Source of the DNA: Chitinophagaceae bacterium
GTDB lineage: Bacteria; Bacteroidota; Bacteroidia; Chitinophagales; Chitinophagaceae
Assembly: GCA_947375185.1 (NCBI GenBank)
Contig: CANCEU010000004.1
Coordinates: 1 to 64,000, forward strand
Direction: 5' to 3'
DNA: 64,000 nt
In this document: positions 1 through 64,000 of the stretch, piece by piece
How the letters are laid out: every line of letters begins with the position of its first letter
How positions within the stretch are numbered: position 1 is the first letter of the stretch
Notes under the pieces: model-generated
Database searches by the model: none
Told to the model about the DNA's origin: nothing
What the model saw: the letters and a program-made list of their open reading frames with translations, nothing else
Made by a program: the position numbers and the translations under genes

Positions 1-432
1 GTAAATCCCTTTGTGGAAAATTGTATTGATAGTGGGTTAATTAAAAAATATCATAAGTTAATAGATACTAATAAAATTAAAATTGATTTTAATAAAGTAA
101 CAGGTACTGCCACTTTTTACAGCGCTAATTTACATGGCACAAATACTACAAAAGGAGAACGCTATAAAAATAACAAGTATACAGCGGCATCTAATCTTTT
201 TTTGTTAAATACCATTGTGCGTGTGACAAGCATGAAAAATGGGAAGTCGGTGCTGGTAAGAATCAATGACAGAATGCATCCTTCCATGCTTAAAAAGGGA
301 AGAGTAATTGATTTGAGTGGTGTGGCTGCTAAAAAACTTTCCATGAGTAATCATGGTGATGGTGTTGTAAAAGTGATTATTGAGGCAGTGGATAAAAGCA
401 ATAAGAATCCGAAAAATGAAAAATTACCATAA
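1..432 (+). CDS. RlpA-like double-psi beta-barrel protein, 5' end truncated by window edge
   Basis: ORF 13..432 uses GTG, but the frame is open to base 1; GTATFYSANLHGTNTTKGERY...VRINDRMHP...RVIDLSGVAAKKL matches the RlpA/DPBB pattern. Confidence 0.75.
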   Translation, partial: VNPFVENCIDSGLIKKYHKLIDTNKIKIDFNKVTGTATFYSANLHGTNTTKGERYKNNKYTAASNLFLLNTIVRVTSMKNGKSVLVRINDRMHPSMLKKGRVIDLSGVAAKKLSMSNHGDGVVKVIIEAVDKSNKNPKNEKLP

Positions 433-457
433 ACAAAATTTCAAAAAAGAAACAATA

Positions 458-1753
458 ATGAATATGAAAAAAATAGTACAATTTATAGTGTGCTTACTAT
501 TGACCAATAGTTTATTAGCACAAGATACTGCAACAATTAAGCCCGCGTCAATTGCCTTGAAATTTGGTTTATTAGATTTTAAGCAAACTAATCATACGGA
601 GGGATTGACAAAGTCAACGGTAAATTATGGTATACAATACATTCAAGGGTGGACAAAAAAGGTTGATTTTGTTGCAAATTTAGATTTTGCTTCTTTAAAG
701 TATCCTTACTATACATCATTAAAAGTACCTGCAGAAGCTAATGCCAAAGATTATGCCTCATTAGATTTTGGTTTAAACTATAAGTTCATGACCGATGAAA
801 ATGCCGTTGTTCCATATGTAACTGCTGGTGTTGGTGTTGGGGTGGATCGCTTGTATTATTATTCAGCGTATGCTCCCATGGGTGCAGGTTTGCAAATTAA
901 AGCCAATCGAGGTTCATTTATATTCATACAAGCTACGCATAATGCGGAGACTTCTTATTTAACAAAGAAGCATAATAATTATTCAATTAGTTATTCATTG
1001 ACTTTAAAAGGCAAAGATAAAAAACCAGTGCTATTGCCTCCAGCACCATTAAAAGTTGACTCGGATAATGATGGGGTAGTAGATAGTTTAGATAAGTGTC
1101 CAAATCAAGTGGGTACTGCTAAGTATTTTGGATGTCCAATACCAGACACCGATAATGATGGTGTGAATGATGAATTGGATAAATGTCCAAATGTTGCTGG
1201 AACTGCAAAATATGGTGGATGTCCAATTCCTGATACAGATAAAGATGGAGTAAATGATGAACAAGATAAATGTCCTACAGTATCTGGATTAACAAGATAC
1301 GGTGGCTGTCCAATTCCTGATACAGATAAAGATGGAGTAAATGATGAAGAAGATAAATGTCCTACTGAAGCGGGTATTGCAGCAAATAGAGGATGTGAGG
1401 ATATTCAATTGTTATTAAATGAAGTAACTAAAAATTTCAAATTTGAAATTGGAAAAATTTCCATCTCAAAGAAAAATTTAGTAAAGTTAGATGCAGTTGT
1501 TGCAGCACTTAATAAGTATCCAAATATTCGTTTAGATATCATTGGTAACACAGACAACACAGGTTCTAAAAAAGTGAATAAACCATTATCTTTAAAACGT
1601 GCTGTTGTGGTTTATGCGTATTTAGTTAAAAAAGGAATCGGTACCAATCGTTTGACCAAAGACGGGGTAGCAGATGCAAATCCAATTGACACCAATAAAA
1701 CATCAAAAGGAAGAGCAAATAATCGCCGAACTGACATGAAGGCTAATTATTAA
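458..1753 (+). CDS. OmpA-family outer membrane protein with thrombospondin type 3 repeats
   Basis: Start moved from 380 to the ATG at 458 (MNMKKIVQFIVCLLLTNSLLAQ signal peptide); DxDxDGVxDxxDKCP repeats; C-terminal OmpA domain (LDIIGNTDNTGSKKVNKPLSLKRAVVVYAYLVKKGI). Confidence 0.85.
   Translation: MNMKKIVQFIVCLLLTNSLLAQDTATIKPASIALKFGLLDFKQTNHTEGLTKSTVNYGIQYIQGWTKKVDFVANLDFASLKYPYYTSLKVPAEANAKDYASLDFGLNYKFMTDENAVVPYVTAGVGVGVDRLYYYSAYAPMGAGLQIKANRGSFIFIQATHNAETSYLTKKHNNYSISYSLTLKGKDKKPVLLPPAPLKVDSDNDGVVDSLDKCPNQVGTAKYFGCPIPDTDNDGVNDELDKCPNVAGTAKYGGCPIPDTDKDGVNDEQDKCPTVSGLTRYGGCPIPDTDKDGVNDEEDKCPTEAGIAANRGCEDIQLLLNEVTKNFKFEIGKISISKKNLVKLDAVVAALNKYPNIRLDIIGNTDNTGSKKVNKPLSLKRAVVVYAYLVKKGIGTNRLTKDGVADANPIDTNKTSKGRANNRRTDMKANY
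1050..1397 (+). repeat. Four tandem 29-aa (87-bp) TSP3 calcium-binding repeats
   Basis: TDKDGVNDExDKCPxxxGxxxxGGCPIPD repeats; TGATACAGATAAAGATGGAGTAAATGATGA at 1231 and again at 1318 (87 bp apart). Confidence 0.85.
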
Positions 1754-1770
1754 ATCAATAAGTTTTGTAT

Positions 1771-1806
1771 AATAAATAAGGCTCCGAATTCGGAGCCTTA
1801 TTTATT
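1771..1806. terminator. Bidirectional intrinsic terminator between convergent ompA-like gene and murB
   Basis: Perfect 36-bp palindrome AATAAATAAGGCTCCGAATTCGGAGCCTTATTTATT with A/T-rich flanks on both sides. Confidence 0.85.
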
Positions 1807-2822
1807 TAATTTATTACATTAACTTCTCTTTCAAGTGTAATCCCGAATTTTTTAATTACGCTTTGAATGATTGATTCCGAAAATTCATATACTTCCTTTC
1901 CAGATTCAATTCCATAGCTCACTATTACTAGTGCTTGTTTTGCGTAGCAACCAACATTGCCATTTCTAATTCCCTTCCATCCACAAGCTTCAATAAGCCA
2001 ACCTGCTGCTAGTTTATAAGTAGTGTCAGTTATAGGGTATGCAATCATGTTTGGAAATTCCGTTTTCAGTTGCTCAAATTGATCAATTGAGATGATTGGG
2101 TTTTTAAAAAAACTTCCTGCATTACCCATTTTTTTTGGGTCAGGTAATTTTTCGGATCTAATTTGAATGATAGCATTTGAGATATCTACAAGACTAGGGT
2201 TTTTAATATTTCTTTCATGTAGTACTTCTCTTATTACCCCGTAATCAGTTTTTAATGTAGGCTGTTTTTGTAACGTAAAATGAACATGTGAAATTATATA
2301 TCTATTTTTTTCCGATTTAAATAAACTTGATCTATATCCGAAATTACATGCTTGGTTAGTGAATATTTCCCATTTTTCATTTATGGTATCGTATGCTATC
2401 ACATTTTTAATAGTATCTTTTGCCTCAGCTCCATATGCGCCAATATTTTGTATTGGACTTGCTCCAACTGTGCCAGGAATTAAACTTAAATTCTCGATAC
2501 CACCCCAACCTTTTTGAACACAGTAGCATACAAAATAATGCCAATTTTCACCAGCTCCAACTTCTAATACAACTTCGCTAGGCGTTTCAGAAATTTTCTT
2601 GATGCCCATAAGTTCCATTTTAGCTACCATGCCATCAAAATGCTTTGTAAATAAAACATTGGACCCTGAACCTAAAATGAGTAATGGCTTATCGTTTTGC
2701 TTACTCCAATTAGAAATTGCCACAATATCATTTTGGCTCGTTATAATTGAAAAATCGCTTGTTGTTTCGTTGCTGGCAAAACTATGATATAGCTTAAGGG
2801 ATATATTTTTTGTAGTATACAT
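1806..2822 (-). CDS. murB: UDP-N-acetylmuramate dehydrogenase (short MurB)
   Basis: LLILGSGSNVLF, IPGTVGASPIQNIGAYGAE, YRSSLFK, PKKMGNAGSFFKNP motifs. Confidence 0.93.
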   Translation of the reverse strand: MYTTKNISLKLYHSFASNETTSDFSIITSQNDIVAISNWSKQNDKPLLILGSGSNVLFTKHFDGMVAKMELMGIKKISETPSEVVLEVGAGENWHYFVCYCVQKGWGGIENLSLIPGTVGASPIQNIGAYGAEAKDTIKNVIAYDTINEKWEIFTNQACNFGYRSSLFKSEKNRYIISHVHFTLQKQPTLKTDYGVIREVLHERNIKNPSLVDISNAIIQIRSEKLPDPKKMGNAGSFFKNPIISIDQFEQLKTEFPNMIAYPITDTTYKLAAGWLIEACGWKGIRNGNVGCYAKQALVIVSYGIESGKEVYEFSESIIQSVIKKFGITLEREVNVIN

Positions 2823-2868
2823 TTGTGTTAGTTACTTAAAATTAAAGTGAGTACTGTAAATAATTATA

Positions 2869-5304
2869 TTAATTTGGGTCAATATCAATTATTATTTGTA
2901 CTGATTTATATCTTGGATGTACTTGTATCAATCCAATATAATGAGCAAGTTGTTTTTTAGCAATTTGCAATTGATTTGATTGTGTTGAAATTTTAACACA
3001 TAATTCCCATATATATTTGTTACGAACTCTATTAACAAGTGGTTGAGCGGGACCTAAGACGGTTTTTTTAATTTCTGGAGTTAAGTTTTGTAAAAAATGG
3101 TTAGCCGCTTCCTCTGCTATGTTGTTTTCTTTATGCTTAAATAAAATACTCATTAATCTACTAAAAGGGGGATAGGCGAATTGTTTTCTATTTTGTATTT
3201 CGAATTGGTAAAACCCAATATAGTCATGTTTTTGTACTAATTGTATGATTGGATGTTGAACCTGGCTAACTTGAATAAATACTTTGCCGTTGCTGTTCTT
3301 TCTTCCCGCCCTACCACTAACTTGTTCCATCATTTGAAATGCACGTTCGTTTACTCTATATTGATTAAAATTGAGTAAGCTATCTGCATCAACAATACCC
3401 ACTAAATCGACATTTTCAAAGTCTAATCCCTTTGCCACCATTTGTGTGCCAACTAAGATGTCGATTTGTCTTTGTTCAAATTGTTGAATGAGCTGGTCGT
3501 GTTCATTTTTCCCTTTAATGTTGTCAAAGTCCATTCTAGCAACAATTACCCCAGGCAATGCTTGGTTTAATTTTTCTTCAATTTGTTCAGTGCCAAAGCT
3601 CTTTTGTCTGAAATGTTGTTTGCCGCAAGCTTGACAAGTTGTTAAAATCGGATAGGTTGCACCACAATAATGACAAGAAAGTAAATTTTTATTTTTGTGA
3701 TAGGTTAGGGTGACATCACAGTGCTTGCAATGAGGAATCCAGCCACAGGTTTCGCAAATTATATAGGATGCATAACCACGTCTATTTTGAAATAAAATAA
3801 CTTGTTTATTTTGTTCAATAGTTTTTTTTATTTCAGCTAGTAGTGCTGGTGTTAAAATTGCTGAACCAGCAGGTTGTTTTTTAGTATCTATTAATTGAAT
3901 AATTGGCAACTCGCCTTTATTGTATCTTTCAGTTATATGAGTATATCCATATTTTTTTGATGCTGCATTAAAAAAAGATTCAACGGATGGAGTTGCTGAA
4001 CCTAGCACTACTTTTGCATTTATTTGATTCGCATAATAAATTGCAGTATCTCTTGCTTGGTATCTTGGTGCAGGCTCTTGTTGTTTATAGGAACCATCAT
4101 GCTCTTCATCCACGATGATAAGTGACAAATTATGATAGGGCAAAAACAGCGCAGATCTTGCGCCTAAAACAACTTTTATTTCACCTGATTTTACTTTATT
4201 CCAAATTTCGACTCTTTCATTTGGATTAAATTTGGAGTGATAAATTGCAATGTCGTTTCCGAAATATTGTTTTAATCGCCTAATCATTTGAGCAGTTAAT
4301 GCAATTTCTGGCAACATAAATAAAGCTTGTTGACCTTGCTTAATAATTTCATTAATTAGCGCAACATAAATTTGTGTTTTGCCGCTTCCCGTAATACCAT
4401 GCAATAGGTGAACTGGATGCGTGTTTAGTTGTTCTTTAATGGATTGTAAAGCAATGTTTTGATGTTCAGATAATTGATGTTTGCTTAACGGACCCAAAGC
4501 ACTATCTTTTGCAATGCGATCGACTTTTCTTTTTTCAGCAATTAATATCCCTTTATCTATCAATGCCTTTAATTGAGCATGTGATGCTTCTGATTTTTCT
4601 AAAATGGCTTTTTGAGTTACAACCGATTCTGTTTTTTCAAAATGAAGAAATGAAAGTAAAAGTGATAATTGTTTAGGTGCTCTTGACCATTCATTTAATA
4701 ATTTCTCAAGTACTGCTTCGTCCCTATATTGTATCGCTAATGTAATAAAGGTTTCTTCTTTTGCTTTGTATTTATCAGTCATATTTTCCTGTACAAAACA
4801 AATTCCTTTTTGGATTAATTTATTGATTACAGGATACACTGATTTTTTATCTAATATTTTTTGAATTTCTGAAATACTAAGCTCTTTTTTTATTTGCAAT
4901 GCTTCGCTAATTATATATTCAGAATCACTTAATTTATGGCTATCAATAATTTGGTCTTCATTGTAAATAAAAACAGATTCACTACTTATTTTTAAATGGC
5001 TAGGTATGGCAGCTTGCATCACTTCTCCTTCGGTACACATATAGTAGTTTGCCATCCATTCCCATAATGCCAATTGGGATGGATATACAATTGGAGCTTC
5101 GTCTAATACAGATAAAATTGGTTTTGGATTAAAAGCTGCAGGTTTATCACTAATTAGTTTTTTGATAATTCCCGCATATCTTTTATTTGCACCTAGCATT
5201 ACTTCAACACGCATGCCAACCATAACCTCTTCTGCTAATTGAGTTGGAATTTCCCAAGTGTAGTTTTTGGGAAGTGCAAGTGGTATGATAATTTCTGCGT
5301 ACAT
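2869..5304 (-). CDS. priA: Primosomal protein N' (replication restart helicase PriA)
   Basis: HGITGSGKTQIY Walker A, DEEHD, CETCGWIPHCKHCDVTLTYH zinc cluster, FGTEQIEEKL, GRAGR. Confidence 0.95.
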   Translation of the reverse strand: MYAEIIIPLALPKNYTWEIPTQLAEEVMVGMRVEVMLGANKRYAGIIKKLISDKPAAFNPKPILSVLDEAPIVYPSQLALWEWMANYYMCTEGEVMQAAIPSHLKISSESVFIYNEDQIIDSHKLSDSEYIISEALQIKKELSISEIQKILDKKSVYPVINKLIQKGICFVQENMTDKYKAKEETFITLAIQYRDEAVLEKLLNEWSRAPKQLSLLLSFLHFEKTESVVTQKAILEKSEASHAQLKALIDKGILIAEKRKVDRIAKDSALGPLSKHQLSEHQNIALQSIKEQLNTHPVHLLHGITGSGKTQIYVALINEIIKQGQQALFMLPEIALTAQMIRRLKQYFGNDIAIYHSKFNPNERVEIWNKVKSGEIKVVLGARSALFLPYHNLSLIIVDEEHDGSYKQQEPAPRYQARDTAIYYANQINAKVVLGSATPSVESFFNAASKKYGYTHITERYNKGELPIIQLIDTKKQPAGSAILTPALLAEIKKTIEQNKQVILFQNRRGYASYIICETCGWIPHCKHCDVTLTYHKNKNLLSCHYCGATYPILTTCQACGKQHFRQKSFGTEQIEEKLNQALPGVIVARMDFDNIKGKNEHDQLIQQFEQRQIDILVGTQMVAKGLDFENVDLVGIVDADSLLNFNQYRVNERAFQMMEQVSGRAGRKNSNGKVFIQVSQVQHPIIQLVQKHDYIGFYQFEIQNRKQFAYPPFSRLMSILFKHKENNIAEEAANHFLQNLTPEIKKTVLGPAQPLVNRVRNKYIWELCVKISTQSNQLQIAKKQLAHYIGLIQVHPRYKSVQIIIDIDPN

Positions 5305-5370
5305 ATCGGTAAATACAAAAATACACTATGATTTTGACACTCTGATTTTGTGGGTATAATTAAGGGTTGC

Positions 5371-6135
5371 TTAATTATGCAATGGGTAGTTTCTATATCT
5401 TCTTAGGCCCTCATCCATCATTTGATAAACTTTATTTCGAAGTAATTCAATATCTTCTATTTTATAATCATGTACTTGTACCGTTGCTAGGTAAACTACT
5501 CTATTTTTCCCTGGATTTAAAGAAAAAACGCTGTCGAAATGCATTCGATCAACGGAGTCTATCATTAAAATGGGTTGAATAGGTACTTGCATTTCAATTG
5601 CCAATTTGAAAGCACCATTGTAAAATGATTTTAATGGTTGTTCCGAAGTCATGCTAAAAGTGCCTTCAGGAAAAATAAATATGGAAATGTGTTTATGTAG
5701 TGCTGCTTTTAAATTCCTTAAACTTTGTGCTCTTTTTGCAGGACTGCTTCGGTCCACCATTATAACTGCAGCCTTGTATATCCACCCAAAAATGGGAATT
5801 TTAGAGGATTCAAACTTCCCTAAGGGTCTTATAGGCTGATGTTTGAGCATTACAATAGGAGGGATATCCATATAGGAGTTGTGGTTGGCAACAAATACAT
5901 GAGGTTGCTTAAAATTATGTACAGCTTCAAAAATTTCTTGGTGTTTTATGCCAATCATTAAATACCATGCGTTTGCCCAATACCTACATACTTTATAAAT
6001 TCGGGTAGCTAATTTTGCTTTGCCTAAAGGCAATAATATAATTAATGCAATTGCAGCAAAAAGGGTAAAGATTGCAAATACGATTAAGGCGTATAAGCAA
6101 TAAAGTAATTGAAAAGGTTTCTTAATGTATTGCAT
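5371..6135 (-). CDS. 1-acyl-sn-glycerol-3-phosphate acyltransferase family (PlsC)
   Basis: VANHNSYMDIPP (NHxxxxD) and FPEGTFS motifs. Confidence 0.88.
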   Translation of the reverse strand: MQYIKKPFQLLYCLYALIVFAIFTLFAAIALIILLPLGKAKLATRIYKVCRYWANAWYLMIGIKHQEIFEAVHNFKQPHVFVANHNSYMDIPPIVMLKHQPIRPLGKFESSKIPIFGWIYKAAVIMVDRSSPAKRAQSLRNLKAALHKHISIFIFPEGTFSMTSEQPLKSFYNGAFKLAIEMQVPIQPILMIDSVDRMHFDSVFSLNPGKNRVVYLATVQVHDYKIEDIELLRNKVYQMMDEGLRRYRNYPLHN

Positions 6136-6152
6136 ATTGGCACTAATATAAT

Positions 6153-6180
6153 AAAAAAGGCCCGAATAGAAATTCGGGCC
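6153..6180 (-). terminator. Intrinsic terminator downstream of amt
   Basis: GGCCCGAAT(6159-6167)-AGAA-ATTCGGGCC(6172-6180) stem; followed on the minus strand by a T6 tract. Confidence 0.85.
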
Positions 6181-6219
6181 GTACGATTGCTTGCTTAAAA
6201 TCTAAAACCTAAAAAATTA

Positions 6220-7578
6220 TTATGCTTTTAATGGATTTCTACCATATTTTTCATCGTGTTGTGTAGCATCTAAACCTAATTCTTCTTCTTCTTCAGACAC
6301 ACGCAGTGGTAATAACAATGCGATGAATTTGAAGATTAAGAATGAAACAGTAAAGCTATATACAACAACAATTAACATTGCTTTTAGTTGCGTAAAAAAG
6401 AATGCAGGATTACCGTAGAATAGGCCATCATTACCAGCAGGGTTTACCGCTTTTGAAGCAAAAACACCAGTTAATAACATCCCTACGATTCCCCCAATTC
6501 CGTGACAAGGAAATACATCTAAAGTATCATCAACTCGAGACAATTTAAATGCATGGCTTAATGTATTTGAAATCACTGCGCCAATTACGCCAATAAATAT
6601 ACTTTGTGGAATACCTACAAATCCTGCAGCAGGAGTAATAGCAACTAGTCCAACAACGGCTCCTATACAAAATCCTAATACAGAAGGTTTTTTACCTCTC
6701 ATTACATCAAAGAACATCCACGCTAAACCTGCGGCAGCAGCGGCTGTATTTGTTGTAGCGAATGCGTTAACTGCTAATGAATTTGCGCTTAATGCTGAGC
6801 CAGCATTAAATCCAAACCAACCAAACCATAATAAACCTGTTCCAATTAATACGTATGGAATATTGGCTGGTGGTATTTCTTGTTGTTCTAATTTAGCACG
6901 TCTTTGTTTTAGTACGATTGCGCCTGCTAATGCAGCACATCCTGCACTAATATGAACTACAGTGCCCCCTGCAAAGTCAAGTGCTCCCATCTTTAGTAAG
7001 AATCCATTGGGATGCCAAGACCAGTGTGCTAATGGTGCATATATTAAAGTAATAAATAAAACAATGAACAAGATATACGAAGTGAATTTGATACGCTCAG
7101 CAACTGCACCAACTACTAAGCCTGGTGTAATAATTGCGAACATTAATTGGAAAAGTGCGAATAGCAATAAAGGTATTGTCATTGCAGTTCCACCTTGTAA
7201 AGTAGGAGCACCATTGGCGACTCCTTTGAAAAATAGATGTGTCATTGGATTACCAATAACGCCATTTATAGTTTCTCCAAAACTTAAGCTGTAGCCATAG
7301 GTCACCCAAATTACGGTAACTATCCCTGCAGATACAATACTTTTTATCATTGTAGATAAAATGTTTTTACGATGTACCATCCCTCCATAAAAAAAGGCAA
7401 GACCCGGTGTCATGATAAATACTAATGCGGTTGCTACAAGTATCCAAGCAATATCCGCGGTGCTATATGTGTCGGCCTTTCCAACAAAGTTGGGTAATTG
7501 AGGAACGAACAAGGCTGCAATAGCAACGACTAATAATAAAATAAACGGTGTGTACTTTTGTAAGTTTTGGTTTTTCAT
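6220..7578 (-). CDS. amt: Ammonium transporter (Amt family)
   Basis: FFYGGMVHRKN, DFAGGTVVHISAG, WFGWFGFNAGSAL, DTLDVFPCHGIGGIVGMLLTG. Confidence 0.93.
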   Translation of the reverse strand: MKNQNLQKYTPFILLLVVAIAALFVPQLPNFVGKADTYSTADIAWILVATALVFIMTPGLAFFYGGMVHRKNILSTMIKSIVSAGIVTVIWVTYGYSLSFGETINGVIGNPMTHLFFKGVANGAPTLQGGTAMTIPLLLFALFQLMFAIITPGLVVGAVAERIKFTSYILFIVLFITLIYAPLAHWSWHPNGFLLKMGALDFAGGTVVHISAGCAALAGAIVLKQRRAKLEQQEIPPANIPYVLIGTGLLWFGWFGFNAGSALSANSLAVNAFATTNTAAAAAGLAWMFFDVMRGKKPSVLGFCIGAVVGLVAITPAAGFVGIPQSIFIGVIGAVISNTLSHAFKLSRVDDTLDVFPCHGIGGIVGMLLTGVFASKAVNPAGNDGLFYGNPAFFFTQLKAMLIVVVYSFTVSFLIFKFIALLLPLRVSEEEEELGLDATQHDEKYGRNPLKA

Positions 7579-7637
7579 TACAATTATTTAAGCAAATCAA
7601 TAAATATAATAAATAATAATATATATTATTTATATAG

Positions 7638-7666
7638 CAAATATACTTAAATATTAAATACTGCAA
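7638..7666 (-). promoter_or_regulatory. Predicted Bacteroidota promoter for amt
   Basis: Minus strand TTG (7664-7666) N18 TATATTTG (7638-7645), matching the TTG-N17-23-TAnnTTTG consensus. Confidence 0.5.
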
Positions 7667-7777
7667 GCTAATAAATTCATATTAAAAATAAATATAAATT
7701 GATAAATATTGTATTTAAATATTTGATTTTCAATTAGATACGCTAATTTTTATCCGCTATTAAAATATGTGTGGATA

Positions 7778-7813
7778 AAAAAGAAGGGACTCATTATTGA
7801 GTCCCTTCTTTTT
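7778..7813 (-). terminator. Intrinsic terminator downstream of gltD
   Basis: AAAAAGAAGGGACTCA-TTAT-TGAGTCCCTTCTTTTT stem-loop, 16-bp arms. Confidence 0.85.
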
Positions 7814-7861
7814 ATGTAGGTAAGTGAAGTTATATCATTCACTTTTAAATGAATATGGGCA

Positions 7862-9343
7862 TTATGCATTCACTGTGGCTGCTAATAAACTTGCATCTTT
7901 TGATTCAAGTAAAGTTGATCCAGTCAAGAATATGTCCACTTTACGCGCACATTCTCTTCCTTCACTAATTGCCCAAACAACTAATGATTGTCCGCGGCGC
8001 ATATCCCCTGCGGTAAATACTTTTGCAATATTAGTTTGAAATGATGTTTCAGTAGCTTTCACATTTCCTCTGTCATCTAATTCAATACCTAGTTCATCCA
8101 ACATACCTGTTGGTTGCGCGTGTAAAAAGCCCATTGCAAGTAAAGCGAGTTCACATGGAATTTCACGCAGACTTCCTTCCTTTTCGGTGAATTTAGCAGG
8201 ACGACCATCTGCTGAACTTGTCCATTCTAAATCTACAATCTGTAATGCTTTTAGGTTTCCATTTTCATCCCCAATAAATGCTTTTGTTGCTACTTCCCAA
8301 ACTCTTGAAACACCTTCCTCATGTGAGGTAGTTGTTTTTAGAAGCATAGGGTAGGTAGGCCATGGCATATAAGGCGCTCTATTTTCAGGGGGCTTAGGTA
8401 ACAATTCAAATTGGGTGATTGATTTTGCGCCATGTCTATTAGAAGTTCCCACGCAGTCACTGCCAGTATCACCACCACCAATTACCACTACATTTTTTCC
8501 TGTTGCTAATAATTCAGCTTCCTCTATTGGTAAATTACTTACTCTTTTGTTTTGTTGTTTTAAAAATTCCATTGCATAATGAACACCATTTAATGATCGA
8601 CCAGGTACTGGTAAATCTCTAGGAATAGTGGAGCCACCTGCTAATACTACTGCGTTAAAATCGCGCATAATATCATTTACGCGTACATTCACTCCTACAT
8701 TCGAATTACATTTAAACACAATACCTTCTTCTTCTAACACATTTATACGACGCTCAACGACTGTTTTTTCTAATTTAAAATCTGGGATACCAAAACGTAA
8801 TAATCCTCCTGGTTTTGGATCTCGTTCAAAAACGGTTACTTCGTGACCTGCATAATTTAATTGAGCAGCAGCTGCTAAGCCTGAAGGGCCTGATCCAATT
8901 ACGGCCACTTTGAATCCACTACGCATATTTGGTTTGCGCGGTTGTACAAATCCTTTTTCAAAGGCAATTTCAATAATATGCTTTTCAATTTCTTCAATTG
9001 TAACGGCTGGTTGATTAATCCCTAATACACAAGCGCTTTCACAAGGAGCAGGACAAATGCGTCCTGTGAATTCGGGAAAGTTATTTGTTGAAATTAAAAT
9101 TTCGTAAGCATCTTTCCACTCTTTACGATAAACTGCATCATTAAATTCAGGAATTATATTTCCTAAAGGACATCCGCTGTGACAAAACGGAACGCCGCAG
9201 TTCATACAACGCGCCGATTGTTCATTTAATTTTTCTTCAGGTAATAAAGAGACAAATTCTTTATAGTTTTTCTTTCTATCTTCTACCGGCAATTTGCTTG
9301 GTAGTTCTCTAGTATATTCTTTAAATCCGGTTGGCTTTCCCAT
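7862..9343 (-). CDS. gltD: Glutamate synthase small subunit
   Basis: N-terminal FeS cysteines (CMNCGVPFCHSGCPLGN, RICPAPCESACVLG) and FAD/NADPH motifs (VIGSGPSGLAAAAQLN, VVIGGGDTGSDCVGTS). Confidence 0.95.
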   Translation of the reverse strand: MGKPTGFKEYTRELPSKLPVEDRKKNYKEFVSLLPEEKLNEQSARCMNCGVPFCHSGCPLGNIIPEFNDAVYRKEWKDAYEILISTNNFPEFTGRICPAPCESACVLGINQPAVTIEEIEKHIIEIAFEKGFVQPRKPNMRSGFKVAVIGSGPSGLAAAAQLNYAGHEVTVFERDPKPGGLLRFGIPDFKLEKTVVERRINVLEEEGIVFKCNSNVGVNVRVNDIMRDFNAVVLAGGSTIPRDLPVPGRSLNGVHYAMEFLKQQNKRVSNLPIEEAELLATGKNVVVIGGGDTGSDCVGTSNRHGAKSITQFELLPKPPENRAPYMPWPTYPMLLKTTTSHEEGVSRVWEVATKAFIGDENGNLKALQIVDLEWTSSADGRPAKFTEKEGSLREIPCELALLAMGFLHAQPTGMLDELGIELDDRGNVKATETSFQTNIAKVFTAGDMRRGQSLVVWAISEGRECARKVDIFLTGSTLLESKDASLLAATVNA

Positions 9344-9356
9344 AGCTATGTTTTAA

Positions 9357-12300
9357 TTATTTTCCTGCGCTAGCAGTTGCTTTGCGTGTTTGTAAAACTT
9401 TCTTGTAATCGCGCGGAAATACTTTAATAAAATGTTTTAATTGGTTGTCGAGGTCGCTTAAAATAAATTTAGCAACACTGCTTCCTGTTTTATCAAAATG
9501 AGCTTGCATCATTTTTTGTAATTCAGCAATGTCTTCGGGGCCAACAGGATCTAAGTCAACCATTTCTTTATTACATAAATTATCAAAATCATTTTGAACA
9601 TTGTATACATAAGCAATTCCACCACTCATGCCTGCAGCAAAGTTACGGCCAGTAGGGCCAAGGATAACCGCTAAACCACCAGTCATATATTCACAGCCAT
9701 GATCACCAATTCCTTCCACAACAACCGAGGCTCCTGAGTTTCTTACTGCAAAACGTTCCCCTGCTTTCCCTCGGATATAAGCAGTTCCGCTTGTAGCACC
9801 GTAAAAAGCAACATTGCCAATTAAAATATTTTCTTCAGGTACAAAAGTTGCTTTTTTATCAGGATATACAATTAATTGAGCTCCACTTAAACCTTTACCA
9901 AAGTAGTCATTGGCATCTCCTTCTAATTCTAAAGTTACACCAGTTGTATTAAATGCACCAAAGCTTTGACCCGCTGTTCCTGTAAATTTAAAGTGTATAG
10001 TGTCTTCAGGTAAACCAGCTGCTTTATATACTTTTGAAATTTCATTTGATACAATGGTACCTACAGTGCGATCTGTATTTTTAATATCAAATGCAGCATT
10101 TACTTTTTCTTTTTTCAAGATAGCAGGTTGCGCCGCCGCTAATAATTTCCAATCCAATACTTCAGCTAAACCTTGATCTTGATTTTCAGTTTGGTATAAG
10201 CTATCATTTGCATCGGCAGGTTCTTTATATAACACTGCACTTAAATCTAAGTTTTTATACTTCCAATGATTAATATTGTCACGCATTCTTAATGCATCCA
10301 CTTGGCCAATCATTTCATTTACTGTTTTATAGCCCAATTCTGCCATAATCTCACGTAATTCTTCTGTTATAAACTCAAAGAATTTAACTACATGATCAGG
10401 ATTGCCTTTAAAGCGTTTGCGTAATTCAGGATCTTGTGTGGCCACACCAACAGGACAGGTATTCATATGACACTTACGCATCATGATACAACCTTCAACC
10501 ACTAATGCTGCAGTAGCAACACCCCATTCTTCGGCGCCCAATAATGCAGCAATGGCAATGTCACGACCTGTTTTCATTTGACCATCTGCTTGCACCACAA
10601 CGCGGGATCTTAATTTATTTTTCACCAAGGTTTGATGCGTTTCGGCTAAGCCTAATTCCCATGGTAATCCTGTATGTTTAATTGAACTTAATGGAGATGC
10701 TCCTGTGCCGCCATCAAAACCTGCAATTAATACTACATCCGCTTTTGCTTTTGTAACACCAGCGGCAATAGTACCAACACCTGCTTTAGAAACTAATTTT
10801 ACATTAATTCTTGCAGCACGGTTTGCGTTTTTTAAATCAAAAATTAATTGTGATAAATCTTCAATTGAATAAATGTCGTGATGAGGAGGAGGGGAAATTA
10901 ATCCAACACCGGGTGTGGAGTGTCTTGTTCTTCCAATCCAATCATCTACTTTATCACCAGGTAATTGCCCACCTTCTCCAGGTTTAGCACCCTGAGCCAT
11001 TTTAATTTGTATTTCGTCTGCTTCGGTTAAATATTGACTTGTTACACCAAAACGGGCACTTGCAACTTGTTTAATCGCGCTTCGCATTGAATCACCATTT
11101 TCCATTTTTTCATAACGGATAGGATCCTCACCACCTTCACCTGTATTACTTTTTCCACCTAATCGGTTCATTGCAATTGCAAGGGTAGTATGTGCTTCCC
11201 ATGAAATAGATCCAAAAGACATTGCGCCTGTTGCAAAGCGTTTATAAATTGCACTTGCTGGTTCCACCTCATCAATTGAAATAGAAGGACGCGTTGGTTT
11301 AAAGTCAAATAAACTTCTTAGTGTACATGCTTTATCTCCTTGGTCATTTACTAATTTTGAATATTTTTTGAAACTTGAATAGTCGCCAGTGCTAGTTGCA
11401 TGTTGTAATGCATGAATGGTTTGCGGATTAAATAAATGTGCCTCACCTCTACGCTTCCATTGATAAATTCCACCCACTGGTAATCGATCAATTGCAGCCG
11501 ATTTTTTAGGAAAAGCGATATTGTGTTTTGCTAAAATTTCTTTTGCAATTTCGTCTAATCCCATGCCTTCGATGCGTGAAGTAGCACCTGTGAAATGACG
11601 ATTCACTACATCCTTATTAATACCAATGATTTCAAAAATTTGGGCACCTTGATAAGATTGCAGTGTTGAAATTCCCATTTTAGAGAATACTTTATACAAC
11701 CCCTCATTCACTGCTTTGATATAATTTTTCTTTAAATAAAGATGATCTAAATCTGTTTTGATATGCTCACTTAATTTCATATCACGAATACTTGACAAAG
11801 CTAAGTATGGATTAATGGCGGTTGCGCCAAACCCAACTAAACATGCATAATGATGTACTTCCCAAACATCACCTGCTTCAACAATAATTCCAACCTTACC
11901 TCTTAATCCTTTTTTAATTAAGTGGTGATGAACAGTTGAGCAAGCTAAAAGGGAAGGAATAGCAGCATGTTCAGAATCTATAGAGCGGTCTGTTAAAACC
12001 AGCACTTCAAATCCATCTTCAACTGCGTCTACTGCGTAACGACATAAACGATCTAATCCTCTTTTTAACGAACCTTCTTTTCCGTCGGCTCTAAAATAAC
12101 ATTGTAAAGTTTTTGCTTGGAATACACCCGTGTCAATACTTCTAATTTTCTCTAATTCATGATTGCTTAATATCGGATGTTTCAAAGCCACACAGTGACA
12201 TGCCATTGGGTCCTCGATTAATAAGCTACCTTGACTTCCAACAAATGTTGCTAGTGACATCACCATTCTTTCTCTGATAGGATCGATAGGAGGGTTGGTT

Positions 12301-13880
12301 ACTTGTGCAAATAGTTGTTTGAAGTAACTTGTAATATGTTGTGGTTGATCACTCAATACTGCTAATGGAGTATCGGTTCCCATGGAACCTATTGGCTCTT
12401 TGCCGTCCAAAGCCATCGGGATAATAATTTGTTCTAAATCTTCTTTGCTATATCCAAAAGCTTTTTGGTATTTGAAGATTTGATCATGTTCCAAGTGTGT
12501 GAATTGAATTCTTGGTTCTGGTAATTCTTCTAATCTTATTTTATATTTATTTAACCAATCTCCATAAGGTTGTTGGCTGCAAATTTTTTCTTTTAATTCT
12601 GTGTCGCTAATAATTCTCCCTGCTTCCATATCAACCACAAACATTTTTCCTGGTTGTAAACGGCCTTTTTCAACAACAGTAGATGGATCTACAGGTAATG
12701 CACCTGTTTCAGATGCCATAATAACTCGATCATCCTTGGTTACACAATACCTAGATGGTCTTAAACCATTTCTATCCAAAGTTGCACCAATCATTTTTCC
12801 ATTTGTAAAAGAAATAGATGCTGGGCCATCCCATGGTTCCATAATGGCAGCATGGTATTCGTAGAATGCTTTTTTTACTGGGTCCATTAAATCATTGCCA
12901 TCCCATGCTTCAGGAATTAACATCATCATTACATGTGGTAAAGATCTCCCACTTAATGTTAGTAATTCAATCACATTGTCCAAACATGCGCTATCTGATT
13001 GTCCAGCAGTTACTACTGGTAAAATCATGTCTAATTCTTCCTTGCTAAAATAAGGAGATAGAAAACTAGATTCATTTGAACGTAACCAGTTTAAATTTCC
13101 TTGCAAAGTATTGATCTCTCCATTATGGGCAATGTATCTAAAAGGTTGTGCTAATTTCCATGAAGGAAAAGTGTTAGTCGCAAAACGAGAGTGAACCAAT
13201 CCAAAGGCAGAAACAACACGTTTGTCGCTTAGGTCAGGAAAGTATTCGCGTACTTGATGACTTGTTAATTGTCCTTTGTAAATAATTGTATTTTGAGAAA
13301 GCGATGTCATGTAAAAACCAATCGCGTCTTTTTTAATGCTATTGTTAATGGTATGAGAAGCATAGTTCTTTAAAATAAATAATTTACGTTCAAAGTCCTC
13401 TGCGTCTTTTACATGGTCAGGCTTTTTTACAAATACTTGCTCCATGATTGGCTCTACTGATAATGCAGTAGGTCCGATAGTTGATTTATTTACAGGCACT
13501 GTTCGGTAACCAATAATTTCAATATTTAATTTTTCGGCCGCGCGCTCAAAAATTTCTTTGCACTCATCTGCAACGCCTTTATCGGTAGGGAAGAAAATAA
13601 ATCCCACACCATATTCTCCTGCATTGGGTAAATTCAAACCTTTATGCAATAATTCATCGAAGAAAAATTCATGTGGAATTTGAATCATAATACCGGCACC
13701 ATCTCCTGTATTCACTTCACTACCGCTTGCGCCACGGTGTTCCATGTTTTCTAAAATAGTTAATGCATCACCCACATTTTGATGTGATTTTGTACCCTTA
13801 ATATGGGCTACAAATCCAATACCACAGGCGTCATGTTCATAAGCAGGATCATACAATCCTAATTGCTGATTTTCAATCAT
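9357..13880 (-). CDS. gltB: Glutamate synthase large subunit
   Basis: 1507 aa; class II amidotransferase N-terminus (YEHDACGIGFVAHIKG), FMN domain (GGKSNTGEGGEDPIRY), CMNTCPVGVATQDPELRKRF, C-terminal GXGXG domain. Confidence 0.96.
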   Translation of the reverse strand: MIENQQLGLYDPAYEHDACGIGFVAHIKGTKSHQNVGDALTILENMEHRGASGSEVNTGDGAGIMIQIPHEFFFDELLHKGLNLPNAGEYGVGFIFFPTDKGVADECKEIFERAAEKLNIEIIGYRTVPVNKSTIGPTALSVEPIMEQVFVKKPDHVKDAEDFERKLFILKNYASHTINNSIKKDAIGFYMTSLSQNTIIYKGQLTSHQVREYFPDLSDKRVVSAFGLVHSRFATNTFPSWKLAQPFRYIAHNGEINTLQGNLNWLRSNESSFLSPYFSKEELDMILPVVTAGQSDSACLDNVIELLTLSGRSLPHVMMMLIPEAWDGNDLMDPVKKAFYEYHAAIMEPWDGPASISFTNGKMIGATLDRNGLRPSRYCVTKDDRVIMASETGALPVDPSTVVEKGRLQPGKMFVVDMEAGRIISDTELKEKICSQQPYGDWLNKYKIRLEELPEPRIQFTHLEHDQIFKYQKAFGYSKEDLEQIIIPMALDGKEPIGSMGTDTPLAVLSDQPQHITSYFKQLFAQVTNPPIDPIRERMVMSLATFVGSQGSLLIEDPMACHCVALKHPILSNHELEKIRSIDTGVFQAKTLQCYFRADGKEGSLKRGLDRLCRYAVDAVEDGFEVLVLTDRSIDSEHAAIPSLLACSTVHHHLIKKGLRGKVGIIVEAGDVWEVHHYACLVGFGATAINPYLALSSIRDMKLSEHIKTDLDHLYLKKNYIKAVNEGLYKVFSKMGISTLQSYQGAQIFEIIGINKDVVNRHFTGATSRIEGMGLDEIAKEILAKHNIAFPKKSAAIDRLPVGGIYQWKRRGEAHLFNPQTIHALQHATSTGDYSSFKKYSKLVNDQGDKACTLRSLFDFKPTRPSISIDEVEPASAIYKRFATGAMSFGSISWEAHTTLAIAMNRLGGKSNTGEGGEDPIRYEKMENGDSMRSAIKQVASARFGVTSQYLTEADEIQIKMAQGAKPGEGGQLPGDKVDDWIGRTRHSTPGVGLISPPPHHDIYSIEDLSQLIFDLKNANRAARINVKLVSKAGVGTIAAGVTKAKADVVLIAGFDGGTGASPLSSIKHTGLPWELGLAETHQTLVKNKLRSRVVVQADGQMKTGRDIAIAALLGAEEWGVATAALVVEGCIMMRKCHMNTCPVGVATQDPELRKRFKGNPDHVVKFFEFITEELREIMAELGYKTVNEMIGQVDALRMRDNINHWKYKNLDLSAVLYKEPADANDSLYQTENQDQGLAEVLDWKLLAAAQPAILKKEKVNAAFDIKNTDRTVGTIVSNEISKVYKAAGLPEDTIHFKFTGTAGQSFGAFNTTGVTLELEGDANDYFGKGLSGAQLIVYPDKKATFVPEENILIGNVAFYGATSGTAYIRGKAGERFAVRNSGASVVVEGIGDHGCEYMTGGLAVILGPTGRNFAAGMSGGIAYVYNVQNDFDNLCNKEMVDLDPVGPEDIAELQKMMQAHFDKTGSSVAKFILSDLDNQLKHFIKVFPRDYKKVLQTRKATASAGK

Positions 13881-14066
13881 ACTTCATCAATTAATTAAAG
13901 GATATATTTGTAAGGCTAGCGATCTGTGGAAAATTACAAAAAAACAAGCATTTTGGTAGTAGTTTATTAATAAACTTACTAACCATTTGAAATGTACTAA
14001 TTCGGAATCGTTTTCGTTAGATATTTTCAAATAACGAACGTTCGCAATATCGGTTTATTGAAAAAA

Positions 14067-14888
14067 TTAAACGATATCAATTCTAAACTGAGCTCCAAAT
14101 TGTGAGGTGGAAACAGTTTGATCTTTGTGAAATAATCCAAATAGGGAACTGCCGGAACCACTCATGCTTGCATAAACGGCTCCATGATTATATAGCATAT
14201 TTTTAAGTTCGCCAATCAAAGGGTGTGCTTCAATTATAGCGGATTCAAAATCATTTATTAAAGTGTGTTTCCAAGTTTCAATTGGATTGACTACAATTTC
14301 TGCAATTGATTTTTCTTTTGCATGCGGCGTTAATTGACCAAATGCCCAAGCTGTAGAAATGTGAATTCCAGGGTGAATTAATACAATTTTGTAGTCAGTC
14401 AGATCACATGAAAATGCTTGTAAAATTTCGCCCCTGCCAGTTGCATGGCTTGCGCTATTTAGTACAAAAAATGGACAATCGCTTCCTAATTGTGCGGCGT
14501 AGTCAATTAGTTGGGCAATCGATAATCCTAAATTAAATTGCTCGTTTAATAATTTTAAAACAGCAGTACCATCACTAGATCCACCACCCAAGCCAGCTCC
14601 CATAGGAATATGCTTGTGTAAATGTATTTTTACATTTGGCAAGTTGGGAAAATCTTTTTTTAATAGTTCGTATGCCTTAACACAAAGGTTTTGGTTTAAG
14701 TCGCCAGGGACAGGAATGCCAGTGCTTGTAAATTGGATATTGATATTGCTATTGTCACTATGAATTACTTCAACCATGTCATTTAATCCAACAGGATAAA
14801 AAATGGTTTCTAATTCATGATAACCATCGGGTCTTTTGGCAACAACGGAAAGTCCTAAATTTATTTTACAATTTGGAAATACTATCAT
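14067..14888 (-). CDS. ispE: 4-diphosphocytidyl-2-C-methyl-D-erythritol kinase
   Basis: NCKINLGLSVVAKRPDGYHELETIFYPV and PMGAGLGGGSSDGTAVL GHMP motifs. Confidence 0.94.
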   Translation of the reverse strand: MIVFPNCKINLGLSVVAKRPDGYHELETIFYPVGLNDMVEVIHSDNSNINIQFTSTGIPVPGDLNQNLCVKAYELLKKDFPNLPNVKIHLHKHIPMGAGLGGGSSDGTAVLKLLNEQFNLGLSIAQLIDYAAQLGSDCPFFVLNSASHATGRGEILQAFSCDLTDYKIVLIHPGIHISTAWAFGQLTPHAKEKSIAEIVVNPIETWKHTLINDFESAIIEAHPLIGELKNMLYNHGAVYASMSGSGSSLFGLFHKDQTVSTSQFGAQFRIDIV

Positions 14889-14899
14889 GTTAAAATGAG

Positions 14900-15502
14900 T
14901 TATGATTTCTTTTGCTCATTTCTTTTTGCAATTTCATCTCTAATATCAATAGCGCGTATATAATCTTCTTGTTCAAGCACTTCATTCAATAATTCATTGA
15001 GTGCTTCAATTGACAAAGTTGATAGATCATTTTCATTTGAAGGTTCACTTGAAATTGATGTTACCGTATTTATCTTTTTATCGCTTGATTCATTTTCCAA
15101 TCCAGCTTGCTCCAAGATAGTATTGTTTACATAGATAGGGCAACCAAAGCGAACAGCTAAAGCAATGGCATCGCTTGTTCGACTGTCAATTTCAATTGTG
15201 TCATTTGCGGTAAAGCATACCAATTTAGCATAAAAAATACCTTCTTGTAAATCACATATATAAACCTCCTGTAATTGAACATCAAAGGAAGTCATAAAGT
15301 TTTTCATAAGGTCATGCGTAAGTGGGCGTGAAGGGTGCATATTTTCCAAAGCAACTGCAATTGCTTGTGCTTCAAATCCGCCAATCACAATTGGTAGTCT
15401 TCGATTCCCACCAACTTCCCCTAAAATAACTGCATAAGAGTTAGATTGGGTAATGCTATGTGAAAGGGCAATAATTTCTAATTCAATTTTTTGCATAGAC
15501 AC
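14900..15502 (-). CDS. Bifunctional nuclease (DUF151/BFN) family protein with C-terminal UVR-like motif
   Basis: LPIVIGGFEAQAIAVALE, RPLTHDLM, IDSRTSDAIALAVR; C-terminal LNELLNEVLEQEDYIRAIDIRDEI resembles UVR. Confidence 0.85.
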   Translation of the reverse strand: MSMQKIELEIIALSHSITQSNSYAVILGEVGGNRRLPIVIGGFEAQAIAVALENMHPSRPLTHDLMKNFMTSFDVQLQEVYICDLQEGIFYAKLVCFTANDTIEIDSRTSDAIALAVRFGCPIYVNNTILEQAGLENESSDKKINTVTSISSEPSNENDLSTLSIEALNELLNEVLEQEDYIRAIDIRDEIAKRNEQKKS

Positions 15503-15532
15503 TTTAATGACCCAAATTTAATTATAAATTGC

Positions 15533-16495
15533 TTATGCGCCACCCTTTGATTTCAAAATTGCAGCTGTTAAGGCTGGGACTACTTCAAAAGCATCTCCAA
15601 CAACCCCATAATCTGCAGCTTTAAAGAAAGGGGCTTCGGGATCTTTATTAATAACAACAATTGTTTTACTACGGTTTACCCCAGCCAAATGTTGAATTGC
15701 CCCCGAAATACCGATAGCGATATATAAATTGGGTGCTATTTGTAACCCAGTTTGTCCAACGTGTTCATGGTGAGGTCTCCAATCAGAATCAGACACTGGT
15801 CGGCTACAAGCAGTTGATGCGCCCAAAGCCTTTGCTAAGTCAAGTAAAATTCCCCAGTTTTCAGGTCCTTTTAATCCACGGCCACCACTTACCACTAATG
15901 TTGCCTCGGTTAATGGCACTTCGCCTTGAATTTTGTCTACAGAAGTTATTGAAATGGTACTAGAAGGAACCTCAATTGCCAAATTGGTAATTTCAGCAAC
16001 TCCATCATTACTAGTAATACCGAAACTATTTTGATTGATTGAAATTACTTTAATGGGTGTGTCAATTTGAATAGAAGCAAATGCTTTACCTGAAAATACT
16101 GTTTTGGTGACAACAAAGCCTGCATCTGTTTTTGGTAAGGCGCATGCACCAGTAACAATACCTGCTGACAGTTTAACTGCAACTGCCGGAGCAATTGCTT
16201 TTCCATTAATATTATGTGCAAATATTACTACTGTTGCACCAAGTGATTTTGCTGCGGCTGCAATTACAGTTGAATTCATTCTTGCGTCAAAATGATTTAA
16301 AGTAGCGTTGTTAACTTGGTGCACTTTTGTAACACCGTATTTTCCAAGACTAGTTAAATCGTCATGAACGGTACCTAATAGTAATGCTTCAGCACTTGTG
16401 CCTAATTGTTTTGCTAATGCTGCACCATATGAAATGGCTTCATAGGTTGCTTTTTTAATTTCTTGATCTGCTTGATCTATATATATTAATACCAT
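15533..16495 (-). CDS. etfA: Electron transfer flavoprotein alpha subunit
   Basis: VVSGGRGLKGPENW, CSRPVSDSDWRPHHEHVGQTG, YIAIGISGAIQHLAGV. Confidence 0.94.
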   Translation of the reverse strand: MVLIYIDQADQEIKKATYEAISYGAALAKQLGTSAEALLLGTVHDDLTSLGKYGVTKVHQVNNATLNHFDARMNSTVIAAAAKSLGATVVIFAHNINGKAIAPAVAVKLSAGIVTGACALPKTDAGFVVTKTVFSGKAFASIQIDTPIKVISINQNSFGITSNDGVAEITNLAIEVPSSTISITSVDKIQGEVPLTEATLVVSGGRGLKGPENWGILLDLAKALGASTACSRPVSDSDWRPHHEHVGQTGLQIAPNLYIAIGISGAIQHLAGVNRSKTIVVINKDPEAPFFKAADYGVVGDAFEVVPALTAAILKSKGGA

Positions 16496-16544
16496 GATGC
16501 TAGATTTTTAATTTGTAGTGTTTGAAAGTTTAATTGAAAATGGG

Positions 16545-17288
16545 TTAAATTACCTTAGCCTCTTCTTTTAACAATCTTACCAATTCGTCCATATTAGATG
16601 GGTCTACTAATTTAACTCCAGATTTCGCTGGTGGCAAATCAAATTGCTTAATGGAAGTAGTAGCATTTGTGATGGTTGCCTCTATTACTTTTAATGGTTT
16701 TGTTCTTGCTGCCATAATGCCGCGCATATTAGGGATTCTTTGTTCAGCCATTCCTTTTTGACAACTTACAATAGCAGGTAAGGTGGTTGTACAAGTTTCT
16801 TCACCACCTTCTATTTCTCGAGTAACAGTTATTGCATTTCCATTAATATCTAATTTGACTGCTGCTGAAATAAAATTTTGATCTAATAAAGCACATAACA
16901 TCGAACCTACACTTGCACTATTATAATCAATTGTTTCTTTTCCGGTAAATATTAAATCATATCCGCCTTCTTTTGCAATGGCAGCAATTTCTTGAGCAAC
17001 TACAAATGAATCAGTAGTGATATTGTTAATTCTAATTGCTTCATCGCCTCCTAATGCAAGCGCCTTTCTAATAATGGGTTCGGTATCGGCACCGCCAACT
17101 GTCACTAAATGAATAGCAACATTTGAATCCTTCTCTTTTAATTCAATTGCTTTTACCAAAGCATACCACTCATCGTATGGGTTAATGATCCATTGAACAC
17201 CATTTTCATCAAACTTTGTATTACCTTCGATGAAAGCAATTTTGGCAGTTGTGTCTGGTGTTTTGCTGATACAAACTAAGATCTTCAT
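16545..17288 (-). CDS. etfB: Electron transfer flavoprotein beta subunit
   Basis: MKILVCISKTPDT, INPYDEWYALVKAIELKE, TGKETIDYNSASVGSMLCALL, PNMRGIMAARTKPL. Confidence 0.94.
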   Translation of the reverse strand: MKILVCISKTPDTTAKIAFIEGNTKFDENGVQWIINPYDEWYALVKAIELKEKDSNVAIHLVTVGGADTEPIIRKALALGGDEAIRINNITTDSFVVAQEIAAIAKEGGYDLIFTGKETIDYNSASVGSMLCALLDQNFISAAVKLDINGNAITVTREIEGGEETCTTTLPAIVSCQKGMAEQRIPNMRGIMAARTKPLKVIEATITNATTSIKQFDLPPAKSGVKLVDPSNMDELVRLLKEEAKVI

Positions 17289-17314
17289 GATAGCAAATTT
17301 TGATTTTTAATATA

Positions 17315-17334
17315 TTAGTTGTTTATGCAACTAA
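17315..17334. promoter_or_regulatory. Dyad between predicted etfB promoter and start codon (candidate operator)
   Basis: TTAGTTG-TTTATG-CAACTAA with perfect 7-bp arms; adjacent minus-strand TATATTTG (-7-like) at 17337-17344. Confidence 0.45.
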
Positions 17335-17385
17335 CGCAAATATAAGGTAGTTTTTAACCATTATTTGCTTAAAATTTAATTTAAG

Positions 17386-17697
17386 ATGAGTCGAATAGAT
17401 AAAATAATTGATTTTCTAAATCAACAGCCTAAGGATTCCTTTTTGAGGCATGCCTTAGCACTTGAATACATTAAAATTGGGGAGGATATTAAAGCCCGTG
17501 ACTTATTTATAGCAATACTTACTGATGCCCCAGATTATGTTGGTTCCTATTATCACTTAGCTAAATGCTTGGAAAAATTACAAGAGACCGCATTGGCCAT
17601 TGAATGGTATGAAAAGGGAATGGCAGCAGCTAAATTGGCTAAGGATGATCATGCATACAGAGAGCTGCAAGCAGCCTATGAAGATTTGGTTTATTAG
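17386..17697 (+). CDS. Small TPR-repeat protein
   Basis: HALALEYIKIGEDIKARDLFIAILTDAPDYVGSYYHLAKCLEKLQETALAIEWYEKGM TPR pattern. Confidence 0.75.
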   Translation: MSRIDKIIDFLNQQPKDSFLRHALALEYIKIGEDIKARDLFIAILTDAPDYVGSYYHLAKCLEKLQETALAIEWYEKGMAAAKLAKDDHAYRELQAAYEDLVY

Positions 17698-17700
17698 CGG

Positions 17701-18267
17701 TTATAACTCTATTCGGTCGTTTAATTTTTTATCTATCAATAAAAAGAAATCTTCAGGCTTATAAGTACGCCATTTTTCAAATTCCATCAGCTCGATATAT
17801 CTGTTTAATTTCTTCAATAAAAAATCATGTTGTGAAGCTTGATGTAAATTAATCATTACAGCCCAACCGTTTTCATCGGCTAATTCTTCATACAATTCTT
17901 CGTAGTAATCTCGGTCGCCATTGTGAAAATTGAATACATTTTCACCTATTAAAATGAATTTATAAATACCTTCGTCCATTAACTTTTCGAGTATTTCGCG
18001 TTTTAAAGTCATGATGTCATTTTCAATTGCATCATTCCATTCTCCTATCATTTCAATTATAGCAAATCCCATTTCATAGTCGGCATAAATAATTTTGAGG
18101 TACAGTGTTTTGCTGCCAAACTCGTCCCATTGAGGATGGATATAATAATTGTAAACTGTTTGTGAAAATTCAAACTCGCTATAAGTTTGCCCAAAAAAAG
18201 GGGACAAAGCATCTTCTTCGGCCATATATAAATGTCGCCAGTGATAATAGGGTTCAATTTCGTGCAT
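17701..18267 (-). CDS. Hypothetical protein
   Basis: 188-aa ORF closely packed between a TPR gene and a BadF-type kinase; no family recognised. Confidence 0.65.
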   Translation of the reverse strand: MHEIEPYYHWRHLYMAEEDALSPFFGQTYSEFEFSQTVYNYYIHPQWDEFGSKTLYLKIIYADYEMGFAIIEMIGEWNDAIENDIMTLKREILEKLMDEGIYKFILIGENVFNFHNGDRDYYEELYEELADENGWAVMINLHQASQHDFLLKKLNRYIELMEFEKWRTYKPEDFFLLIDKKLNDRIEL

Positions 18268-18273
18268 CCCTTT

Positions 18274-19125
18274 TTATTTTACAGTCTTGTGATATGTTAT
18301 GAGCCCTTCCATGGGAGACTTTATGATTTGTCCTAATTCTAATTCATAGGCAGTTGCAAGTTGCTTTATGACATCTCTAAAAACATAGGCAATAGATCCT
18401 GAAAAATGAATAGGATGTAGCCAAGATTCATTTAATTTATTGAGATGGGTAAAGAAAAAGTCGTTGATGCCGTCTTCAATAATATTTTCAACCATATAAT
18501 GCCCACGATGTAAAGATAAAAATTCGGCAAAGGATGCCATGTATCTATTTGGAAGCGGTTGCTTATATACAGCATCCAAAATTTGATCTTTGTTAATTTG
18601 GTATTTATTTTCGAACGAATGCATTAGTTCTTCGTCAAATGTTTGGTATAAATAATATTGTAATACTTTTTTGCCAAGATAAGCGCCACTCCCTTCGTCT
18701 CCTAAAACATAACCAAGACCTGGACTATTCTTAACTATTTTTTTTCCGTTGTAAAATCCAGTATTGGATCCTGTTCCTAAAATACAAGTAACTCCTTTAT
18801 TGCTTTGACAGGTAGCTCGTGCTGCGGCAACTAAATCAGTTTGAATGTCTAAAGTTGCGTTTACGAAAACTTGTTTAAGCGCTTTTTTTATGGAAGCAAC
18901 ATTTAATGGGTTGCTTAATCCAGTGCCATAAAAATAAATTGCATCAATGATGGCAGGATCTATTTTCTTGGAAAAACTTTTTTGTATTGTTTCAACAATT
19001 TGAACTGTAGTCAAAAAATAGGGGCTAATGCCAATTGTTTTAATTGTCTTTTTTTCTTTTCCTAATTGAATAGTCCAATGGCATTTTGTTGCACCACTAT
19101 CGGCTATGATATAATTATTGCGCAT
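18274..19125 (-). CDS. BadF/BadG-type ATPase domain protein, N-acetylglucosamine kinase-like
   Basis: IADSGATKCHW phosphate-binding motif, GVTCILGTGSNTGFY, LGDEGSGAYLG. Confidence 0.85.
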   Translation of the reverse strand: MRNNYIIADSGATKCHWTIQLGKEKKTIKTIGISPYFLTTVQIVETIQKSFSKKIDPAIIDAIYFYGTGLSNPLNVASIKKALKQVFVNATLDIQTDLVAAARATCQSNKGVTCILGTGSNTGFYNGKKIVKNSPGLGYVLGDEGSGAYLGKKVLQYYLYQTFDEELMHSFENKYQINKDQILDAVYKQPLPNRYMASFAEFLSLHRGHYMVENIIEDGINDFFFTHLNKLNESWLHPIHFSGSIAYVFRDVIKQLATAYELELGQIIKSPMEGLITYHKTVK

Positions 19126-19181
19126 AGTTTAAGTCTTGTGTGTGAAAATAGCCATTTTAGCGTAATTTTAGCCCTAAGAAT

Positions 19182-20762
19182 ATGAACATGCAAGAAAATA
19201 ACAAATCAAGTTGGTTTACTCCAATAACTTATGCAATTGTATTGGTTGTCGGAGTTGGGATTGGACTTTTTTTTAAAGGCGATTTTTCGTTAGGTAGTAT
19301 GCAAGGTGGGAATGGGAGCCCAATGCAAGAAATAATTAATTTAGTGAAGTCTAAATATGTTGAGGATATTTCAAATGATAGTTTGAATAATAAAGTAGCA
19401 GAATATTATTTATCTCAATTAGATCCACATTCAGTATATATTTCTCCAGCCGACTTAGTGGATGTAAATGAACAATTAAGTGCAAATTTTAAAGGTATTG
19501 GAATTGAATTTCAGCAATACAGAGACAGTGTATTTGTTGCTTATGTTATGAAAGATGGACCTGCTTTTAAAGCCGGTTTAAAAGTAGGTGATATATTATT
19601 ATATGCAGATGATAGTATTCCCATTTCGGGGAAAAAATGGGAAGCTGATGCTATTCGCGCAAAATTAAAAGGCCCGGCAAATACCAAACTTAAATTGAAA
19701 ATATTATCTGGCACTGCTGTAAAAGTGGTAAATATTAATCGTGACAATGTGCCTGTTTCTCCAGTTGATGCTTCCTATGAAATTAAGCCTGGGGTTGGAT
19801 ATATTCGTATCAATAAATTTGCAGACAGAACATATGAGGCATTCATGCAGGCATTAGAGCCCTTAATTAAAGACAGTATCAAATCATTAGTAATTGATTT
19901 AAGAGGAAATGGTGGTGGATTATTGTCTGAAGCAGTTGCTATTGCGGACGAATTAATTCCAGGCAATAAATTATTAGTGTATACGCAAGGAGCTCACTCT
20001 CCGAGGGTTGAATATAATAGTAAACGCGAAGGCCTTTTTGAACAAGGGGCTTTGACTATTTGGATGGACGAATCTTCAGCTTCGGCAAGTGAAGTACTTG
20101 CTGGCGCATTACAGGATTGGGATAGAGCAACTATTGTTGGTAGAAGATCTTTTGGAAAGGGGTTAGTTCAACAACAATTTAGGTTGTCAAATGGAGGGGC
20201 ATTAAGATTAACAACTGCCAAATATTATACTCCTCTTGGAAGAAATATTCAAAGGTCCTACGAAACTGGAAAATTGGAATATGAACATGCTTATGTTAAT
20301 AGAATACAGGCAGATGCAATGGGTAAGCAAGATTCTGCAGTAAAGGGAAAGGCATATAAAACACCTAGTGGTCATCTAGTTTATGGAGGTGGCGGAATAT
20401 ATCCTGACAAATGGGTTAATGGATCTAATATTATTGTTGATTCGGCCTATAATAAAATTTGGGAGCAAAATTTATTAAATGATTTCATTTTGCATTGGTA
20501 TTTAAAAGATCAATCTAGAATGAATAGTTTTAAGAATACTAGTGATTTTTTGAAAACTTACAATAATGTTGATTTGTGGAATGAATTACTTAAATATGCT
20601 ACTCCTGCACAAAAAAGTACATTGAAGACAATGGAAAAGAATAAAGGGTATATTAGTAATCAATTGTTGGCATTACTTGCTAGAATGCATTGGTATAAGC
20701 AAGGTTATTTTGAGGTACAAAATGCATTGAATCCGCAGTTGCCACTGATGCTTCCACAATAA
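19182..20762 (+). CDS. S41 C-terminal processing protease with PDZ domain (CtpA-like)
   Basis: PDZ region GPAFKAGLKVGDILLYADD; LVIDLRGNGGGLLSEAVAIADE; DESSASASEVLAGALQDWDRATIVGRRSFGKGLVQ. Confidence 0.93.
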   Translation: MNMQENNKSSWFTPITYAIVLVVGVGIGLFFKGDFSLGSMQGGNGSPMQEIINLVKSKYVEDISNDSLNNKVAEYYLSQLDPHSVYISPADLVDVNEQLSANFKGIGIEFQQYRDSVFVAYVMKDGPAFKAGLKVGDILLYADDSIPISGKKWEADAIRAKLKGPANTKLKLKILSGTAVKVVNINRDNVPVSPVDASYEIKPGVGYIRINKFADRTYEAFMQALEPLIKDSIKSLVIDLRGNGGGLLSEAVAIADELIPGNKLLVYTQGAHSPRVEYNSKREGLFEQGALTIWMDESSASASEVLAGALQDWDRATIVGRRSFGKGLVQQQFRLSNGGALRLTTAKYYTPLGRNIQRSYETGKLEYEHAYVNRIQADAMGKQDSAVKGKAYKTPSGHLVYGGGGIYPDKWVNGSNIIVDSAYNKIWEQNLLNDFILHWYLKDQSRMNSFKNTSDFLKTYNNVDLWNELLKYATPAQKSTLKTMEKNKGYISNQLLALLARMHWYKQGYFEVQNALNPQLPLMLPQ

Positions 20763-20776
20763 ATTCGATGATTTTT

Positions 20777-20804
20777 TGGTTTAGTGAGTATGGTTTAGTG
20801 AGTA
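20777..20804 (+). repeat. Perfect 14-bp tandem direct repeat upstream of ccoI
   Basis: TGGTTTAGTGAGTA (20777-20790) repeated at 20791-20804. Confidence 0.85.
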
Positions 20805-20832
20805 TTATCAGGGCAAAAACTGATTTAACTCA
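20799..20832 (+). promoter_or_regulatory. Two tandem TGA-N6-TCA (FNR/FixK-type) candidate sites upstream of ccoI
   Basis: TGAGTATTATCA (20799-20810) and TGATTTAACTCA (20821-20832), centres 22 bp apart. Confidence 0.5.
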
Positions 20833-20876
20833 TTCGCTAAATTAATGCCAGGCCTGAATTTCGCAATACTTAAATT

Positions 20877-23273
20877 ATGCAACAACATTGTTACCATTGC
20901 GGAACGGATTGCGATGAAAATATCCAATTAGAAAATAAATTTTTTTGCTGTGATGGCTGTAAAATGGTTTTTCAATTATTGGACGATAATGGCATGTGTC
21001 AATATTATGATTTGTCAGAGATGCCTGGAATGTCTGCAAAAGGGGTTTTTACTTCCGAAAAATACAATTATTTAGATAGTGCTGCGATTCAAGATCAATT
21101 GATACAATTTAAATTGGCCGACCAAGCTCATGTTGTTTTTTACCTGCCTCAAATACATTGTGTGAGTTGTGTTTGGTTATTGGAAAATTTACATAAAATA
21201 AACCCAGGTATTTTACATTCCCAGACTCATTTTGAGAAAAAGGAAATTAAAATTGTATATAATCCTAGTATTATCAGTTTGAAAGAGTTGGTGCAGTTGT
21301 TGGCATTTATAGGGTATGAGCCCATGATACATTTAGGAGGCAACGATTGGTTAAAAAAGAAAAAAGTAAACAAACAGCAATTATATAAAATAGGAGTTGC
21401 TGGTTTTTGTTTTAGTAATATTATGATGTTGAGTTTTCCTGAATACCTTTCTACAAGCGTTGGAGATATTGGAAACCTTCGTCATTTTTTTGTTTATTTA
21501 AATTTGCTTTTATCTTTTCCTGTTTTGTTGTTTAGTGCTAAAGGGTTTTTTATTTCAGCCTACACAGGGCTTAGACAAAAATGGTTGAATATAGATGCGC
21601 CTATTGCATTGGCTATATTGGTGACATTTGGCCGAAGTGTATATGAAATTTTAACGCATTCCGGGGCCGGATATTTAGATAGCATGAGTGGTATTGTATT
21701 TTTCATGTTGATAGGAAGATGGTTTCAGGATAAGTCCTATGATTCATTTTCATTCGAAAGGGATTACACTTCCTTTTTTCCTTTGGGGGTTACGGTTTTA
21801 TTGGATGGAAAGGAAATTAACAAGCCATTGTCTGAAATAGTAAAAGAGGAAATATTATTAGTACGTTTCGATGAAATGATTGCTGCAGATGCTATTTTAT
21901 TAACCGATGGAGCCTTGATTGATTATAGTTTTGTGACAGGTGAAAATGCACCAATTGAAGTCCCAAAAGGGGAAACTGTTTTTGCCGGTGGAATTCAAAA
22001 AGGAAGAGCAATACAAATAAAAGTGGTTAAGCCTGTTGGCCAAAGTTACATTACAGAATTGTGGAACAGTCGATTATTAAGTGCGGATAAAAATGTAGAA
22101 AAATCTTTTGTGCATCCCTGGAGCCAATACTTTACTTATGTATTATTTAGTATTGCTATTATGAGTGGAATTTATTGGTGGTTGAATGATCCACATAATA
22201 TAATGCCAGCTGTGACTTCGATTTTAATTGTTGCTTGTCCTTGCTCCTTATTGCTTACAGTTACATTTACCTATGGCAATATATTAAGGCATTTAGGAAA
22301 GTATAAAATGTATTGCAAGAATAGTTCAGTACTAGAAGCGATCGAAAAAATTGATACGATTGTATTTGATAAAACTGGGACATTGACAAATCATGAAGAT
22401 GCTCATTTGGAATTCATAGGTTTTGAACTAACTAATGAAAATGCTTCTGCTATATATGCAGTTACAAGAGAGTCTTTGCACCCATTGAGTCAACTCATTA
22501 CTAGTTATTTAAGCGCTCAAAATTTACCAGTTATAAAAGTAGATGTGATTGAGCATTTTATTGGAAAGGGAACTCGTGCGATTTGCAATCAAAAAATCAT
22601 CTTAATTGGCTCTTTATCTTTTTTACTTGAAAATGGTATTTCAGTTGCTGGGTCGCCTAATAGTGGCGTTTTCATCGCTATAGATAAGGAATATAAAGGG
22701 GTATTTAAAATTAATCATGTTTACAGAAATGGGATCTCCTCAATGGTAAGGCGATTAAAGTTAAGTGGCTATCAAGTTCATCTTTTAAGCGGTGATCATC
22801 CAACAGAAAAAAAAGCATTACTTGAAATTTTGGGATCGGATACGCCAATGTTATTTGAGCAAAATCCAAATGATAAATTGAATTATATTCAAAGCTTACA
22901 AGCCAAAGGTCTAAAAGTAATGATGGTTGGCGATGGGTTAAATGATGCGGGTGCATTAAAAAAATGTGAAGTCGGAATTGCTGTGACCGATCAAACACAC
23001 CTTTTTACCCCAGCAAGTGATGCAATTTTGGAAGGAGAGATGGTGAATAAATTGGATCTACTTATTGATTTTGCTAAAAAAGGGAAAATGATAATCGTTG
23101 TAATATTCATACTTTCCATTATGTATAATTTGGTGGGAATGTACTTTGCGACCCGTGCGCAATTGTCTCCAATGGTTGCCGCCATTCTGATGCCGATAAG
23201 TTCCATAAGCATTGTTTCATTATCCGCTTTGCTTAGTTATTCCTTTTCTAAGCCTTTATTTAAGAAAAACTGA
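20877..23273 (+). CDS. ccoI: cbb3 oxidase-associated copper-translocating P-type ATPase
   Basis: N-terminal CYHCGTDC/CCDGCK metal-binding region, CPCSLLL translocation motif, DKTGTLT phosphorylation site, MVGDGLNDAGAL; adjacent to ccoS/ccoN. Confidence 0.92.
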   Translation: MQQHCYHCGTDCDENIQLENKFFCCDGCKMVFQLLDDNGMCQYYDLSEMPGMSAKGVFTSEKYNYLDSAAIQDQLIQFKLADQAHVVFYLPQIHCVSCVWLLENLHKINPGILHSQTHFEKKEIKIVYNPSIISLKELVQLLAFIGYEPMIHLGGNDWLKKKKVNKQQLYKIGVAGFCFSNIMMLSFPEYLSTSVGDIGNLRHFFVYLNLLLSFPVLLFSAKGFFISAYTGLRQKWLNIDAPIALAILVTFGRSVYEILTHSGAGYLDSMSGIVFFMLIGRWFQDKSYDSFSFERDYTSFFPLGVTVLLDGKEINKPLSEIVKEEILLVRFDEMIAADAILLTDGALIDYSFVTGENAPIEVPKGETVFAGGIQKGRAIQIKVVKPVGQSYITELWNSRLLSADKNVEKSFVHPWSQYFTYVLFSIAIMSGIYWWLNDPHNIMPAVTSILIVACPCSLLLTVTFTYGNILRHLGKYKMYCKNSSVLEAIEKIDTIVFDKTGTLTNHEDAHLEFIGFELTNENASAIYAVTRESLHPLSQLITSYLSAQNLPVIKVDVIEHFIGKGTRAICNQKIILIGSLSFLLENGISVAGSPNSGVFIAIDKEYKGVFKINHVYRNGISSMVRRLKLSGYQVHLLSGDHPTEKKALLEILGSDTPMLFEQNPNDKLNYIQSLQAKGLKVMMVGDGLNDAGALKKCEVGIAVTDQTHLFTPASDAILEGEMVNKLDLLIDFAKKGKMIIVVIFILSIMYNLVGMYFATRAQLSPMVAAILMPISSISIVSLSALLSYSFSKPLFKKN

Positions 23274-23303
23274 TAAATATCAGCTTTTGCATGACTAAAG
23301 TCA
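23271..23303 (+). promoter_or_regulatory. Two tandem TGA-N6-TCA (FNR/FixK-type) candidate sites upstream of ccoS-ccoNO
   Basis: TGATAAATATCA (23271-23282, overlapping the ccoI stop) and TGACTAAAGTCA (23292-23303), centres 21 bp apart; -7-like TATATTTG at 23327-23334. Confidence 0.55.
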
Positions 23304-23326
23304 CAAACTAGTTTTTGTGCAGCTTT

Positions 23327-23334
23327 TATATTTG
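23327..23334 (+). promoter_or_regulatory. -7 element (TAnnTTTG) of predicted ccoS promoter
   Basis: TATATTTG, 33 bp centre-to-centre downstream of TGACTAAAGTCA. Confidence 0.5.
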
Positions 23335-23350
23335 TTCGAAATATACCACC

Positions 23351-23551
23351 ATGAGCGTGTTAATCATTTTAATAATTGTTAGTGTTTTAGTTGCAGGCGG
23401 ATTTCTCATTGCCTTTTTATGGTCTGTTAATTCAGGGCAGATGGAGGATGACTACACGCCTTCGGTTAGAATGCTTTTTGATGATGAAATTAAAACTAAA
23501 GTGGTAGATGCAAGTATAGTGAAACCTTATACAAACAAATCAAAAATATAA
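23351..23551 (+). CDS. ccoS: cbb3-type cytochrome oxidase assembly protein CcoS
   Basis: MSVLIILIIVSVLVAGGFLIAFLWSVNSGQMEDDYTPSVRMLFDD; start moved from 23315 to the ATG at 23351. Confidence 0.88.
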   Translation: MSVLIILIIVSVLVAGGFLIAFLWSVNSGQMEDDYTPSVRMLFDDEIKTKVVDASIVKPYTNKSKI

Positions 23552-23580
23552 TCTTAAATCTAACTATTTAAATTATCCTT

Positions 23581-25698
23581 ATGCAATTAGAAAGCTTTCA
23601 ATATGATAATAAGACAGTAAGAAATTTTGCCATTGCTACTGTTATTTGGGGTGTAGTGGGCATGCTTGTTGGATTAATTATTGCACTTCAGTTGGTATTT
23701 CCAACTGTACTTAATTTTCAACCTTATTTAAATTTTGGCCGTATTAGACCATTACACACAAATGCTGTAATTTTTGCTTTTGTCGGTAATGGAATCTTTA
23801 TGGGGGTTTATTACTCTTTGCAAAGATTATTAAAGGCAAGAATGTTTAGTGATGTATTAAGTAAAATTCACTTTTGGGGTTGGCAATTAATAATTGTTTC
23901 AGCTGCTATTACCTTACCATTGGGATTTACAAGTGGTAAAGAATATGCCGAATTAGAGTGGCCTATCGATATTGCTATTACTTTAATTTGGGTTGTTTTT
24001 GGATTTAATATGTTTGCGACCATTATTAAAAGAAGAGAACGTCATTTATATGTAGCTGTATGGTTTTACATCGCAACCTTTGTTACTGTAGCGGTATTAC
24101 ATTTGGTAAACTCATTTTCATTACCCATTTCACTTTTCAAAAGTTATAGCTGGTATGCTGGTGTGCAAGATGCCTTGGTACAATGGTGGTATGGTCATAA
24201 CGCAGTTGCATTTTTCCTAACAACACCCTATTTAGGTTTGATGTATTACTTTATGCCTAAGGCGGCTAATCGTCCTGTATTTTCATATAAATTATCGATT
24301 ATTCACTTTTGGGCTTTAATCTTTTTATACATCTGGGCAGGTCCTCACCATTTATTATATACTGCATTGCCTAACTGGGCACAAAGCATAGGTATTGTAT
24401 TTAGTTTTATGCTCATTTTCCCTAGTTGGGGTGGTATGATTAATGGACTGTTGACATTGCGTGGTGCTTGGGATAAAGTAAGAGAAGATGTTATTTTGAA
24501 ATTCATGGTGGTTGCTGTAACAGCATATGGTATGTCCACATTTGAAGGACCTATGTTGTCTTTAAAAAGTATTAACGCTGTCGCACACTTTACCGATTGG
24601 ATTATTGCACACGTGCATATTGGGGGTTTAGGATGGAATGGTATGTTGACTTTTGGTATTTTGTATTGGTTAATCCCAAGAATATATAAGACCGAATTGT
24701 ATTCAAAAAAATTAGCAAATGTCCATTTTTGGTTGGCTACCTTAGGAATTTTATTTTATGCAATTCCAATGTATTGGGCAGGATGGCAACAGGCAAGTAT
24801 GTGGAAACAGTTCACAGAAAGCGGTCAATTGAAATACCAGTTTTTGGAAACGGTTACTTATATGGCGCCATTTTACGCAATGAGGGCTTTAGGCGGTGTA
24901 TTGTATTTGACAGGTGCAATAGTAGCTATGGTTAATTTATTTAAAACAATAGGGAAGGGCACTTTGGTTGCTAACGAAGATGCCGAAGCTCCGGCTTTAG
25001 AAAAAACATATACAAAACATGCTGGGGAACATTGGCATCGTTGGATTGAAAGAAAGCCAACTCCTTTATTAGTAATGTCTTTAGTTGTGATTTTAATTGG
25101 AGGTATGGTGGAAATTATTCCCACATTTTTAGTGAAATCAAATATTCCAACAATTGCAAGTGTTAAGCCTTACACACCACTTGAATTGCAGGGGCGTGAT
25201 ATTTATGTTAGAGAGGGTTGTTATACTTGTCACTCTCAAATGATTCGACCTTTCCGGAGTGAAACAGAGCGTTATGGAGAATATAGTAAGGCTGGTGAAT
25301 TTGTTTATGATCATCCTTTTCAATGGGGAAGTAAAAGAACAGGTCCAGATTTGGCGAGAGAAGGTTCGGGTAATTTGAAAAAATCAAATACATGGCATTT
25401 TAATCATTTGGAAGAACCAAGCGCTATTAGCACCGGTTCAGTAATGCCATCCTATGCGTTCTTAATTGAAAATAATTTAGATACGGCTACCACACCCTTA
25501 AAAATAAATGCAATGCGCACATTAGGTGTTCCTTATGAAGTTGGGTATGCTGTTAAAGCAAATGGAGATTTAATGAATCAAGCTAAGGAAATTGCATCAA
25601 GTCTTAAAAAAGATGGTATTGAAGTTCCAGCAAATAAAGAAGTAATTGCATTGATTGCGTATTTGCAAAGATTGGGGACTGATATTAACAAAAAATAA
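23581..25698 (+). CDS. ccoNO: Fused cbb3 cytochrome c oxidase subunits I and II (CcoN-CcoO)
   Basis: CcoN haem-copper core (RPLHTNAVIFAFVGNG, WWYGHNAVAFFLTTPYLG, HFTDWIIAHVHIGGLGWNGM) continuous with CcoO (GRDIYVREGCYTCHSQMIRPFRSETERYGEYSKAGEFVYDHPFQWGSKRTGPDLAREG). Confidence 0.95.
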   Translation: MQLESFQYDNKTVRNFAIATVIWGVVGMLVGLIIALQLVFPTVLNFQPYLNFGRIRPLHTNAVIFAFVGNGIFMGVYYSLQRLLKARMFSDVLSKIHFWGWQLIIVSAAITLPLGFTSGKEYAELEWPIDIAITLIWVVFGFNMFATIIKRRERHLYVAVWFYIATFVTVAVLHLVNSFSLPISLFKSYSWYAGVQDALVQWWYGHNAVAFFLTTPYLGLMYYFMPKAANRPVFSYKLSIIHFWALIFLYIWAGPHHLLYTALPNWAQSIGIVFSFMLIFPSWGGMINGLLTLRGAWDKVREDVILKFMVVAVTAYGMSTFEGPMLSLKSINAVAHFTDWIIAHVHIGGLGWNGMLTFGILYWLIPRIYKTELYSKKLANVHFWLATLGILFYAIPMYWAGWQQASMWKQFTESGQLKYQFLETVTYMAPFYAMRALGGVLYLTGAIVAMVNLFKTIGKGTLVANEDAEAPALEKTYTKHAGEHWHRWIERKPTPLLVMSLVVILIGGMVEIIPTFLVKSNIPTIASVKPYTPLELQGRDIYVREGCYTCHSQMIRPFRSETERYGEYSKAGEFVYDHPFQWGSKRTGPDLAREGSGNLKKSNTWHFNHLEEPSAISTGSVMPSYAFLIENNLDTATTPLKINAMRTLGVPYEVGYAVKANGDLMNQAKEIASSLKKDGIEVPANKEVIALIAYLQRLGTDINKK

Positions 25699-25730
25699 AA
25701 TCGCTATTTAAATCAACCAAAATTAATATT

Positions 25731-25898
25731 ATGTTCAGTTTTATAAAAAAATATACAGAGACCATGCAGGATATACAATTTTATCCCATTTTCTCTTTAT
25801 TGGTATTTGTTGCATTTTTTGTTGGGGTATTATGGTATGTAAAAGTGATGGATAAAAAGGAAGTGGATGCAATTAAGAATCTACCACTTGAACAATAA
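25731..25898 (+). CDS. ccoQ: Small CcoQ-like cbb3 oxidase subunit (55 aa, not in supplied ORF track)
   Basis: Read directly: MFSFIKKYTETMQDIQFYPIFSLLVFVAFFVGVLWYVKVMDKKEVDAIKNLPLEQ; single TM segment, between ccoNO and ccoP. Confidence 0.85.
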   Translation: MFSFIKKYTETMQDIQFYPIFSLLVFVAFFVGVLWYVKVMDKKEVDAIKNLPLEQ

Positions 25899-25921
25899 TA
25901 TAAAATATTAAAATAGATACT

Positions 25922-27097
25922 ATGTTTAAATATAAAAATATTTCGTTAGTTGTTATGGCACTCTTTACTGCTATTGTAAGTGTAGCACAAACAACAGCAT
26001 CTTCATCAGCATCTGAAGCACCAACCAATTATTTAGAATTTTTAATGGTTACGATAGCAGGCTTATTGGTAATTGTAATATGGGTATTGGCAAATGTGCT
26101 TGGAATGATTTCAAAAAAAGCTGTCGAAGTTGCAAAGTCAAGCAAAAAAATATTGTTTATTGCCTTTGTTGTAATGGGATCAATGTTTACAAATGGTGCA
26201 AAGGCGCAAGCTGCTATTGCAGATACAACAGCTAAAGCGTCTTCGGTTGACTACTATGGGGGATTATCTTCCACTACTTTTTGGACATTATCTAGTGTGC
26301 TTGGGTTGGAACTGTTGGTTGTTATCTTGTTAGTTTTATTTATTAGAGGACTTTGGAAAGTCATATATCCAGTTCCGGTTATGATTCATACTGACCAATC
26401 AATAGCTGATTCTTGGTTGATTCGTACTTGGAAAAATTTAGATAAGAAGTTTTTAACTAAAGCAATTCCATTGGATCAAGAGGCGGATAGATTATTGGAT
26501 CATGATTACGATGGCATTAAAGAATTAGACAATGCCTTGCCACCATGGTGGAAATATGGATTTATCATTACGATTTTTATTGCTGTTTTGTATTTGTTTA
26601 AATATGAGATTTTTCATAATGGGCCAAACCCTACCGAAGAGTATAATACAGAGATGACCACTGCTAAGGATCAAGTTGATGCATATTTAGCATCTATGAA
26701 AAATAATGTCGACGAAAAGTCAGTTACGATGGCCGATGCAGCTGGAATTGCAGCTGGCCAAGCAACATTTGCAAAAACATGTGTCCCTTGTCATGGAGCG
26801 AAAGGGGAAGGTGGTGTGGGCCCGAACTTAACAGACGATTATTGGTTGCATGGAGGTAAAATTTCAGATTTATTTAAGACTATTAAATATGGTTATCCTG
26901 ATAAAGGAATGCAGTCATGGCAAGCTACTTATTCCCCAATACAAATTCAACAGTTGGCAAGTTATGTAAAGTCATTAAAAGGAACCAATCCTCCAAATCC
27001 AAAGGCGCCTCAAGGTGATTTATTTAAAGAAGATGTTATGGTGAAAGATAGTGCTAGTGCGGCTCCTAAAAAAGACAGCCTAATTTCAGTAAAATAA
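25922..27097 (+). CDS. ccoP: cbb3 oxidase cytochrome c subunit CcoP (single CXXCH, extended N-terminus)
   Basis: HDYDGIKELDNALPPWWKYGFIITI CcoP N-domain signature; one haem motif CVPCH; extra N-terminal TM segments. Confidence 0.92.
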   Translation: MFKYKNISLVVMALFTAIVSVAQTTASSSASEAPTNYLEFLMVTIAGLLVIVIWVLANVLGMISKKAVEVAKSSKKILFIAFVVMGSMFTNGAKAQAAIADTTAKASSVDYYGGLSSTTFWTLSSVLGLELLVVILLVLFIRGLWKVIYPVPVMIHTDQSIADSWLIRTWKNLDKKFLTKAIPLDQEADRLLDHDYDGIKELDNALPPWWKYGFIITIFIAVLYLFKYEIFHNGPNPTEEYNTEMTTAKDQVDAYLASMKNNVDEKSVTMADAAGIAAGQATFAKTCVPCHGAKGEGGVGPNLTDDYWLHGGKISDLFKTIKYGYPDKGMQSWQATYSPIQIQQLASYVKSLKGTNPPNPKAPQGDLFKEDVMVKDSASAAPKKDSLISVK

Positions 27098-27106
27098 TCA
27101 TTTAAA

Positions 27107-28522
27107 ATGAGCGCATCAGATTCAGAGACTTTGGCTAATTACAAAAAGGAGATGATTGATCAGTCCTTTAGAGATTCTGTTGCTACAATTAGCAAAGAGG
27201 GTAATCGTAATTATATTCATCCTCAAAAACCAAAAGGTAAACTATATAATTTAAGATCTTACTTTAGTTATTTTTATTTAATATTATTTTTCACTTTGCC
27301 ATTTATTAAAATTGGAGGAGAACCTGTTTTTTTAATAAATGTATTAGAGCGAAAGTTTATTTTATTCGGAAAAATATTTTGGCCACAAGATTTTTTCATT
27401 TTTGCTATAGGATTATTAACGTTCTTGGTGTTTATAATTTTATTTACAGTTGCGTTTGGCAGAATATGGTGTGGATGGGCTTGTCCCCAAACTATATTTA
27501 TGGAGATGGTTTTCAGAAAAATTGAATTTTTCATAGAAGGGGATGTTGCTCAACAAAAAAGATTGAATGCTCGGCCTTGGGATGGCGAAAAGATTTTGAA
27601 AAAAGGGGCAAAGACGATTGTCTTTTTTATGCTCTCTTTTTTAATTGCCAATTTCTTTTTAGGTTATATCATAGGAATTGATGAAGTGGGTAAGTTGGTG
27701 CAGGAAGGTATTTTTGTACATATTGGAACATTTAGTGCATTGGTCTTGTTTACGCTTGTGTTCTTTTTTGTTTATTTATGGTTTAGAGAGCAAGCTTGTA
27801 TTATAGTTTGTCCTTATGGTCGTTTGCAAGGGGTTTTATTGGACAAAAATTCAATTTTAGTTGCTTACGATTATGTTCGAGGTGAGCCTAGAGGAAAGGC
27901 AACTGAACAGGGTCATGGTGATTGTGTTAATTGTCATGCCTGTGTTCGTGTTTGCCCAACCGGTATTGATATTCGCAATGGAACTCAATTAGAATGTGTT
28001 AATTGCACTGCTTGCATTGATGCATGTGATGAAATTATGGATCATGTGGGTAAGCCAAAAGGCTTAATAAGATATGCTTCTGAAAATAATATTGCACTTA
28101 AAGAAAAGACAACTTATACGTGGCGATTGAAATTGTATACGATAGTGTTAACAGCGTTGATCTGTTTTTTGGCGATTTTATTAATAACAAGAGCAGATGT
28201 GTCTGCACGTATCATTAAAACGCCAGGACAGACTTATCAGCAATTAGACAACAATAAGATCAGTAATTTGTATAATATTAAATTGGCTAATAAGACGAGG
28301 AGGATAATTCATTTGGATTTAAAATTGGAAGATGCAATTGGTGAAATAAAGCTTATTAATAAAATAGATGTTCCAAAAGAATCTTACTTTCAAACTAGCT
28401 TTTTTATAATATTTACAAAAGATCAAATTCACAATAGGAAAACAAAAGTTAATGTTGGTATATATGAGAATGGTAAAAGAATTCAAAATACAACAGCAAC
28501 ATTTTTAGGTCCAACTATTTAA
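27107..28522 (+). CDS. ccoG: cbb3 oxidase accessory polyferredoxin CcoG
   Basis: FGRIWCGWACPQTIFMEMVFRKIE; CVNCHACVRVCPTGIDIRNGTQLECVNCTACIDACD. Confidence 0.93.
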   Translation: MSASDSETLANYKKEMIDQSFRDSVATISKEGNRNYIHPQKPKGKLYNLRSYFSYFYLILFFTLPFIKIGGEPVFLINVLERKFILFGKIFWPQDFFIFAIGLLTFLVFIILFTVAFGRIWCGWACPQTIFMEMVFRKIEFFIEGDVAQQKRLNARPWDGEKILKKGAKTIVFFMLSFLIANFFLGYIIGIDEVGKLVQEGIFVHIGTFSALVLFTLVFFFVYLWFREQACIIVCPYGRLQGVLLDKNSILVAYDYVRGEPRGKATEQGHGDCVNCHACVRVCPTGIDIRNGTQLECVNCTACIDACDEIMDHVGKPKGLIRYASENNIALKEKTTYTWRLKLYTIVLTALICFLAILLITRADVSARIIKTPGQTYQQLDNNKISNLYNIKLANKTRRIIHLDLKLEDAIGEIKLINKIDVPKESYFQTSFFIIFTKDQIHNRKTKVNVGIYENGKRIQNTTATFLGPTI

Positions 28523-28532
28523 TAAATGTAAT

Positions 28533-28970
28533 ATGAAATTTAATTGGGGTTATAAAATAATAGTTATCTATGGCATTTTTGTAATAGGCATTTTGTTTCT
28601 AGTATATAAGTCAAGTCAGCAAAAAATGGACTTAGTTCAAAAGGACTACTATGCTGATGAATTAAAGTATCAAAATGTAATCAATGCATCACAAAATGCT
28701 AAGGACATTGGAGGAACTTTAACAACCATCAGAAAAGGCGGACATTTATTGGTAGGGTTACCTGCTAGTTTTCATAATGAGAAAGTAAAAGGGGTAGCAC
28801 ATTTATATTATGCTGCTGATGAAACTAGAGATATTTCAAAATCATTTATCACTAGTACAGGTGAATTTGAAATGGAATTATTGACAATGATGAGTGGATA
28901 TTATACACTTAAACTTGACTTGGATTTAAATGGCAAACAATATTATTACGAACAAAAACTAACTTTTTAA
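28533..28970 (+). CDS. ccoH: FixH/CcoH family protein
   Basis: N-terminal TM then KDYYADELKYQ typical of FixH; position directly after ccoG. Confidence 0.85.
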   Translation: MKFNWGYKIIVIYGIFVIGILFLVYKSSQQKMDLVQKDYYADELKYQNVINASQNAKDIGGTLTTIRKGGHLLVGLPASFHNEKVKGVAHLYYAADETRDISKSFITSTGEFEMELLTMMSGYYTLKLDLDLNGKQYYYEQKLTF

Positions 28971-28972
28971 TC

Positions 28973-29686
28973 ATGTTTTTGAGTAGTGTTTTTGAGATTG
29001 GGTTTTTGATGGGTCTACTAGGGAGCGTCCATTGCATTGGTATGTGTGGGCCATTAGTGATGGCACTCCCTATTTCTCAAAAAAACAATTTCCAAAAAAT
29101 AACTGCCTTGTTTTTATATCATTCTGGTAAAATTGCTAGTTATTCAATACTGGGTGTGCTTTTTGGTTTATTTGGTAGTCAATTACCTGTTTTTGCATTA
29201 CAAAGAAATATTTCAATAGTAATAGGAGTTACAATGTTATTATATGTGCTTTATGTTTTTGTTTTAAAGCCAAAACATATACAATTAGGCATATTTGCTT
29301 CTTATTATAATCAAATAGTAAAGTTGTTGAGTCAATTATTTAAAAGCAAATCCGCAATTTCATTTTTATTCATTGGGTTACTTAATGGATTATTGCCTTG
29401 TGGGATGATCTATTTGGCATTAAGTTCTGCGATGGCTACACAGCATGTTTTATATGGGGGATTATTGATGACTTTCTTTGGATTGGGTACAGTGCCAGCT
29501 TTATTATTGGTGGCATTAGGAGGGCAGTATATGGGATTTGCGTTTAGGAAAAAGTTACAAAATTTATTGCCTGTTTTCATTTTTGGCATGGGCGTGTTGC
29601 TGATATTAAGAGGGCTTAATTTAGGAATACCCTATTTAAGCCCAATGGCTGGAATTGGAACTCAGGTAATTTCATGTCATAATTAA
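28973..29686 (+). CDS. SafE/TauE-like (DsbD-TM) membrane protein, cbb3 maturation-associated
   Basis: MGLLGSVHCIGMCGPLVMALP ... GLLNGLLPCGMIYLALSSAMAT; last gene of cco cluster. Confidence 0.85.
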   Translation: MFLSSVFEIGFLMGLLGSVHCIGMCGPLVMALPISQKNNFQKITALFLYHSGKIASYSILGVLFGLFGSQLPVFALQRNISIVIGVTMLLYVLYVFVLKPKHIQLGIFASYYNQIVKLLSQLFKSKSAISFLFIGLLNGLLPCGMIYLALSSAMATQHVLYGGLLMTFFGLGTVPALLLVALGGQYMGFAFRKKLQNLLPVFIFGMGVLLILRGLNLGIPYLSPMAGIGTQVISCHN

Positions 29687-29691
29687 TTTTT

Positions 29692-30063
29692 ATGAACAAG
29701 GAGATAATGCTACAAGAAATTGATTCCTTAAATAGGACTTTGGATTTTGTTCAAGAGGAACAGTCATTTATAAAAAGAAAGCTAAGTAGTTTTTTGGATA
29801 ATATTGTTTTAAACGAAACGCTTATTTGGGCGGAAACATTTCATCAAGAAATACTGAATAGAGAGACTGCTATACAATTACTGAAGAGTGATATTTCAAA
29901 AATAACCCTTAAAGTAAAGACAAGCCGTTCGATTAATAACATTATGGAGCCTAATATAGTCGCTGCATTTAAAATATATAAGCAACAAGTAGGATATATA
30001 GAAACTGAATTTTTAACATGGAAGCATACCGCAAATGAAAAATTCGAGAGTGCTCCATACTAA
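29692..30063 (+). CDS. Hypothetical coiled-coil-rich protein
   Basis: 123-aa ORF, no signal peptide or recognised domain; directly follows the safE-like gene. Confidence 0.65.
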   Translation: MNKEIMLQEIDSLNRTLDFVQEEQSFIKRKLSSFLDNIVLNETLIWAETFHQEILNRETAIQLLKSDISKITLKVKTSRSINNIMEPNIVAAFKIYKQQVGYIETEFLTWKHTANEKFESAPY

Positions 30064-30068
30064 AATTC

Positions 30069-31127
30069 TTAATTAAATAAGTTTAGTAATTTCTTTTCCT
30101 CCAAAATGGTAATTTTGCCATCTCTGATTTCTATTAATTTTTCATTTTTGAAATCACTGAGGGTTCTTATTAAACTTTCAGTGGCAGTACCTGCAATATT
30201 CGCTAGATCTTCTCTTGATATAGACATTGAGAAGTGCTCATCTGCGCTAGTTGCATATTTTCTTTTCAAAGTCAACAAAGCATCTGCCACACGTTTTCTT
30301 AAACTATGGTAGGCAAGTGCAACGAGCTGCTGTTCCTTTTCTGTAATATTATTAGCAAGTAGCTTTATTACCTTCAATGCGATTTCTTGATTGGTGGTAA
30401 TTAAATGTTCAAACTCTTTTTTTGGTATAACTCTTATTGATGATTCTTCTAATGTTTCAGCAAACTCTTCATATACTGTATTTTCAATAAGTGGGATATG
30501 CCCAAAAAAATCTCCTGAAGAAAGTAATCCTATGATTAATTCTTTTCCGCCATCACTCGTTTTAAATACTTTTACTTTACCTGATTCAATATAGTATAGT
30601 TTATTTGGATGTTGTCCTTCGGCGTAAATTGTTTGTTTTTTCTTATAATCGATGATGTCATGATTTTCTAGCGTTTCATGCATCTCGTCTTTTTGCCCAA
30701 GGTCTGCAATAATTTGATGCCAGGTTTCAATTGCTTTACTTCCATGGTTTTGTTGAATTTTTACTTTTTCTAATCTTGTTCTGATTGCATTAATTAATTC
30801 AACATCTGAAAATGGTTTTGTAATATAATCATCTGCTCCCATTTCCATTCCTTTACGTAGATCAGTTCTTTCGCTTTTTGCACTTAAAAAGATAAATGGG
30901 ATATGTTTTAAGGCTGGATTTTTGCTAATAATTTGATAAACTCCATAGCCATCTAAAATGGGCATCATAATATCGCAAACTATTAAGTCTGGAGGGTTAG
31001 ACATTGCTTTTTCAACTCCAATTTTGCCGTTTTCTGCAGTTATAATTTCATAATTCGCTAAAGCAAGAATTTCAGCTGTATTTTCTCTTAATGCTTCATT
31101 GTCTTCAATTAGTAATATTTTCTCCAT
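30069..31127 (-). CDS. Response regulator receiver fused to cNMP-binding-like and CRP/FNR-type HTH domains
   Basis: Receiver LLIEDNEALREN...DLIVCDIMMPILDGYG...LSAKSERTDLRKGMEMGADDYITKPF; cupin-like IYAEGQHPNKLYYIESGKVKVFK; HTH SREDLANIAGTATESLIRTLSDFKNEKLIEIRDGKITIL. Confidence 0.92.
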   Translation of the reverse strand: MEKILLIEDNEALRENTAEILALANYEIITAENGKIGVEKAMSNPPDLIVCDIMMPILDGYGVYQIISKNPALKHIPFIFLSAKSERTDLRKGMEMGADDYITKPFSDVELINAIRTRLEKVKIQQNHGSKAIETWHQIIADLGQKDEMHETLENHDIIDYKKKQTIYAEGQHPNKLYYIESGKVKVFKTSDGGKELIIGLLSSGDFFGHIPLIENTVYEEFAETLEESSIRVIPKKEFEHLITTNQEIALKVIKLLANNITEKEQQLVALAYHSLRKRVADALLTLKRKYATSADEHFSMSISREDLANIAGTATESLIRTLSDFKNEKLIEIRDGKITILEEKKLLNLFN

Positions 31128-31138
31128 ACTTTAAAAAT

Positions 31139-32404
31139 TTATTCGAAGTCATTTATAATTTTGCTTGGAAGTGATATTGTAAATTTACTTCCTTTTTCCA
31201 ATTCACTATTATATTGTATGTTACCATTCAATAATTCTACATAACGACCAACTATATGAAGGCCGAGTCCAGTACCTTGTATGTTTGTTACGTTCGAAGC
31301 CCTGAAAAATCTTTCAAACAAATGAACCTGGTCACTCTTTGGGATACCAATACCTTGGTCGATTATTTCAATAAGTGTAACTGAATCATCAATTTTCGTT
31401 TCTATGTTAATAATAGCATTTTCAGGTGAAAATTTGATGGCATTTGACATGAGGTTTACCAATACATGTTTTAACAAATTACTGTCTAAATAAGTATTCG
31501 GAGCTCCAATATGAGTGTATTGAATATTTTGATTTGGTTTAAGTAATACATTCATTTCATTAATGATATTACTTATAAATTCGGTCAAGTCAAATTCTTC
31601 GGGCTTAACTTCAACCTTGCCTTCTTCAATTTTTCCTAAGGATAAAAATTCGTTTAAAATATCTGTTAGCGATTTGACAGATGATTTAATTCGATCTATA
31701 TGTCTATCTCTTTTAGGTTGATCTTCGGTGGTATTGTATTTTGCCAATAAGGAAATAGAAGATAGGATAGTACTAAGCGGGGTTCTAAATTCATGAGATG
31801 CCATTGAAACAAATCTTGATTTTAGGTCATTTACTTCTTTCTCTTTTTCTAATGACAAAGTAAGTTCTTCTTTTGAGGCCTCAAGTTCATTGAGTGTGCT
31901 TTGTAACTGAATAGTTCTTGAATTTACTGTTGCTTCAAGGTTAGCGTTCAATTTTTTGATTTCTTCATTAATTAATTCAAGATCTGCTTTTTGTTTAATA
32001 ATTTGTTCCTCGTTCTCTTTTCTTTTAGTAATGTCTGCAATATAAGCAAGTACAAATTTTTCATCATTGGTGGTAAAGTGTCCTAGGCTTACTTCAACAG
32101 GAAATTCAGTACCATCTTTTCTTATTGCGGATAGTGTCATGCCAATACCCATACCTCTTGCAACTGGTTCATGTGTATAATTTTCTCTGTAGCCAACATG
32201 TTTATGATGGTAGCGAGTAGGGATTAATTGCTCAAGTACTTCTCCCGCCATGGATTGGTCTTTGTATCCAAATAAGTTATCTGCAAAGTGATTTGCTAAG
32301 ACAATAACCCCTTTGTCATTGACTACAATGATTCCGAGTGAGGCAGAGTTGAATAAAGCTTCAAATCGTATGTCCTTGTTTAATGAATTATTCAAAACGT
32401 TCAT
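31139..32404 (-). CDS. Soluble PAS-domain sensor histidine kinase
   Basis: PAS with FixL-like region (LIPTRYHHKHVGYRENY...MGIGMTLSAIRKDGTEFPVEVSLG), H-box SMASHEFRTPLSTILSSI, N-box VLVNLMSNAIKFSP, G-boxes; no TM segment. Confidence 0.93.
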   Translation of the reverse strand: MNVLNNSLNKDIRFEALFNSASLGIIVVNDKGVIVLANHFADNLFGYKDQSMAGEVLEQLIPTRYHHKHVGYRENYTHEPVARGMGIGMTLSAIRKDGTEFPVEVSLGHFTTNDEKFVLAYIADITKRKENEEQIIKQKADLELINEEIKKLNANLEATVNSRTIQLQSTLNELEASKEELTLSLEKEKEVNDLKSRFVSMASHEFRTPLSTILSSISLLAKYNTTEDQPKRDRHIDRIKSSVKSLTDILNEFLSLGKIEEGKVEVKPEEFDLTEFISNIINEMNVLLKPNQNIQYTHIGAPNTYLDSNLLKHVLVNLMSNAIKFSPENAIINIETKIDDSVTLIEIIDQGIGIPKSDQVHLFERFFRASNVTNIQGTGLGLHIVGRYVELLNGNIQYNSELEKGSKFTISLPSKIINDFE

Positions 32405-32847
32405 TCCTGATTTAATTATAATATACCCAAGGGCAGGGATTCCTTTAAAGTTACAAATTATTTTTAAGTATTGATATTGAATGTTTTAAGAAAAGGTCAA
32501 TAGTAAATTTCTGTTTTATTTTGAGTCCTGACCTTTAGGAATGCTTTTAAATTAAGTTTACTCTATTTGTTTGTATCTAATACATTATTAATATAAATAT
32601 ATATTATAAATAGCCATTTATTCGTTCAAATTATCTAATTTAGTTTTATAATTATCATATATAAATAAGTATAATGTAATTAATCATGTTTAAAAATATC
32701 ATAATTAAATGATAATCAAATAATAAGAACAAAATTATATTTTTATTATATTTTACTGGGTTACTAAAATGATAAAAAAGTATAAATAGTAGAAGCAAAA
32801 GCAAAATATGTAAATTTTTATAATATAATAATTAACAACATCAATAC

Positions 32848-33867
32848 ATGAAAAAAACAATCCTAACCTTCACCACCTTATTTTTCGCAATTATATGTGT
32901 TAATGCGCAGTCAGATAGTTCAAAGCCAGCTGCTTCAGCAAATTCCACTACACAGACTATTTATATTGATGGTTACTATAGAGCTGATTTTGGCGGTTTG
33001 CAAAGCAATAATAAAACAAGCTTCACGAATTCTAATAATGCATTGCAATTAGGTATGGCTTCTTATAAAGTTGATCAAACCTTCGGCAAATTTGCGGGAA
33101 CAGTTGATTTAGGATTTGGTAAAAGAGCGGAAGAGTTTTCTTATAACGACCGTGGATTGGCTACTGCAGTAAAGCAAGCATATATTAGTTACGCTCCTAA
33201 TTCAGTTATTAAATTCACTCTTGGTAAATGGGCTACACATATTGGATACGAATTATTAGATGCTTATTCAAATAGAAACTATAGTATGAGTTATGGTTTT
33301 TCTTATGGACCTTTCTTTCATACAGGTTTAAGAGCAGATATTGCATTAGGCGGAAAAACTGCGATGATGGTAGGAGTTGCTGAGCCAACTGATATTACTA
33401 GTGCTAAAGTTGAAGGTAAAATAGCCATTGCGCAATTAAGTACAGCATCGAGTGATGATAAGTTAAAAGCATTTTTAAATTATCAAGGTGGCAAAGATAA
33501 AAGTCAATTTGATGTTGTATTAAATGCTGCAATCACAGATCAGTTAGGATTTAATTACGATGGAACGGTTTGTAATTTAGCCGGAACCAATTGGTCAAGC
33601 AATGCTATTTATTTTAATTACGATGCAAGCACTAAAGTTGGATTCGCATTAAGATCTGAATTATTTAATGACTCAAAAGGAGCTGTAGGAGTAGGGACCT
33701 CCATTTTTCAAAACACATTGTCAGCAAACATTCACTTTAATAAATTCACGATTATCCCAGAAATAAGATTGGACAATGCGAATGATAAAGTATTTGTAAA
33801 TGGAACGAATGTTAAATCATTTGGTTCAGGCAGTTTTTTAATTGCAGCAGTATATAAATTTAAATAA
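32848..33867 (+). CDS. Outer-membrane beta-barrel porin-like protein paired with amt
   Basis: Signal peptide MKKTILTFTTLFFAIICVNAQ; aromatic beta-strand pattern; C-terminal FLIAAVYKFK; directly upstream of amt. Confidence 0.8.
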   Translation: MKKTILTFTTLFFAIICVNAQSDSSKPAASANSTTQTIYIDGYYRADFGGLQSNNKTSFTNSNNALQLGMASYKVDQTFGKFAGTVDLGFGKRAEEFSYNDRGLATAVKQAYISYAPNSVIKFTLGKWATHIGYELLDAYSNRNYSMSYGFSYGPFFHTGLRADIALGGKTAMMVGVAEPTDITSAKVEGKIAIAQLSTASSDDKLKAFLNYQGGKDKSQFDVVLNAAITDQLGFNYDGTVCNLAGTNWSSNAIYFNYDASTKVGFALRSELFNDSKGAVGVGTSIFQNTLSANIHFNKFTIIPEIRLDNANDKVFVNGTNVKSFGSGSFLIAAVYKFK

Positions 33868-33920
33868 AACATTATCCGAATTCTATATTAACAAATTTCT
33901 AAACCATTAATATTAAGCTT

Positions 33921-35483
33921 ATGTTCTCAACTACCCTAGGTCATTTTAAAAATATGGTTAATAGACGCTCAAAACCTAATGAGATTGTTTATTATTTATC
34001 CAGAAAAGAAAAAATTAAATTAGGCTTAACCATGCTTTCAGGAAAAGTAATGGCAGTAGCGTTATTGGTTGCTTTAATGAAGGTGATTCCTGCATTGTTG
34101 GCAACGCCAGCAAATGCTGCTGAAACTTATACAGCACACGAACTTTTATCTTTTAATGCATTGAATACAGTTTGGGTTTTGGTTTCTGCATTTTTAGTTT
34201 TTGCTATGCAAGCTGGATTTGTAATGTTGGAAGCAGGCTTTGCTCGATCAAAAGAAACTGTAAACGTATTAATGGAATGTATTTTTGATACTGCCTTATG
34301 TGGTATTTTATTTTGGGCAATTGGGTATGCTTTTATGTTTAGTCATGGTAATGGCTTTATAGGACAGAATTGGTTTTTCTTAATGGGTGCGCCAGATGCT
34401 TATGAAACAACTGGGATACCAATTTTAGCACATTGGATTTTTCAATTTGCATTTGCTGATACTACTTCAACAATTACTTCAGGTGCAATGATTGGTCGTA
34501 CAAGTTTCCGTGGTGACATTTTATATAGTATTGGTGTAACTGGTTTTATATATCCAATTATTGGTCATTGGGCATGGGGCCCAGACGGTTGGTTAGCATT
34601 GATGGGCACTCCGGGACATTTTTTGTCAGGGTTGGGACAAGGGTTTAGAGATTTTGCCGGATCAACAGTTGTTCATACCATTGGTGGATTTATTTCATTG
34701 GCTGGTGCCTTGGTATTAGGGCCTCGTATAGGAAGGGTATTTTTAAGAGATGATAAAGAAAATGGTGGATTACAACCTTCTAATAATTTACCTATGGCTT
34801 CGGTTGGTGCATTTATATTATGGTTTGGTTGGTATGGATTTAACCCAGGTAGTACTTTGTCCGCAATGGATATGCAAGGCATTGGTCGTGTTGCAGCAAA
34901 TACTACTTTAGCCGCTTGTGCTGCTTCTTTAGCAGCCATGGTTTTGCCTTTATGGTTTGGTCCAAATAAAGGAAAGTTCGACTTAGCCTTTACCATTAAT
35001 GGGTTGTTAGCCGGTTTAGTGGCAATTACTTGTCCTTGTTATTGGGTATCTCCAGCGGGTGCAATAGGTATTGGATTAGTGGCAGGTATTATTTTATACT
35101 ATAGCACATTATTATTAGAACATTATAGAATTGATGATCCTGTTGGTGCTGTTCCAGTACACGGTATCAATGGAATTTGGGGAACTATTTCATTGGGTTT
35201 ATTTGCATGCGGTCAGTTTGGAATAACAGGCCCTACAGGTGCTGATAACAGTGCTCCAGTGAAAGGATTATTTTATGGTGGTGGATGGGATGTTTTTAAA
35301 GCACAAGTAACCGGAAGCGCAATTATTACTATCTCAACATTTGCAGTAGCGTTACTTTTAATGTGGGTAGTTAATAAATTACCACATCCTTGGAAATTAA
35401 GAGTTGAGGCTGAAGCAGAAACAAACCCAGGTGGTTTGGACATCTTCGAACATGGTGTGTCAGCGTATCACACCCAAGAGTAA
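33921..35483 (+). CDS. amt: Ammonium transporter (second, divergent Amt)
   Basis: MLEAGFARSKETVNVLMEC, DFAGSTVVHTIGGFISLAGALVLGPRIGR, LWFGWYGFNPGSTLSA, GAVPVHGINGIWGTISLGLFA. Confidence 0.92.
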   Translation: MFSTTLGHFKNMVNRRSKPNEIVYYLSRKEKIKLGLTMLSGKVMAVALLVALMKVIPALLATPANAAETYTAHELLSFNALNTVWVLVSAFLVFAMQAGFVMLEAGFARSKETVNVLMECIFDTALCGILFWAIGYAFMFSHGNGFIGQNWFFLMGAPDAYETTGIPILAHWIFQFAFADTTSTITSGAMIGRTSFRGDILYSIGVTGFIYPIIGHWAWGPDGWLALMGTPGHFLSGLGQGFRDFAGSTVVHTIGGFISLAGALVLGPRIGRVFLRDDKENGGLQPSNNLPMASVGAFILWFGWYGFNPGSTLSAMDMQGIGRVAANTTLAACAASLAAMVLPLWFGPNKGKFDLAFTINGLLAGLVAITCPCYWVSPAGAIGIGLVAGIILYYSTLLLEHYRIDDPVGAVPVHGINGIWGTISLGLFACGQFGITGPTGADNSAPVKGLFYGGGWDVFKAQVTGSAIITISTFAVALLLMWVVNKLPHPWKLRVEAEAETNPGGLDIFEHGVSAYHTQE

Positions 35484-35534
35484 GTATATATACCTATGGC
35501 ATATATTGGTTTATTAAGCAAGCAATCAATAAGC

Positions 35535-35556
35535 GGGCCCCATTTCTATGGGGCCC
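35535..35556 (+). terminator. Intrinsic terminator downstream of second amt
   Basis: GGGCCCCAT-TTCT-ATGGGGCCC followed by TAATTTTTAT. Confidence 0.8.
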
Positions 35557-35583
35557 TAATTTTTATAACAACTTATTTAATAA

Positions 35584-37581
35584 TTATTTTTTTATCAGTT
35601 TTATTAGAAAGCCTCCACCAGGTGCAGAGTGCATTTTTAAAATAGATTTATTATTTACGCTTTGTGTAGTTATTTTGTAATCTGCTGCGTATTTATCAGC
35701 GTTTATTCCATCTTCACAAATAGTGGCAGTATAATTGCCAACTTCTAAAAAATCAAATGAAATAGATTGGTCTTTTTCATCCCAGTCATTCATGCCTGCG
35801 ATATACCAGTCATTACCTTTTCTTCGGGCAGTAATAATATTTTTACTCACTGTTGCAGCTACTATTTTGGTATCATCCCATCCTATGGGGATGCTTCCTA
35901 ATAATTCCATAAAAGGAATATCTTGATAACCTTGTGAGGGATTACCTGAAAATATTTGCATTGGGTTATCATATACTACAAACATAGCAAGTTGATGGCA
36001 TCTTGTTCCATAACTAATGGGGGCCCCTTCTACATTCCTAAAGCTTGTTTTATTTGCATTATTTAAAAATCCGGGTTCATAGTCAAATGAGCCAGCAAGC
36101 ATTCTTGTAAAAGGTAATGTTAGGTCATGCGATGGAGTTACTTTATTGCTCCAAATATTATATTCTGAACCCATCACTCCTTCGCGTGTTATTGCATTGG
36201 GATAAGTGCGATTAAATCCTTTAGGAGCAAATGCGCCATGATACATAATCATTATTTTATGTTGTGCACAAGCCTTTGCAATACGCTCATAAAATTGAAC
36301 AGTCTTTTGGTCATCTCTGTCAATAAAATCAGTCATGATAAAATCAATGCCCCATTTATTAAATTGATTCAGCGCACTCTCTAATTGATTATTTAATGTT
36401 ACTGCTGCAGTCCACATACTAATTTTTATTCCTTTCTCTTTCGCATAAGCAGTTAGGGTATCCATATTGATACCAGGAGTGATTTTAAATAAATCTTTTA
36501 TGTCGCTCCAGCCGGCATCCATCATTATGCGATCAAATCCAAAACGTTTTGCAAAATCAATATAGTATTTATAGCTTTCTGTATTGATGCCTGGTTTAAA
36601 CGCCACGTTGAATAAATTAATATTAATGATCCATTCATCTGTTGCTTTACCGGTTTGTACCCAACTAACATCGCCCACTTTATTGGGGCTTGCTAATTGA
36701 TATACTAAATCATTATTAGGTAAGTCCTTGTCTTCGGGCGCGATCATTAAAATACGCCAAGGGTAATTGCGTGTTCCATTTACATATGCAATAAAGTTTT
36801 CTCTTTTAGTTACTAAGGTTTCAGGATATAATTCATTGGTTGTTTTTTCTTCAGCAGGATAGGGTGCAAACATCCCTTTTAATCTATTGCTGCTAGCACC
36901 TTGTAAAAACATGCCAGGATAATCCAATAAATCTGATTCTGTTATAGCAATTTTGGGTCCATCATTTGGGGACAATAAAACAGGATTATAAGCAAGATTA
37001 TTTTCGTTTAAGCTATCTAAAATAGATAAAGGATATTGCTCTTCATAACTAGTATGAAATATATCACTATCATCTCTTTTGTGAATTAAAGGAAGCCATC
37101 CTTTTGTAGTAGTTGGAAAATTAAAATCGGCAATTTCATTTTGGATAAAAATACTGTCTTTGAATTTAGTTTCAATTTGGTAGGCAATCCCATTATCGAA
37201 AGCCCTGAATTTGATGGAATAGGGGGCTTTAAATTGAATGGTCAATTCATTATAATAATCTTGAATTACTTTTCTTCTTTCCGAAACAGGAACTTTGATA
37301 ATCGAATTAACTGTATTGCGTTTTATGGAGCGTATGGCCTTTGATGCCGCCGATAAATTTTCTTTTCCATTTACAATTAAATCAATTGTTGAATTGGAAA
37401 CAATAAGTTTATTATGGAAGTAAACGCTAAATTGGAGGTTAGCAATATTATTGATTCTTACAATAATATGACCATTAGGCGAAACAACATATAAGCTGTC
37501 TTTCGCTAATGTAATATTAGTAGCGTTGATTTTTACAACACAAAAGAAATATAATACAATTAAGGATATTATTTTTCTCAT
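35584..37581 (-). CDS. Glycoside hydrolase family 97 (alpha-glucosidase/galactosidase-like)
   Basis: SPNGHIIVRINN N-terminus, FAKRFGFDRIMMDAGWSD, GIDFIMTDFIDRDDQKTVQFYERIAKACAQHKIMIMYHGA, EYNIWSNKVTPSHDLTLPFTRMLAGSFDYEPG. Confidence 0.92.
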   Translation of the reverse strand: MRKIISLIVLYFFCVVKINATNITLAKDSLYVVSPNGHIIVRINNIANLQFSVYFHNKLIVSNSTIDLIVNGKENLSAASKAIRSIKRNTVNSIIKVPVSERRKVIQDYYNELTIQFKAPYSIKFRAFDNGIAYQIETKFKDSIFIQNEIADFNFPTTTKGWLPLIHKRDDSDIFHTSYEEQYPLSILDSLNENNLAYNPVLLSPNDGPKIAITESDLLDYPGMFLQGASSNRLKGMFAPYPAEEKTTNELYPETLVTKRENFIAYVNGTRNYPWRILMIAPEDKDLPNNDLVYQLASPNKVGDVSWVQTGKATDEWIININLFNVAFKPGINTESYKYYIDFAKRFGFDRIMMDAGWSDIKDLFKITPGINMDTLTAYAKEKGIKISMWTAAVTLNNQLESALNQFNKWGIDFIMTDFIDRDDQKTVQFYERIAKACAQHKIMIMYHGAFAPKGFNRTYPNAITREGVMGSEYNIWSNKVTPSHDLTLPFTRMLAGSFDYEPGFLNNANKTSFRNVEGAPISYGTRCHQLAMFVVYDNPMQIFSGNPSQGYQDIPFMELLGSIPIGWDDTKIVAATVSKNIITARRKGNDWYIAGMNDWDEKDQSISFDFLEVGNYTATICEDGINADKYAADYKITTQSVNNKSILKMHSAPGGGFLIKLIKK

Positions 37582-37587
37582 ATTGTA

Positions 37588-39054
37588 TTAGTCTTTCCAG
37601 CGCCATTCTCCAGCAATGGTTAATGGTTCTTTTAAATTATTCTTAATTAAAAATAATCTTGTTTCTTCATCTGTAAAATGCTTCGCTTCAATTTTTGTTG
37701 CATCTGCAATGCCATATAATAACATGGTATTGAACCTAACTGTATTGCGCATGCCTTTGTCTTCGACCAAACTAAATACATCACAATCTGCATGATAGCA
37801 AGGGCCTGCGCCTTTTGGTAAACTGCCGCCTGCACCACCGCCAGTTGGAATTCCATTTAACATAAAGGGTTGATGGTCGCTATGCAAGCCGGCACCTACA
37901 GAAAAAGTATTTTTAAAATTGGTGTCTAATTTTTGTGCAATATTGCCGATAGATTCAAATAATAATTTGCTTTCCTGTGCACTTGTAGCAAAACCTTTTG
38001 GGTCATTAGTCATGTCGTAGTTTAACATGTATCTTATGTTGTCAATACTTTTATCTTTAATCGCAGCATCAACATAGGCTCTTGATCCTAACAAGCCTTC
38101 TTCTTCCCCCATAAACATTACAAAATCAATGGTGCGCGCGGGTGTTAATTTTAGCACTTTAAAAGTACGTGCCATATCCAATACCGAAAATGAACCAATA
38201 CCATTGTCCATTGCGCCAGTTGCTAAATCCCAGCTATCTAAGTGACCGCCCACTACTATTTTTTCATTAGGGATGCTGATACCTTTTAAAGTAGCTATTA
38301 CATTTCGCGCTTTAATAATTCCTGAGTGATTGGTCATCTTAATTTGACTATATAAGGGCGCATTTTTTATTTGTTCTTTTAGCGTCAAACCGTCTTCTTT
38401 TCCAATACAAACTGCAGGAATTGGAATCAATTTCCCCGTAACAGATGCGGTACCGGTAAGTAGTACACCGTTGTCCGCTGTGTTAATTACAATAATTCCT
38501 TTTGCACCATATTTTGTAGCGATGGCGGTTTTCTCAGAACGATGTAAACTTGGAGTTCCTGTTTTTGATCCTGGTAATGTGCCTAAATAAACCAATGCAA
38601 TTTTTCCTTTAACTTTTTCGGGATTTGATGCATAGTCTTCTTCAACACCATTGCCCATATCAATTAATTCTAAATTGATATCAGCAGCTACAGGGGAATG
38701 TGCTAATGAAACAGATTTGATACTTTTTAAATTATTATCTGTGCCAATACGAACATCTAATGTGCCACGACTCCAGCTTTCTACTTCAAAAGGTTGGAAA
38801 CGAACATTAGAAAAGCCATAAGATTTCAATAAATCATATGCAAATTGTTCGGCCTTTTTGCCATTTTCAGAGCCTGTCAATCTATGTCCAATAGTTTCGG
38901 ATGCTATTTTAAGCGAAGCGTATGCATTTGAATTATCAACTACTTCTTTATTGATTTTAGAAAAAACGCTAGGCCAGTTTGGCTTTGTTTGTGCATTTAA
39001 TTCAGACATTAAAAACAGGCTGCATAGGCCAGTAAGGGCTAAAATATTTTTCAT
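37588..39054 (-). CDS. Secreted M28 zinc peptidase with PA domain (carboxypeptidase Q-like)
   Basis: Signal peptide; VVGGHLDSWDLATGAMDNGIGSFSVL, MFMGEEEGLLGSRAYV; PA-type insert KGIIVINTADNG. Confidence 0.9.
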   Translation of the reverse strand: MKNILALTGLCSLFLMSELNAQTKPNWPSVFSKINKEVVDNSNAYASLKIASETIGHRLTGSENGKKAEQFAYDLLKSYGFSNVRFQPFEVESWSRGTLDVRIGTDNNLKSIKSVSLAHSPVAADINLELIDMGNGVEEDYASNPEKVKGKIALVYLGTLPGSKTGTPSLHRSEKTAIATKYGAKGIIVINTADNGVLLTGTASVTGKLIPIPAVCIGKEDGLTLKEQIKNAPLYSQIKMTNHSGIIKARNVIATLKGISIPNEKIVVGGHLDSWDLATGAMDNGIGSFSVLDMARTFKVLKLTPARTIDFVMFMGEEEGLLGSRAYVDAAIKDKSIDNIRYMLNYDMTNDPKGFATSAQESKLLFESIGNIAQKLDTNFKNTFSVGAGLHSDHQPFMLNGIPTGGGAGGSLPKGAGPCYHADCDVFSLVEDKGMRNTVRFNTMLLYGIADATKIEAKHFTDEETRLFLIKNNLKEPLTIAGEWRWKD

Positions 39055-39121
39055 GTATAGTATACTTTAAAAGCTAATTTATGGAATATTTAGTTGTAAT
39101 TTTAATATAAATAATAACACT

Positions 39122-40027
39122 ATGTTTTTAATCATTCTCGGCATTATCATATTTTTTGCAGCTAAAGCAGTTCAAAATTTAAATCTTCCCATTGCTCAAC
39201 ATCCAAGTACTATCCGATTAGTAGGAATTATTGTAATTGGTTTGGGAGTAATCACTTCCTGCGTTAAGCAAATTGATGCGGGTCAAATAGGCGTTCAATC
39301 TCTATTTGGGAAAGTTCAGGACGAAGTGTTGGGTAGTGGTTTGAACTTTGTGGATCCATTAATGGAAATCAAAACAATCGATGTAAGAACTCAAAACTAT
39401 ACTATGAGTGGAGTGCATAATGAAGGAGATGTTGCGGGTGACGATGCAATACGAGTTTTAACTGCAGATGGATTAGAAGTGGTAATTGACTTAACTGTTT
39501 TATATAGAGTACAAGCAAATCAAGCACCAAAAATTGTTCGCGAAATTGGGTATGATTTTAAAAATGTAGTAGTGCGTCCAATAACAAGAACTAAAATTAG
39601 AGATAACGCGGTCTATTATACTGCAGTTGATTTATATTCTATTAAACGTGATGAATTTCAAACTAGAATTTTCAAGACAATTGAAGAGAATTTAAAAGCA
39701 AGAGGACTGGTATTAGAGCAATTATTGGTGCGTAATATTTCATTGCCAGCTTCAGTAAAAGGTTCTATAGAAGAGAAAATAAAGGCAGAGCAAGATGCAC
39801 AGAAAATGCAATACGTTTTACAAAAAGAAAAGCAAGAGGCAGAACGTAAAAGAGTTGAGGCGCAAGGTATTGCTGATTATCAAAAAATCATAAGTATGGG
39901 ACTTGGTGACAAGCAATTACAATATGAGCAAATACAAGCAATGAAGGGATTGATGACCTCTCCTAATAGTAAAGTAATCATTATGGGAGGTGGTAAAACT
40001 CCAGTAATTTTAGATAGTAAAAACTAA
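39122..40027 (+). CDS. SPFH/prohibitin-family membrane protein
   Basis: VKQIDAGQIGVQSLFGKVQDEVLGSGLNFVDPLMEIKTIDVRTQNYTM; coiled-coil KAEQDAQKMQYVLQKEKQEAERKRVEAQG. Confidence 0.9.
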   Translation: MFLIILGIIIFFAAKAVQNLNLPIAQHPSTIRLVGIIVIGLGVITSCVKQIDAGQIGVQSLFGKVQDEVLGSGLNFVDPLMEIKTIDVRTQNYTMSGVHNEGDVAGDDAIRVLTADGLEVVIDLTVLYRVQANQAPKIVREIGYDFKNVVVRPITRTKIRDNAVYYTAVDLYSIKRDEFQTRIFKTIEENLKARGLVLEQLLVRNISLPASVKGSIEEKIKAEQDAQKMQYVLQKEKQEAERKRVEAQGIADYQKIISMGLGDKQLQYEQIQAMKGLMTSPNSKVIIMGGGKTPVILDSKN

Positions 40028-40073
40028 TATTAAATTAGCCATTTCACAATAAATAATATTTAAATACATCTTC

Positions 40074-41429
40074 TTGAACATGAAAAAAATAACTTCACTT
40101 TTCGTACTTATTATTTTTATAAAATTTTCTTTTGCTCAATCCATTTTAAAGAGAGATCCGGAAATTGATGCAATGGTAAAAGAGGTTAGTTCCGATTCTT
40201 TAAAATCAAATATGTATAAACTTGTTTCTTTTGGAACTAGAAATACATTGAGTACACAGGGTAGTGCAACACAAGGTATTGGTGCAGCAAGACAATGGAT
40301 TTTGAGTAGATTTAAAGAATATGCTAAACAGTCAGATGGAAGATTAACTGCGTTTATTGATACCATTACGTATTCTTCCGATGGTAACAGAGTAAATAGG
40401 CCGTTTATTTTAGGCAATGTAGTGGCAACCTTAAAAGGCACGGATCCTAACGATCATCGTTTATTTGTTATAAGTGGGCATATGGACAGTCGTATAACTA
40501 ATGTAATGGATACCTTGGGGTATGCTCCAGGCGCAAATGATGATGGGAGTGGAACCATTGCCGTAATGGAATGTGCGCGCGTAATGAGTAAACATAAATT
40601 TCCTGCTACTATTATTTTTGTGACGGTTGCTGGGGAGGAGCAAGGTTTGTTAGGGGCTAATTTTATGGCAAAAAAAGCAAAAAAAGAAAAATGGGCTATT
40701 GAAGCGGTTTTAAACAATGATATTATGGGAAGCAATAACAGCAACGAAACTAATATCATTGAAAATACAAAATTGCGTGTTTTCAGTGAAGCGTACTCCG
40801 TTTCGGATACAGGTAAGGCTGCGCTTCAAATAAGAAGCTTAGGGTTGGAGAATGATGGTAAATCAAGACAGTTGGCACGTTATGTAAAGGAAATAGGGGA
40901 AAGATATATTGATAATTTGCAAGTAGTGATGGTGTATAGAAACGATCGTTTTTTAAGAGGTGGTGATCATACCCCTTTTGTAGAAAATGGTTTTGCTGCT
41001 GTTCGTCTTACAGAGATGAATGAAAATTACACTCGTCAACATCAAGACATTCGAACTGAAAATGGAATTAATTATGGCGATTTGCCTGAGCATATTGATT
41101 TTGAATATTTAAGAAAAAATAGTGGAGTGAATTTATCAAATTTAGCCAATCTTGCAAAAGCCCCTTCAATTCCTGAAGAGGTTAAAGTGGATGTTAAAAA
41201 CTTGAGCAATTCAACATATTTGTATTGGAAAGCACCAAAAACAGGAATTGTAAAAGGTTACTATATTTTAATGAGAGAAACTACAAGCCCTTTTTGGCAA
41301 AAGAAAATTTATACTGAGTCTTTGGATATAAGATTACCATATAGTAAAGACAATTATTTCTTTGCTGTTCAAAGCGTAAACGATTCAGGAAATGAAAGTT
41401 TGCCTGTGATTCCGGCAGTTGGCAAATAA
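40074..41429 (+). CDS. Secreted M28 peptidase with C-terminal Fn3-like region
   Basis: Signal peptide; VISGHMDSRITN...APGANDDGSGTIAVMECARV, FVTVAGEEQGLLGANFM, GGDHTPFVENGFAAVRLTE. Confidence 0.9.
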   Translation: MNMKKITSLFVLIIFIKFSFAQSILKRDPEIDAMVKEVSSDSLKSNMYKLVSFGTRNTLSTQGSATQGIGAARQWILSRFKEYAKQSDGRLTAFIDTITYSSDGNRVNRPFILGNVVATLKGTDPNDHRLFVISGHMDSRITNVMDTLGYAPGANDDGSGTIAVMECARVMSKHKFPATIIFVTVAGEEQGLLGANFMAKKAKKEKWAIEAVLNNDIMGSNNSNETNIIENTKLRVFSEAYSVSDTGKAALQIRSLGLENDGKSRQLARYVKEIGERYIDNLQVVMVYRNDRFLRGGDHTPFVENGFAAVRLTEMNENYTRQHQDIRTENGINYGDLPEHIDFEYLRKNSGVNLSNLANLAKAPSIPEEVKVDVKNLSNSTYLYWKAPKTGIVKGYYILMRETTSPFWQKKIYTESLDIRLPYSKDNYFFAVQSVNDSGNESLPVIPAVGK

Positions 41430-41439
41430 AATCCAATAA

Positions 41440-42255
41440 ATGAACTTTATAAATGAACCTTGGGTTAAGCAGCATATAAGACACCGTGCTGCTATTGGAC
41501 ATAAAAAATCCTTTGGTCATGTATTGGTGATTGCAGGTAGTGAAGGAAAAGCTGGGGCCGCTATTTTATGTGCAAAAGCAGCCTTGCATAGTGGATGTGG
41601 TATGGTTACTGCAATGATTCCTAAAGAGGCTGTTGTCGTACTATTACAACAAAGCCCAGAAATTATGTATGTCAATGATTCAAATGCGATATCATTGGAT
41701 TTGACAAAATTTGATGCGATTGTTATTGGACCAGGTTTAGGTTTTTCAGAAAACGCAATATCAAATTTAAAATATATACTTACTAGTTATAAAGGTTCGG
41801 TTGTAGTTGATGCAGATGCTTTAACCATAGTGGCTAAAGAAATGCACTTGTTAAAATCAAATCATATTGTAACACCTCATCCGGGGGAGTTTGCTCGTTT
41901 GCAAGGTTTTGAATATTCTGAAGCAGAAAGGGTGAAACAAGCAACTAATTTTGTCGAAAAATTTTCACCAGTTTTAGTATTAAAAGGATCTGGAACATTA
42001 GTAGGATCGAGTGAAAATAAATTATTACAAAATACAACCGGCAATGATGGTATGGCCACTGCGGGAAGTGGAGATGTTTTATCAGGTATCGTTGGCGCGC
42101 TTTGTGCACAAGGCTATACACCTTTTAATGCTGCTGCTATTGGTGTTTACTTACATGGTTTAGCAGGTGATATTGCCATTAAAGAAAAGTCAAAGGCAAG
42201 TTTGGTAGCATCTGACATTATCACCTATTTGTCAAAAACTAGACTTACTGATTAG
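41440..42255 (+). CDS. nnrD: ADP-dependent NAD(P)H-hydrate dehydratase, stand-alone NnrD/CARKD domain
   Basis: HVLVIAGSEGKAGAAILCAKAALHSGCGMVT, VVDADALTIV, VTPHPGEFARL, TAGSGDVLSGIVGALCAQG. Confidence 0.9.
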   Translation: MNFINEPWVKQHIRHRAAIGHKKSFGHVLVIAGSEGKAGAAILCAKAALHSGCGMVTAMIPKEAVVVLLQQSPEIMYVNDSNAISLDLTKFDAIVIGPGLGFSENAISNLKYILTSYKGSVVVDADALTIVAKEMHLLKSNHIVTPHPGEFARLQGFEYSEAERVKQATNFVEKFSPVLVLKGSGTLVGSSENKLLQNTTGNDGMATAGSGDVLSGIVGALCAQGYTPFNAAAIGVYLHGLAGDIAIKEKSKASLVASDIITYLSKTRLTD

Positions 42256-42300
42256 TTGATATTTGTTATATTTGTTAAGCAATAGCCCAAACCTTATTAT

Positions 42301-42732
42301 ATGAAACAGTTTAGATTTTTTTTTATCGCAATCACTTTTTTGTTTTTCGCATGTAGTAAAGGGGGAGATACCACTTCGTCAACACCTACACCCACTCCAA
42401 CTCCACCAGCTGCCGAAGCTGCAGTGGCTTTTTCTGTAAATGTGGATCCAGGCACAGGTAATATTTTAGGTGTGGTGGGTACTTCTCAGCCAATAAATGT
42501 TAAAGTAAGTTCTGCAATACCTGCTTCAGGAATAACTATCAGTGTAATAGTCACAAAAGATGTTGATAATAGTACTGTATTTTCAACATCTACTTCGAGT
42601 GTAGCAGCAGATAATAATTTTACTATTACAGGTTTGACTCCAGGTGTATTATGTACCGCGAATGTGTTAGTTACGTCAAAATCAACTTTGACTAATTCAA
42701 AAGCATTAAGTTTTAAGTTGGCAGCAAAGTAA
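42301..42732 (+). CDS. Lipoprotein with proline/threonine linker, paralogue of 59155..59592
   Basis: Lipobox FFACSKGGDTTSSTPTPTPTPP; body VNVDPGTGNILGVVG...DVDNSTVFSTSTSSVAADNNFTITGLTPG. Confidence 0.8.
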   Translation: MKQFRFFFIAITFLFFACSKGGDTTSSTPTPTPTPPAAEAAVAFSVNVDPGTGNILGVVGTSQPINVKVSSAIPASGITISVIVTKDVDNSTVFSTSTSSVAADNNFTITGLTPGVLCTANVLVTSKSTLTNSKALSFKLAAK

Positions 42733-42768
42733 GTGAGCTAATTATTTTTTAGCCTTTATCTTTGCAAC

Positions 42769-44019
42769 ATGAATCCATCAAGGCTTAAATCCCCATTTTT
42801 CTTAATTCTTATATTAGGACTGCTTACATCAATAGGACCATTGTCAATTGATATGTATTTACCTGCTTTCCCAAGCATTGCTAAAAATTTAAATACTTCC
42901 GTATCCAATGTGATGTTGTCCTTGTCTTCTTTTTTCATAGGCATATCAATTGGTCAACTTTTATATGGTCCATTATTAGAAAGATTTGGGCGTAAAACAC
43001 CCTTATATTTTGGACTTGGTTTGTATGCTATTTCAGCGGTGGCATGTGCATCGGCCATGTCGGTTGAAACCTTAATTATATTTAGATTCTTTCAAGCATT
43101 GGGAGGCTGTGTAGGTATGGTTGCATCAAGAGCAATGGTGCGCGATTTATTTGATGTGAAAGACAATGCGAAAGTATTTTCAACATTGATGCTAGTAGTA
43201 GCAGTTTCTCCAATCATTGCACCTACATTAGGAGGCTATATTACTACAGCTTTTGGTTGGAGGTATATTTTTATTATGTTAATTATTGTAATTGTTTTAA
43301 TAATAGTTGGCATATATTTTTTACTTCCTGAAAGTAAAAAGCCTGACCCTAATTATTCATTAAAGCCTTCTAGTATTTTAAAAGGGTTTGCTGTGATTAT
43401 CAAGGAGCCCCAATTTGCGGTATATACATTTACTGGAGCGGTTGCCTATGCAGGTTTATACGCATACATAAGTGGATCGCCCCATGTTTTTATGGAAGTA
43501 TTTAAAGTAAGCGAGCAGCATTTTGGATGGATATTTGCATTAGTAGCTGGAGGGTTGATTACTGCTAGTCAGTTTAATACGCAGTTGTTAAAAAGGTTTA
43601 GTTCGGAGCAAATTATAAAGTGGACACTCACCATGCAGGGCATTATTGGAATTATTTTAGTTTCAACATCTCTATTTGGGTACAGCGAACTGTATTCAAC
43701 AATTGTATTGGTGTTATTATTTTTATGTTGTCAAGGATTTTTATTTCCTAATGCATCTGCACTTTCTATGGCTCCCTTTGCAACGAATGCAGGAAATGCT
43801 TCAGCCTTAATGGGATTTATTCAAATGAGTGTAGGCGCATTTATGTCTGCAATGGTTAGTGTATTTAATAATGCAACAACTTTGCCAATGACAGGTGTAA
43901 TGGCTTTTTGCACACTTACTGCTTCCATAATTTATTATATAGGAAGGAAAGTAATTGTTAAAAAAGCAAGTATTGAATTAGTAGAAGAAGAGGAAGTGGA
44001 AATGATCAATACACTTTAA
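42769..44019 (+). CDS. MFS transporter, Bcr/CflA drug-efflux subfamily
   Basis: STIGPLSIDMYLPAFPSIAKNL-like N-terminus (ILGLLTSIGPLSIDMYLPAFPSI), SFFIGISIGQLLYGPLLERFGRKTPLYFGL, FRFFQALGGCVGMVASRAMVRDLF. Confidence 0.92.
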   Translation: MNPSRLKSPFFLILILGLLTSIGPLSIDMYLPAFPSIAKNLNTSVSNVMLSLSSFFIGISIGQLLYGPLLERFGRKTPLYFGLGLYAISAVACASAMSVETLIIFRFFQALGGCVGMVASRAMVRDLFDVKDNAKVFSTLMLVVAVSPIIAPTLGGYITTAFGWRYIFIMLIIVIVLIIVGIYFLLPESKKPDPNYSLKPSSILKGFAVIIKEPQFAVYTFTGAVAYAGLYAYISGSPHVFMEVFKVSEQHFGWIFALVAGGLITASQFNTQLLKRFSSEQIIKWTLTMQGIIGIILVSTSLFGYSELYSTIVLVLLFLCCQGFLFPNASALSMAPFATNAGNASALMGFIQMSVGAFMSAMVSVFNNATTLPMTGVMAFCTLTASIIYYIGRKVIVKKASIELVEEEEVEMINTL

Positions 44020-44037
44020 TATTTAACCATTTTAGCT

Positions 44038-44868
44038 TTATTTTTTCACTTCTTTTTTAGGCCCCATTGGAAGGGTATAACCCAGATTCATAATTAGCTC
44101 AAGTGTTCCAAATCCTTGTTTTGCAGTGCCTTGGTTCACGGCAAGATTGTAGTAATAGGCATAATCGACTTTGCCTGCAAATTCTAAATAAAGACTTTTC
44201 TTAAAAGTGCTTCTAAATGCATACTCGGCTCCTGTATTCCATCCTCCAAATTGAAATAGTTGATTGTTTTTTACCCCAAATAAGCTGTTTTCAACATGCG
44301 GAATTAACGGTCCAACACCCACTTTTGCTAATCCGTCAAATGCGAAAGTATTGTTTGATATTTTTTTAAATTTTGTTCTTTTTACAATATTGAATAATAA
44401 AAAGTTGGCTCCATTATTTAAATAGTAATAATTTCTTGAAGTACCCGTTCCTGTTTTTGAAAAAATAAAACTTGAATCGATGGGTCTGTTATTATAGGTG
44501 CCCACCATGTGTACGGTTTGGTTATCAAGGAACAAAGCTTTAGTATGATCAAAGTTTATTTCAATTGCGAAGTCTTTATCCTTATCAATAAAATATCCGA
44601 TTCTGTAATTATACTGAGGAATGCTGATTGCCTTGGTTAATAAAGCGTCATCCCAGCCTGGATGGTCTTCTAATTTTGTATTTTTAAAAGTAAAATTATT
44701 GCCAAGACTAGGTTGATTAATACTTACGTTTGTTGGTGTGTACCATTCTTTGTTATATCCCCAAGAAAAGTAAAATTCACCTTTTCTTTCTGTTTTTTGA
44801 GCGCTTACTTCATTAACACTTATTAGCATAACCAACGCCGCAATATATTTCAACAATTTCATTTTCAA
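44038..44868 (-). CDS. Outer-membrane beta-barrel protein of unknown function
   Basis: Signal peptide MKMKLLKYIAALVMLISVNEVSAQ; FYFSWGYNKEWYTPTNV; amphipathic strands. Confidence 0.75.
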   Translation of the reverse strand: MKMKLLKYIAALVMLISVNEVSAQKTERKGEFYFSWGYNKEWYTPTNVSINQPSLGNNFTFKNTKLEDHPGWDDALLTKAISIPQYNYRIGYFIDKDKDFAIEINFDHTKALFLDNQTVHMVGTYNNRPIDSSFIFSKTGTGTSRNYYYLNNGANFLLFNIVKRTKFKKISNNTFAFDGLAKVGVGPLIPHVENSLFGVKNNQLFQFGGWNTGAEYAFRSTFKKSLYLEFAGKVDYAYYYNLAVNQGTAKQGFGTLELIMNLGYTLPMGPKKEVKK

Positions 44869-44966
44869 AATTTTTGTAAAGGTAACACAAAATAGTGCTT
44901 TAGTAGGCTTAAATAGATATGTTTATAATCATATTTTAGGTAAATTTGCAATACGAATAATTAACA

Positions 44967-47882
44967 ATGAAGCAACATCTACAAAAGCTTGCAAAGTCCT
45001 TACAAGGCGAACTTTTCTTTGATAAGACTATGCGTACTTTATATGCTACAGATGCTTCCAGTTATCGCGAACTTCCTTTAGCGGTAGCCATACCAAAGAC
45101 CAAGCAGGATTTAATTATTTTAATTCATTTCGCAATAGAGCATAATACATCACTGATACCACGAACTGCAGGCACTTCATTAGCTGGTCAGGTAGTAGGA
45201 AGTGGAATTATTGTAGATGTTTCCAAACACTTTAATGATATATTAGAATTAAATAAAGAAGATGGTTGGGTGCGCGTGCAACCTGGTGTAATTAGAGATG
45301 AGCTTAATTTATTCTTAAAGCCACACAATTTATTTTTTGGTCCAGAAACATCCACTGCCAATAGAGCCATGATTGGTGGGATGGTGGGTAATAATTCATG
45401 TGGCTCCAATTCAGTTGTTTATCGAAGTACAAGAGAACATTTAATTGAAGTAACTGCTTTATTAAGTGATGGGACTGAGACGGTTTTTAAAAGTATTTCA
45501 ACGGATGATTTTCATGCAAAATGTGAATTAGGTAATTTAGAAGGCAATATTTACAAGACCATACGAGGCTTATTAAGTAACTACGATAATCAAGTTGAAA
45601 TCAGAAAAGAGTTTCCAAAGAAATCGGTGGAGCGAAGAAATACAGGTTATGCAATTGATTTATTAGTGGAGATGGATCCTTTTACGGCTGGCGGTGAAAA
45701 ATTTAATTTTTGTAGTTTGATAGCTGGTTCGGAAGGCACTTTGGCTTTTATTACTGAGATTAAATTAAATGTTGTTCCTGCACCTCCTAAAGAAACTGGG
45801 TTATTGTGTGTGCATTTTAATACTATTGACGAATCGTTACATGCCAACTTGATTGGATTAAAATACAATCCCAGTGCGAGTGAATTAATTGATCATTATA
45901 TTTTAGAATGTACTAAGGAAAATAAGGAACAAAGTCAGAATCGTTTTTTTGTACAAGGTGATCCAGGTGCAATCTTGGTGATTGAGTTTGTGAAAGAAAC
46001 TAGAGAAGAGATTTTAGCGTTAACCAATGCGGTGGAAGCGGATATGCGTGCTGCTGGCTTAGGGTATCATTTCCCGGTTTTGTTCGGAGCAGATACCAAA
46101 AAAATATGGACATTACGCAAAGCAGGACTTGGCTTACTAAGCAACCTGCCTGGAGACGAGAAGGCAGTGCCAGTAATTGAAGATACTGCAGTGGATGTAA
46201 ATGATTTACCTAACTATATTCGTGATTTTAACGAGATATTAAAAAAGCATGGGTTGCATGCTGTACATTATGCCCATGCTGGTTCGGGTGAAATACATTT
46301 AAGACCAATTATTAATTTAAAAACGAAAGAGGGCAATCAATTATTTAGAACCATTGCCGAAGAGGTAGCTACACTGGTGAAAAAATATGATGGATCCTTG
46401 AGTGGAGAACATGGGGATGGAAGACTACGTGGGGAATTTATAAAACAAATGGTGGGGGAGAAAAACTATTCGTTGTTGAAACAAGTAAAAGCTACTTGGG
46501 ATCCAAATAATATTTTCAATCCAAATAAGATTGTAGATACACCCTCCATGAATAGTATGCTTCGTTATGAGCCAGGGCAAACTACCCCTGAGTTTGAAAC
46601 GATATTTCGTTTTCATAAGCAAGACATATTACAACATGCTGAACAGTGTAATGGTTCGGGAGATTGCCGTAAAACACATTTGTCTGGAGGTACGATGTGT
46701 CCTTCTTATATGGCAACACGAAATGAAAAAGATACAACCCGCGCTAGAGCCAATATTTTAAGAGAGTTTTTAACTCATTCTAGTAAAGAAAATCGTTATG
46801 ATCACAAAGAAATTTATGATGTAATGAGTTTGTGTTTAAGTTGTAAGGCTTGCAAAAGTGAATGTCCTTCCAATGTGGATATGGCGAAACTAAAAGCCGA
46901 ATTTTTGCAACATTATTATGATGCAAATGGAGTTCCATTAAGATCAAAATTAATTGCCAATTTTACAGCAGCTGCAAAATTGGGTTCTATGGCACCATCA
47001 ATTTATAATTTTGTAATGGGAAATGTGGTTACAGGAACAGCGATTAAAGCCTTGTCAGGATTCGCTATAAAGCGTTCTATGCCATCGTTATCGAAGCAAA
47101 CTTTAAAGTGTTGGTATGATAAAAAATATAGTACACCATCCAATCCAATAAAACAGATTTATTTATTCTGTGATGAGTTTACAAATTATAATGATGCAGC
47201 CATTGGGATTAAAGCCATTCAATTATTGACAGCATTAAATTATGAAGTCATTATACCTAACCATGAAGAAAGTGGAAGAACTTGGTTGTCAAAAGGGTTA
47301 GTGCGCAAAGCAAAATTAATTGCTAATAAAAATATTGAACTTTTAGGTTCATTGATTACAGATACTAATCCGATTATTGGCTTGGAGCCATCAGCAATTT
47401 TAACTTTTAGAGATGAGTATCCAGATTTAGCAACAGGCCAAAATTTAGAAGCATCAAAATTATTGGCAAAAAACAGCTTCTTTATTGATGAATTTTTGGC
47501 AAGAGAAATAGCAGTAGGAAATATTAAAATAGAACAATTTACTTCGGAGCCAAAGTCAATTTTGCTTCATGGACATTGTCAGCAAAAGGCGGTTGGGAGT
47601 TTAGCCGATTCTGTAAAAGTACTTTCCTTCCCTAAAAATTATAAAGTAGAGACTATCCCTTCAGGATGTTGTGGTATGGCAGGCTCCTTTGGTTATGAAA
47701 AAGAACATTACGAAGTTTCCATGAATATTGGTGAACTTGTCTTGTTTCCTAAAGTAAGAGCCAATAGCAACACTTGTACTATTGCAGCACCAGGAACTAG
47801 CTGTAGACATCAAATTAAAGATGGCACTGGTGCACATGCTTTGCATACAGTTGAAGTATTGTTTGATGCTTTGAATGGCTGA
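44967..47882 (+). CDS. FAD-linked oxidase fused to FeS/CCG domains (YdiJ/GlcD-GlpC-like)
   Basis: FAD-binding PRTAGTSLAGQVVGSGIIVDVSKHFN, MIGGMVGNNSCGSNSV, AHAGSGEIHLRP, SGEHGDGRLRG; FeS CLSCKACKSECPSNVDM; CCG ILLHGHCQQKA...IPSGCCGMAGSFGYE. Confidence 0.92.
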   Translation: MKQHLQKLAKSLQGELFFDKTMRTLYATDASSYRELPLAVAIPKTKQDLIILIHFAIEHNTSLIPRTAGTSLAGQVVGSGIIVDVSKHFNDILELNKEDGWVRVQPGVIRDELNLFLKPHNLFFGPETSTANRAMIGGMVGNNSCGSNSVVYRSTREHLIEVTALLSDGTETVFKSISTDDFHAKCELGNLEGNIYKTIRGLLSNYDNQVEIRKEFPKKSVERRNTGYAIDLLVEMDPFTAGGEKFNFCSLIAGSEGTLAFITEIKLNVVPAPPKETGLLCVHFNTIDESLHANLIGLKYNPSASELIDHYILECTKENKEQSQNRFFVQGDPGAILVIEFVKETREEILALTNAVEADMRAAGLGYHFPVLFGADTKKIWTLRKAGLGLLSNLPGDEKAVPVIEDTAVDVNDLPNYIRDFNEILKKHGLHAVHYAHAGSGEIHLRPIINLKTKEGNQLFRTIAEEVATLVKKYDGSLSGEHGDGRLRGEFIKQMVGEKNYSLLKQVKATWDPNNIFNPNKIVDTPSMNSMLRYEPGQTTPEFETIFRFHKQDILQHAEQCNGSGDCRKTHLSGGTMCPSYMATRNEKDTTRARANILREFLTHSSKENRYDHKEIYDVMSLCLSCKACKSECPSNVDMAKLKAEFLQHYYDANGVPLRSKLIANFTAAAKLGSMAPSIYNFVMGNVVTGTAIKALSGFAIKRSMPSLSKQTLKCWYDKKYSTPSNPIKQIYLFCDEFTNYNDAAIGIKAIQLLTALNYEVIIPNHEESGRTWLSKGLVRKAKLIANKNIELLGSLITDTNPIIGLEPSAILTFRDEYPDLATGQNLEASKLLAKNSFFIDEFLAREIAVGNIKIEQFTSEPKSILLHGHCQQKAVGSLADSVKVLSFPKNYKVETIPSGCCGMAGSFGYEKEHYEVSMNIGELVLFPKVRANSNTCTIAAPGTSCRHQIKDGTGAHALHTVEVLFDALNG

Positions 47883-47892
47883 TAAATATCAG
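47879..47892 (+). promoter_or_regulatory. CTGATAAATATCAG dyad, same 14-mer as at 23270-23283
   Basis: Contains TGA-N6-TCA; followed by TATTTTTTTAT, so a weak terminator is an alternative reading. Confidence 0.3.
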
Positions 47893-48001
47893 TATTTTTT
47901 TATATTAAGATTTTTAAATTAGATCACTTGTAATCTGCCATTTGTACAATTCTAAGTAAGCATGTTAAATAATTACTTAAATTCAACAATCCTTAAAACG
48001 A

Positions 48002-49621
48002 TTGTATATGAAAATGTATTTTATTATAGCTAGTGTGTTGATAGCAGTAACAAGTAATGCCCAAATTTTAAAAGAAACTCAAGTCCAAACAAAGAATGGT
48101 GTAGTTGAAGGGATTAAAGAGACTAGTGGTATTTTGTCTTTTAAAGGAGTTCCATTTGCTACACCACCCGTTGGAGATAATCGTTGGAAAGCACCGCAGC
48201 CAGTAAAAAATTGGAACGACGTTTTGGCAACCAAGCAATTTGGTCCAAGAGGTATGCAAGCTCCTATTTTTGGAGACATGGGATTCCGTTCCAATGGCAT
48301 GAGTGAGGATTGTTTGTATTTAAATGTTTGGACACCAAATACAAATGTAAAATTACCCGTGCTGGTTTATTTTTATGGAGGCGGATTTGTTGCGGGCGAT
48401 GGATCCGAAGCACGCTATGATGGAGAAAGTATGGCAAAAAGAGGTATTGTTGCCATTACCGTAAATTATAGATTAGGTATTTTCGGATCTTTTGCACATC
48501 CTGAATTAAGTAATGAAACTAGTTATCATGGTTCAGGTAATTATGGTTTACTCGATCAAGCTGCAGCATTAAAATGGGTAAGTGAAAATATTGCATCTTT
48601 TGGAGGAGATCCAAAGCGAGTAACTATTGCTGGTGAATCAGCAGGGTCTGTTTCGGTGAGTGCACAAATGGTTTCACCTTTATCTAAAAATTTAATTGCT
48701 GGAGCGATAGGTGAAAGTGGCTCCATGTTAGGCACACTGCCTCCGCTACCTTTGACAGATGCTGAAAAAAATGGTATAGAATTTGCTAAACTAGTAGGCG
48801 CTAATTCTTTACAAGATTTAAGAAATATGCCTGCAGATAAATTATTAGAAGCCTCAATGAAGTTTGGACCTTTTAGATTTCCATCCACTATTGATGGATA
48901 TTTTTATCCAAAATCTCCCATTGAAATTTTTAAAGAAGGAGGGCAAGCGCATGTTCCATTACTTGTTGGTTGGAATTCTGAAGAAATGAATGCAAAAGCC
49001 ATCATGGGTAATGAAGCATTTACAAAGGATAATTTTGAAAAAGTGGTGAAGCAAATGTATGGCGAACATGCTGCTGAAATACTTGCTGTATATAAGGTTG
49101 ACAATGATGCAGATGTTGAAGAAGTGGCAACTAGTTTGGCAGGAGATCGTTTTATAGGATTTAGTACTTGGAGATGGTCCGACTTGCAAGCAAAAACAGG
49201 CGGAGATAATCCTGTTTACAGATATATGTATTCAAGACCAAGACCAGATATGGTCCCAGAAATGGGGGATGCTACACCCGGTTTAGCGGGTGGTGTACAA
49301 AAATCAAATGGTGCTCCAAAACCAGCGCCTGCAAAAGGCGCGGTTCACTCTGCGGAGATAGAATATGCAATGGGTAATTTGTACTATAATAAAGTGTATG
49401 CGTGGACCAAAGATGACTATGCTGTTTCATCAACCATGCAATCCTATTTTGCTAATTTTATAAAGACTGGTAACCCTAATGGAGATAAACTTTCAAAATG
49501 GTCTGCAACTAAAACGACTAATCCGGTCTCTATTATGCGCATTGATGTGAAATCAGTTTTACAACCAACAGCTCATGAGGCTAGATATCAATTATTAGAG
49601 CGACTAGCGGATAAGAAATAA
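48002..49621 (+). CDS. Secreted type B carboxylesterase
   Basis: Signal peptide; FKGVPFATPPVGDNRWKAPQP, EDCLYLNVWTP, YGGGFVAGDGS, GGDPKRVTIAGESAGSVSVSAQ. Confidence 0.92.
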   Translation: MYMKMYFIIASVLIAVTSNAQILKETQVQTKNGVVEGIKETSGILSFKGVPFATPPVGDNRWKAPQPVKNWNDVLATKQFGPRGMQAPIFGDMGFRSNGMSEDCLYLNVWTPNTNVKLPVLVYFYGGGFVAGDGSEARYDGESMAKRGIVAITVNYRLGIFGSFAHPELSNETSYHGSGNYGLLDQAAALKWVSENIASFGGDPKRVTIAGESAGSVSVSAQMVSPLSKNLIAGAIGESGSMLGTLPPLPLTDAEKNGIEFAKLVGANSLQDLRNMPADKLLEASMKFGPFRFPSTIDGYFYPKSPIEIFKEGGQAHVPLLVGWNSEEMNAKAIMGNEAFTKDNFEKVVKQMYGEHAAEILAVYKVDNDADVEEVATSLAGDRFIGFSTWRWSDLQAKTGGDNPVYRYMYSRPRPDMVPEMGDATPGLAGGVQKSNGAPKPAPAKGAVHSAEIEYAMGNLYYNKVYAWTKDDYAVSSTMQSYFANFIKTGNPNGDKLSKWSATKTTNPVSIMRIDVKSVLQPTAHEARYQLLERLADKK

Positions 49622-49623
49622 AA

Positions 49624-50361
49624 TTAAAATAATTTCTGTTCGTTTAATTCAGGGTAAAAAAATGATTCTTTGGGATTAAGTTCATTTCTGAAACTTTTTT
49701 TCAAAGTAAATGAAGTCATTAAATTTTCATCTATTTGATGATTTGCTAATTCCCTAATAGTTGTTTCATTTATATTTGGATCCAACCATGCATTTGCTTG
49801 TTCTTCATTTAAAATAGTTGGCATTCTTTTTTTCTTATTGTGTATTTGTTCCATTAAGGCATTTGCTTTTGTAGTAACAATTGAAAAAGTGTCCATTGTT
49901 TCGCCTGATTCAATATCAACCCAAGGTTGAAATATTCCAGCCATGAAAAAGAAGGGTTGGTCCTTTAAACTTATAAAATAAGGGTAGGCAATTTCTTTTT
50001 TTGCTCCTGTTGGTTTAAAATGTCTCCATTCATAAAAGCCACTTGACAAAACCAAGCATCGTCGTTTGAGTGTAGGTTGTTTGAAAAGTTTGCTTTCAAA
50101 AAGTCGCTCGGCAGTTGCATTTAAAGTATTAAACTTTTCACGCCCCTTCATAACATCTATGGTATTATTTACCCAGGGTGCAATGAGTTCCCAATGCCCT
50201 AGTGCTAAAGTAAAATCGTCTTGATTGGATTTTATAATTGGCCAATTTGCATATTCAAAACCACTTTGCAATCCGCGTTCTATAACTGGGAGTTCCTTGG
50301 TTTTTCCTTTTAGCTTTACCTTTGAGCCTTTTGCAATGGATATACTATTATAGTAGCACAT
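49624..50361 (-). CDS. SOS response-associated peptidase (SRAP/HMCES/YedK family)
   Basis: MCYYNS start exposes the catalytic Cys2; SGFYEWRHF, FSIVTTKANALMEQIHNKKKRMPTILNEEQANAWL. ORF-track start (50382) adds 7 residues ahead of the essential Cys. Confidence 0.9.
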   Translation of the reverse strand: MCYYNSISIAKGSKVKLKGKTKELPVIERGLQSGFEYANWPIIKSNQDDFTLALGHWELIAPWVNNTIDVMKGREKFNTLNATAERLFESKLFKQPTLKRRCLVLSSGFYEWRHFKPTGAKKEIAYPYFISLKDQPFFFMAGIFQPWVDIESGETMDTFSIVTTKANALMEQIHNKKKRMPTILNEEQANAWLDPNINETTIRELANHQIDENLMTSFTLKKSFRNELNPKESFFYPELNEQKLF

Positions 50362-50527
50362 GTTAGATTTTATAGAATACAAAATAAAGTAAACTTTCTA
50401 TCAACAAATCATTCTATCATATAAATATATTATTTAATAAGTAGAGTGTTTTCACATATATCTCGAAGTTTTTCGATATGTGGCACAATTGATATATTTT
50501 TAATCGATTCGTTTAAACATTTAAACT

Positions 50528-51271
50528 ATGATTTCAATCATGTTCAACAAGTATTTTATAAAATATACATTAGTATTAATTGCGATATGTTTTAATGTTA
50601 ATGTGTTTGCTCAATCTGCTATTCAAATTCAAAATAGCAAATTAAAAAAAGATAGATCAATTGTTGATTTTATAAATAACAATGTTTCTTTATTTGGAGC
50701 TTTGGATTTGTCAAAACAGTCAATTAATGATAATGGTATTACAGTTCCCATAAATTATTTATACAATTCAGTAAATAACAATGTATTTAAACCTGGTTAT
50801 AGTGGAGGATTCAGGATTGATGGAATTTGTAAAAATGAACATCATTACATGTTAAGTTTTGCAATTAATCGTTTAGCAACTGGAAGTTATTATGAGCATA
50901 AGTATTCGCTTTCTCCCTACACTGATGATTTTACTCATTTTAAAGCAGACAATGTATTTACTACTTTAAGTATTGCAGCACATTATAAATTGTTACTTCC
51001 AATTAACGAAATGAAAAAGTATAAATTTTATGCAGTAGCTGGCCCTAGCGTAGATTATAAAATTTCGAATATCAGCAATGAAAATTTATTAAATGGTGCA
51101 GGAAACAGGACCATTATTAATGGTGATTTAGGTGCAGAATTTGACAATAAAGGATACTATGTTTTATTCGCACATTATAAAATTGGCACTAACTTAAATC
51201 AATCATCAGTGCCAGTTCAATTAAATCGAATTGAAATTGGAATGAGCATTAAAGCAAAAGATTTATTCTAA
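50528..51271 (+). CDS. Secreted/outer-membrane beta-barrel protein, unknown function
   Basis: Signal peptide ending NVFAQ; beta-strand alternation FRIDGICKNEHHYMLSFAINR, FYAVAGPSVDYKI. Confidence 0.65.
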   Translation: MISIMFNKYFIKYTLVLIAICFNVNVFAQSAIQIQNSKLKKDRSIVDFINNNVSLFGALDLSKQSINDNGITVPINYLYNSVNNNVFKPGYSGGFRIDGICKNEHHYMLSFAINRLATGSYYEHKYSLSPYTDDFTHFKADNVFTTLSIAAHYKLLLPINEMKKYKFYAVAGPSVDYKISNISNENLLNGAGNRTIINGDLGAEFDNKGYYVLFAHYKIGTNLNQSSVPVQLNRIEIGMSIKAKDLF

Positions 51272-51294
51272 AAATATATAGCAAAAAAATAGCA

Positions 51295-51708
51295 ATGAAA
51301 AGATTATATAGTTTCATAATTGTATCTATTCTTATAAGTACAGTGAGTTGTAATAAAGAGGTTAGTAGTACTTCATCAGATGTCATGACTAATATGATTG
51401 CTAATAAAACCTGGTACTTGGATTATTCTATTACTGGTAATATTACTCAAAATTTTGTGGGACAATCAACTTATTTCATTACGTATTTGAAAGATGGAAC
51501 GACAAAGGATTCAGATGGTATCATTGGAACTTATACCATCAATAATAATAATGGAAAATATGAAATACAAGTTACTGCCAAAACCGTAAATGGAAATACA
51601 ACAAACTATAATCATGTTATTGAGTCTGTTGGAAATGTTAAAATGGTCCAATCATTTATTGCAACTGGACAAACAGTAAAAACTACCCTTTATTTTACCA
51701 GCAAATAA
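51295..51708 (+). CDS. Putative lipoprotein
   Basis: Lipobox ISTVSCNKEVSST; lipocalin-like size and NKTWYLDY start. Confidence 0.65.
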   Translation: MKRLYSFIIVSILISTVSCNKEVSSTSSDVMTNMIANKTWYLDYSITGNITQNFVGQSTYFITYLKDGTTKDSDGIIGTYTINNNNGKYEIQVTAKTVNGNTTNYNHVIESVGNVKMVQSFIATGQTVKTTLYFTSK

Positions 51709-51709
51709 T

Positions 51710-52498
51710 ATGAAATATATATTTTCTTTATTGGTATTTTGTTTTGTTAATTTATTTGCAACTGCGCAAAAATTAACATTTAAGGCGAATAATAATTATC
51801 TGGCTCCAGCAAATCCAGCATCTATTGTCACCAATGGGTTGTATTTATATTTAAATGCAATGGTTTATAGTGGTGGAAGAACATGGGTTGATTTAAGCCC
51901 CCTTCATAATAACGCTACCATTGGCGGTACAACATTGCCTACTTATTCATCCAGTCCTGCAAGTATATCTTTTGGTTATTCTCAATATGCAACAACTTCA
52001 AATAACAGTCTTTCATTTTCCAAGTCTGCTGCAACTTTTATTGCATGGATTAACCCGTCAATTACACAGCCAGATTATACCGGTATCATATTTAGTAGAG
52101 GAGGATATGGTAATCCCACAAGTCAGCCGCCAGCTACTGGATTAGATCTATTTCATAATAATTCGGTAGGGTATCATTGGAATGACCAGCCAAATAATTA
52201 CAATTGGAATTCAAATTTGTTTGTTCCCAATAATGCTTGGTCAATGGTGGTTATTGCAATTGAACCCAACTTGACAACAGCCTACTTATGTAATGCAAAT
52301 GGAATAAGATCTGCAGTAAATAATATTGCGAATGTTCCCTTGAATAATCTTAATTTTTTTATTGCATGTGATCCATTTAGTGTTAATACAAGAGTGTTTG
52401 CGGGGAAAATTGGCATTGCAATGATTTACAATACAACATTAACAAAGACGGAAATCACTTCCATTTTTAATGCTCAAAAACCTTTTTTTGGTTTATAG
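51710..52498 (+). CDS. Secreted LamG/concanavalin-A-like protein
   Basis: Signal peptide ...FATAQ; NGLYLYLNA...WVDLSPLHNNATIGG...FSRGGYGNPT...IAMIYNTTLTKTEITSIFNAQKPFFGL. Confidence 0.7.
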   Translation: MKYIFSLLVFCFVNLFATAQKLTFKANNNYLAPANPASIVTNGLYLYLNAMVYSGGRTWVDLSPLHNNATIGGTTLPTYSSSPASISFGYSQYATTSNNSLSFSKSAATFIAWINPSITQPDYTGIIFSRGGYGNPTSQPPATGLDLFHNNSVGYHWNDQPNNYNWNSNLFVPNNAWSMVVIAIEPNLTTAYLCNANGIRSAVNNIANVPLNNLNFFIACDPFSVNTRVFAGKIGIAMIYNTTLTKTEITSIFNAQKPFFGL

Positions 52499-52547
52499 AA
52501 TTTATAAAATTATATGATATTTAAAGATGATAATAATGGAGAAGATA

Positions 52548-55379
52548 ATGAAAAATTTTAAGGCAATAATTACAATGTTCGTGTTGATATTATTAAGTTG
52601 TCAATTGCAAGCACAGGTTAGTGGAGGAATATTTTTTCAAGCAGTGGCAAGAGATAATTTTTCAAATCCTGCAAAAGACAGAAAAATATACTTGCAATCT
52701 AGTATTATACAGTCCACGGCAAATGGAACCAAAGTATTAATTGAGGAGCATCAAACAACTACTGATGCCGCTGGAATTTTTAGTATCAGTATAGGTAATG
52801 GTACTAGAGTGGGAGGGACTGCTTCGGGTTTAGCAAATATTGATTGGGCCAATGGGCCCTTTTATTTAAACTTAAAAGTGGCAATCACACCTGTAGCGGC
52901 TGATGCAAGATGGAATTATAGTAATGAATGGATCGATATGGGGACTACTAATTTTGGTGCTGTTCCTTATGCATTATATTCATTAAATACAGGTGGGATT
53001 AGTCAAAAATTAAATATTGCAGATAGTTCAAAATATGTTACGCCAACAATGCTTTCTGCAAAAACTTTTGATACCACAAGTTTGTCTAACAGAATTAACT
53101 CAAAATTAGATACTACTAAATTGGGTGTAGCCAATGGAATTGCCACACTTAATTCATCTGGAATCATTCCTTCTAATCAATTACCACCAGTTACATTTTC
53201 TTCAACAAGTGTTGTAGCTAGTGATGCTGATATGACTGCTTTGTCTACTGCAATTGTTGGAAGCATAGCAATAAGAACTGATGTAAGTAAAAATTATGTT
53301 TTAAGTGCTTTGCCTGCTAGTAATTTGTCAAATTGGATTGAATTATTAACCCCAGGCGCTCCTGTGCAAACGGTGAATGGTTATTCAGGTTCAGTGAATT
53401 TAGCCAAATCAGATATAGGATTGAATAATGTTGATAATACAAATGATGTAAGTAAACCAGTTTCAAATTTGACACAAGCGGCTTTAAATTTAAAATTAGA
53501 TGCGAATAAGGTTGGTGCGGCAAATGGTACAGCAAGTTTGAATGCAGCAGGAAAAATACCAACGGATCAAATCCCTGCTATCTCATTTTCAAGTGTTAAA
53601 GTTTTAAGTAGTCAAGCGGCTATGTTGGGATTAAGTAGTGCAGTTGTGGGTAGTGTAGTTATTAGAACTGATGTCAATAAGAACTTTGTTTTAGCTGCAA
53701 GTGATCCAAGTGTTTTAGCAAATTGGATTGAATTATTAACGCCAGCTCCTCCAGTGCAATCCGTAAATGGGTATGCCGGCAATGTATCATTAGTAAAAGG
53801 GGATCTTGGGTTAGGGAATGTAGAAAATACAAGTGATGCGAACAAGGCAATTTCAACTGCAACTCAAAATGCTTTAAATTTAAAAGCAAATAGCACTGAT
53901 GTTAATACGGCATTAGCTCTAAAAGCGCCAATTGCTTCACCCACATTTACAGGAACCGTAACAACAAGTGCTATGAATACTGGTGCTATTAGTGCAACAA
54001 GTATTACATCACCTGTTTTAGCATCAACACCAATTAATTTATCTTATACAGGAACTAACATCAATTGGAATACAGGTTTAGGACTTAACGCAGCAATTAC
54101 ACTAACACAAAATAGCACTTTGAATTTTACAAGCTTACCTGTATCAGGGACCAATGGAACGCTTGTAATTACACAAGATGCAACAGGTGGTAGAACGTTG
54201 ACTTTGCCATCAACAACGAATAAAATTTTAGGTTCTACATCCACCACCTCAATACCATTGTCATCAGGTGCAGGTGTAAAAGATATTTTAAATTTCTACT
54301 ATGATGGAACTTCTTTTTATTGGAATATAGGACAAGGGTATGGACAAAATACAATACCTGCAACTACCAATTTACAATTAGGAGTTACTGGAACTTTACA
54401 AGTTTCAAACGGTGGTACTGGGGGGACGATATTCAACGGACTTATTAAGGGTAATGGAACAAGTGCTATGACAACTGCAATGGCATCGGTGGATTATCAA
54501 GCACCAATAACATTGACAACTACAGGAGTTGGTTCAGCAACATTTTCAGGATCTGTTTTAAATATACCTACTCCTTCGTCAAATTCAGCAGCTATTAATG
54601 CTGGGACATTAACTGGAACTACTTTAGCAACCAATGTGGTGAATTCAAGTTTAACAGGAGTGGGCACTATCACAAGTGGTACTTGGAGTGGAACAACTAT
54701 TGGAGTTGCTAATGGTGGAACTGGCGCATCAAATGCGGTAGGTGCAAGGACTAATTTAGGATTGGGTAATGTTGAAAATACTGCTTTAAGCACATGGACT
54801 GGCTCAAGTAATTTAACAACAGTTGGAAGTTTGAGTGCTGCTGGTAAGGCATTTTGGTTTCAAGATTTAATTCTTGGGTATGGAACAACTTTTGGGACCA
54901 TATCAACTGACGCTGCTGATGGCTCTAAGTATATTTCATTTTTACCAAAATATGGCGTAGAATCAACAAGACTTTGGCCATCAGGAAATGTGACCATACA
55001 GCATGGGGGGGCTTATACCGACAATGGCTATACTTTGGATGTTCAAGGAAATTCAATTGCAAAGTCATATAAAATGACAGTTCCAGCAGCCATTACAGCA
55101 ACAGCAACTACAAATATTGATTTGTCAACAGGGAATATGTTTAAAGTAAATTTAGGTGCAAACATAACTTCGCTAACATTTAGCAATGCAATTCCTGGAA
55201 CTTACATCATTGAGTTTATTCAGGATGGAACTGGAAATAGAACTTTAATATTTCCTGCAGCCTGGAAGTGGTCTGGTGGAACTACACCAACCATTACTTC
55301 AGCTGCAAATAAGATTGATATTGTAACAGTAATTTATGATGGTACTACTTATTTTGCATCCATTGTTCAAAACTTTTAA
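52548..55379 (+). CDS. Secreted phage-tail-fibre-like repeat protein
   Basis: Start at MKNFKAIITMFVLILLSCQLQAQ is more signal-peptide-like than 52527; two repeats ending VNGYxGxVxLxKxDxGLxNVxNTxD plus VANGGTGASNAVGARTNLGLGNVENT, motifs typical of tail fibres. Confidence 0.75.
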   Translation: MKNFKAIITMFVLILLSCQLQAQVSGGIFFQAVARDNFSNPAKDRKIYLQSSIIQSTANGTKVLIEEHQTTTDAAGIFSISIGNGTRVGGTASGLANIDWANGPFYLNLKVAITPVAADARWNYSNEWIDMGTTNFGAVPYALYSLNTGGISQKLNIADSSKYVTPTMLSAKTFDTTSLSNRINSKLDTTKLGVANGIATLNSSGIIPSNQLPPVTFSSTSVVASDADMTALSTAIVGSIAIRTDVSKNYVLSALPASNLSNWIELLTPGAPVQTVNGYSGSVNLAKSDIGLNNVDNTNDVSKPVSNLTQAALNLKLDANKVGAANGTASLNAAGKIPTDQIPAISFSSVKVLSSQAAMLGLSSAVVGSVVIRTDVNKNFVLAASDPSVLANWIELLTPAPPVQSVNGYAGNVSLVKGDLGLGNVENTSDANKAISTATQNALNLKANSTDVNTALALKAPIASPTFTGTVTTSAMNTGAISATSITSPVLASTPINLSYTGTNINWNTGLGLNAAITLTQNSTLNFTSLPVSGTNGTLVITQDATGGRTLTLPSTTNKILGSTSTTSIPLSSGAGVKDILNFYYDGTSFYWNIGQGYGQNTIPATTNLQLGVTGTLQVSNGGTGGTIFNGLIKGNGTSAMTTAMASVDYQAPITLTTTGVGSATFSGSVLNIPTPSSNSAAINAGTLTGTTLATNVVNSSLTGVGTITSGTWSGTTIGVANGGTGASNAVGARTNLGLGNVENTALSTWTGSSNLTTVGSLSAAGKAFWFQDLILGYGTTFGTISTDAADGSKYISFLPKYGVESTRLWPSGNVTIQHGGAYTDNGYTLDVQGNSIAKSYKMTVPAAITATATTNIDLSTGNMFKVNLGANITSLTFSNAIPGTYIIEFIQDGTGNRTLIFPAAWKWSGGTTPTITSAANKIDIVTVIYDGTTYFASIVQNF
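53130..53889 (+). repeat. Two tandem diverged ~390-bp (130-aa) repeats within tail-fibre-like gene
   Basis: ANGIATLNSSGIIPSNQLPPVTFSS...NWIELLTPGAPVQTVNGYSGSVNLAKSDIGLNNVDNTND vs ANGTASLNAAGKIPTDQIPAISFSS...NWIELLTPAPPVQSVNGYAGNVSLVKGDLGLGNVENTSD, offset 390 bp. Confidence 0.85.
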
Positions 55380-55382
55380 TTA

Positions 55383-56117
55383 ATGAAAAGGTTATTTATA
55401 TTTCTTCTTTTTATTTATGTTAATGGGCAATCTCAAATTGTGCCATTTAGCTTTGTAAAAAGGCCTGCTCCTGTAAATTTAAATACAATTGTTCCAGATG
55501 GACTTACTTTATATTTAGATGCAAATGTTTCATCAAGTTATAATTCAAACCATCCTAACATCTGGAATGATTTAAGTTCAAGTGGAGGTTATGCTGATTT
55601 GTATAATACATCTTATAGTAATTTAGGGGGTGGTTCAATAGCATTTAGTGGTGGTGCTTATGGAGATGTTATAAATTCTTCACTTAATAATACAGCTTAT
55701 ACAAAACAAGTATGGGTATATATTAATTATGCCGCTGATAATAATATTCTTAGTGGTGATTTTGGTTCCCTGCATTATTTGTATCCATATGGTACCAATA
55801 ATTACACTTCCGGACATACTTTTCCTCCTTCAGTATATAGTGCATCTCCAATAAGTTATAATGTTTGGAAAAATATAGTTGTAACTTTTGATAGCGGAAG
55901 TGGTGGATGGAATTTATATATAGATGGCGTTTTAGATGCCTCTAATACTACTGATACCAATCCTTTATCTGGTGTAGGTAAAATGTATTTAGGTGCATTT
56001 GGTGGAGGTTATAATTTAGAAGGGTATATTGGCCAAGTACTTGTTTATAATCGAGCATTAACTGCTGCAGAGGTTGTAAGAAATTTTAATGTTACAAAAA
56101 CAAGATTTGGCTTTTAA
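55383..56117 (+). CDS. Secreted LamG-domain protein
   Basis: Signal peptide; DGLTLYLDANVSSSYNSNHPNIWNDLSSSG...WNLYIDGVLDASN...GYIGQVLVYNRALTAAEVVRNFNVTKTRFGF. Confidence 0.78.
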   Translation: MKRLFIFLLFIYVNGQSQIVPFSFVKRPAPVNLNTIVPDGLTLYLDANVSSSYNSNHPNIWNDLSSSGGYADLYNTSYSNLGGGSIAFSGGAYGDVINSSLNNTAYTKQVWVYINYAADNNILSGDFGSLHYLYPYGTNNYTSGHTFPPSVYSASPISYNVWKNIVVTFDSGSGGWNLYIDGVLDASNTTDTNPLSGVGKMYLGAFGGGYNLEGYIGQVLVYNRALTAAEVVRNFNVTKTRFGF

Positions 56118-56252
56118 ATAAAAATTATTGAGGTAACGAATTAGATGATGGTTTTCATTTGTACCAATTTGTACTAGTGAAGTTGATTGCAATCAACGTA
56201 TTTTCAAGAGTTAAAATCATAATCTAATATTTCTTTAATTTTCTCTAATTAT

Positions 56253-59150
56253 ATGCTAAAATGGCATTTTATAATTTTCATACTATTTACCAGTATTGTA
56301 ATAAACGCACAAACAATAACAAATCCATGGATTACATTCGACAATAGAAATTTAAATGCTGTTGCATTGGCAATTGATAATTCAGGTAATATGTATACCG
56401 CAAATCAGGGTATCAGTTCGGTAAGTAAAATTACACAGCAAGGTGTGGTGACGAAATTTTGGGGGAATTTAGACTCGAGTGCTAATCCAAATGCTATAAC
56501 AATTGATAAATTAGGTAATATTTATACTGCTAATAAGGGCAATAATACAGTCAGTAAAATTACACCACAAGGTTTAGTTACAAAAACCTGGGCTCTCTTA
56601 GATACAAATGCAATTCCTTTTGCTATCACCATTGATAGTATTGGTAATATATATACTGCGAACCTAGGCAATAACACAGTTAGTAAAATCACACCACAAG
56701 GATCTATCACGAAAGCATGGGCAAATTTAGATTCTAATGCTGCTCCAAATGCTATTGCTATAGATAATTTGGGTAATGTATATACTGCCAATAGTAGAAA
56801 TAATACAATAAGTAAAATTACACCTTTAGGGGTAGTTGCAAAAATTTGGGCAAACTTTTCTACAACTATAAATTATCATATAGAAATTGCTACAGACAAT
56901 CTAGGAAATGTTTATACCATTAATTCAGGGTTGACATCGAATAATGCTAATGTATATAAAATTAATCCAAATGGTATTATTTCACTATTATATACTTTTT
57001 CTGCAAATACATATGCGGGACTTTTTAATTATAAAATCACTCTTGATAAAAATCAAAATATTTTTGTAACGAACGCTTATAGTAAAATAATTACAAAAAT
57101 ATTTAATTCTGGTTCCGTGCAAAATATAGCAACTTTAAAATATGGTCCAAATTTTATAATAGCAAGCAATGACGGATTTTTTTATACAACGAATGGCGGT
57201 TCAGTAAGTAAGATTGCAAATTCAATTGTTACGAACTACGATTTGTCAAATAATATTAATCCATATGGGATTGTTACTGATAGTTTGGGTAATGTATTTT
57301 CTATAAATAGTGAATCAACACTATCTAAAATATCACATACAATTAGTAGAATTTCAACGAATGGTATATTGAATCAAAAATGGGTATTATTTGATTCATC
57401 TTTTATTTCAAGATATCCTTTAACAGCCGATCATTCAGGTAATATATTTGTAGTCAATGATACTACAAGATATTTATATAAAATTTCAAATTCAACAACC
57501 GATACTAGCTGGGGAGGTTTTCAGGAATCTAGTATAAAATATTCAACTAAAATTACAAGTGATAATTTTGGGAATATCTATTTGGCTCATACCTATGGGG
57601 TTGTTAGGGAATTCTATATGGTTAGCAAATTCTCAAAAGAAGGATATTTTCGTGGCTATGTTCTTGAAAATACTGTGCCAACTGGTCCGATGACTTTATG
57701 TGTTGATCAATTTGGTAATATATATGTGGGAGACAGTCAAAGAAAAATCAATAAAATTGACGCTAACGGCGTTATAACATATAAATGGGCTGATTATAGT
57801 GTCTTTGAAAAAATTATTGCTGATATATATGGTAATATATATTGTACTAGTTCTACTTCAATCCGAAAATTATCATCAAGTGGCAAACTCCTTCAAACCT
57901 GGGATGGGTTTACAAATATCAATGATTATGCTGTTGATCATTTAGGAAATTTTTATTTTCTTCACACTAATCCAGTTACAGGTCTTTCTTCTGTGAATCG
58001 TATCGATAAAAATGGGGTACTTAAGAATAATTGGGTGAGTGGATTTAAGTATTCAATGCCTGATGCATTGAATAATCCAAATCATACAATGAATTATGAT
58101 ACCGTTTTAAATAAGATATATATTTTAAACAATCCAAATATTGATGGGACCAATCCTTACATCATTAAAATTGATACCTGCTCAATAATTCCTTCAACTC
58201 CGATTATGACTTTAAGTGGAAAAAAATCAATATGTGCAGGAGATTCTGCAATTTTAATTAGCAATAGCCTAAACGGAAATAAATGGTATTTAAACGACAC
58301 CTTAATTAAAGATTCTACTAGGGCTACATTACTTGCTAAAATAAAAGGTAACTATAGTTTAAAAAGTGCAATTAATGGTTGCTTTAGTGCATCTAGTAAT
58401 ATCATTGATATTTCGATAAATCCAGCTCCTACTTTACCACTAGCGAAAGACACCACTTATTGTAATGGCTCAATCACAGATACCTTAAAAGTGATTGCAA
58501 CTACTGGGAATAAATTACAATGGTATGGTACTAATGCAACAGGTGGAATTGGAACAAGTGTTGCAATTAAACCTATCAGTAATACAAATGGGGGTACTAA
58601 TTATTATGTTAGTCAAGTAAATATATTAACAGGTTGTGAGGGTCCAAGAGCTAAAGTAAACGTAACTATTAATCCAGTCCCAATTGCACCAATATTGAGT
58701 AGGGATGTAAATAATTTTTTAATTGCAAATACAAACGGTATTACTTGGTATAAAGATGGTACCACTTTGCAAGACACTTCACAAAAATTTAAACCAACTT
58801 TGGCAGGATCATATACCGCAAAAACTTTTTTAAATGGTTGCTTTAGTGCATCAAGTGCAGCATATTATTATTTAGTAACTGATATTGTAAATATTAGTAC
58901 AGATGAATATATTAAGCTTGCTCCAAATCCATTTGTAAATCAATTGAATTTTGATTTTTTCTTAAAAGGATATCAGAGATTAAACATGGAAGTATTTGAT
59001 ATTTCAAGTGGCGCTAAAGTTGTCAGTAAGCAAAACCTAACCCCGGGAATGCCAATTTACTTAGGGGAATTAGCTGCTGGGACTTATATTATTATAGTAA
59101 CTTCAAATGATCAAAAGTTATCTTATCAATTCAAAATGGTAAAACTTTAA
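56253..59150 (+). CDS. Secreted NHL/SBBP-like beta-propeller protein with Ig-like region and T9SS C-terminal sorting domain
   Basis: Repeated AIDxxGNxYTANxxxNTVSKITPQG; C-terminal LAPNPFVNQLNFDFFLKGYQRLNMEVFDISSGAKV...LAAGTYIIIVTSNDQKLSYQFKMVKL. Confidence 0.85.
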   Translation: MLKWHFIIFILFTSIVINAQTITNPWITFDNRNLNAVALAIDNSGNMYTANQGISSVSKITQQGVVTKFWGNLDSSANPNAITIDKLGNIYTANKGNNTVSKITPQGLVTKTWALLDTNAIPFAITIDSIGNIYTANLGNNTVSKITPQGSITKAWANLDSNAAPNAIAIDNLGNVYTANSRNNTISKITPLGVVAKIWANFSTTINYHIEIATDNLGNVYTINSGLTSNNANVYKINPNGIISLLYTFSANTYAGLFNYKITLDKNQNIFVTNAYSKIITKIFNSGSVQNIATLKYGPNFIIASNDGFFYTTNGGSVSKIANSIVTNYDLSNNINPYGIVTDSLGNVFSINSESTLSKISHTISRISTNGILNQKWVLFDSSFISRYPLTADHSGNIFVVNDTTRYLYKISNSTTDTSWGGFQESSIKYSTKITSDNFGNIYLAHTYGVVREFYMVSKFSKEGYFRGYVLENTVPTGPMTLCVDQFGNIYVGDSQRKINKIDANGVITYKWADYSVFEKIIADIYGNIYCTSSTSIRKLSSSGKLLQTWDGFTNINDYAVDHLGNFYFLHTNPVTGLSSVNRIDKNGVLKNNWVSGFKYSMPDALNNPNHTMNYDTVLNKIYILNNPNIDGTNPYIIKIDTCSIIPSTPIMTLSGKKSICAGDSAILISNSLNGNKWYLNDTLIKDSTRATLLAKIKGNYSLKSAINGCFSASSNIIDISINPAPTLPLAKDTTYCNGSITDTLKVIATTGNKLQWYGTNATGGIGTSVAIKPISNTNGGTNYYVSQVNILTGCEGPRAKVNVTINPVPIAPILSRDVNNFLIANTNGITWYKDGTTLQDTSQKFKPTLAGSYTAKTFLNGCFSASSAAYYYLVTDIVNISTDEYIKLAPNPFVNQLNFDFFLKGYQRLNMEVFDISSGAKVVSKQNLTPGMPIYLGELAAGTYIIIVTSNDQKLSYQFKMVKL
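56367..56866 (+). repeat. Four consecutive ~129-bp (43-aa) repeats encoding propeller blades
   Basis: The AGTAAAA(T) anchor recurs at 56424, 56553, 56682 and 56811, exactly 129 bp apart. Confidence 0.85.
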
Positions 59151-59154
59151 GCAC

Positions 59155-59592
59155 ATGAAACACTTAAATTTTTTAATTATATTAATTACAATTTTAATAC
59201 TTTCTTGTAGTAAAGGTGGTGATACTGCTTCAAATTCCCCAACGACAATACCTACGCCAACACCGACACCTACAGAATCTCCTGTTGCTTTTACAGTGAA
59301 TGTTGATCCAGGTACAGGTAATATTTTAGCAGTTGTTGGATCATCTCAATTGATAGGGGTTAAAGTTAGTTCTACTATTCCTTCTGCGGGAGTTACAATT
59401 GCTGTGACAGTTTCCAAGGATGTAGATAATTCAACTGTGTTTACAACTTCAAATTCAAGTGTAGCTGCTGATAATAATTTTACCATTACAGGGTTGACTC
59501 CAGGAGCTTTATGCACTGTAGCAGTTGTGGTTACTTCAAAATCAAATGCTACAAATACTAAAACAGTTTCGTTTAAGTTGGCAGTTAAATAG
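59155..59592 (+). CDS. Lipoprotein, paralogue of 42301..42732
   Basis: Lipobox ILSCSKGGDTASNSP; shared VNVDPGTGNIL and DVDNSTVF...SSVAADNNFTITGLTPGxLCT. Confidence 0.8.
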   Translation: MKHLNFLIILITILILSCSKGGDTASNSPTTIPTPTPTPTESPVAFTVNVDPGTGNILAVVGSSQLIGVKVSSTIPSAGVTIAVTVSKDVDNSTVFTTSNSSVAADNNFTITGLTPGALCTVAVVVTSKSNATNTKTVSFKLAVK

Positions 59593-59670
59593 ATTTTCCA
59601 ATTATAAGTATTAAATCATACATTTTGACGTAATAATAGCATCAATATAAGATTTCTTAGAAAATATAGG

Positions 59671-59702
59671 TTTGCTATGTAGTAGCAATTAATTTATATT
59701 TG
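59671..59702 (+). promoter_or_regulatory. Predicted promoter for 59722 gene
   Basis: TTTG (59671-59674) N20 TATATTTG (59695-59702), a good match to TTTG-N~20-TAnnTTTG. Confidence 0.55.
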
Positions 59703-59721
59703 TTTGATCTATTTTACAAGT

Positions 59722-60387
59722 ATGATAAGGAGGTTTATTTTCATTATTGGGGTCTTTTTTTCCATTCATCTGCAAGCACAAACAGGTATTGGAACGATTA
59801 CGCCTAATTCGTCTGCTAAATTAGAAATTGCCGCAACTGATAAAGGGTTACTCATTCCAAGAATGACCGCTACGCAAAGAGGAAATATTGTTTCTCCAGC
59901 GAATGGCTTACTAGTGTTTCAAACTGATGGGGTGATTGGTTTTTATGTTAATACAGGTACTGCAGTATCACCAGTTTGGTCAAGGGTAAACATGGATTGG
60001 ACAAAAACTGGAAATGATATAGCCTATACCGCTGGGAATGTTTCCACAACGGGGGCTTTGACGGGGGGGAATTCAAGTACTTCTTCTATCTCTGGATTTG
60101 TGGCGAACATTAATACTCAATCAGGAACTACTTATTCAATTGATGCTACTGATAATGGTAAAGTGATTCAAACCACAGGTGCATCAGCTATCACCATATC
60201 CATTCCAACTGGTTTGCCTACTGGATTTAATTGTACAGTAGTGCAAATGGGGGCAGGGCAAATTACCTTTTCAGGAACTTTTTTAAATAGAACTGGATTT
60301 ACTAAATCAGCTAGTCAATATTCAGTAATTAGTATTTTGAACTTAGGAAGTAATAATTATCTTGTTACTGGCGAAATGAGTAATTAG
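59722..60387 (+). CDS. Secreted tail-fibre-like protein
   Basis: Start at [52 protein letters not shown] is a common tail-fibre-like motif in Bacteroidota surface proteins. Confidence 0.75.
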
Positions 60388-60389
60388 TT

Positions 60390-62312
60390 ATGAAAAATTT
60401 AATTACACTTATTTTATTTATTCTTTTTTCTTTATCTGCAAGTGCCCAAATAGGGCTTCCTGTTCGTCAATCCCTTTTGCCCAAAAACAATTTAGTTGTG
60501 AATTATGATTTTTCAAAATCATCCAGCTTTACGCGCAGCGCTACCACCGTTAACAATATTGCGAGCACTGCTTCGGGGAATGCAAGTATTGTTAATGCCC
60601 CCATTTTTTTAAATTCATTGGGTTTCGTTTCTTTAAACGGAACTAATCAATATGTGGTTACCCCAAATCTTAGGACTTATTTTAAATCCTTAGATGCGAG
60701 TATACAAAAAAGTTTCACCATGAGCTTTTGGGTGTATCCAACTGCAGCCTCTGGTGATTTAGTATATGAATTAGATTCACAAACACCCAATTACGGTTGG
60801 AATGCATCTACAGTCGAATTGGTGAATGGGTATGTAAAATACCGTATTTGGAATGGGACTACTATTACATCAGCATCCACTGTTAATTTAAATCAATGGT
60901 ATCATATTGCTATGGTATATGATGGAGCATCTATTAAAGGATATTTAAATGGGGTATTGCAAGGCGCGCAAACTTATGCAAGAACCATTCCAACTAATGG
61001 ACAATATTATGCAATAGGGGCGGGAGGTGATCAAAATTTGGGCACAAGTGCTTATGGGAATTTTAATTTGGCTCAATTTAAAATTTTCAATTTGCCATTT
61101 AATGATAATGATGTTTTACAAGATTATTTATTAAGAAAAAGCGAGTTTGATTACACTATTCACAGTCCATCCACGAATACAAGTCCAACTTATTGGAGTG
61201 TATCAACTGCTTGGAACAGCACAACAGGTAGTACAGGAGCCTCTGATCCCTTTGGAACTAATCACTTTACACCATGGTTAAATTCAGCCCTGGGTTGGGC
61301 AGCACAAACCTTAGACACAAATCAAAACATTATATTGAATTATGATGAGCCTGCATATATAAAAGGTATTGTTGTTCAGCCAAGAGCAAGTTCAGGGAAT
61401 CAATTTGTAACAAGAGTTCATATAGAGACTAGCTTAACGGGATCTGCACCTTGGACAAGGGTATTAACCAATGAGCCATTGAGTACAAGTATTTATGATG
61501 ATGCACGTATACTTTTCCCAACAACTGTATTTGCAAAATACGTTAAAGTTATCCCAATGCTTTGGACAAATCATATGACTATGCGATTGGGGGCACTCGT
61601 CAAGCCCAATAGCAGTATTGTCAGTAGTGGATTAGTGCTTAATTTGGATGCCGCAAATAGTAAATCTTATCAAGGTACAACTACATTTTACGATTTGTCA
61701 GCTAGTGGTAATAACGCATCTATAACTGGGTCGCCAAATTATACTACACCAGGCGCAATTACTTTTAATGGAACAACACAATACGGAAGAATTCCAAGTG
61801 TGTCAGGAGTTACCGATTTTACAAATACGCAACAATATTCTATAGAGATTTGGTTTAATCCTTCCAATGGACAACCCAACTCGGCAGAGGCTGAATTGAT
61901 GGAGAAATGGAATTTCACAAACGAGACAAAGTATCCTTATACTATTCGTTTTAATGAAGGTGCTAGTAGTATGCTTGTAGCTTGTTATGATGGGACTAAT
62001 TTTAAAAATGTTAGTGTTACGGGGTTCCCTGTAAATACCTGGAAGCAATTGGTTGCAGTTTTTGATTTTGTTGCTAAAACACTTACTGTATATAGGGATG
62101 GAGCTTCAGTTGGAAGTACAAGTTTGACAGGGGTTGTTCAAGTGAGCAACGGAAGTCCTGTAGGAATTGCAGGTAGAATACCTGTAAATGCAGCTGGGGT
62201 ACAGGTTCCATTTAAAGGTACAATTGGTATAATTAGAATGTACAATATTTCTTTAACAGCTGATCAAGTATTACAGAATTTTAATGTGAATAGGGTAAGA
62301 TATGGGTTGTAA
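60390..62312 (+). CDS. Secreted LamG - discoidin-like (F5/8 type C) - LamG protein
   Basis: LamG 1 (VWVYPTAASGD...WYHIAMVYDGASIKGYLNG); central QTLDTNQNIILNYDEPAYIKGIVVQPRASSGNQFVTRVHIETSLTGSAPWTRV...FAKYVKVIPMLWTNHMTMRLGAL; LamG 2 ending RMYNISLTADQVLQNFNVNRVRYGL. Confidence 0.8.
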   Translation: MKNLITLILFILFSLSASAQIGLPVRQSLLPKNNLVVNYDFSKSSSFTRSATTVNNIASTASGNASIVNAPIFLNSLGFVSLNGTNQYVVTPNLRTYFKSLDASIQKSFTMSFWVYPTAASGDLVYELDSQTPNYGWNASTVELVNGYVKYRIWNGTTITSASTVNLNQWYHIAMVYDGASIKGYLNGVLQGAQTYARTIPTNGQYYAIGAGGDQNLGTSAYGNFNLAQFKIFNLPFNDNDVLQDYLLRKSEFDYTIHSPSTNTSPTYWSVSTAWNSTTGSTGASDPFGTNHFTPWLNSALGWAAQTLDTNQNIILNYDEPAYIKGIVVQPRASSGNQFVTRVHIETSLTGSAPWTRVLTNEPLSTSIYDDARILFPTTVFAKYVKVIPMLWTNHMTMRLGALVKPNSSIVSSGLVLNLDAANSKSYQGTTTFYDLSASGNNASITGSPNYTTPGAITFNGTTQYGRIPSVSGVTDFTNTQQYSIEIWFNPSNGQPNSAEAELMEKWNFTNETKYPYTIRFNEGASSMLVACYDGTNFKNVSVTGFPVNTWKQLVAVFDFVAKTLTVYRDGASVGSTSLTGVVQVSNGSPVGIAGRIPVNAAGVQVPFKGTIGIIRMYNISLTADQVLQNFNVNRVRYGL

Positions 62313-62326
62313 ATGAATCCACAATT

Positions 62327-63718
62327 TTAAATTAATGGAATAATTAAATTCACATTCTCAGTTTCTATATAAAACTCTTTTATTCTTTGATCTAATTCAG
62401 AATTCTGTCTTAGGATTAAAGGCATTTCTGTTTTAAAATAGATTTGAAATTTTGAATTGATAGATGTTATGATATCGCTTCTGGTTCTTTTCTGCATATT
62501 GATACTCTTGTTAGATATACCTAGTACATAATTTACTTCATCAATGCTTGTCAGTCGATTGTTTTCTTTAATGTTTAAAATGATTAAATCAAGTAAGGTT
62601 TTTTCGATTTCGGTGAATAATGAATTAGCCTCAGAAGGTGATTTTAATTCATTTACTGGGATATTTGAACTTGGTTTTTTATTTCTTCTTTTCCAAATGA
62701 AAATAGCAATTATAAGTAATGCTAGAATACTTATACTAATGAAAACTGAAGCTAGAGATATGGTATCATTAACATAAATCCTATTTTTTGATTTAGTTAA
62801 TAGTTGAGCTGTAAAAAGAAGAGAATCTATTTTATCAGTGCTTTTGTCATAAATGAATATGTTTGGCTTTTCATACCAAATTATATAATTGTTGAGATTC
62901 GAAACTGGTAATTTATTTTGAAACTCTTTTGATATATTTAATACTTGATTATTATTTATATCCCATATCTCGGTTACTATTTTACTGCTGTTGTGAATCA
63001 GCAAGCCAAATTCTGTATTAGTTAAAAGTGATTTTTCAGATAAATCTTCTTTTATTTCTTTATCTAATTTCCCTAGTGTAATCCATTTTTTCTTTTTTAA
63101 ATCTAATGTATGTACAGAATCAATGAAAACCGGACTGCTTTTAATAGACTGATTTTCCATTTTACTTTCTAACGCAATAATTTGTCCATTAAATTCATCA
63201 TACCACAAAAAAGGTATATCGCCATCTTTATCAACCAATACTTCTTTGTTTAATGGCTCTATTGACCAGTCATTTGTTTTAAATGAAAATAACCTTAGTT
63301 GACCATTTGTTCTCCAAAAACCATATCCACCAATATTGTACAAGTTTTTATTGTAACCAAAACTTAGGCTCCTGAAATTATTGCCCGTATGGATGGTGGA
63401 GTCAATTCTTATAAATCTTGATTTTCCATCTTTTTCAATTTCTTTTAATTTATATAGATATCCTGTGCCATCTATCGTTATAAAAGTATTGCTATCTACA
63501 AATACTAACGATTGTTGAGATTTTGCAATTGTACGGTTAGCTATTGGTAAGATTAAGCAATTTGGTGATCGGATTATTTTTTCATTACCACTTTTGTCAC
63601 CACTGTTTAAAAAATGGTTTAAAAAACTAGGGGTCTTTATGTCATAATAGGGTGCTTGAGCAATACTACTATGCGTCAAAGTAAATAGGGCTAATAGTAT
63701 TGTAGAAAGCTTACACAT
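62327..63718 (-). CDS. Kelch/propeller-like sensor protein with one TM and cytoplasmic C-terminal domain, unknown function
   Basis: Signal peptide ...THSSIAQ; propeller-like Tyr/Trp-rich repeats; TM SLASVFISISILALLIIAIFIWKRRNKK; helical tail. Confidence 0.65.
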   Translation of the reverse strand: MCKLSTILLALFTLTHSSIAQAPYYDIKTPSFLNHFLNSGDKSGNEKIIRSPNCLILPIANRTIAKSQQSLVFVDSNTFITIDGTGYLYKLKEIEKDGKSRFIRIDSTIHTGNNFRSLSFGYNKNLYNIGGYGFWRTNGQLRLFSFKTNDWSIEPLNKEVLVDKDGDIPFLWYDEFNGQIIALESKMENQSIKSSPVFIDSVHTLDLKKKKWITLGKLDKEIKEDLSEKSLLTNTEFGLLIHNSSKIVTEIWDINNNQVLNISKEFQNKLPVSNLNNYIIWYEKPNIFIYDKSTDKIDSLLFTAQLLTKSKNRIYVNDTISLASVFISISILALLIIAIFIWKRRNKKPSSNIPVNELKSPSEANSLFTEIEKTLLDLIILNIKENNRLTSIDEVNYVLGISNKSINMQKRTRSDIITSINSKFQIYFKTEMPLILRQNSELDQRIKEFYIETENVNLIIPLI

Positions 63719-63768
63719 TATGATTTTTTACAAAATTAGACTAAAATATTAGAAATTATCCATTGAGA

Positions 63769-63787
63769 TATAGGTGAGTCACCTATA
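63769..63787. promoter_or_regulatory. 19-bp palindrome upstream of 62327..63718
   Basis: TATAGGTGA-G-TCACCTATA; extra direct half-site TCACCTATAA at 63837-63846. Confidence 0.45.
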
Positions 63788-64000
63788 AATAGACTTAAAA
63801 TCAAGGAGTTAGGGGGTAATATGAAAACCTAGATGTTCACCTATAAGCGTACTAAAACTAGAATACAGGACTTTCAACAATCTAATATTGTAACTGCTTG
63901 AAAAGATTAAATGTATCATTAAATCAAAATCAAGCTTCCATAAAAATTTGCTTTAAAAAATTTAAAAAATATTAATTATGCATCTAAATCAATTTCGTTC

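Follow-up and report, generated by a model that had tools for sequence, protein, structure and literature searches.

Among the described systems with which the present locus can be compared, the FixL-FixJ-FixK cascade of Alphaproteobacteria (fixNOQP/ccoNOQP) shares with it a FixL-like PAS kinase, a receiver and a CRP/FNR-type DNA-binding domain, as well as the targets cco, ccoI/ccoS and hemN. In that cascade FixJ activates fixK, whereas here the receiver and the CRP domain reside in one protein (REC-CRP); compared with FixK promoters, the motif is devoid of the outer T, the promoter is of the Bacteroidota sigmaA type and tandem sites are the rule. Regulons of FNR/FnrN (Fe-S oxygen sensors) have in common the protein superfamily, the TGAN6TCA core and the class II position of -41.5, and relatives of the source organism harbour an FNR-like protein that bears an N-terminal cysteine motif and shares the recognition helix. 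In contrast, the candidate regulator in the window (the whole 64,000-nucleotide stretch of Chitinophagaceae DNA analysed here) has a receiver and no N-terminal cysteine motif, and the consensus reads MTGAYN4RTCAK instead of TTGATN4ATCAA. Class II and class III (tandem) promoters of Escherichia coli CRP likewise place dimers at -41.5 and around -62 on one face of the DNA, with the -35/-33 element being dispensable; the present case differs in its Bacteroidota sigma factor and -7 box, and in control that is predicted to occur by phosphorylation, not cAMP. The hFixL-FxkR-FixKf system of Rhizobium provides an alternative two-component front end to cco genes, but FxkR, with its GTTACA-repeat motif, is a stand-alone response regulator, and no receiver-fused CRP is described there (PMC4999443).

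Low-oxygen sensing and induction of the high-affinity cbb3 oxidase in Bacteroidota appear to be little described in the searchable literature, and no account of cbb3 being controlled by REC-CRP or by FixL/FNR in this phylum was found in its open-licence part. In the locus reported here, the region 23271-23334 is quite probably an activator-dependent sigmaA promoter with tandem CRP/FNR-superfamily dimers, at which REC-CRP would be the most likely activator, acting via a FixL-like kinase at low oxygen.

The cco cluster and its tandem promoters

The cluster and its promoter elements are arranged in the window as follows.

20799-20810, forward strand: candidate distal activator site of the ccoI promoter, TGAGTATTATCA
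20821-20832, forward strand: candidate proximal activator site of the ccoI promoter, TGATTTAACTCA, 22 bp from the distal site
20856-20863, forward strand: weak -7 box of the ccoI promoter, GAATTTCG, matching the consensus at 4/6 bases and lying 33 bp from the proximal site, as expected
20877-23273, forward strand: ccoI-like copper P-type ATPase of cbb3 maturation (Pfam ATPase-cat_bd, E1-E2_ATPase, Hydrolase)
23271-23282, forward strand: candidate distal activator site of the ccoS promoter, TGATAAATATCA, centre 23276.5 (-62.5)
23292-23303, forward strand: candidate proximal activator site of the ccoS promoter, TGACTAAAGTCA, centre 23297.5 (-41.5)
23327-23334, forward strand: Bacteroidota sigmaA -7 box of the ccoS promoter, TATATTTG (TAnnTTTG; consensus and position from PMC9723704)
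23339, forward strand: predicted transcription start, based on a sigmaA box at -12 to -5 (PMC9723704)
23351-23551, forward strand: ccoS (FixS; Pfam FixS 4e-19)
23581-25698, forward strand: ccoNO fusion, catalytic cbb3 subunits (Pfam COX1 and FixO)
25731-25898, forward strand: small ORF of 55 aa at the ccoQ position, assigned by position alone, with no family match
25922-27097, forward strand: ccoP (Pfam FixP_N, Cytochrome_CBB3)
27107-28522, forward strand: ccoG (FixG; Pfam Fer4_18, FixG_C)
28533-28970, forward strand: ccoH (FixH; Pfam FixH)
28973-29686, forward strand: cco-associated DsbD-like membrane protein (Pfam DsbD_2 1e-47)

The ccoNO fusion lies above the cut-off for the NCBIfam bifunctional cbb3 subunit I/II. 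An earlier note on this DNA had placed two palindromes and a -7 element at 23271-23334, upstream of ccoS-ccoNO; all three were found there, ahead of ccoS-ccoNOP, with the site centres 21 bp apart and the centre of the -7 box 33 bp past the proximal site. The TGA of the distal site doubles as the stop codon of ccoI. Since mapping of transcription starts in a flavobacterium sets the TAnnTTTG box of sigmaA at positions -12 to -5 (PMC9723704), +1 would fall at 23339, leaving 12 nt of leader ahead of the ccoS start codon (ATG, 23351) and the site centres at -41.5 and -62.5. The class II geometry proposed earlier (sites near -41 and -62) could be refined in this manner, the proximal site being predicted at exactly -41.5 from the position of the box. 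The reported lack of a -33 box was also borne out, as TTTG is absent 19 bp upstream of the ccoS -7 box and none is conserved there in 48 aligned relatives. The ccoS promoter would accordingly be assigned to CRP/FNR class II by a putative site near -41.5 that overlaps the -35/-33 region in place of a -33 box, while its TAnnTTTG -7 box is that of a Bacteroidota sigmaA promoter. The second tandem pair, upstream of ccoI (20799-20832), had been overlooked in the earlier note.

The designation of the sites as FNR/FixK-type holds in part: they belong to the CRP/FNR superfamily by their TGA...TCA core, but the FNR/FixK box TTGAT-N4-ATCAA is not what they carry. In the aligned promoters of relatives the consensus at both sites is MTGAY-N4-RTCAK, with A or C favoured at the outer base and T present at only ~12% of 192 flank positions. 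The pattern TTGAN6TCAA with one mismatch allowed gave many scattered matches in the window and was rejected as a description of the motif.

Tandem pairs in the source genome and across Bacteroidota

A single TGAN6TCA site is uninformative, since the window holds 23 of them against 21.5 expected from shuffles. Pairs spaced 19-24 bp apart are rare, the 2.28 Mb genome having five in total as against one match to the reversed control, and four of the five precede respiratory genes, namely ccoI, ccoS and, on contig C20, two divergent cytochrome c operons; the fifth (contig C2) lies inside a coding sequence without a -7 box and was taken as chance. On C20, the tandem promoters stand back-to-back between the divergent operons (L128 8820-9140), one of which encodes NrfD and Fe-S subunits together with a c-type cytochrome and the other a PSCyt1-type protein with a DUF5777 barrel; a perfect TACTTTTG is present in the rightward promoter, at a distance of exactly 33 bp from the proximal site. 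When the full architecture was defined as 18 bases (two sites and the -7 box at fixed spacing), only the ccoI and the two C20 promoters came within two mismatches in this genome; the ccoS promoter is perfect but spaced at 21 bp. Candidates with three mismatches (C11, C60 and others) were at the control level and were excluded from the counts.

Phylogenetic footprinting, proposed in the earlier note, recovered the predicted architecture over an almost nil background and lends strong support to the earlier reading. It covered 80 ccoNO loci (1.54 Mb) picked by ccoNO similarity, a sample that is not unbiased and in which related species are non-independent. TGAN6TCA pairs in these loci numbered 57 at 22 bp, 5 at 23 bp, 1 at 21 bp and no more than 2 at each remaining spacing, while nine control patterns yielded 0-1 pairs at 22 bp; the 22-bp spacing is the rule among relatives and the 21 bp of the ccoS pair an exception. 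An exact TAnnTTTG occurred 22 times at 33 bp from the proximal site, as against 7 times summed over all other distances, and with up to one mismatch tolerated, 50 of the 62 pairs had it at precisely 33 bp. Apart from both sites and the -7 box, nothing else is strongly conserved in the aligned promoters, and no -33 element is present. An architecture score of at least 15/18 was reached by 33/69 ccoS and 23/58 ccoI upstream regions, for which the simulated background was 0 and 0.0009, respectively. Across the phylum, the perfect full pattern was detected in 30/297 genomes (reversed control, 0/297), concentrated in the window's own family (9/11), order and class.

Relatives also have this architecture upstream of hemN, hemA, UspA, hemerythrin-like, CBS-domain and kinase/REC-CRP genes, and the genes behind it are predicted to constitute a low-oxygen respiratory regulon. 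Tandem pairs precede the REC-CRP or kinase genes themselves at loci L016, L018, L029 and L079; no tandem pair was found upstream of the window's own REC-CRP or kinase genes. A generalised palindrome search of Pedobacter loci without perfect tandems gave nothing convincing. At the Pedobacter-type loci L011, L020, L024 and L025, three of the four REC-CRP-proximal intergenic regions have a strong distal and a degraded proximal site, and the recognition helix of REC-CRP is divergent (ETVSR), making co-evolution of site and regulator possible. As a separate observation, the cco cluster of Pontibacter harbours near-identical tandem promoters before ccoNO and ccoG (L048 9802-9835 and 13668-13701), as if a promoter had been duplicated within the cluster.

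The proposed regulator REC-CRP and the FixL-like kinase

Two regulatory genes are located just downstream of the cco cluster.

30069-31127, reverse strand: REC-CRP, a fusion of receiver, cNMP-type domain and Crp HTH (Pfam Response_reg, cNMP_binding, HTH_Crp_2)
31139-32404, reverse strand: FixL-like PAS sensor histidine kinase (Pfam PAS, HisKA, HATPase_c)

REC-CRP has the features of a response regulator (Response_reg 3e-26), with the phospho-acceptor Asp (CDIMMP) and the Lys (KPF) conserved. It is unlike FixK in its fused receiver (72 bits for NF050806 against a cut-off of 300) and unlike FixJ in its output, which is composed of cNMP and HTH_Crp_2 domains and not of a LuxR/NarL-type HTH. The N-terminal cysteine cluster of FNR is absent from it and is found in the short CRPs of relatives. 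The earlier note spoke of FNR/FixK-type sites; the likely regulator is this receiver-CRP fusion adjoining the operon, and not a plain FNR or FixK.

For the kinase PAS domain (residues 11-126), the haem domain of FixL (1d06, E=3.4e-15) is the closest among solved structures. The residue aligned to the haem His of FixL is kept in the window kinase and in every relative kinase with the PAS domain covered; a non-FixL PAS domain (10jx) likewise has His at the haem-ligand position. The ligand-sensing Arg is kept by roughly half of the relatives, among them every Sphingobacteriaceae partner covered. Haem binding and oxygen sensing by the window kinase are uncertain because it has Met at this position.

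In the proposed mechanism, 23271-23334 would serve as an activator-dependent sigmaA promoter driving ccoS-ccoNOP(GH), to which two CRP/FNR-superfamily dimers bind in tandem at a distance of two helical turns. At -41.5, the proximal dimer would make the class II contact that stands in for the one absent at -33, and a further contact, of class I, may come from the distal dimer near -62. At low oxygen, the FixL-like kinase (31139-32404) would phosphorylate and thereby activate REC-CRP; the FixL-FixJ-FixK cascade would in this manner be condensed into a kinase and a single fused regulator. Points that weigh against this scheme are the absence of a tandem pair upstream of the window's own two regulatory genes, the Met of the kinase, the four REC-CRP genomes devoid of perfect 22-bp tandems, the weak ccoI -7 box and an assembly of 93% completeness, from which an FNR-like gene may be missing.

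Apparent exchange of regulators and alternative readers of the promoter

The distribution of regulators was surveyed in 54 genomes hand-picked from search results, so the counts are descriptive and do not constitute a test: full-length REC-CRP is encoded in 33/54, of which 29 have 22-bp tandems and 4 are without perfect ones. Several genomes without REC-CRP combine the tandems with a short CRP that bears cysteines in its N-terminal region and nearly the same helix (..TATES.IR.L). One such genome (G150) belongs to the same genus as the source organism and has an FNR-like N-terminal-cysteine gene immediately ahead of ccoI and of a hemerythrin-like gene, with the layout kept. Some genomes (G126, G146) carry both types of regulator together. 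The REC-CRP proteins cluster as a single group in the tree (100/100), adjoining the short forms. From these sequences it appears that the DNA-binding domain and the promoter geometry persisted through an exchange of the sensing part. We are inclined to see here one low-oxygen promoter code of Bacteroidota (two MTGAYN4RTCAK sites 22 bp apart, with TAnnTTTG 33 bp further on) with interchangeable readers, either a cysteine-bearing protein of the FNR kind or a FixL-type kinase with a receiver-CRP fusion of single origin; at unchanged promoters, these would have been swapped even between members of one genus.

The same distribution bears on the strongest alternative, in which a genuine promoter responds to an FNR-type Fe-S protein missing from the assembly, or to several CRP-family proteins with REC-CRP as just one input. 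The short cysteine-bearing CRPs beside the same promoters in many relatives (G150 included), the genomes with both types and an assembly that is 93% complete, which makes a missing FNR-like gene conceivable, are all in its favour. Nevertheless, the source genome encodes only two cNMP-domain (CRP-type) proteins, neither of which is FNR-like, and the place taken by the FNR-like gene in G150 is not so occupied in the window; we regard this alternative as unlikely, though deserving of attention.

It is far less probable that the tandem sites are bound by the other cNMP-domain protein, a second CRP on contig C36. It is the sole further candidate found and CRP sites have the same TGAN6TCA core, but the protein is a very distant homologue (branch 7.6) with a CRP-type SRE..SR helix. 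Its gene lies near sulfide:quinone-type oxidoreductase and cytochrome bd-like genes (both named from sequence and not by family search), and this neighbourhood harbours single GTGAN6TCAC palindromes with a -7 box at class II distance, whereas the tandem sites are without that outer base pair. The recognition helices also differ (TATESLIRTL in REC-CRP, TSREVVSRLL in the second CRP), and because of these differences in outer base and helix the tandem sites were assigned to REC-CRP, which is most likely the activator of the ccoS promoter in this species. Near the gene of the second CRP, a divergent efflux/SQR-like promoter region (L129 5040-5260, corresponding to about 10040-10260 of C36) contains two GTGAN6TCAC palindromes with -7-like boxes 32-33 bp away, and is a candidate for a separate regulon.

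Finally, the reading of the ccoS pair as chance, or as a by-product of the ccoI stop TGA and AT-rich DNA, draws on the chance frequency of single sites and on the TGA shared with the stop codon, but has practically nothing left to recommend it, being refuted by the footprint, in which the fixed 22/33 geometry repeats across families with zero control matches, and by its recurrence before unlinked respiratory operons of the same genome.

Implications for low-oxygen regulation in Bacteroidota

With so rigid and searchable a promoter code, the regulon can be deduced straight from genome sequences, and the activator becomes amenable to testing. The seeming exchange of the sensory front end (Fe-S or phosphorelay) may represent an independent parallel to the replacement between FnrN and FixLJ-FixK in Alphaproteobacteria (PMC4999443). 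Furthermore, a metatranscriptomic study of 2021 assigned CRP/FNR homologues of Flavobacteriales, Saprospiraceae and Ignavibacteria to the carbon regulator MalR (PMC8510549); the present regulon suggests that some of these homologues may be low-oxygen regulators.
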